From positions 1 to 24,867 of the IMG/VR virus record IMGVR_UViG_3300040758_000017: a stretch of DNA of 24,867 nt. One strand, written 5' to 3'. The translations under genes and the position numbers were made by a program. Within the stretch, counting starts at the first letter, position 1. Each line of letters opens with the position of its first letter. This DNA is from a virus. Below, in pieces: positions 1 to 24,867 of this stretch. A model generated the notes under the pieces. It did no database searches. It had not been told where the DNA came from and saw only the letters and a program-made list of their open reading frames with translations.

Positions 1-123
1 GGTACTAGATATGCCGCAGGACGCGGGCTTGGTCTAGGAGTTAATTATCTTCAACACGCTATGACGGGCGCGGCTGACAGCCTGAACGGAGGCGGCGGGA
101 ATAGCGAAACCCCAAAACAGTAG
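1..123 (+). CDS. C-terminal end of a probable virion protein (5' end outside window)
   Basis: The frame is open from the first base and ends at TAG 121-123, giving 40 visible residues. They are rich in Gly and Ala, with a GGGG run and the ending ETPKQ, which looks like a flexible linker rather than a natural globular C-terminus. The TAG is the first codon of a perfect hairpin (121-160). The same frame continues without another stop through the hairpin into the 199-750 reading frame. I infer that this and the next entry were, or still are, one longer protein. Position next to lysis-type genes suggests a virion component, but no domain identifies it. Confidence 0.6.
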   Translation, partial: GTRYAAGRGLGLGVNYLQHAMTGAADSLNGGGGNSETPKQ

Positions 124-160
124 GGAGTAACGCTAGTACAGATACTAGCGTTACTCCCTA
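121..160. repeat. perfect 18-bp inverted repeat with 4-base loop, containing a TAG stop
   Basis: The left arm TAGGGAGTAACGCTAGTA (121-138) and the right arm (143-160) are exact reverse complements around the loop CAGA. No T-run follows, so a classical intrinsic terminator is unlikely. The first three bases are the stop codon of the upstream frame. The next 12 codons stay open in the same frame. Removing 39 bases (121-159) would join the flanking frames as a Gln/Pro-rich linker, which is what an inserted element would give. Confidence 0.9.
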
Positions 161-198
161 CTCAACAACTGCAAGCACCACAGACCATTAACCCTGTT

Positions 199-750
199 TT
201 GGAGAAAGTGCTGAAGGAATATCCCGGACTTGCTAAAAACTTCAACGCGGGTAATACATCTGTAGTATTTGCCAGTGGAGATAGAGCTAAGCGCGGTCTT
301 AAGGAGCGGGGCGGGTTAGAGTTTTGGAGCCCATCCGACAAAGGTGATCCAGATTATCCATCTCCTGCCCCAGGGAAAAATGTTCTGGAAATTTACAGTG
401 ATGACTTGAAGAAAAACCCCGTTGCATTAAAGCAGGCTATTTATGGTGACTTGATGCACGGAATGTCGAGCGATCCGTATTGGAACAGTCTTCGCACTCA
501 ATTCATGCAAAACTTCACTCCACAAGAGTTGAAGAGACAAGACCAACATAAAACGTGGTGGGACGATGTGAATGGTGACAGGAACACTCGTGGAAATCCT
601 ACCTACGATGCGTACATAAGGGGTTGGATCACAAATGAAGGTAATGGTAAAGCGGGACAAAAGGAGTCCGGTAATACCATGTATTCTCCAAAACAACTTC
701 AACTCATGCAAAAAATGGAAGAGTATCTGAAAACTGGGAACACCCGCTAG
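199..750 (+). CDS. probable C-terminal domain of a virion-associated protein, lacking its own start signal
   Basis: The nominal start is TTG at 199, giving 183 residues. There is no Shine-Dalgarno sequence before it, and the frame is open back to the TAG at 121. This therefore reads as the downstream half of the preceding gene. The product is soluble and hydrophilic, with aromatic-rich stretches (WSPSDKGDPDYPSP near residue 44, GDLMHGM near 83, KTWWDDVNGD near 118). There is no membrane segment or signal peptide. I do not recognise a named family with certainty; the pattern recalls C-terminal domains of large internal or tail-associated phage proteins. The stop is TAG, followed 31 bases later by the hydrolase gene. 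It could be translated by readthrough, by re-initiation, or not at all. Confidence 0.6.
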   Translation: MEKVLKEYPGLAKNFNAGNTSVVFASGDRAKRGLKERGGLEFWSPSDKGDPDYPSPAPGKNVLEIYSDDLKKNPVALKQAIYGDLMHGMSSDPYWNSLRTQFMQNFTPQELKRQDQHKTWWDDVNGDRNTRGNPTYDAYIRGWITNEGNGKAGQKESGNTMYSPKQLQLMQKMEEYLKTGNTR

Positions 751-781
751 CATGTTGCATGTTATATGTTAAAGGAGAACT

Positions 782-1189
782 TTGCTTAGACCAGACGATA
801 TGCAAAAAGCGTGCTTGTTCTTGACAGCATGGCGTGAGGGTAATGCTTATGGCGGAACACTTGCAACGGAAGCAATTATGTCCACCATAATGAACCGTGT
901 TAAGGCAGGTTGGGGGTCGTGTCTAGAGGTGATAGAAGACCTCCCTAACAAAAGTGCGACTACCCTGCGCACTGGAATGCCTAAATTGTGGGAGCCTCAA
1001 GCCAGTAGGCTCCTGCACTCTGTTGAAGGCATCTTTGACGGCTCCGCAAAGGACCTTTCTAACGGAGCACTGTATTGGTTTGACAGCAACTGTGAGGTTA
1101 CTAACGAATGGTTCAAAGATAAGATATTAGGGGACTTGAACACACATAAAAAAACGGCAGATATGAATTCACTAATGTTTTTGCGCTAA
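782..1189 (+). CDS. SleB-like cell wall hydrolase
   Basis: The product has 135 residues. The N-terminal part (TAWREGNAYGG near residues 15-25, then IMSTIMNRVKAGWG near 33-46) and the later GALYWFDS (near 95-102) match the layout of the SleB/hydrolase_2 family. These enzymes cleave peptidoglycan; Glu19 lies where the catalytic Glu is expected. There is no signal peptide, so delivery would need a holin or virion packaging. The start is TTG 782 preceded by AAAGGAG at 771-777; ATG 800 is the alternative but lacks as good a site. The membrane protein at 1221 follows closely, suggesting a lysis pair. The family assignment rests on motif pattern only. Confidence 0.6.
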   Translation: MLRPDDMQKACLFLTAWREGNAYGGTLATEAIMSTIMNRVKAGWGSCLEVIEDLPNKSATTLRTGMPKLWEPQASRLLHSVEGIFDGSAKDLSNGALYWFDSNCEVTNEWFKDKILGDLNTHKKTADMNSLMFLR

Positions 1190-1220
1190 TCGGCTAATCG
1201 TTTCATAGGAGAAAGATGTA

Positions 1221-1604
1221 ATGGTAGCAGCTCTTACGTGGTTTGGTGTGTATACATTCTTTAAATTCTGGGCTCCCCTTGTGGCCCTTCTTTGGACAGC
1301 TTTTAAAGGGATGGCTTGGATTAAGGAGATACGCGACAAGGATTTTGTCGAGTTGAAAACCGGGATTGTAGATTTTAATGGGAAGATGGATAAGTTGCAC
1401 ACAAGCATTGACGCTCAAACCACTTCGTTTATCAATGAGATGCGAGAATTGCGAAGTGACTTTCGGGCGTTCTATGTCCCAACAATGCAACGAGCAAGAC
1501 CGGCCAGGGCTAGGAGAGCTGCGGCAAATGCAGCCAACCCTCTACGGGAACTAAAAGAAGTAAAAGAAAAAGCAAAGCCAAAAGAAAAGCTAAAAAAGAG
1601 TTGA
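1221..1604 (+). CDS. small membrane protein with basic tail, holin-like
   Basis: The product has 127 residues. Residues about 4-33 form one long hydrophobic segment or two short ones rich in Trp and Phe (FFKFWAPLVALLW). A charged helical region with coiled-coil potential follows (about 38-90), then an Arg/Lys/Ala-rich tail from about 92 on. A hydrophobic N-terminus with a very basic C-terminus directly after a wall hydrolase fits a holin or other lysis-associated membrane protein, but this is inference from order and topology. The start ATG 1221 has AGGAG at 1207-1211; the ATG at 1215 is followed at once by a stop. Its TGA overlaps the -35 box of the promoter at 1601. Confidence 0.6.
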   Translation: MVAALTWFGVYTFFKFWAPLVALLWTAFKGMAWIKEIRDKDFVELKTGIVDFNGKMDKLHTSIDAQTTSFINEMRELRSDFRAFYVPTMQRARPARARRAAANAANPLRELKEVKEKAKPKEKLKKS

Positions 1605-1629
1605 CAGACAGGGATAGACGTGGTATGAT
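1601..1629 (+). promoter_or_regulatory. sigma70-type promoter, consensus -35 with extended -10
   Basis: TTGACA (1601-1606), a 17-base spacer, then TATGAT (1624-1629), preceded by TGG as in extended -10 elements. The expected transcription start is near 1636, which is also the A of an ATG. It lies at the end of the lysis-type gene and would restart transcription toward the phosphoesterase and tRNA block. Confidence 0.8.
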
Positions 1630-1635
1630 AGAGGA

Positions 1636-1758
1636 ATGGTTGGCATCCCGGCTCAGGACGGCCTTTACTTACATGTGAGAGGCTGGGGTGCTGACCTTTA
1701 CATTTGCGTTGAAATATTGAACTGTGGTATAATGAGTTCATCGGAGGAAGATGACTAA
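1636..1758 (+). CDS. possible 40-residue leader protein
   Basis: The open frame starts at ATG 1636 (MVGIPAQDGLYLHV...) and ends at TAA 1756-1758, overlapping the next start by eight bases. Its last codons are the ribosome binding site of the next gene read as SSEEDD. The following gene ends SPEEDD over its neighbour's binding site in the same way, which supports translation here. Against it, GAGG lies only one base from the ATG, and the promoter at 1601 would start the message at or next to the ATG, making it leaderless. It also spans the second promoter. No function is evident. Confidence 0.3.
   Translation: MVGIPAQDGLYLHVRGWGADLYICVEILNCGIMSSSEEDD
1725..1733 (+). promoter_or_regulatory. 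extended -10 promoter
   Basis: TGGTATAAT carries a perfect -10 box (1728-1733) with the TGn extension and shares TGGTATRAT with the promoter at 1601-1629. No good -35 lies at 16-18 bases. Transcription would start near 1740, just ahead of GGAGG (1743-1747) for the gene at 1751. Confidence 0.6.
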
Positions 1759-1939
1759 GGCAACAGATACGGAAACGATTTACAAGTGTGGACACAAATT
1801 TGTCTCTATGAAGAGGATTGCATCTGACCCATGTGGCCTTAATTCGGCCCAGGTACGTGTAAATTCCCCAGACCGATGCCCCGGCTGCACGAATTCTAAG
1901 CAATATGCGTCGATAGTTTCACCGGAGGAAGATGATTAG
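1751..1939 (+). CDS. small Cys/His protein, possible zinc finger
   Basis: The product has 62 residues. C13-G-H15 near the N-terminus and CPGC (43-46) could together hold one zinc ion, with a further Cys at 28. There is no hydrophobic segment. The start ATG 1751 has GGAGG at 1743-1747 at a rather short spacing of three bases. The end overlaps the next gene by eight bases. The same cassette CGGAGGAAGATGA occurs at both this start and the next. The function is not recognised; a DNA- or RNA-binding regulator is possible. Confidence 0.55.
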   Translation: MTKATDTETIYKCGHKFVSMKRIASDPCGLNSAQVRVNSPDRCPGCTNSKQYASIVSPEEDD

Positions 1940-3167
1940 TTCGGAAGAGGTTACTAAAGAGCTTCTGATTGTGGACATGAGGGACCTGTGCGACAAGTAC
2001 GGGGCGGTCACACGTAACTTTTACAGGGGACGCGGAAAGTACTCCGAAGCATCATGGCAGAAGTTTTTTCCTACATTCAGTAGTTTTATTCTAGCCTCAA
2101 AGGGGCTTGTTCCCTGTGAGACAAAGGCTAAAGTTGTTGTACAACCATCTATAGAAACTCAAGCGGATGTGGCATACTTGAAGGCTAAGGCTCAGGGATT
2201 AGAAACCGCCTTGAAGACCTATCTGAAGGAGAAAGGAAACTTCAAGTCGATTGCATCAGAGATTGCAGCAGCGGTAGTAGCGTTGGAACCATATCCTCGT
2301 GTATTAAATACATATGATGTTGCTGACGCTAATGCGGAGACACCTGTTGCGGCGGTAATCAAGTTGTCTGACTGGCAGATCGGAGAAGTAATCAATGCCA
2401 ATGAGACGGAAGGTTTTGGAGTATACAACTTTGCAATTGCTGAGAAACGCATCTTCGCCTTGGTTAAGAAGGTAACCGAGTGGGTTGAAATGCACCGTAA
2501 GGCTGGGTATATAATCAATGAGTTGCATGTGTTTAGTGAAGGAGACATTGTCTCTGGAAACATACATTATGAGCTTGAGGTTACCAACGAGTTTTGCGTT
2601 ACCGTTGCGGCTGCAAAAGCTGGTATGTTGCTGGCGGAAGTTATCGCGCAGTTGGCCGCACACTTTGACAAGGTTACAGTGTGGGAGATGAGCGCCGATA
2701 ATCACGGACGGTTGACTCGTAAGAGCCAAGCTAAACAAGGTGCTGCTAACAACTACGGATACCTGTCTCATGTAATTTGCAATGAGGTCCTCCGGGACCA
2801 TGAGAATGTGCAGACTATGCTTGGAGAGGGTACTAAGCTGCTTGCCAATGTACTTGGTAAGAAGTTTCTTATCTCACATGGCCATCACATCGTAAGCCAA
2901 GCGGGTATCCCGTACTATGGTCTGGACAGGGACAAGGCGCGGGAAGCGACGAAGCGGCAGAACACGGATAAGACTTTTGATTATCTCTCATTGGGTCACT
3001 TTCATGTGCCTGCAATCATTTCAGGAAATATCCTTATTAACGGCTGTCTGACAGGTACTACTGAGTTCGATCATATGCTAGGCAGGAACTGCCATCCGGC
3101 TCAAGTATCATTTATGACACATCCCGTGCATGGTATTTTCAATTGGGTGGCGTGGGACTTGACATAG
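1932..3167 (+). CDS. calcineurin-like metallophosphoesterase
   Basis: The product has 411 residues. From residue about 140 it shows the ordered metal-binding motifs of the calcineurin-like superfamily: SDWQ (D147), GDIVSG (D205), ADNHGR (N257-H258), SHGHH (316-319) and GHFH (356-358). In the first motif the usual D-x-H is D-W-Q, so one metal ligand is replaced. Members are phosphodiesterases or nucleases; SbcD/Mre11-like phage relatives act on DNA ends. The first ~135 residues are helical and lack these motifs; they may be a nucleic-acid or partner-binding domain. The start ATG 1932 has the same GGAGGAAG cassette as the gene before. Substrate is unknown. Confidence 0.85.
   Translation: MISSEEVTKELLIVDMRDLCDKYGAVTRNFYRGRGKYSEASWQKFFPTFSSFILASKGLVPCETKAKVVVQPSIETQADVAYLKAKAQGLETALKTYLKEKGNFKSIASEIAAAVVALEPYPRVLNTYDVADANAETPVAAVIKLSDWQIGEVINANETEGFGVYNFAIAEKRIFALVKKVTEWVEMHRKAGYIINELHVFSEGDIVSGNIHYELEVTNEFCVTVAAAKAGMLLAEVIAQLAAHFDKVTVWEMSADNHGRLTRKSQAKQGAANNYGYLSHVICNEVLRDHENVQTMLGEGTKLLANVLGKKFLISHGHHIVSQAGIPYYGLDRDKAREATKRQNTDKTFDYLSLGHFHVPAIISGNILINGCLTGTTEFDHMLGRNCHPAQVSFMTHPVHGIFNWVAWDLT
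2301..2311. repeat. GTATTAAATAC palindrome, copy 1 of 5
   Basis: This copy lies in the phosphoesterase gene, where it encodes part of VLNT. The other copies are at 5542, 9783, 11035 and 16634. Confidence 0.8.
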
Positions 3168-3179
3168 CTTGACTTAGCG

Positions 3180-3201
3180 TGCTTTAGAAGTGCTTTAGAA
3201 A
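3180..3201 (+). repeat. two 11-base tandem units leading into a ribosome binding site
   Basis: TGCTTTAGAAG (3180-3190) is followed at once by TGCTTTAGAAA (3191-3201). The end of the second unit forms AAAGGA, the ribosome binding site of the gene at 3209. Confidence 0.8.
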
Positions 3202-3208
3202 GGAAAAT

Positions 3209-3430
3209 ATGAGTTTATTTGTAAATGGATGGGTTAAATTGGCGACTTTCGAAGATCACTGTATGATTAAGCAAGCTGCTGTAGGGGACCTAATTAGATT
3301 GTCGAACGGTCACCTTTATAAGTTGACTAGGAAAACACTTACCGCTGCTGCTGTCAAACGCTGGTACTGGTGGAACAAGTTGTGGGACGTGTTCTTTGAG
3401 GGAGAAGCAAAGGACGATAACTATGTTTAA
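3209..3430 (+). CDS. small protein, first of a tandem paralogous pair
   Basis: The product has 73 residues. From residue about 26 it reads GDLIRLSNGHLYKL, then an Ala-rich turn, then KRWYWWNKLWDVFF. The next gene has the same layout (GD, four residues, NG, Y, then AVVRRYGWW and a Phe/Trp-rich end), so the two appear to be diverged duplicates. It probably folds as a small beta-barrel plus an amphipathic aromatic helix; the WW/FF end could contact membrane or a partner. The start ATG 3209 has AAAGGA at suitable spacing. No family is recognised. Confidence 0.6.
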   Translation: MSLFVNGWVKLATFEDHCMIKQAAVGDLIRLSNGHLYKLTRKTLTAAAVKRWYWWNKLWDVFFEGEAKDDNYV

Positions 3431-3626
3431 CATATGTAACAGGCTCGTGGAACTACGCCCTAGCTCCGCACTATGCAGTCTCGAAATTGGGGACAGGTTT
3501 CTGCACGAAAATGGAACTGTCTATCAGCTACTTTGGAGGGATGCTGTTAAAGCAGTCGTTCGGAGGTATGGATGGTGGGAGAAGTTCGTAGTGTGGTTTC
3601 GGGCTCACCAGCGGAGGGAGACATGA
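3423..3626 (+). CDS. small protein, second of the tandem paralogous pair
   Basis: The product has 67 residues with start ATG 3423, which overlaps the end of the previous gene by eight bases and has AAAGGA at 3409-3414. An upstream ATG at 3396 is in frame but has no comparable binding site. It shares with its neighbour the pattern GD....ENG.VYQL followed by AVVRRYGWW, and ends in a basic tail. Its TGA overlaps the next ATG (ATGA). The function is unknown; translation is probably coupled on both sides. Confidence 0.6.
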   Translation: MFNICNRLVELRPSSALCSLEIGDRFLHENGTVYQLLWRDAVKAVVRRYGWWEKFVVWFRAHQRRET

Positions 3627-4162
3627 GCGCTAGGATAGTCTCAGCCTGCTGTTATAGCCCAGTGACAAGTAACTGGGCAGGAGATAAGGTGTGTACATCC
3701 TGCTGGCACCCGTGTAACTTTGTTGTAATAGTAGACCCGCAGGAGCTTGTGCAGGACTTTATTGGGAGTGGAGGAAGTAATATGAAGTCAATTCTACAAA
3801 CAGCACCCGCAAAACGAACGGAACGCGAAATACGAAACTTCATTCCTCCTGCATCTGAAACATCCATCCTGCCAACAGACGCCGCAGAGCGTAAAGCAAC
3901 TCCTATTGCTACGGGAGTACTGGACTACTTCCCGAAGGCGCTGGCAGAGATTGCTAGGGTGAGTAAGGTTGGAAACGATCAGCACAACCCCGGTGAGCCG
4001 CTACACTGGGCTCGGGAGAAGTCTACAGACGAGGCCGATGCACTTATTCGTCACTTTCTAGAACGTGGTAAAATTGATAGTGATGGGGTTCGGCATTCTG
4101 GCAAGATGGCGTGGCGTGCTCTCGCATTGCTTGAAAAAGAGCTAGAAGGAATTGGAGATTGA
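3623..4162 (+). CDS. zinc-finger plus DUF5664 (dATP/dGTP diphosphohydrolase-like) protein
   Basis: The product has 179 residues. The first 35 carry Cys9, Cys10, Cys24, Cys27 and Cys31, a likely zinc ribbon. Residues about 108-175 (DYFPKALAEIARVSKVG..., then DALIRHF and MAWRALALLEKELE) match the all-alpha DUF5664 family, related to MazG/MazZ enzymes that remove pyrophosphate from dATP or dGTP. The metal-binding acidic residues are not as regular as in MazG. The start ATG 3623 overlaps the preceding stop (ATGA) and has GGAGG. A second in-frame ATG at 3782 has its own strong GGAGGAAG site and would give the DUF5664 half alone. A role in deoxynucleotide control fits the reductase, thyX and MazG genes nearby. 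Confidence 0.65.
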   Translation: MSARIVSACCYSPVTSNWAGDKVCTSCWHPCNFVVIVDPQELVQDFIGSGGSNMKSILQTAPAKRTEREIRNFIPPASETSILPTDAAERKATPIATGVLDYFPKALAEIARVSKVGNDQHNPGEPLHWAREKSTDEADALIRHFLERGKIDSDGVRHSGKMAWRALALLEKELEGIGD

Positions 4163-4167
4163 AGCAG

Positions 4168-4317
4168 ATGCCAGCAAAAAGTAGAGCGCAAGTCGGATTT
4201 ATCATGGAGCATCCAGACAAGTTCGGCGGGAAGGAGAAGGCATTGAAGGAGTGGGTCAAGCCTACAAAGGGTAAAAAGTTGCCAGAAAAGGTGAAGAAAA
4301 ATGCCAAAAGAAAGTAA
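4168..4317 (+). CDS. small basic protein (49 residues)
   Basis: The start ATG 4168 has GGAG at 4154-4157 and the gene ends at TAA 4315-4317, overlapping the next start by 17 bases. The product begins MPAKSRAQVGFIMEHP and continues into a Lys-rich half ending NAKRK. The charge suggests nucleic-acid binding. The GGKEKALKEWVK part resembles short phage proteins of unknown function. Evidence for translation is the good start region, the filled gap between two genes and the overlap. Confidence 0.6.
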   Translation: MPAKSRAQVGFIMEHPDKFGGKEKALKEWVKPTKGKKLPEKVKKNAKRK

Positions 4318-4486
4318 GACTAAAGCTAAGGTAACACTTGACAAACCGCTCACAGGTAATGTAGACTGTCCTTATGCCAAAAACAATGGCTGGAGTGAAT
4401 TTGAGGAATGGTCGGGTCAGTGCTTTTTTAAAGATGGTGTGCTGATTGTCCCGCTGAAGTTGAAGAAGAAGGATTACGTTATGTAG
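4301..4486 (+). CDS. hypothetical 61-residue protein
   Basis: The product has a Lys-rich N-terminus, then DCPYAKNNGWSEFEEWSGQCFF with two Cys, then an alternating Val/Leu/Lys strand region near the C-terminus. AAGGTGAAG precedes the ATG. The two Cys could pair or be structural. It is the last protein gene before tRNA-Ala, which starts 10 bases downstream. No family is recognised. Confidence 0.5.
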   Translation: MPKESKTKAKVTLDKPLTGNVDCPYAKNNGWSEFEEWSGQCFFKDGVLIVPLKLKKKDYVM

Positions 4487-4496
4487 GTTTGAGTTT

Positions 4497-4572
4497 GGGT
4501 CGGTAGCTCAATCGGGAGAGCAATTCCCTTGCACGGAATAGGTTGCAGGTTCGATGCCTGTCCGATCCACCA
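4497..4572 (+). tRNA. tRNA-Ala (anticodon TGC)
   Basis: A full cloverleaf of 76 bases with the 3' CCA encoded. The acceptor stem GGGTCGG pairs with CCGATCC and includes the G3-U70 pair that identifies alanine tRNAs. The anticodon stem ATTCC/GGAAT holds the loop CTTGCAC. It decodes GCN codons, mainly GCA. Confidence 0.92.
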
Positions 4573-4583
4573 AAGTATTATGT

Positions 4584-4657
4584 TCCAAGTTCGTCTAACG
4601 GCAGGACAGCGCCCTTTGAAGGCGCGTATCGAGGTTCGAATCCTTGACCTGGAACCA
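4584..4657 (+). tRNA. tRNA-Gln (anticodon TTG)
   Basis: A 74-base cloverleaf with encoded CCA. The anticodon stem GCGCC/GGCGC holds the loop CTTTGAA. The acceptor TCCAAGT pairs with ACCTGGA with one A-C mismatch at position 5. The weak U1-A72 first pair is typical of glutamine tRNAs. It decodes CAA and CAG. Confidence 0.85.
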
Positions 4658-4684
4658 GTATTAGAATATGATAAGGAGAATATC

Positions 4685-4867
4685 ATGGCAAAGGCAGTAA
4701 AGCATATCGGCTTCAAGGCCGCACAGAATAAGATCGCAAAGAAGTCTGGTGTCTCGTCTGAGAGCGCAGCAAAGATTCTCGCGTCGTCTGCTCGCAAGGC
4801 GAGCGCAAAGGCAGTGAAGGCTAACCCGCGTTTGAAGAAGGTTTCGGGCGTTAAGAAAGGAAAGTAA
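4685..4867 (+). CDS. small Ala/Lys-rich basic protein, probable DNA-binding
   Basis: The product has 60 residues, starting at ATG 4685 with AAGGAG at good spacing; the longer in-frame opening would run back into the tRNA genes and is rejected. It reads GFKAAQNKIAKKSGVS, then an Ala/Ser/Lys helix, ending in a basic NPRLKKVSGVKKGK tail. The layout (two short helices, no acidic patch) resembles small phage proteins of unknown role. The charge suggests binding of DNA or RNA. It lies five bases before thyX and is probably co-transcribed with it. Confidence 0.65.
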   Translation: MAKAVKHIGFKAAQNKIAKKSGVSSESAAKILASSARKASAKAVKANPRLKKVSGVKKGK

Positions 4868-4872
4868 CCCAA

Positions 4873-5532
4873 ATGCACATTGTAGAACCTTATGCCAAGA
4901 TCATCTCCATCTCCGGGGGAACCGGAGCGGAGTTGTTACGACTAATTGAGAAGGCAGCAAGGACATGCTATAAATCTGAAGGCAAGCAGACAGGTAACAG
5001 CTATAAGACGCTGCTTCCAAAGTTACTTGCCTCTGGTCATATGTCAGTGTTTGAACACGGAAGCATTACGGTAGAGTTCTGCGTAGACCGAGGAGTTTCA
5101 CATGAACTCGTTCGCCACCGTCTAATGTCGTACAGCCAAGAATCCACGCGCTATTGCTCATATAACCAAGAGCGGTTTGGCAAAGAGATTAAGGTTATCA
5201 AGCCTATCGGTCTAACTGATAGTCAGTTCCTTTCTTGGAGTAACACAGCGCACACCGGTGAGAGCGGGTACTTTGCTCTTCTCGATAGCGGCTGCTCTCC
5301 GTCTATTGCTCGTGATGTTCTCCCTAACTGTTTAGCAACAACTGTCGTAGTCTCAGGTAATCCTAGAGCGTGGAGACACTTGCTGTTGCAGAGAACTACC
5401 AGTGCAGTTCATCCTAAGTTCCTACAGGTATCAATCCCGTTGCTTGGGGAGTTCCAGAGAGAGATTCCTATTCTCTATGACGACATTCAAGCAGGGGCTA
5501 GTCCAGCTGAAAATCACGGGAAGGCACAATAG
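4873..5532 (+). CDS. thyX: flavin-dependent thymidylate synthase
   Basis: The product has 219 residues. The ThyX signature RHRx7S is present as R81-H82-R83 to S91, followed by R93-Y94. EHGSITVEF before it and the RAWRHLLLQRTT region near 170 also fit the family. ThyX makes dTMP from dUMP with FAD, methylenetetrahydrofolate and NADPH, acting as a homotetramer in the cytosol. Length is usual for the family. The start ATG 4873 has an AAAGGAAAG site in the end of the preceding gene. It is flanked by tRNA genes on both sides. It would give the phage dTMP independently of a host ThyA and pairs with the reductase downstream. Confidence 0.95.
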   Translation: MHIVEPYAKIISISGGTGAELLRLIEKAARTCYKSEGKQTGNSYKTLLPKLLASGHMSVFEHGSITVEFCVDRGVSHELVRHRLMSYSQESTRYCSYNQERFGKEIKVIKPIGLTDSQFLSWSNTAHTGESGYFALLDSGCSPSIARDVLPNCLATTVVVSGNPRAWRHLLLQRTTSAVHPKFLQVSIPLLGEFQREIPILYDDIQAGASPAENHGKAQ

Positions 5533-5541
5533 GACAGCGAC

Positions 5542-5552
5542 GTATTTAATAC
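5542..5552. repeat. GTATTTAATAC palindrome, copy 2 of 5
   Basis: This copy is intergenic, two bases before tRNA-Gly and 10 after thyX. No -35 box lies at a usable distance, so it is not simply a -10 element. Confidence 0.8.
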
Positions 5553-5553
5553 A

Positions 5554-5627
5554 GCGGGATTAGTTCAATGGTAGAACAATGGCCCTCCAAGCCGAAGATG
5601 CGCGTTCAAGTCACGTATCCCGCTCCA
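5554..5627 (+). tRNA. tRNA-Gly-like (anticodon TCC), degenerate
   Basis: The acceptor GCGGGAT pairs perfectly with ATCCCGC, followed by discriminator T and encoded CCA, as in glycine tRNAs. The anticodon loop is CCTCCAA, so position 33 is C instead of the near-universal T. The anticodon stem has an A-A mismatch at its top and the T-stem a C-A mismatch. It may be functional with special properties or decaying. Confidence 0.75.
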
Positions 5628-5658
5628 AAGATTTGGTAATTAGTAACACGTTAGCAAC

Positions 5659-5734
5659 GCCGATGTAGCTCAGCTGGTAGAGCTTTTGACTTGTAATCAG
5701 AGGGTCGGGGGTTCAAATCCCTCCGTCGGCTCCA
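5659..5734 (+). tRNA. tRNA-Thr (anticodon TGT)
   Basis: A 76-base cloverleaf with encoded CCA. The acceptor GCCGATG pairs with CGTCGGC with one T-G wobble. The anticodon stem TTTGA/TCAGA holds the loop CTTGTAA. The T-arm GGGGG-TTCAAAT-CCCTC is regular apart from a final G-C ordering consistent with pairing. It decodes ACA and related codons. One base separates it from tRNA-Trp. Confidence 0.92.
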
Positions 5735-5735
5735 T

Positions 5736-5811
5736 AGGGGATTAGTTCAATTGGCAGAACAGCGGCCTCCAAAGCCGTATCGTGTGGGTTCAACTCCTTC
5801 ATCCCCTGCCA
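5736..5811 (+). tRNA. tRNA-Trp (anticodon CCA)
   Basis: A 76-base cloverleaf with encoded CCA. The acceptor AGGGGAT pairs perfectly with ATCCCCT; A1-U72 and discriminator G are the tryptophan identity elements. The anticodon stem GCGGC/GCCGT holds the loop CTCCAAA. One T-T mismatch lies in the T-stem. Confidence 0.88.
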
Positions 5812-5816
5812 TACTT

Positions 5817-5851
5817 CAGTAATAAATAATCAGTAATCAGTAATCAGTCAC
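5817..5851 (+). repeat. 7-base tandem array, five units in register
   Basis: The units are CAGTAAT, AAATAAT, CAGTAAT, CAGTAAT and CAGTCAC. The array starts five bases after tRNA-Trp and ends at the AGGAGG binding site of the lysozyme gene. A sister array of CAGTAAG units is at 18338-18372 on the minus strand. Confidence 0.85.
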
Positions 5852-5860
5852 AGGAGGATC

Positions 5861-6301
5861 ATGCAATACAGCAAACAAGGACTTGCCCTAACGGAATCAT
5901 TCGAGGGTTGTAAGCTAGCAGCCTACCAGGATCAGACAGGAGTCTGGACAATTGGTTATGGACATACTAAGGGTGTTCACAAGGGAATGGTCTGTACTCA
6001 AGCGCAAGCTGAAGCATGGCTCCAGGAAGATATAGCCTTCGCTGTTAAGTTTGTTAACAGCCGGATGATTTGTACTGTGACTCAAGGGCAATTTGATGCT
6101 CTTTGTGACTTTACCTACAATCTCGGGTGCGGCTCCTTGAACAAATCCACGCTGTTGAAAATGGTAGAGAACAAGGAATTCGCTGCTGCTGCCGATCAGT
6201 TCCCTAGATGGGATACAGCCGGTCATCAAGTAGTAGCTGGATTGCTTAGGCGTCGTATCGCAGAAGAGGAAGAATTTAAAGGAAAGACAGTAACGCAATA
6301 G
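5861..6301 (+). CDS. T4-type lysozyme (GH24 endolysin)
   Basis: The product has 146 residues. The catalytic triad spacing E-x8-D-x5-T is met by Glu15, Asp24 and Thr30 within ESFEGCKLAAYQDQTGVWT, followed by IGYGHT. The C-terminal helices include ALCDFTYNLGCG and a GLLRRRIAEEEEF stretch typical of the family. It hydrolyses the beta-1,4 bond between N-acetylmuramic acid and N-acetylglucosamine. There is no signal peptide or anchor, so a holin should release it; the protein at 1221 is a candidate. The start ATG 5861 has a perfect AGGAGG. An intrinsic terminator follows 40 bases after the stop. Length matches phage lysozymes. Confidence 0.93.
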   Translation: MQYSKQGLALTESFEGCKLAAYQDQTGVWTIGYGHTKGVHKGMVCTQAQAEAWLQEDIAFAVKFVNSRMICTVTQGQFDALCDFTYNLGCGSLNKSTLLKMVENKEFAAAADQFPRWDTAGHQVVAGLLRRRIAEEEEFKGKTVTQ

Positions 6302-6340
6302 TAACACCGTAGTTCTTAGTAACAATTTAATAAGAAGTAT

Positions 6341-6371
6341 GCGGGGTAGCCTTCGGGTTACCCTGCTTTTT
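6341..6371 (+). terminator. intrinsic terminator with TTCG tetraloop
   Basis: An 11-bp stem (GCGGGGTAGCC with GGTTACCCTGC, G-T pairs allowed) closes a C(TTCG)G tetraloop and is followed by TTTTT. It ends the tRNA-lysozyme unit before the reductase gene. Confidence 0.9.
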
Positions 6372-6418
6372 CTGTCTATGTACAATCTAGTAAACAATAC
6401 ACAAGGGAATAAGAACGA

Positions 6419-8290
6419 ATGAAAGAATGGTCTAACTTAGCGCGTATCGTGGCAAGACGCACATACGCAAGGAAAGATAACGGGTATCTGGAGAACTGGA
6501 GCCAGACGGTAGAACGCACTATCATGGGGAATGTAAAGGGCAGGAATGTACCAGAAGCTGAAGTGAAGGAGCTTATACGGCTTGCCAACGAGCGCAAGGC
6601 GGGTCCGGCTGGTCGTGGGTACTGGTTTTCCGGTGCGCCCGCCCATGCTAAGGTGGGAGGGGCGGCTTTGTGCAACTGCTGGTTCCTTACGGCAAACGAT
6701 TGGAATAATTTTGTTATTGCACAGGACTTGCTGATGCTTGGCGGGGGAATCGGGTTGAGTGTTGAGCACCAGTTCGTAAGTAAGTTGCCAAGAGTTAAGA
6801 AGGACGTGTATATTATACACAAAGCGACTAAGGATGCAGACTTTATTGTGCCTGACAGTAGGGAAGGATGGTGTGAACTTACCCGACGAGTGTTAGAGAG
6901 CTTCTTCGAGACAGGAAGGTCCTTCACGTACTCCACTGTTTGTGTTCGTGGGTACGGAGAGCCTATCGCAGGGTTTGGAGGGGTCGCGTCTGGGCCTTTA
7001 CCGTTGGTAAAATTCGTTAAGACATTAGTCAGTGTTCTTCTAGAGAGAGAGGGTAAGACGATGCGCCCGTTGGACGCCTCGGACATTTTAACTGCGATTG
7101 CGGAGATGGTAGTTTCCGGCAACGTTCGCAGGTCTGCATGCTTAGTTCTCGGGGACTGCTGGGATAAGAATTACCTCAAAGCTAAGCGCTGGGACCTCGG
7201 AGAGATTCCAACGCACCGTAGTTGTGCAAATTACTCCATTGTCTGTGACGACATTGAGGATGTACACCCGTTGTTCTGGAAGACATATGAGCAAGGAGAG
7301 CCTTTTGGGATTGTTAACAGGACTAACATACAGAAGTATGGCAGGATGGGGGAACTGAAGCCTGACGATGCGGTGGGGGTTAACCCTTGCGCGGAAGCTA
7401 CTTTAGAAAACGGAGAAGCATGTAATCTCACAGAAATGGCACTCTGCAACATGGAGTCTGAAGACGAGTTTATTCATGCAGCACGCCTTATGCAGCGATA
7501 TGCAAAGAGAGTCACTATGGAAGACTACCACCATCCGTTAAGCGATGTGGTTATTAGGAAGAACCGCAGAACAGGGAATGGAATCACTGGGTGTTTGTCC
7601 AGCCCACTGTTTGTACCGGAAGTACTAGATAGGGCATATGCGGCGATTCAAGACGAAGATGAGAAGTACAGTAAGGAATTGGACATTCCTCTTAGCAAAC
7701 GGACTACGGTTGTTAAGCCATCAGGAACCATGTCTAAGGTCCTCGACTGTGATGGGTATGAGGGCATCCACGCAGCGTATAGCCGCTATATCATTCAGCG
7801 TGTAAGGGTGGCAGCTAACGATCCACTCATTCCCAAGCTGCGTGCGGCAGGCCACCGCATTGAGCCTCAAATACGCTTTGACGGAAGTGTTGACCCTCAA
7901 ACGCTAGTAGTCGATTTCTACGTCCGAGCACCCAACGGCTACCCTGTGGCAGACGAGGACTGGGACACTTGGAAGCAGCTCGACACACTCAAGATGGCAC
8001 AGAAGCATTGGTCCGATCAGGCAGTTTCGGTAACGGTGTATTACAAGCGCATTGATATTCCCAAGATTAAGGAATGGTTGGCGCAGAACTTGCAATACAT
8101 CAAGTCTATCAGCTTCCTATGCCACAACGACCACGGGTTTAAGCAGGCTCCCAAAGAAGCAATTACCAGGGAGCAGTACGAGAAGCTGGCAAGTAAGGTC
8201 AAGCCAATTGAACTTGATGAGGCTGGGGCAGAAGATGGAGAACTCTTAGAAGGACTGGAGTGTGAAGGCGGAGTATGCCCGCTTAGGTAA
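6419..8290 (+). CDS. nrdJ: adenosylcobalamin-dependent (class II) ribonucleotide reductase
   Basis: The product has 623 residues, somewhat shorter than the monomeric Lactobacillus-type enzyme. Active-site elements are visible: CNC at 85-87 (redox Cys), NPCAE at 322-326 with the thiyl-radical Cys324 and Glu326, Cys335 eleven residues later as in the family, PSGT near 433, and a C-terminal CEGGVC shuttle pair (Cys615, Cys620). It reduces ribonucleotides to deoxyribonucleotides with cobalamin as radical source, independent of oxygen. AAGGGA lies 8-13 bases before ATG 6419. The gene stands alone between two terminators; no thioredoxin or activase is beside it. The host must make or import B12. 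Triphosphate use is inferred from resemblance to the monomeric group. Confidence 0.92.
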   Translation: MKEWSNLARIVARRTYARKDNGYLENWSQTVERTIMGNVKGRNVPEAEVKELIRLANERKAGPAGRGYWFSGAPAHAKVGGAALCNCWFLTANDWNNFVIAQDLLMLGGGIGLSVEHQFVSKLPRVKKDVYIIHKATKDADFIVPDSREGWCELTRRVLESFFETGRSFTYSTVCVRGYGEPIAGFGGVASGPLPLVKFVKTLVSVLLEREGKTMRPLDASDILTAIAEMVVSGNVRRSACLVLGDCWDKNYLKAKRWDLGEIPTHRSCANYSIVCDDIEDVHPLFWKTYEQGEPFGIVNRTNIQKYGRMGELKPDDAVGVNPCAEATLENGEACNLTEMALCNMESEDEFIHAARLMQRYAKRVTMEDYHHPLSDVVIRKNRRTGNGITGCLSSPLFVPEVLDRAYAAIQDEDEKYSKELDIPLSKRTTVVKPSGTMSKVLDCDGYEGIHAAYSRYIIQRVRVAANDPLIPKLRAAGHRIEPQIRFDGSVDPQTLVVDFYVRAPNGYPVADEDWDTWKQLDTLKMAQKHWSDQAVSVTVYYKRIDIPKIKEWLAQNLQYIKSISFLCHNDHGFKQAPKEAITREQYEKLASKVKPIELDEAGAEDGELLEGLECEGGVCPLR

Positions 8291-8298
8291 CACAAGTA

Positions 8299-8337
8299 AG
8301 GCCCCATCCTAGTTGCCTAGGGCGGGGCCTCTCTTTT
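8299..8337. terminator. intrinsic terminator between converging gene blocks
   Basis: AGGCCCCATCCTAG pairs with CTAGGGCGGGGCCT around a TTGC loop (one A-C mismatch, one T-G pair) and is followed by TCTCTTTT on the plus strand. In the reverse direction the stem is followed only by a moderately T-rich TTACTTGTGTT. The stop codon of the minus-strand gene at 8336 overlaps the T-run, so the leftward block may also end here. Confidence 0.88.
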
Positions 8338-8584
8338 AGTCTCTATTAGGATGCCGTTTTGGTCGATCATTTGGTCGATTAAGTACGTGTGACCTTGGCT
8401 TTGGTTCAGGCTCACTTGTCAGCCGTTCAATAACGTCCAGAAGAACTCTATATCCATGAAGCGCATCGGCTTTCCGGGCGTTATGCACTGTGTCATCTAG
8501 GTCGTACATAGGACCGCTAAAAAGACGGTCAAGGTCCTTTTTAGCAACGAATACGTCATTGCTCTCAACTTCAGTAAGTTTCAC
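8336..8584 (-). CDS. hypothetical protein, last gene of the leftward block
   Basis: The product has 82 residues, mostly charged helix, with a Pro/Arg-rich C-terminal tail (EPEPKPRSHVLNRPNDRPKR). The start GTG 8584 overlaps the stop of the MazG-like gene (GTGA), with a GAGGGGG site upstream. The tail suggests a disordered or nucleic-acid-contacting end. No family is recognised. Its TAA lies in the T-run of the facing terminator. Confidence 0.6.
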   Translation of the reverse strand: MKLTEVESNDVFVAKKDLDRLFSGPMYDLDDTVHNARKADALHGYRVLLDVIERLTSEPEPKPRSHVLNRPNDRPKRHPNRD

Positions 8585-8955
8585 CGTGTATCCCCCTCAC
8601 TCTTAATAACGTTCCGGCTTGCCCGGTCCTTCAGCTTGGAAATGTTCGCTGTGGCGACTGCGGATAGCAGGTAATTAAGTTCGGTAGCCATCGCAGCCGC
8701 ATACCAGAGCACATCTCCGAGTTCTGCAAGAAGAATAACTCTGTCCTCTTCCGACATAAAGGCTCGGGATGTAATCCCCTTATTGCGCCAAAGCTTCTTG
8801 ACCTTCTCCAGGACCTCTCCAGCCTCGCCTGCAAGCCCCATAGCTGGATACCGCAACTCGTTGCCCTTGTTGGGATATTGGGCAGTGTCTTCTGCTGCCC
8901 GTTGATATTCATCGAAGCTTGTAATAGGTGGTGTTTGTATCAAAGGATTGTTCAT
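8581..8955 (-). CDS. MazG-like nucleotide pyrophosphohydrolase
   Basis: The product has 124 residues. YPAMGLAGEAGEVLEKVKKLWR (about 36-57) holds the E-x-x-E/E pair of the first metal-binding helix, and ELGDVLWYAAAMATEL (about 77-92) holds the E-x-x-D pair of the second. This is the standard MazG-like alpha-helical fold, which hydrolyses (d)NTPs to the monophosphate and pyrophosphate. Phage forms are thought to tune the nucleotide pool or lower host ppGpp. The start ATG 8955 overlaps the preceding stop (ATGA); GGAGG lies about 10 bases upstream. The DUF5664 protein at 3623 is a second, distinct member of the same broad group. Confidence 0.88.
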   Translation of the reverse strand: MNNPLIQTPPITSFDEYQRAAEDTAQYPNKGNELRYPAMGLAGEAGEVLEKVKKLWRNKGITSRAFMSEEDRVILLAELGDVLWYAAAMATELNYLLSAVATANISKLKDRASRNVIKSEGDTR

Positions 8956-9116
8956 TCCGGCACGTCCTCCACATTACAAAGTAAGTCTTCCAGGGCATCG
9001 GCAAGTGTCTCCCCACGCCCTTCCAACTCATCGTACTTCTTAGTATGGTAGGATGCTTGTAGTACATGCACCCCGTCGTCTGTTTCAAAAACACATATGG
9101 TTCCTACTCTTCGCAT
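8952..9116 (-). CDS. small hypothetical protein (54 residues)
   Basis: The ATG at 9116 lies in the end of the gene at 9104, and the stop overlaps the MazG-like start (ATGA). The product begins MRRVGTICVFETDDGVHVL, a two-strand pattern, then KYDELEGRGETLADALEDLL, an acidic helix. This resembles short beta-beta-alpha phage proteins. Overlap with both neighbours and sensible amino acid use support it over the alternative frame covering 8909-9094. Confidence 0.65.
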   Translation of the reverse strand: MRRVGTICVFETDDGVHVLQASYHTKKYDELEGRGETLADALEDLLCNVEDVPE

Positions 9117-9400
9117 CCGACCTCTTTCTTTCCTTCTTGGTAAGCTTCATCAATAATCTTCGCAAGGCGGTCTTGAAATCCTGGATCAGTATACTGTGCC
9201 TTATTGTCCAAAGTTAGCTTCAAGACCTCCACTACGGCCCTCACCTTAGAAGCTTTTTCTTCGCTTTTCGCCCCCATAAGGAGCGCACAGTTCTCGAACG
9301 AATCACATAGCTCCCGCAGGTGCGCGTACAAGGTGTCCACGTCGTCCAAAGGATCGTCCAAAGGATTTGAACTCTCAGAATCGCAATCGGTTAGTGTCAT
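9104..9400 (-). CDS. hypothetical acidic helical protein
   Basis: The product has 98 residues from ATG 9400, which has GAGGGG just upstream; the longer in-frame form from 9457 is rejected because it would overlap another short gene and lacks a binding site. It begins with an Asp/Ser-rich stretch (DCDSESSNPLDDPLDD) followed by helices with YAHLRELCDSFENCALLMG and AKIIDEAYQEGKK. The acidity and helix content suggest a protein-binding or inhibitor role, but no family is recognised. The last codons overlap the start of the 54-residue gene. Confidence 0.6.
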   Translation of the reverse strand: MTLTDCDSESSNPLDDPLDDVDTLYAHLRELCDSFENCALLMGAKSEEKASKVRAVVEVLKLTLDNKAQYTDPGFQDRLAKIIDEAYQEGKKEVGCEE

Positions 9401-9471
9401 CGCCCCTCGTTCGAGCGGACGAGGCAATATAGAAACACACACGATAGAAATACGCACGCCATGATAACCAT
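9397..9471 (-). CDS. possible 24-residue membrane peptide
   Basis: The start ATG 9471 sits two bases after the stop of the gene at 9474 (TGACAATG), and its TGA overlaps the next ATG. The product is a single hydrophobic segment rich in Val, Leu and Cys (VIMACVFLSCVFLYCLV) ending in a charged RSNEGR. It fills the only gap between tightly packed neighbours and would keep translation coupled. A weak AAGG site precedes it. It could be chance. Confidence 0.4.
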   Translation of the reverse strand: MVIMACVFLSCVFLYCLVRSNEGR

Positions 9472-9473
9472 TG

Positions 9474-9752
9474 TCAGCCTTCTTTCTTCACGTCAGCAGC
9501 CTTCGGCTGAGTACGGGTTACCTTGCACTTGCTAGCGCAAGTAGGGCAGTGCCACGTCCCCAACGGACTAGAGCTAAACGTTCCAGCTTTGTGATCCTCT
9601 TTGGAACGCATACAGGGTGTCTTAGTAGCAACTGCCCCGCAGCACGTACTCGTGTAGACGAAGACCGCTACCCCGGTGAACTTCACAGGACCCTGGCTCC
9701 GACGGCCCTTACCACCACGTTTCGATTGATTTTGGTTATTGTTATTTGCCAT
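9474..9752 (-). CDS. small zinc-ribbon-like basic protein
   Basis: The product has 92 residues. An Asn/Gln/Lys/Arg/Gly-rich N-terminus (about 1-22) is followed by seven Cys, including a CC near 37-38, C47, and C69-P-T-C72 with C76. These could bind one zinc with nearby His. A basic tail ends the protein. The start ATG 9752 has AAAGGAAGG. It is the first gene after the promoter at 9774-9802. A nucleic-acid-binding regulator is plausible, but no named family is recognised. Confidence 0.6.
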   Translation of the reverse strand: MANNNNQNQSKRGGKGRRSQGPVKFTGVAVFVYTSTCCGAVATKTPCMRSKEDHKAGTFSSSPLGTWHCPTCASKCKVTRTQPKAADVKKEG

Positions 9753-9773
9753 GTTTCCTTCCTTTCATTTACT

Positions 9774-9802
9774 ACGTTATCAGTATTTAATACACTTGTC
9801 AA
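9774..9802 (-). promoter_or_regulatory. leftward promoter with palindromic spacer
   Basis: On the minus strand TTGACA (9802-9797) is followed by a 17-base spacer and TAACGT (9779-9774), with a TGA extension before the -10. The spacer contains the GTATTWAATAC palindrome (9783-9793). It would drive the gene at 9752 and the distal part of the block. The -10 keeps only the most conserved T, A and T. Confidence 0.6.
9783..9798. repeat. GTATTTAATAC palindrome, copy 3 of 5, within a 16-base repeat
   Basis: GTATTTAATACACTTG here is identical to 11035-11050 in the recA gene. This copy lies between the -35 and -10 of the promoter, where a bound protein would block polymerase. Confidence 0.8.
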
Positions 9803-9825
9803 CGGTTATTTTCAATTTATTTCAA

Positions 9826-10029
9826 TTACTTCTTGACGATAGTTTTAGGAGAAATCGTCTCCTTCTCTTTCCAGGTGACCCAGGTGACGCACCAAGTCAC
9901 CTTCTTCCCGTCCTTACCTGTGTTCTCCGCACTTAAGAGTCCAGCTAGCCCCTTCTTCGCCAAAGAGTCAACCCAGTTTAACGCGTCTCGGCAGTCTGTA
10001 AAATGCTTTACCGTATTTGTAGTCTTCAT
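9826..10029 (-). CDS. hypothetical small protein after recA
   Basis: The product has 67 residues starting at ATG 10029, overlapping the recA stop (TAAATG). The first half is a helix (CRDALNWVDSLAKKGLAGLL); the second half has alternating strands with three Trp (KKVTWCVTWVTWKEKE) and a Lys-rich end. It could be a small alpha-beta domain. The promoter at 9774 lies just downstream and is outside this gene. No family is recognised. Confidence 0.55.
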   Translation of the reverse strand: MKTTNTVKHFTDCRDALNWVDSLAKKGLAGLLSAENTGKDGKKVTWCVTWVTWKEKETISPKTIVKK

Positions 10030-11207
10030 TTACCCTCTTTCTGAGCCGCTCGAATCCTGGCTACATCGTCCTTGATAGCCGTTTGCAGCTCTTTATTCAA
10101 TCTAACACACTCGGCTGTATTGGTCAAGCCCTGTCCCAACCTTTCTCCTTTAAAATCATACCATGCCCCAGATTGGTGGATAGCGCCCAGAGAGACAGCG
10201 TAGTTGACAAAGTCCCCGAAGGTGTCAATGCCAGATTCATATAGAAGGTTTACCAAGGTTTCCCGCATCGGACAGCCACATTTGTTCTTAATGGCTTTAA
10301 TTTTCAGAACATGGCCGATTGGCTGCTCCTTGGGTCCGATAACGTCTTTACGCCGAACATCCAGACGGACAGATGCATAGAATTTTAAAGCGACTCCGCC
10401 AGTGGTTGTCTCGGGACTGCCGTACATTACGGCAATTTTCATGCGGATTTGATTGATAAACAGGACAGTTACTCCACGCATAGCAGCTTTCCCTACTAGC
10501 TTCCTGCATGCCTGAGACATTAGCCGCGCCTGAAGGCCCATGTTAGCCTGCCCCATCTCCCCGTCCAACTCAGCGCGTGGCGTAAGAGCTGCTACTGAAT
10601 CCACTACAATCAGACTCACCGCAGAGCTATCAATAAGCGCCTCTACTATTTCCAGGGCCTCTTCCCCACTACTAGGTTGTGAGATTAACAACTCGTCCAC
10701 GTTGACGCCTAATTTAGCAGCATAGTTCACATCAATTGCATGTTCTGCATCAACAATCGCACACAAGTTCTCTGTGTTCTTCTGTTCCATAGCAATAAGG
10801 TGCAACGCGAGTGTAGTCTTACCACTAGACTCAGGTCCCAGCACCTCGATGATCCGTCCCCGTGGGATGCCTCCGCAGCCGAGCACATTATAATCTAGAG
10901 TGGGCAGTTCCGTGGATATACTTGGCACGTCAATACCGACCCTATCTCCTAGTCGGACAATAGATAAAGTAGTATCAAATTGCTTGTTTAGTGCTTTCTC
11001 GACGGCCTTTAACGCCGCAAACTTGTCCTCTTTGGTATTTAATACACTTGAATTCTTCGATTCTTTCTCTTTTACCACTTTAGAACTAACAGTTTCAATA
11101 GAACTGTTAGAAACAGAAACGCCCCCAACGCTCATACCTGCGCTGGGGGAAGTTCCTACATTCGTTGATACCATTGCTGCCAAATCGGCAAGCGCATTCT
11201 TTGCCAC
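10026..11207 (-). CDS. recA: RecA recombinase
   Basis: The product has 393 residues. From residue about 68 it aligns by eye with bacterial RecA throughout: Walker A GPESSGKT (124-131), DAEHA, the VVDSVAALTPRAE region, FINQIRMKI, and ETTTGG.ALKFYASVRLD. It forms ATP-dependent filaments on single-stranded DNA and drives strand exchange. Before this lies a Ser/Val-rich extension of about 60 residues not found in the Escherichia coli protein. The start GTG 11207 has AGGAG at good spacing. Phages more often carry UvsX-like forms; this is closer to cellular RecA. A 9-bp inverted repeat lies in the extension (11086-11110). Confidence 0.95.
   Translation of the reverse strand: MAKNALADLAAMVSTNVGTSPSAGMSVGGVSVSNSSIETVSSKVVKEKESKNSSVLNTKEDKFAALKAVEKALNKQFDTTLSIVRLGDRVGIDVPSISTELPTLDYNVLGCGGIPRGRIIEVLGPESSGKTTLALHLIAMEQKNTENLCAIVDAEHAIDVNYAAKLGVNVDELLISQPSSGEEALEIVEALIDSSAVSLIVVDSVAALTPRAELDGEMGQANMGLQARLMSQACRKLVGKAAMRGVTVLFINQIRMKIAVMYGSPETTTGGVALKFYASVRLDVRRKDVIGPKEQPIGHVLKIKAIKNKCGCPMRETLVNLLYESGIDTFGDFVNYAVSLGAIHQSGAWYDFKGERLGQGLTNTAECVRLNKELQTAIKDDVARIRAAQKEGK
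11035..11050. repeat. GTATTTAATAC palindrome, copy 4 of 5
   Basis: This copy lies in the recA N-terminal extension, where it encodes VLNT on the minus strand. The 16 bases are identical to 9783-9798. Confidence 0.8.
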
Positions 11208-11215
11208 TTATTCTC

Positions 11216-11536
11216 CTAGTTTCCTGTAATCACATTTTTCATATTCGCCACTGTTGCCATGAATCTAAGCCACATCTTGAAGAACTTCTCTCCCTGGATT
11301 CCAACAACCATTTCCTTTCCATACTTCTGAAAAGCCTCTTCCGTTGCTTGCACCAACTTCCCGTGGATATTAAACCAAGTGAACCAGCAGCTCTCGCAAT
11401 TGGTATTAGGTGGGCGGCTTCCGTCATACTTGTGCCCACAAATCTGTACCTTATCGTGGTGAATTGTCCTATTAGGCTTTCTTGACTTAATAGGAATTAA
11501 CGGGGCGATTGGCTCTCCGTAAAATGCCTCATTCAT
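11216..11536 (-). CDS. small zinc-binding hypothetical protein
   Basis: The product has 106 residues with start ATG 11536 overlapping the preceding stop (ATGA); an upstream in-frame ATG at 11584 would overlap the neighbouring gene. The motif CGHKYDGSRPPNTNCESCW (near residues 33-51) supplies Cys-x-His and Cys-x-x-Cys, a likely zinc site. The second half is helical and rich in aromatic residues (GEKFFKMWLRFMATVANMK). I have seen this type of CGH-YDGS-PP-C--CW motif only as an unnamed phage pattern. It stands directly before recA, so it may act in recombination. Confidence 0.6.
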   Translation of the reverse strand: MNEAFYGEPIAPLIPIKSRKPNRTIHHDKVQICGHKYDGSRPPNTNCESCWFTWFNIHGKLVQATEEAFQKYGKEMVVGIQGEKFFKMWLRFMATVANMKNVITGN

Positions 11537-11714
11537 AAAACATCTCCCAGGCTTCCTTAGCAGCGCTAGTCCCACCCTGCACAAAGGTCAAGAAAACGAA
11601 CAAAAGTATGGTCAGACAAATAGGCCCTACCCAAAGTATGCACCAAAGGAACCTTAGCAAAGGATAGTCTCCCGTCTCAGGGTCAGCTGCCCACAATCTA
11701 ATTGTCAGACCCAT
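11529..11714 (-). CDS. small single-span membrane protein
   Basis: The product has 61 residues from ATG 11714, which has GGAGG seven bases upstream; an ATG 18 bases earlier lacks such a site. After a short polar start (RLWAADPETGDYPLL) there is one long hydrophobic segment (about 22-48, FLWCILWVGPICLTILLFVFL), then a polar tail. No lysis motif or signal peptidase site is evident. It sits between replication genes, so a membrane anchor or a host-modifying peptide is possible. Confidence 0.6.
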   Translation of the reverse strand: MGLTIRLWAADPETGDYPLLRFLWCILWVGPICLTILLFVFLTFVQGGTSAAKEAWEMFYE

Positions 11715-11850
11715 CACACAACCTCCGTTCATCTTCTGTCAACTTCGGCGGGATAGCTCCGTACTTTTGGAGAAGCATCTGCTTCATTTCAGGCGTCTTA
11801 GCGTGCTGAATTTCATAAACCGACGGGTCAACTTCGTTTTGTTTACTCAT
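11698..11850 (-). CDS. small hypothetical protein (50 residues)
   Basis: The start ATG 11850 follows AAGGGA that lies in the end of the preceding gene, and the TAG at 11698 overlaps the start of the membrane protein. The product reads MSKQNEVDPSVYEIQHAKTP, then a helix MKQMLLQKYGAIPPKLTEDE. The PP-LTEDE phrase is like many short phage proteins that begin downstream helices. It is supported by filling a 130-base gap with overlaps at the downstream side. Confidence 0.6.
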   Translation of the reverse strand: MSKQNEVDPSVYEIQHAKTPEMKQMLLQKYGAIPPKLTEDERRLCDGSDN

Positions 11851-11858
11851 TGTTCTAC

Positions 11859-12263
11859 TTATCCCTTTCGTATTGCAGTAAAGTACTTGCTGGACGGACT
11901 GATCTTACGAGCAACTAGTATTCGTCCTACTACCTGCTCTATCTCAGCTCGTTCCGTTTGCGTAAGTATGTACTTAGACCGATCTTCTTCAATGTACGTG
12001 TTGATAAACTGTGAAAGTGTGAACCCGCTAACTTCAAGAGCGTCATCTACGGCACTCTCCACATCGCAGAAAAAGTCTAGTGCGTTCGGGCTGGCTGCAT
12101 TTCTGGTGCCGTGACCAGCCGAATCAATGTTGGCAACAGATACCGAACTCCGGCATTTTAGTGCTGCATAATGTCCCTCAAGGGGGTCGGGCTTTGCGTA
12201 GGGGTCCCCGATAATCTCGTCAAATGCCCGCTTATTCATTGACTGCCTTTCTACTTTTGTCAT
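11859..12263 (-). CDS. hypothetical protein
   Basis: The product has 134 residues. A second in-frame ATG at 12239 with AAAGG seven bases upstream is an equally good start; ATG 12263 overlaps the endonuclease stop (ATGA). The middle has a Ser/Ala-rich loop (VANIDSAGHGTRNAASPN) and the C-terminal 70 residues look helical, with TLSQFINTYIEEDRSKYILTQTERAEIEQVV. No catalytic motif is clear and no family is recognised. Its operon position is between endonuclease VII-like and RecA genes. Confidence 0.6.
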   Translation of the reverse strand: MTKVERQSMNKRAFDEIIGDPYAKPDPLEGHYAALKCRSSVSVANIDSAGHGTRNAASPNALDFFCDVESAVDDALEVSGFTLSQFINTYIEEDRSKYILTQTERAEIEQVVGRILVARKISPSSKYFTAIRKG

Positions 12264-12694
12264 CCTTTCCTTTTTGCTATTTTGGCAGCTTTAGTGCCGG
12301 TCGTTACACTTTTTGTTACCTTCTTCATCGCTTTTAACAGCTTAGCTCGTCTCTTTGTCCCCACCCTTCCAGGAGCGGTAATTCTTGGCTCTCCAAATAT
12401 AACACGGAAGGGAGGGTTTGCCAAGTATGCCGCTGCATATAGCAGCCTGTCTACATTGTCCCCGAAGATAGCGAGTGCCTTGTTGCATGTCCAGCACAAC
12501 AACCCGCGAACTTCGCCGGTAAGGTGATCGTGGTCAACTGCGAACCCAAGATGGAAGTCACCGACCGGGCGCTTGCAAATCGCACATTTTCCTTCCTGGT
12601 ACTTAAAGACTTTGTTGTGTTCCTTAAGTGTTACGTGGTATTCTCTCCGAAGTCTAGCGTCCTTTGCCTTCTCTTTTTTTGTAAGCTTGGTCAT
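12260..12694 (-). CDS. recombination endonuclease VII-like HNH nuclease
   Basis: The product has 144 residues. CAIC (near 37-40), DHDHLTGEVRGLLCWTCN (near 54-71) carry the two Cys pairs for zinc and the DHDH metal-binding core of the T4 endonuclease VII family. The last 40 residues are a Lys/Arg/Thr tail. T4 endonuclease VII resolves branched DNA and Holliday junctions before packaging. Here the protein lacks the long C-terminal dimer arms of T4 and may be a smaller form. The start ATG 12694 overlaps the preceding stop (ATGA), with GAGGAGG just before. A homing-type function is possible, but placement in the recombination block favours junction cleavage. Confidence 0.85.
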   Translation of the reverse strand: MTKLTKKEKAKDARLRREYHVTLKEHNKVFKYQEGKCAICKRPVGDFHLGFAVDHDHLTGEVRGLLCWTCNKALAIFGDNVDRLLYAAAYLANPPFRVIFGEPRITAPGRVGTKRRAKLLKAMKKVTKSVTTGTKAAKIAKRKG

Positions 12695-13224
12695 GCCTCC
12701 TCATAAAAGTACCCAAAGTCAATAATTTTCAAATCCCCTGATAGTGACACCCCGATGTTCGAAGAATGAAGGTCAGTACAGCCCCGCGCAGCCCATGTCA
12801 ACTCAACTATGTCATTTACTAAGTGGACTAGCATGTCTTTTGCCATAGACACGTCAGAATTTCTCAGTTTTACACACTGCTCAGTAGCAATTACCCCAGT
12901 CTTCCGGTTGAAGTAGTAAACGTCTGGAACAAACTGCTTGAGCATCCGATACTTACGCTTGCATCGGAGAATTTTAGAGATAGCCCGGTGCTCCGAAATC
13001 ATATGGTAGACTTCATCTCGGTAAGTATGGTACTCCGACTTGTCTACCCCACACATATAGTTAGGAAACTTAATTACCACTGACACACCGACTACTTTGT
13101 AAGTAGACCTGTACAACCCAGTTCCGAGTTTCATAAGTTTCATTCCACACTTCTCCTTAAACTCTTTAGGAGACTTCGGGTGATGGTCTTTGAGCACTTG
13201 GGCTACCGTTACGGAATTAATCAT
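12691..13224 (-). CDS. minimal protein-kinase-fold protein
   Basis: The product has 177 residues. It has a kinase-like order of motifs: glycine loop LGTGLYRSTYKV (33-44), VVIK with Lys52, a helix with Glu78, a hinge-like ATEQ near 113, catalytic loop DLHSSN (Asp151, Asn156), and DFG at 169-171. The DLH--N form is closer to RIO/ABC1 and aminoglycoside kinase types than to eukaryotic Ser/Thr kinases. The protein ends six residues after DFG, so the activation segment and C-lobe are missing. It may be an ATP-binding kinase of small substrates, or a pseudo-kinase. The start ATG 13224 overlaps the primase-helicase stop (TGATG). Confidence 0.65.
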   Translation of the reverse strand: MINSVTVAQVLKDHHPKSPKEFKEKCGMKLMKLGTGLYRSTYKVVGVSVVIKFPNYMCGVDKSEYHTYRDEVYHMISEHRAISKILRCKRKYRMLKQFVPDVYYFNRKTGVIATEQCVKLRNSDVSMAKDMLVHLVNDIVELTWAARGCTDLHSSNIGVSLSGDLKIIDFGYFYEEA

Positions 13225-15284
13225 CAGATTATAATGTCTCCTTCATCCGGTGTGACTAGAGTAGCTGGAGTAGCTGGAGTAGCTGGAGCAGTGGCTACCT
13301 TAAGAGCATCCAAAGATAAGTTAGCTGCTGTTAGTTGCTTCGCATAACCTACATTTGGGTTAGCCTTCGCGTTCATAGCTGCAATTTTCCCATCTGTAAG
13401 CTTGTGAACAGTACTAGTCGCTCCATCAAAGTAAAGAGTTGTTGTTCCTCCTGCGCTGTACCTAGAAAGACTCGCCGACACCAACATTTCGGGTCCAAAT
13501 GTTCCTTCAGTTTGGATAAAAGCGCCTTGAGCGAATGCATCTTTTGTCACCTCTCCTATCCTAATACGGTTGATAACAAGCTGTAAGTCACAATCTTTGG
13601 AAACCTGAGAAGACCCATCTACGCTGTCAGATGTTGCCAGCTTCCCCTCCCCAATGCTGTGTGGCTGCAAGATAATTACCATCTGCACACCGTAGTCCTT
13701 GCCGATCTTCGTAAGCCGTTTACTAATCTCGGACAAATGCTGAGTCCGATTCCTATTCTTAATAGTATTATCGCACAAAAGCTGTAGATTGTCAAGCATA
13801 ATCCACTTAACACCGTAGCGCCGAATAATGTCGATAATCAGCTTGTAAAGGTCATCCTCGGTTTGGTATGCAGGATAGCAGAATAGTAAATCCCCTTCTC
13901 GGTTTGCAGCCAACTCCTTAACTACGGGTATCGCATCTTTGAATTGCTGGGTAAGTTCGGCTGCATCCTCCGGAGCCTTAGGAAGATTATCCGCAATCCC
14001 TGCCTTGTGACATACCCACTTTCGAGCAAGCTTTGCTCGTGTCATTTCCAAGCATATGATAACACCACTTTCATTATACTCATTGACCATATATTCGAGA
14101 AGGTTAAGTCCAAGCGTGGACTTGCCCTGCTTGCCCGGCCCGAGTATTTGTATGCAATCACCCTCGTCAAATTGTGCAATATCCTGAATAGGTGGCCAAA
14201 TATACTTTTGGCCTGCACCTTTCCCATCAAGTTCTTCTGTAAACTCATCAATAGCGTCACAAGTATTAGCTACTCCGTTCACATCAAAAAGCTGTGCAGA
14301 TTGCTTTAATGCCTCAAATGCTTCAAGCGTTCCTCCGCCAGATACGAACCACTCGTTAATATCCTTACCTGCTCGAACCTCACCCTTCTCAGTAGTTACT
14401 TCAAATTGTGGCAGAATAAGCTTGTAGCATTTGTCAATTCCGATCCGGCAGGCCAGCTCCTGAGCAGCTTTCTGCCCTACCTTGTCAAGGTCATAACAAA
14501 TGTATACCTTGTCCAGTCCTAGGGCGTCGATCTGTGTCAGCCATTCGGCCTTCTTAATGTTAGCTCCTGGCACCGCGACGGCATTGGGGATTCCCTTATC
14601 GAGCGCTGCAATGCAGTCCAACTCCCCCTCGAAGAAGATAACTTCCTTTAGCCCATCCTTAAGAACTTCGCCATTGTAAAGAGCAGCATCGTACCCAGTC
14701 GGGCAGCTAAAATCCTTTGGAACTTTTTTCAAGTCATTCGGGTCAGGGAGCGTCCGGTACTTCGCCCAAACACAAGTCCCGTTAATGAGATAAGGAATTA
14801 CCAACGCCCTGACTTCTCCACCAACGTTTCTGAAGTAGTGCTTGGCCTTCATTCCGAGCTTCTGTTGGATAATGGTCTCTTTAGACAGTCCCCGGATGTT
14901 AACTAGATAATCTAAGGCATCGTCGTCGGCCATTAAGGCACCGTGGCACGCGTCAGCATCCGGGAGTGGGTCCATCTTCCGTTCCGACTTCCCCCACTCG
15001 CCCTGGGACGATACACCGGGCGTAACGAGCCCTAGATGTTGCCTAAGAGAGTACAGGTTGCCTGACTTGGAGCACCGCATACAGAGGAACAGACCGTCTC
15101 TCTGCTTCTGCTCAGACTGGGACCCGTGAATTTCCATACAGCAATGGTCTTCTTTGCCGCAATACGGGCAGTTTGCTAGAATAATGTTTGGGAGATTCCC
15201 CAGTTTAAACTTCCATCCCTGTGTTTGTACAAGTTGTAGTGCGGCTGAGCCGCTGAAAGATTCCGGTAACGTTAGTGAATTCAT
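13224..15284 (-). CDS. bifunctional primase-helicase
   Basis: The product has 686 residues from ATG 15284, with AAGGA five bases upstream; an earlier ATG at 15302 lacks a binding site. Domain order: zinc ribbon (C39-P-Y-C42, C68-x-x-C71), TOPRIM primase core (FFEGELD with Glu219, and YDLD with Asp265 and Asp267), then a DnaB/T7 gp4-type helicase with Walker A GPGKQGKST (382-390), the IMLDN Walker B (near 495-499) and ILQPHS (near 538). It unwinds the fork and makes primers. Near the C-terminus a run of Ala-Thr-Pro repeats comes from 9-base repeats (about 13262-13290). TGATG links it to the kinase-fold gene. Confidence 0.93.
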   Translation of the reverse strand: MNSLTLPESFSGSAALQLVQTQGWKFKLGNLPNIILANCPYCGKEDHCCMEIHGSQSEQKQRDGLFLCMRCSKSGNLYSLRQHLGLVTPGVSSQGEWGKSERKMDPLPDADACHGALMADDDALDYLVNIRGLSKETIIQQKLGMKAKHYFRNVGGEVRALVIPYLINGTCVWAKYRTLPDPNDLKKVPKDFSCPTGYDAALYNGEVLKDGLKEVIFFEGELDCIAALDKGIPNAVAVPGANIKKAEWLTQIDALGLDKVYICYDLDKVGQKAAQELACRIGIDKCYKLILPQFEVTTEKGEVRAGKDINEWFVSGGGTLEAFEALKQSAQLFDVNGVANTCDAIDEFTEELDGKGAGQKYIWPPIQDIAQFDEGDCIQILGPGKQGKSTLGLNLLEYMVNEYNESGVIICLEMTRAKLARKWVCHKAGIADNLPKAPEDAAELTQQFKDAIPVVKELAANREGDLLFCYPAYQTEDDLYKLIIDIIRRYGVKWIMLDNLQLLCDNTIKNRNRTQHLSEISKRLTKIGKDYGVQMVIILQPHSIGEGKLATSDSVDGSSQVSKDCDLQLVINRIRIGEVTKDAFAQGAFIQTEGTFGPEMLVSASLSRYSAGGTTTLYFDGATSTVHKLTDGKIAAMNAKANPNVGYAKQLTAANLSLDALKVATAPATPATPATLVTPDEGDIII

Positions 15285-15305
15285 CGTTTCCTTATTATAC
15301 AACAG

Positions 15306-15587
15306 TCAACCCAAAAAAGCAAGGGCGACCGCAGCCGCCCCATCGAGTACTGTTAGTTGTTTCATTTGTTGTCCTTTTCTAAGTAAGAATTGCTGACAAA
15401 CTTGAGCTGTGCCCTTCCCAACCCTCGGACATGGCGCTAAGTCACCAACCTTGAACTGTCCTTTACGGGAGACTGCTTGGTATTCTCCAATGGGAATAAT
15501 CTCCAATGAGTTGGCGTTTGTGTGCGTCAGTATCTCCGTAATGCGCACGATGTTCACTTGGTGGTTTGCTTTCTTCTCGATACTCAT
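15306..15587 (-). CDS. RNA-ligase-type N-terminal domain, truncated
   Basis: The product has 93 residues from ATG 15587. The first half (NIVRITEILTHTNANSLEI then GEYQAVSRKGQFKVGDLA) resembles the OB-like N-terminal part of a group of phage RNA ligases, where the text usually continues into a VYIPP-type strand and the nucleotidyl-transferase domain. Here the sequence breaks to CPRVGKGTAQVC and ends in a short hydrophobic stretch, with no KxxG ligase motif. It is a remnant or a stand-alone binding domain. An in-frame ATG at 15365 with AAAAGGA seven bases before it could start a 19-residue peptide, so the last part may be a separate gene. Confidence 0.55.
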   Translation of the reverse strand: MSIEKKANHQVNIVRITEILTHTNANSLEIIPIGEYQAVSRKGQFKVGDLAPCPRVGKGTAQVCQQFLLRKGQQMKQLTVLDGAAAVALAFLG

Positions 15588-15862
15588 CACGCGTTATCCA
15601 ATCCTATCGGTGCATTGTGAAACGTAACACCGGACCACCTCAACTCCTCGACTGGGATTCCAAAGTGCGCATCTTCCCATCCAAGTTTTTTGCTAATCTC
15701 CGGGGAAAAGCCACCAGCGTCCTTCAAGCGTTGGTGAAAGTATTGGCCGATTTCGTAGTCGGTAAAGTACTTGTGGCCGACGGGTGCGAACCTCCACGCC
15801 CTGCACAGGTCGAGACGGCTCAACCCATCAATCTCATCAATAAGTTCTTGTCTGTCTGTCAT
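15587..15862 (-). CDS. conserved-looking phage hypothetical protein
   Basis: The product has 91 residues. FTDYEIGQYFHQRLKDAGGFSPEISKKLGW near the middle is a phrase I associate with unnamed phage proteins. It is predominantly helical, with no membrane segment or catalytic motif visible. ATG 15862 overlaps the helicase stop (TAAATG), and its own TGA overlaps the next start (TGATG). It may be an accessory of the helicase upstream, on position alone. Confidence 0.6.
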   Translation of the reverse strand: MTDRQELIDEIDGLSRLDLCRAWRFAPVGHKYFTDYEIGQYFHQRLKDAGGFSPEISKKLGWEDAHFGIPVEELRWSGVTFHNAPIGLDNA

Positions 15863-17605
15863 TTAGATTTCTTTCTTGAGTTTCTTCTTAACCCATGCCG
15901 GGACCACTCTTGGCTTCTTTCCTGCCAATGCTTCCCCGATCTTATCACTTACCTCTCCCCTTGTCAAGTTCGTCGAGATTTCTTTTCCTTTATACAGTTT
16001 ATGGAGAAGCTTCATCTGATCTTCTTTAGGGGGCATCTTTCTCCAGGACGCCCCACGCTCTACCAGCTTCAAAGACTCCGGGCAGAGTTTGGTAACCAGC
16101 CCATCAGCTACAGCAAAGGCATCGGCAATCGAATCCCGCTCCCCTCTGTATGTCTTGTCTTTAATCTTACCATAAACCTCATACTTGTCAAGAAGATTCT
16201 GAGTAATCTTTACCGAACCGTGCTCCGGCAGCATAATGATATACCCGCCTCCCAAGGCTGAATGCCAGACGAAATGGCTATTGGCCGTAACTTCTGGCAA
16301 AACCTTTACCGAGAACAGGTCTACTTGCTCGATATAAAGTTTTAACTTGTCAATGTCTTTTAAAGAAGTGAAGTCGATATGGGCAAACTTCTCCTGTGCA
16401 TCTTCCAACGTCTCCGCAGCCCATAGAGCACTCTTACCTCTAAGGTCTAATCCTGCTGGTAACCCAAACAGGGTCGGAAGGCAGGTAAGGTTATGACGCT
16501 TTGATAAGTCACAGTAGTCAATTACTACACAGTCACGTTTAAACTTGTGGCTACGCATAGAACAATCTTCGATAAGTTCGTTAAGATTCGGACAGCCCTC
16601 TTCCAACCGCGATCCCCGACCAACAGCCTGAGTGTATTTAATACCACTCTTAGTAGGTGATGCCAGAAGGATACAACCAACCTGCCACATATCGAAGCCT
16701 TCGACCAGCAGCGCACAGTTCAAAAGGACAGTAATCTCACCACTACGGAATGCTTCTAGCTTCTTCGCCCGTAGAGGATCATCACCCCAAATTGCTTGTG
16801 CCTTTACTCCGTGCTCTTTGAACATATCGGCAAGGTGCTGTGCGTGCAGGATATTGGCAGTGTAGCCTATAGTCTGCCTGCCTTCTCCGTACTCAAGCCA
16901 GCCCTTTACGACAATCTGGTTGCGTTCAGGGTTGTCAATAACCGCTGCTAACTCGTCACTTTTAAAGTCTCCTCCGGCTGTTCCGACACCATCTAGCGAT
17001 TGATTAGTGTCTATCCTGACGCCCTTCATATCGACTACCCAGCCATCCTCCATAGCCTCGCGCAGTGGATAGTTGAATACAATCTTGTCAAAGGTAGTGG
17101 CTAACGGATTGCCATCAGGTCGGTTAGGAGTAGCCGTGAAGCCGACGTGCAACTTGGGAGTATCAGGTCTCAACACATCTGCCTTGGCGTATATGTTTTG
17201 ATAGCTGTCTGAAGTCGCATGATGCGCCTCATCGGTAATGATCTTGGTAATCACATCCCAGTTGAACCTATCAAGGCGCTTGGAACCCTCTCTTCCAAGA
17301 GTCTGTACCGATGCTACCAACACATCCGCATCCGGGTCCGCAAAGTGCTCAGCCTTCTCTTTCGAGACTTTTAAGGACGGATTGTACTTACGCAGCTTGT
17401 CAATATTCTGGTCCAACAGTTCATCCCGGTGGACTAGAACTACCTGCTGTCCAGGAAGTATCTCTTTGGTAGCCTCGGGGATATGCGAGAAAAGAACAGT
17501 CTTCCCGAAGCCTGTGCATGCCGAAACTACCTGACGGTGAGTTCCCCTCAGGTAGTTAGACGTGATAGCCGACAAGGCTTCGAGTTGTTTAGGTCTTAGG
17601 GGCAT
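15863..17605 (-). CDS. superfamily 2 DNA/RNA helicase
   Basis: The product has 580 residues. Motifs in order: TGFGKT (31-36, Walker A), DEAH at 125-128 within TDEAHHAT, GFTATP at 155-160, and QAVGRGSRLEEG (motif VI with arginine finger) in the second RecA-like domain. This is the layout of UvsW/type III restriction-like helicases. Such phage enzymes remodel branched DNA and R-loops, and can promote origin-independent replication. The C-terminal ~200 residues are a family-specific extension with no recognised domain. The start ATG 17605 overlaps the HNH stop (TAATG). Confidence 0.9.
   Translation of the reverse strand: MPLRPKQLEALSAITSNYLRGTHRQVVSACTGFGKTVLFSHIPEATKEILPGQQVVLVHRDELLDQNIDKLRKYNPSLKVSKEKAEHFADPDADVLVASVQTLGREGSKRLDRFNWDVITKIITDEAHHATSDSYQNIYAKADVLRPDTPKLHVGFTATPNRPDGNPLATTFDKIVFNYPLREAMEDGWVVDMKGVRIDTNQSLDGVGTAGGDFKSDELAAVIDNPERNQIVVKGWLEYGEGRQTIGYTANILHAQHLADMFKEHGVKAQAIWGDDPLRAKKLEAFRSGEITVLLNCALLVEGFDMWQVGCILLASPTKSGIKYTQAVGRGSRLEEGCPNLNELIEDCSMRSHKFKRDCVVIDYCDLSKRHNLTCLPTLFGLPAGLDLRGKSALWAAETLEDAQEKFAHIDFTSLKDIDKLKLYIEQVDLFSVKVLPEVTANSHFVWHSALGGGYIIMLPEHGSVKITQNLLDKYEVYGKIKDKTYRGERDSIADAFAVADGLVTKLCPESLKLVERGASWRKMPPKEDQMKLLHKLYKGKEISTNLTRGEVSDKIGEALAGKKPRVVPAWVKKKLKKEI
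16634..16644. repeat. GTATTTAATAC palindrome, copy 5 of 5
   Basis: This copy lies in the SF2 helicase gene, encoding part of GIKYT. The flanks are not palindromic. Confidence 0.8.
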
Positions 17606-17868
17606 TAAGTTGGTCTCCAGTTTCCTACACGGGTAAAACGTACACTAACATCGTCATCAAGTACTTCTAAGACAGTTATCAACAAATGCCCATCATGGGC
17701 CGCACGGTGGCATTGTGGGCAGAGCGATAAAAGGTTCCAGAGCTCATCCACACCTCCCTGACTTTTATAAATGACATGGTGGGGATGGACAATTCGATCC
17801 TTACAGTGCCGACATTTCCACCTGTCCCTGATAAATACCCTAGTTACTAACGCTTTATCTAGAGCCAT
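17605..17868 (-). CDS. HNH endonuclease
   Basis: The product has 87 residues. CRHC (near 19-22), HPHHVIYKSQGG (near 28-39), LWNLLSLCPQCH (near 43-54) give the His-His, Asn and Cys-pair core of the HNH family. It is a small single-domain nuclease that nicks or cuts DNA. The start ATG 17868 overlaps the preceding stop (TAATG), so it is preferred over GTG 17880. Small phage HNH proteins act in packaging near the terminase, or as homing enzymes; no terminase is nearby here, so the role is open. No intron or duplicated flank is visible. Confidence 0.88.
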   Translation of the reverse strand: MALDKALVTRVFIRDRWKCRHCKDRIVHPHHVIYKSQGGVDELWNLLSLCPQCHRAAHDGHLLITVLEVLDDDVSVRFTRVGNWRPT

Positions 17869-18305
17869 TAATAAGGCCACGTAAATGTGTACAAAAATAG
17901 CCGAACTTCTTGTGAAACTCTTACTAACAAGTCTTTAAAAGATTGCATAAGTTTTCCTTCCTTTTGGATAAGCAGTCGGCTTATTCCGAGACCGTGTGTG
18001 GTTAAAAGCAACAAGACGGACAGCGAGACGAGGCACAGAATGCTTACCCCAGCGTACTTAGTACGTGGCTCCCACCGCTTCGCGAGTAGCTGTTCTTCCG
18101 GTTTGAGAGCCGTGTAAAGAAATATGTCGGTATTTGGGTTATCCAGACTCTCTATCTTTTCAAGCACCTCTTTTAGCGAGCCTTCATGTTTTGAGTCAGG
18201 ACCGGGGGCATGACTGCTCTTACCTTTTACCAAGCCTTTTGTAATGGCTGGGGCATGTTCACAGCGAAATCTAGAGAATGCACGGCATGATTTCAGATTG
18301 TGCAT
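17868..18305 (-). CDS. membrane protein of unknown function
   Basis: The product has 145 residues. A basic Cys-containing N-terminal 40 residues is followed by an acidic helix (LKEVLEKIESLDNP), then one membrane segment at about 85-103 (VSILCLVSLSVLLLLTT), and an amphipathic C-terminal helix with FKDLLVRVSQEV. The start ATG 18305 has GGGAGGG. Single-span type with both ends charged. It could be an anchor, an anti-host protein or part of lysis regulation. No family is recognised. Confidence 0.55.
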   Translation of the reverse strand: MHNLKSCRAFSRFRCEHAPAITKGLVKGKSSHAPGPDSKHEGSLKEVLEKIESLDNPNTDIFLYTALKPEEQLLAKRWEPRTKYAGVSILCLVSLSVLLLLTTHGLGISRLLIQKEGKLMQSFKDLLVRVSQEVRLFLYTFTWPY

Positions 18306-18337
18306 GATACCCTCCCTTCTACCTCTTCTCGGGGGAG

Positions 18338-18372
18338 TTGACTTCTTACAACTTACTGCTTACTGCTTACTG
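18338..18372 (-). repeat. 7-base tandem array, five units in register
   Basis: Read on the minus strand: CAGTAAG three times (18372-18352), TTGTAAG, then AAGTCAA. The first unit contains the TAA stop of the gene at 18367. It has the same period, core and unit count as the array at 5817-5851, and its last unit likewise carries AGTCA. Confidence 0.85.
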
Positions 18373-18573
18373 CTCTTTTACCCACATTGCTCGGTCTCTC
18401 CTGAACTCTTCTTCAGAGATTGACCTTGGATTCTCTCGGAGATACGTCGCTTCTTTCTCATCGTACTCTTTGATAATAGCATCTCTCCAGGTGGATGTGC
18501 CGATGTATAGGTCTTTGGTATTCTTCTTGGTAAATGTTTTAGATTTGTCAGACTTATCAGTTGTCTCTACCAA
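18367..18573 (-). CDS. small charged hypothetical protein
   Basis: The product has 68 residues, rich in Lys, Asp, Glu and Thr, with DLYIGTSTWRDAIIKEYDEKEATYL and a final helix SEEEFRRDRAMWVKEQ. The start is TTG 18573 with AGGAG seven bases upstream, and the end runs into a 7-base repeat array. There is no membrane segment. No family is recognised. Confidence 0.5.
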   Translation of the reverse strand: MVETTDKSDKSKTFTKKNTKDLYIGTSTWRDAIIKEYDEKEATYLRENPRSISEEEFRRDRAMWVKEQ

Positions 18574-18575
18574 CG

Positions 18576-19268
18576 TTACTCTCCTGTCTCCCCCGTGTTT
18601 GTATTAGCTGGATCAATCAAATATGCTACGCCAATTGTTTCCAAAGCACGCCCATCACTGGCGTCAAAACTAATCCCTTCGTCGTCCTTGCCTGCACTTC
18701 CTAAGTTTGCCTTAGCTAAGTCTAACGCAGGACGAACCACATTGTCAAGCACGGATTGCTTAACTCCGAAGTGAATTACAATAATGTCGTTTTCCCCAGT
18801 AAGTCCCTTTAGAGTCTTAACGTTACGCTTAATGTCGTCCAAGGGCATCTCCTTGCCCTTCTCAATAAACCCAGTGATAAAATCCTTAAAAGGAATCTCC
18901 TGGCCGTTTTCAGGATTCTTCCATACCCCGTCCAAATCAAGACTGGTAATCTCTCGCAGTTTCGCCACACCAACCGGCTCATACTTCTCCCGAGGGATGC
19001 TCAGCGCATCGGCTACTTCAGCAATCCTTCTAAGATATTGTAGTTTCCGAAGCTTTATCGGCAACGTTTTGAAGTAGTCCTGACATGTTGTGAAGCCGCT
19101 ATACAATCCCTTACTCTTAATCTGATGCGCCAAGATGCCTATATCAAAGGAGCTGCTACTAACCGATAGGATGAGCTTCTCAAGGCTCTTCCTGGCCTTT
19201 GCCTCTTCTCCGGCCTTTACTTCCCCTACCATAGCGGTAGGTTCAACCAACCCCGTAACTATTCCCAT
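18576..19268 (-). CDS. hypothetical protein of the replication block
   Basis: The product has 230 residues. A helical middle part (SFDIGILAHQIKSKGLYSGF, YFKTLPIKLRKLQYLRRIAEVADAL, VGVAKLREITSLD) has the rhythm of helix-turn-helix or ParB-like helical domains found in phages and plasmids. The C-terminal 60 residues have a Gly/Asp-rich loop and end TNTGETGE. No catalytic motif is visible. The start ATG 19268 overlaps the deoxyribosyltransferase-like gene by 10 bases and has AAGGA. A DNA-binding role is inferred only from helix pattern. Confidence 0.6.
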   Translation of the reverse strand: MGIVTGLVEPTAMVGEVKAGEEAKARKSLEKLILSVSSSSFDIGILAHQIKSKGLYSGFTTCQDYFKTLPIKLRKLQYLRRIAEVADALSIPREKYEPVGVAKLREITSLDLDGVWKNPENGQEIPFKDFITGFIEKGKEMPLDDIKRNVKTLKGLTGENDIIVIHFGVKQSVLDNVVRPALDLAKANLGSAGKDDEGISFDASDGRALETIGVAYLIDPANTNTGETGE

Positions 19269-19660
19269 TTTAGATTTTCCTTCTCAATTAACTCGTCCAG
19301 TGAGTCATAATGCTTTACGCCGTGTAGGTGATGATATACATTCTCTTTAGGTCCGATCACATACACCGCCTTATTTAGTGCTACAGCATAACCGAACTCA
19401 ACATGCCGCCCACCACGGACTACACCCACAAGTGGGTCTTCACTAAAGAAGATAACCGCTTCTGACTTATCTATATCAGCTAGATCAATCAGTGCTGCGG
19501 CCCGGTAGTATCCGTCTGGCTCATCCCCCATATTCCCATCAAGAGGGGCAGATTCAACTAGCCATCTAGATGTAACAAATACACCTAACTCCCTCAACCG
19601 CTTAGCATGTTCTCGCAGCTCATCTCTTCGTGGGTATTGTGCAGCTAGAAATATCCTCAT
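19259..19660 (-). CDS. nucleoside 2-deoxyribosyltransferase-like protein
   Basis: The product has 133 residues. MRIFLAAQYPRRDELREHAKRLRELG, ADIDKSEAVIFFSEDP, and GGRHVEFGYAVALNKAVYVIGP fit the small Rossmann-like deoxyribosyltransferase/DNPH family. The Glu in RHVEFG (near residue 88) is the expected nucleophile. Family members cleave or swap the base of deoxynucleosides or their 5'-monophosphates, so it could salvage or remove particular deoxynucleotides. The start ATG 19660 has GGAG. No signal peptide. It adds to the nucleotide-pool set of this phage; substrate cannot be read from sequence. Confidence 0.75.
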   Translation of the reverse strand: MRIFLAAQYPRRDELREHAKRLRELGVFVTSRWLVESAPLDGNMGDEPDGYYRAAALIDLADIDKSEAVIFFSEDPLVGVVRGGRHVEFGYAVALNKAVYVIGPKENVYHHLHGVKHYDSLDELIEKENLKWE

Positions 19661-19711
19661 TCATCATCTCCATCTGATGCTTCTTGTAAACTCTTCTCTG
19701 AGAACTCTGAC

Positions 19712-20206
19712 TTATTCCTTAAACTTGTCCACAAACTTGTTAGTAAATGACGGGTCCTTATCTACACACGTCTGCTTCTCAATTATGTCCTGCACAACTA
19801 GAGACATAAACCCTTCGGCCAGGGTCTCGTCCCGAGGCAAGTTACCATCGGTCGGCAGTGATGGGAACAGGTTTGCAAACGCGACCATCTCCGTTTTCAA
19901 CTCGTCAGCAATCTGCTCAAAGTTAGGAGCGTTACAATCAGTCGCCTCATATGTCTTCCGACGTGCGTCCATCTTATCGAACTGTTTATGGAATCGCTGT
20001 TGTGGGGTCAGTACGTGCGATACGTGTGGTGTCTTAGGAAGTGCTTTCCTAATCGGCCAACGACCAAGGCTCCCGCAGTCGAGTATATCATTGGCTTTCA
20101 CGCAAGTATAAACTTTATCTTGCGCGTTAGCGCTGACAACAAGAATCGTTACCAGCGCCGCACATGTGACCACTTTCATAACCCGATTGATAGCTTGCGC
20201 TTTCAT
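19712..20206 (-). CDS. exported Cys-containing protein
   Basis: The product has 164 residues. The N-terminus (MKAQAINRVMKVV, then ALVTILVVSANA-QD) is a Sec signal peptide with a probable cut after ANA near residue 28. The start may be ATG 20206 (TAATG coupling with the preceding gene) or the internal Met10. The mature part has five Cys in regions such as YTCVKANDILDC, TDCNAP and KQTCVDK, possibly two disulfides, and charged helices. No lipobox is present, so it should be periplasmic or secreted. No family is recognised. An exported protein amid replication genes suggests an accessory gene acting on the host envelope. Confidence 0.7.
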   Translation of the reverse strand: MKAQAINRVMKVVTCAALVTILVVSANAQDKVYTCVKANDILDCGSLGRWPIRKALPKTPHVSHVLTPQQRFHKQFDKMDARRKTYEATDCNAPNFEQIADELKTEMVAFANLFPSLPTDGNLPRDETLAEGFMSLVVQDIIEKQTCVDKDPSFTNKFVDKFKE

Positions 20207-21099
20207 TAGATTACAATGTCCCCCTGTTCGTTAATAGTCTCAGAAACGTACTCGCCGTCTACCACCGCCGTATCAATCTCAGTCTGAGCAGATGTGACTT
20301 GTGACTCAGCTTCCGCCTCGGCCTGCGCAGCTTCTTGCTCCCCATCCTTGACTTTGTTACGGTTGATATACTGAAGATAAATCTCTCCAAACGCCGAACG
20401 CTCTTCCTTTGTGATATATGCAAAGTCCGCAAACACCGGAACGTAACTATAGAACTTCCCGGTCTGAATCTGCTTTGTACTCAGTCGGAACTTAACGTCA
20501 AAAAGGTTAGGGTTGCGGCCTTGTGCCTTGCCCATCGCAATCAATCGTGCAAGATTCTGCATACCGTGCTCGAACGGCTCACGCGCCTTGGAGCGAATGT
20601 ACATCTGCATTGGCAACCGATAGATCGTATCCAAGAGCAGAACGTAGTAACTGCAATCGCAAGCCGGGATAAGACTCTTATCAGCGAATCCGGTCTTATC
20701 CTTATGTTCGCGCCATGCATTCCAGCTAGCCTTTGTGCAATTCGCGCAAGTCATAGACTGTGGAACCTTGGCCTTGGGGTCGGGGGAGACCATGTCGTGA
20801 CTGAAACACATTAGATTCTCAAGAGTTCGATTGAGTTCTCCCGGCTGACCGATGTGATATTGGCGCTGTTCGGTCGGCATGACCAGCAGCGTACAGAAGA
20901 GTTCGTCAAACTGGTCACCTGTGTTGGTGATACGGAGCTTTCCAGGAACGGCCCCATCAATGGTGGTGTTTTTCTGCACGATGCTGACAGTTGCGGGCTT
21001 CAAAGAGAACAGCTTCGATCCAAAGTCGATCCCTAGACCTCCTTGTTGGATAGCTGTAGTCGTGTTTTCGATAATAGCAAGTTCGTTTTCGTTTCCCAT
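20206..21099 (-). CDS. probable DNA-binding or recombination protein with zinc-type Cys motifs
   Basis: The product has 297 residues. Cys98-x-x-His101, Cys118-x-x-Cys121 and Cys147-x-Cys149 could hold metal. The order (beta-rich N-terminal half, C-x-x-C insert, acidic Glu/Ala/Gln-rich tail ending in hydrophobic DIVI) resembles phage single-strand-binding or annealing proteins, whose acidic tails recruit partners. Its neighbour upstream is a Cas4/RecB-like nuclease, which fits. This is inference; no named family is certain. It is the first gene after the promoter at 21145, with AGGAG before ATG 21099. It ends in TAATG overlap with the exported-protein gene. Confidence 0.55.
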   Translation of the reverse strand: MGNENELAIIENTTTAIQQGGLGIDFGSKLFSLKPATVSIVQKNTTIDGAVPGKLRITNTGDQFDELFCTLLVMPTEQRQYHIGQPGELNRTLENLMCFSHDMVSPDPKAKVPQSMTCANCTKASWNAWREHKDKTGFADKSLIPACDCSYYVLLLDTIYRLPMQMYIRSKAREPFEHGMQNLARLIAMGKAQGRNPNLFDVKFRLSTKQIQTGKFYSYVPVFADFAYITKEERSAFGEIYLQYINRNKVKDGEQEAAQAEAEAESQVTSAQTEIDTAVVDGEYVSETINEQGDIVI

Positions 21100-21144
21100 A
21101 TTCTCCTAAATCTCCTTTTGCTTCTCACGTTCAATCTTAAGTAT

Positions 21145-21174
21145 ATAATACACTAAGTACCATACTGTTGTCAA
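21145..21174 (-). promoter_or_regulatory. sigma70-type leftward promoter
   Basis: On the minus strand TTGACA (21174-21169), an 18-base spacer, and TATTAT (21150-21145). Transcription would start near 21138 and run into the gene at 21099. The -10 overlaps GTATATAATAC, one base different from the 11-base palindrome seen five times elsewhere. Confidence 0.75.
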
Positions 21175-21186
21175 GGGCCAAATACG

Positions 21187-22341
21187 TTATTTCAGAATTT
21201 CTAGCAACATTTCCGGGAGTACCAAAGCCTTTGCCGCCTTTTTGTCCCGTTTCTCAGCCTTGGCTTGTGCTGCATCCGCGTCCCTCTGCTCCTTAGACTT
21301 TTTCGCTTCTTGGTACAAGTTCTCACAGAACTGACACCCACAAGTCGGCTTCCGTTGTCCTTTATACTTGTCAGCCTTAGAACACTTGATCTTACTTGCT
21401 GCTATCTTAGCCGCACTCTTAGCAGCTTTTACACGGACACTGCGTGCGCTTTTTGTGGCCTTCATCCGAGCCTCTACTGTGTCCATGCTACGCTTCAGCT
21501 TCAGAGCTGCCAGAAACGCCGCTAGGTCACACTTGTATGTGTTCTTCTCTAAGTGCCACTTCTCGAATGCGGCATCATCTTTTCCGAGACGAACGATCCA
21601 ACGATCCGTAACCTTCTCCCCCGTCTCTTCTACATAAGCCTCTTGGTAGATAGCCGTCTGTAACAGGTACTCAGCATAAAGGTAATTTGAACTTTTCCAG
21701 TCACATATACTCAACCTATTCTTAAACTTGTTAGGACAGCACAGCGGATCATCACACGCATCGGCAAGACAAAGACCATCCAGTGTTCCGGCGACCTTGT
21801 GCTTCTTACTATAAACCTTACGCTCTGTACACAACCAGCGCACGTTGTGGGAGTGCATCCAGTCCAAGGCCGCAATACAGGCATTCTTCGCCCGTTCCTC
21901 TGCTGGCATATTATTCAGAATCTGCTCGATCATTCCGTCGTCCTTAGCCAGGACGGCCTTAATATACGTCTCGATCCAATTGTGTGCAATGTTGCCGATG
22001 TTACTTGCGTCGTCTAGATTCTCTTTGTGCGCAGACTTGGCTTCGGCAACCAACTTCTCAAACTCGGTCCTGGGCAGGATTACAGTACCATCTACCGTTG
22101 GGACAATGAGCATCAGCTTCTGCTGCATCATCTTGCACGCCCAAGGGATTAGTACCATACTCTTATCCATGATGTGACAGATGTTGGTAACACCATCCTG
22201 TACTTCAAGCTGCCCGTCAGGAGTAACTAGAAGGTAAACGTGGTTTTTAACATCGTACCGGAGTTCAATGGTACGATTATAAAACCAGTAGCTTTCTGTT
22301 ATCCCGCCGAACTTTCCTATGAACTCTTCTATATCAGCCAT
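21187..22341 (-). CDS. Cas4/RecB-like PD-(D/E)XK nuclease
   Basis: The product has 384 residues. The nuclease motifs appear in order: GNIAHNWIETY (near 116-126), VAGTLDGL (near 183-190), ICDWKSSN (near 212-219) and the QTAIYQEAYVEETG helix. D-(x)n-D-x-K is the catalytic metal site. The family resects or cuts DNA ends. Cys are present near the C-terminus (CGCQFC region near 333-338) which could bind iron-sulfur or zinc as in Cas4. The last 120 residues are Lys/Ala-rich with coiled-coil character. The start ATG 22341 overlaps the stop of the 50-residue gene (TAAATG). Confidence 0.85.
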   Translation of the reverse strand: MADIEEFIGKFGGITESYWFYNRTIELRYDVKNHVYLLVTPDGQLEVQDGVTNICHIMDKSMVLIPWACKMMQQKLMLIVPTVDGTVILPRTEFEKLVAEAKSAHKENLDDASNIGNIAHNWIETYIKAVLAKDDGMIEQILNNMPAEERAKNACIAALDWMHSHNVRWLCTERKVYSKKHKVAGTLDGLCLADACDDPLCCPNKFKNRLSICDWKSSNYLYAEYLLQTAIYQEAYVEETGEKVTDRWIVRLGKDDAAFEKWHLEKNTYKCDLAAFLAALKLKRSMDTVEARMKATKSARSVRVKAAKSAAKIAASKIKCSKADKYKGQRKPTCGCQFCENLYQEAKKSKEQRDADAAQAKAEKRDKKAAKALVLPEMLLEILK

Positions 22342-22494
22342 TTACACTCTCCCGTAAAGCGCCAGTCGCGCTTCAGTCTCTTTGTTCCCAACGTAGGTAT
22401 ATCCGCGCCGCTTGGCTTCCGATGCTACAGCGCGGACGAACCCATGAGAATCTTCCACTTTGCGTCTGGCTGTAATCAATTCCACTCCGTTCAT
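22342..22494 (-). CDS. small hypothetical protein (50 residues)
   Basis: The start ATG 22494 has GGGGGA at good spacing and the TAA abuts the nuclease start (TAAATG). The product is MNGVELITARRKVEDSH... ending LALYGRV: a basic helix-strand domain without Cys. It fills the gap before the nuclease gene and should be co-translated with it. No family is recognised. Confidence 0.65.
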   Translation of the reverse strand: MNGVELITARRKVEDSHGFVRAVASEAKRRGYTYVGNKETEARLALYGRV

Positions 22495-22539
22495 CACTTT
22501 TCCCCCTTCGCTGACTTCTTAGCGCCGCTGAAGCGCCAG

Positions 22540-22974
22540 CTACTTAATGCAAACCGTCTTTCCGTGCTGAATCAGAATGTCGAAATTTGAGAGAAAATCC
22601 TTGCCAAGAATCCCCTGAATCTTGCGACCATTGACACTGAAACCATCCAAGGGCATAACGGCGATGCTCTGACGGGTCAAAGTGGATTTTCCAACAGTGA
22701 TTGAATTCACCATCGTCATGTACCCGGAGACGTGCCCCTTGGTTCCCAACACTGAAACATTCTCGATCTCAGGAGTTCCATGAGATATTTCCGGATCGAG
22801 CGTGGTGATCTGAGCACCTGTGTCGAGCACGAAATTGTGCGGTGAGTCGCCATTGATTGCAACGGGGATAGTCAGAAAGCGGTCGATAGTCTTCAGCGGG
22901 ACAGCGGTCATGCCAGCAGGGCACTCAGCGGCGGCGATAGTAGCGAACAGAAAGCAAAGCGCAAAGAGTTTCAT
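22540..22974 (-). CDS. exported retropepsin-like aspartyl protease
   Basis: The product has 144 residues. The first 17 (MKLFALCFLFATIAAAE) form a Sec signal peptide. The mature part has the single-domain aspartyl protease layout: FVLDTGAQITTL with catalytic Asp51-Thr-Gly, the flexible GTKGHVSGYM region, and the IQGILGKDFLSNFDILI end that supports the active site. Such domains dimerise to form one active site. Many free-living bacteria encode exported relatives; in a phage it is unusual. Mature Cys18 and Cys142 could pair. The start ATG 22974 overlaps the preceding stop (ATGA), so expression belongs to the leftward block. Confidence 0.8.
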   Translation of the reverse strand: MKLFALCFLFATIAAAECPAGMTAVPLKTIDRFLTIPVAINGDSPHNFVLDTGAQITTLDPEISHGTPEIENVSVLGTKGHVSGYMTMVNSITVGKSTLTRQSIAVMPLDGFSVNGRKIQGILGKDFLSNFDILIQHGKTVCIK

Positions 22975-23225
22975 ACGCTCCCTGCTACCACTTCAATTGG
23001 CTCCACGTTAGCCGCACAAACCGTGATGCGCCGCTTTCCAGTCGCCGCTTCTGTATCATGCACGGATGGGGGAAGTATCTTAGCAGTCCCTTTCGACCAA
23101 CTGTCCAACTTCCCCACATGCCAGCCATTACGGTAGTATCTGACAAGGACTCCGAGTACTAATCCATCTGGCAGAGGCTTCTCGACGGCCTTGGTTTTAG
23201 TTTTCTTTGCCCTTGTCTTTGCCAT
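22971..23225 (-). CDS. small basic hypothetical protein
   Basis: The product has 84 residues. A Lys/Arg/Thr-rich N-terminus (AKTRAKKTKTKAVEKP) precedes a beta-rich part with LVLGVLVRYYRNGWHVGKLDSW and GKRRITVCAANVEPIEV, like a small barrel (SH3 or Tudor type). Binding of nucleic acid is plausible. It overlaps the protease start (ATGA) and the preceding gene's stop (TAATG). No named family is recognised. Confidence 0.6.
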   Translation of the reverse strand: MAKTRAKKTKTKAVEKPLPDGLVLGVLVRYYRNGWHVGKLDSWSKGTAKILPPSVHDTEAATGKRRITVCAANVEPIEVVAGSV

Positions 23226-23572
23226 TACTCGTCTACCTCTTCCATCTCCAGCGTAGACTGGAATGCCTTGCTCCGTTTAACCTGTTCGAAGAACTCGCGT
23301 TCAGCCCGCTTGTAACCCCGCAGCCATAAACTCTTCTGCGGATTGTCCCGGTACGGGCTGTTGTACAGGGGAATACATGCTTTGAAGGCGCTCTCACCGG
23401 CCTTAACAATGTCGTCATAGACTTCGTTGTAAGCCTTCGCACGACGAGGAACCGAACGCTGGAACACCGGGTGAGTACCCGTGGCTGTGGCCGGAGGGCG
23501 ATTGAACCTAATAGAACGCCCATGCTCTCGGGCCGGTTGCTTATGGTCGTGAAAAACGGTAGTCGTTGTCAT
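23225..23572 (-). CDS. hypothetical protein
   Basis: The product has 115 residues. The first 45 are disordered-looking (HDHKQPAREHGRS...); the C-terminal half has PYRDNPQKSLWLRGYKRAEREFFEQV, a helix with Arg/Lys and aromatic residues. The NP-KS-WL-GY-RAER pattern is common in small bacterial and phage proteins that contact nucleic acids. The ATG has AAAGGA but at a long spacing of about 13 bases. No named family is recognised. Confidence 0.6.
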   Translation of the reverse strand: MTTTTVFHDHKQPAREHGRSIRFNRPPATATGTHPVFQRSVPRRAKAYNEVYDDIVKAGESAFKACIPLYNSPYRDNPQKSLWLRGYKRAEREFFEQVKRSKAFQSTLEMEEVDE

Positions 23573-23609
23573 AATTGTCTGCCCATCCTTTAATGGGTTC
23601 TAAGGGGTT

Positions 23610-23660
23610 TTGTTACGGTTATAGGTTATAGGTTAGCAAGCGCTTATGCAAGCTCTTATG
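23610..23660. repeat. tandem repeats between the recombinase and the next gene
   Basis: Plus-strand 7-base units TTGTTAC, GGTTATA, GGTTATA, GGTTAGC (23610-23637) are followed by a 12-base pair CAAGCGCTTATG, CAAGCTCTTATG (23637-23660). The second 12-base unit holds the TAA stop of the recombinase gene. Confidence 0.8.
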
Positions 23661-24183
23661 CGAGGGATTTTGCAAACTCAGCCGACGCCTCACCATCGGA
23701 GACTCTGAGATATGCGCCGGTACTACCCAAACACTTATGCCCGAGATACTGCCGCACACTCTCAATTCCGATCTTCTTAATCGCCAGCATAGCGCAGGAG
23801 TGTTTGAGGGAGTGCGGATGGCACTTGTGCCTCGGAAGACCTGCTGCCGCTCCTGCCCGCTGCATCATCTTGAATACCCCATCCCGAGTCCAAGGGAACA
23901 GGCGCTCCTTCTTCTTAAGAGTACCATACAGTTTTGCCAGCATGGTGTATTCATCTAGCTCCGGGTCAGGGTGTTTGATATACGGCTGGATAGTTTTCAG
24001 AGAACCTTTCAGCCGCTGTACGTTAATATACCCATCAGCGACACTCTCCTTGGTCAATCCTATTAACTCACTAACACGTAGCCCGTGAAAGAATCCAACA
24101 ACAAACATCAAACGCTTTCGTTCGTCAGGAATCTTTCCGAGTAGTTGCTTGAATTCGTCTACTGTCAAATGCTGCATAGCCAT
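23656..24183 (-). CDS. minimal tyrosine recombinase (integrase-like)
   Basis: The product has 175 residues, a catalytic domain only. Residues R36 (HGLRVSEL), K59 (QRLKGS), H124-x-x-K127 (HSLKHS), H149 (YLGHK) and nucleophile Y158 give the family order, with Lys in place of the second Arg. There is no N-terminal core-binding or arm-binding domain, so DNA recognition is likely compact. Family enzymes join or resolve specific sites. The start ATG 24183 has AGGA. It lies directly after tRNA-Leu, a common location for integration genes. Alternatives are a site-specific resolvase for genome dimers or an inverting enzyme. Confidence 0.85.
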   Translation of the reverse strand: MAMQHLTVDEFKQLLGKIPDERKRLMFVVGFFHGLRVSELIGLTKESVADGYINVQRLKGSLKTIQPYIKHPDPELDEYTMLAKLYGTLKKKERLFPWTRDGVFKMMQRAGAAAGLPRHKCHPHSLKHSCAMLAIKKIGIESVRQYLGHKCLGSTGAYLRVSDGEASAEFAKSLA

Positions 24184-24194
24184 TTACGTCCTCG

Positions 24195-24222
24195 TTTCTT
24201 AGAACTTTCTTAGAACTTTCTT
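24195..24222. repeat. 11-base tandem repeat between tRNA-Leu and the recombinase
   Basis: AGAACTTTCTT occurs at 24201-24211 and 24212-24222, preceded by a partial unit TTTCTT. The array touches the tRNA CCA end. Confidence 0.8.
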
Positions 24223-24308
24223 GGTGCGGGCGGAGGGATTCGAACCCCCATGCCCCTAAGGGCCGGGGCTTTTAAGGCCCCTGTGTCTGCCAGTTCCACC
24301 ACCCCCGC
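24222..24308 (-). tRNA. tRNA-Leu (anticodon TAA)
   Basis: An 87-base class II cloverleaf with encoded CCA. The anticodon stem GGGGC/GCCCC holds the loop CTTAAAA. A long variable arm (GGCCCTTAGGGGC region) and the TGGTGGAACTGGCAGACAC D-arm are typical of leucine tRNAs. The acceptor has one G-G mismatch. It decodes TTA and TTG. Confidence 0.9.
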
Positions 24309-24321
24309 ATACTTCCAGGCT

Positions 24322-24354
24322 ACGTCTACAACACTTCTAGAACACTTCTACAAC
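24322..24354. repeat. 11-base tandem repeat, three units
   Basis: Plus-strand units ACGTCTACAAC, ACTTCTAGAAC and ACTTCTACAAC (24322-24354) are in register with one or two changes. The middle unit contains the TAG stop of the gene at 24337 (minus strand). The tRNA lies 13 bases away. Confidence 0.8.
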
Positions 24355-24857
24355 AACCTTAACCGTCCTTCCATTTAGTGCGTTCTTCACACGTTGAATC
24401 TGCTGCTGAAGGGTATGCACTAACTTGTCAGACTGTGATGCATTATCGACGGTGGTAATAGAGCCGATAAACGGACTGCTCACTGTCGGTGCATCAATCT
24501 CAATATCATTCAAGTCTTGGCCAATCCACTCCATGAGAGTATACGGACCGAGCTGCAAATCCGGGAACCGACCCGCAATCTCCAGAACATCCTTGCGCAC
24601 AAAGAACAGTACCATATGCTTGTTCAGTTCGGTATTATGGTCCCGGACAATAATAAAGTTCGTGTCATCCCGCGCTTCATCAAGTACCCTCGCCGGGTAC
24701 GCATCTTTAGCAGTTGTGGTAAAACCATACACATTACTGGCAGCCAGCGGGTTATCCGTGCCTTCTCGTGCTCGTCTTGAACAGCAAGCAAGAGTTTTTC
24801 GTACCGGGCTACTTCGCGCTCGTAAAATCCAATGTCGTAATCAAAACTGTCTGTCAT
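24337..24857 (-). pseudogene. hypothetical gene split by an apparent one-base frameshift
   Basis: ATG 24857 with AGAGGA starts MTDSFDYDIGFYEREVARYE..., a good helical sequence to about DEHEKA (24760). After this the frame reads poorly (MCMVLPQLLKMRTRRGYL). The frame one base back is open from there and continues TDNPLAASNVYGFTTTAKDAYPARVL... to a well-formed C-terminus VKVVVEVF at 24337. Adding one G in the CGGATAACC stretch (near 24755) would join the two halves as EKARDNPLAAS. It could be a sequencing or assembly error, a real mutation, or programmed frameshifting. No slippery heptamer is evident. Function unknown. Confidence 0.65.
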
Positions 24858-24867
24858 TTTATCCTCT

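Follow-up and report, generated by a model that had tools for sequence, protein, structure and literature searches.

The perfect hairpin and in-frame TAG near the beginning of the window (the whole 24,867-nucleotide stretch of phage DNA analysed here) are probably a recoding junction at which a C-terminal domain cassette would be added by frameshifting; in this genome the cassette has come to lie out of the -1 register. The cassette would be located at the end of, or beside, virion-type genes of tailed phages. In the relatives most ribosomes would stop at the TAG and release the plain protein, and some would slip -1 on a heptamer, aided by a stem-loop directly 3′, thereby placing a domain of ~190 amino acids on a minority of copies. 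In the window the distance between junction and domain would have been altered by a non-multiple of three, perhaps as the stem-loop became a long perfect hairpin, and a -1 slip would then end at TAA 189-191. The features of the site and its neighbour are:

1-120, plus strand: open frame, the 3′ end of an upstream ORF (..LNGGGGNSETPKQ); by gene order, probably the end of the counterpart of Tunturiibacter phage Tunturi_3 gp25 (1070 aa)
111-117, plus strand: slippery heptamer C CCA AAA, in frame and separated from TAG 121 by a single codon
111-191, plus strand: -1 frame after slippage, PKTVGSNASTDTSVTPYSTTASTTDH, with stop TAA 189-191
118-120, plus strand: intercodon CAG, separating the heptamer from the stop; in relatives it is CAG or CGG
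119-162, plus strand: perfect stem-loop, arms 119-138 and 143-162, loop 139-142, at the site of the presumed stimulatory stem-loop in relatives
121-123, plus strand: TAG, the frame 0 stop, with GG next as in related junctions
172-750, plus strand: conserved ~190-aa phage domain of unassigned function, in frame 0 in the window (alignment A2)
782-1189, plus strand: homologue of Tunturi_3 gp26 (annotated endolysin; 44% identity, E 8e-32); gp26 follows gp25

An earlier note on this DNA had described the frame from base 1 as stopping at TAG 121 and otherwise open to 750, and this is what we find: frame 0 is open from 1 to 120 and again from 124 to 747, where it reaches the stop TAG 748-750. It was also right that the second half has only a TTG start (position 199, the sole one listed), with no Shine-Dalgarno sequence. 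The inverted repeat around the stop is real and has the 4-nt loop reported, although its arms are 20 bp long instead of 18, with 100% complementarity. By chance, random sequence of 24.9 kb should contain a perfect 20-bp repeat about 2e-8 times per loop length. The 54-nt RNA that starts at base 120 folds with -33.8 kcal/mol (z = -9.3), a stability not reached in any of 300 shuffles. Searches for a known RNA family returned sub-threshold matches only, one of them a weak lentiviral frameshift element. We rejected an intrinsic terminator, since no T run stands 3′ of the hairpin, and reassignment of TAG, since the gene's own terminal stop is TAG 748-750. A division into two genes, the second starting near 199, was rejected as well, there being no Shine-Dalgarno sequence here and no usable start in any -1 relative; the counter-point is that many relatives carry the domain as a proper stand-alone gene.

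The 40 codons of 1-120 gave no significant match to Tunturi_3 gp25, and no close relatives of the neighbouring gene 782-1189 were found in IMG/VR. Together with the gp26 homologue, a primase/helicase at 13224-15302 with 54% identity to its Tunturi_3 counterpart indicates that the window phage is related to acidobacterial phages. Elsewhere in the window, the minus strand of 22540-22974 encodes a secreted-looking, retropepsin-like aspartyl protease (PF13650, E 2.4e-13; gag-asp PF13975, 5e-10) with a signal-peptide-like N terminus, and six tRNA genes (Ala, Gln, Gly, Thr, Trp, Leu) lie at 4497-5811 and 24222-24308.

What had been missed is the -1 frame that is open from 111 to 188 and the heptamer C CCA AAA at 111-117. 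Its distance from the stop is that of A AAC CCT in three related loci (L005, L006 and L012), against a background of 0.33% per codon for in-frame X XXY YYZ across the loci at hand. The -1 frame encodes a Ser/Thr-rich linker with VGS at its start; VGS is common to L005, L006 and L012, and PKTVGS to a further locus, L085. TAA 189-191 closes this frame short of the domain, which runs in frame 0, and this counts against the explanation we favour, as does the fact that only 40 codons of the upstream protein lie in the window. Of the usual elements of -1 programmed frameshifting, the window has the heptamer and the downstream stem-loop and lacks downstream coding in the -1 frame, and L005, L006 and L012 have all three. 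Work in E. coli places C_CC.A_AA.A among the efficient heptamers; given a strong stimulator, 61 of 64 heptamers function there, and A_AA.C_CC.U is not one of the three that fail (PMC4066793).

Conservation of the downstream domain starts near base 172, with 48-73% identity to the window over ~190 amino acids (alignment A2, 15 sequences). Its relatives comprise 13 IMG/VR loci found with the query 199-747, one more found by profile and one on a MAG contig. The AlphaFold2 model is mostly helical (mean pLDDT 88). No family was found in Pfam, PHROG or NCBIfam, and the PDB gave neither a sequence relative nor a significant fold match (best E 0.38); the fold search did match one uncultured phage protein (E 3e-6). 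A distant, unannotated copy of the domain is present in GenBank phage MW202753.1 at 24904-25395 (L032, 4001-4492), with a peptidase M15 gene on one side and a hypothetical gene on the other.

The relatives carry this domain in three ways. In L003, L004, L007-L009, L011, L013-L015 and L029 it is a stand-alone gene with an ATG start, often with a Shine-Dalgarno-like stretch 5′ of it, among structural-looking neighbours. In L010 it forms the C-terminal end of a 448-aa ORF, an in-frame fusion. L005, L006 and L012 lack a usable start codon and ribosome binding site for it; the upstream ORFs of 503, 496 and 703 codons, respectively, terminate in CCAAACCCTCRGTAG, and it is from there that the -1 frame runs open through the domain. 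The same domain is therefore found with different proteins and in different frames. The junction of L005, L006 and L012 reads A AAC CCT CRG TAG GG in the 0 frame and KPSVGS in the -1 frame. The serine codon of VGS is AGC in two of them and TCA in the third, a difference pointing to selection for the -1 reading; overall, VGS is kept with AGC, TCA and AGT. Directly 3′ of the TAG in L005, L006 and L012 lie stem-loops whose stem sequences differ from each other (z-scores -1.9, -2.6 and -2.7, respectively; -2.4 for L085). Because L005 and L006 are at one gene location, the three count as two independent settings or more, with the window as a third. Only these three relatives and the window have the junction in front of the ~190-aa domain, a further point against the favoured explanation. 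Behind the TAG the window is open in frame 0, and no relative has a 0-frame arrangement of this kind behind a TAG.

Loci that carry the L005 upstream gene with no domain cassette were found in L070 and L074, whose flanks match L005 at 81-96%. The extra stretch in L005 is 629 nt, or -1 modulo 3, so that a slipped ribosome returns to the original stop codon. In L005 the cassette (4915-5551) lies between two copies of the 8-nt repeat GGAGCACA, of which L070 and L074 have one copy. The repeats are compatible with insertion as well as deletion and do not tell the direction.

We surveyed IMG/VR for the junction 15-mer AAACCCTCRGTAGGG, scoring a match as a frameshift arrangement when it closes a 0-frame ORF of 100 codons or more and starts a -1 ORF of 60 codons or more. 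This arrangement was seen in 20 of the 37 matches (17 distinct). A control 15-mer, AAACCCTCYGTAGGG, with CYG in place of CRG, also gave 37 matches and not one such arrangement (0/37), indicating that the intercodon matters and that composition does not account for the enrichment. The window-type signal CCCAAAACNGTAGGG gave 83 matches, of which one was convincing, namely L085, with PKTVGS in the -1 frame and a stem-loop.

The -1 parts behind the 15-mer differ: they include the ~190-aa domain, an SLT transglycosylase, a domain of ~150 aa, proteins of ~88 aa and the -1 part of L057. In L045 the transglycosylase (PF01464, E 2.8e-27) follows an ORF of 616 codons, in its -1 frame:

8521-8880, minus strand (L045): -1 frame SLT part
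8871-10718, minus strand (L045): upstream ORF, joined by the 15-mer junction

The ~150-aa domain, which has no family match, is joined by the 15-mer junction to different upstream proteins (L037, L039, L042, L048 and L050). The ~88-aa -1 ORFs start with KPSVGP behind ORFs of 139-269 codons (L034, L044, L047, L058, L061, L063, L066 and L069), and by this layout they look like tail-assembly chaperone partners. The members scanned had no family match, and L047 and L063 had none among GenBank phages. In several of this group the region 3′ of the TAG folds no better than shuffles, which also counts against the favoured explanation. Neither the other -1 ORFs nor the L045 upstream protein had a GenBank phage match.

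The open-access literature yielded no description of an A AAC CCT CRG TAG GG junction, nor of one nearly constant 15-nt junction before unrelated domains. The closest parallel is provided by the Ig-like domains of phages, which are added to capsid or tail proteins in frame or by -1 or +1 frameshifting, as in T3 gene 10, Lactobacillus phage A2 and Listeria phages (PMC5009743). In both systems different phage proteins bear a C-terminal domain, joined in frame or via a frameshift, with two products per gene. The window domain differs in not being Ig-like by family search or by fold (the AlphaFold2 model is mostly helical, not an Ig-like beta-sandwich) and is thus not a member; moreover, a nearly constant 15-nt junction recurs here before unrelated domains. 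A cassette attached by frameshifting would work in the same way as an attached Ig-like domain, with a different fold. With the -1 frameshift signals of bacterial IS elements and dnaX, L005, L006, L012 and others share the heptamer, short spacer, stem-loop and -1 ORF, whereas in the window the domain is in frame 0, and a single intercodon separates the heptamer from the stop, which sits at the stem-loop's foot. Lambda G/GT resembles 9 of the 20 matches, which combine a 0-frame ORF of 139-269 codons with a -1 ORF of ~85-90 codons; in contrast, those -1 ORFs have no family match, and the window domain is unrelated. As in the bypass of T4 gene 60, a UAG stands directly after a possible take-off codon and a hairpin is present there, but the landing codon is not identical and the site is homologous to frameshift junctions.

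The junction, homologues, reading frames, stem-loops and presence or absence of the cassette can be read from the DNA itself, and from these we infer that the junction sites shift in vivo. The gene neighbourhood suggests that the fusion protein would be part of the virion. The fusion of the window phage would now be lost, rare or made another way. The earlier note had proposed a recoded extension of a virion-type protein; recoding is supported, and the relatives point to -1 frameshifting in place of the TAG readthrough it had in mind. The CAG-TAG-GGA that it compared to readthrough contexts is no such context in this setting: CAG-TAG-GG is the constant core of the frameshift junction in the -1 relatives.

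Several other explanations of the window site deserve weight. The domain might truly have moved to frame 0, with TAG 121 being read past the strong hairpin by a near-cognate or glutamine tRNA; a phage tRNA-Gln(TTG) is indeed present, at 4584-4657, as had been noted. Readthrough is conceivable in the window genome alone, since the domain lies here in frame 0 instead of frame -1. From 124 to 747 frame 0 is open over an intact domain that aligns along its full length, and a switch from frameshifting to readthrough with a zero-frame downstream ORF has a retroviral precedent in Moloney murine leukaemia virus, which uses readthrough where other retroviruses frameshift (PMC5009743). Against this, the frame 0 translation of 124-159 (GVTLVQILALLP) is unlike the linkers of relatives, whereas the -1 reading of that stretch is rich in Ser/Thr and opens with VGS; TAG GG is accounted for by the frameshift junction. 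Known stimulators of readthrough differ from a hairpin that starts at the stop codon itself, and we consider this reading improbable. Slightly better placed, though still unlikely, is a small length error in the contig between 128 and ~172, in which case the real phage would make an L005-like -1 fusion. Long hairpins are hard to copy and sequence, the rest of the -1 junction is complete and the VGS linker is natural in the -1 frame. No near-identical contig was available among the matches for comparison, however, and the other long genes of the contig are intact, so an assembly indel falling exactly at the junction is not likely a priori. It is because the linker reads naturally in the -1 frame, and GVTLVQILALLP does not in frame 0, that we tentatively rank a real length change above contig error and above readthrough or bypass.

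Two further readings take the hairpin itself as their starting point. In a bypass of the T4 gene 60 type, peptidyl-tRNA-Gln would leave CAG 118-120, skip the UAG and the hairpin and resume at CAA 163, in frame 42 nt on. The UAG directly 3′ of the take-off codon, the hairpin at the take-off site, the codon for the same tRNA at the hairpin foot and the frame-keeping length all fit, and gene 60 itself has GGA-UAG-gap-GGA and a take-off stem-loop (PMC5009743). Yet CAG 118-120 and CAA 163-165 are synonymous and not identical, and the homologous junctions share TAGGGAG in a frameshift layout, making bypass very unlikely. The mobile palindrome put forward in the earlier note, which would have inserted in the gene, has perfect symmetry and a 4-nt loop in its favour. 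It fares worst: no other hairpin copy of the arm exists in the window or in IMG/VR, TAGGGAG, the outer end of the window arm, is common to relatives that lack the long hairpin, and these form shorter stem-loops of their own in that position. We give it hardly any credence. We regard as doubtful, too, the compound proposal that A AAC CCT CRG TAG GG with its stem-loop (NPQ* / KPSVG) is a portable frameshift module of unrelated phage genes and that the window lineage switched to frame 0 with UAG readthrough or bypass behind the 20-bp hairpin.

Returning to a frameshift junction that has changed register, the junction provides a signature for locating frameshift-attached domains directly in the sequence of phage genomes. 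It reaches the mostly helical domain, which is new, as well as a lytic transglycosylase; gene callers would list both as separate genes lacking a start. If the same junction has been passed between genes, then the moving unit would be a domain together with its own recoding signal, and the window offers a natural test of a frameshift junction that lost its frame.
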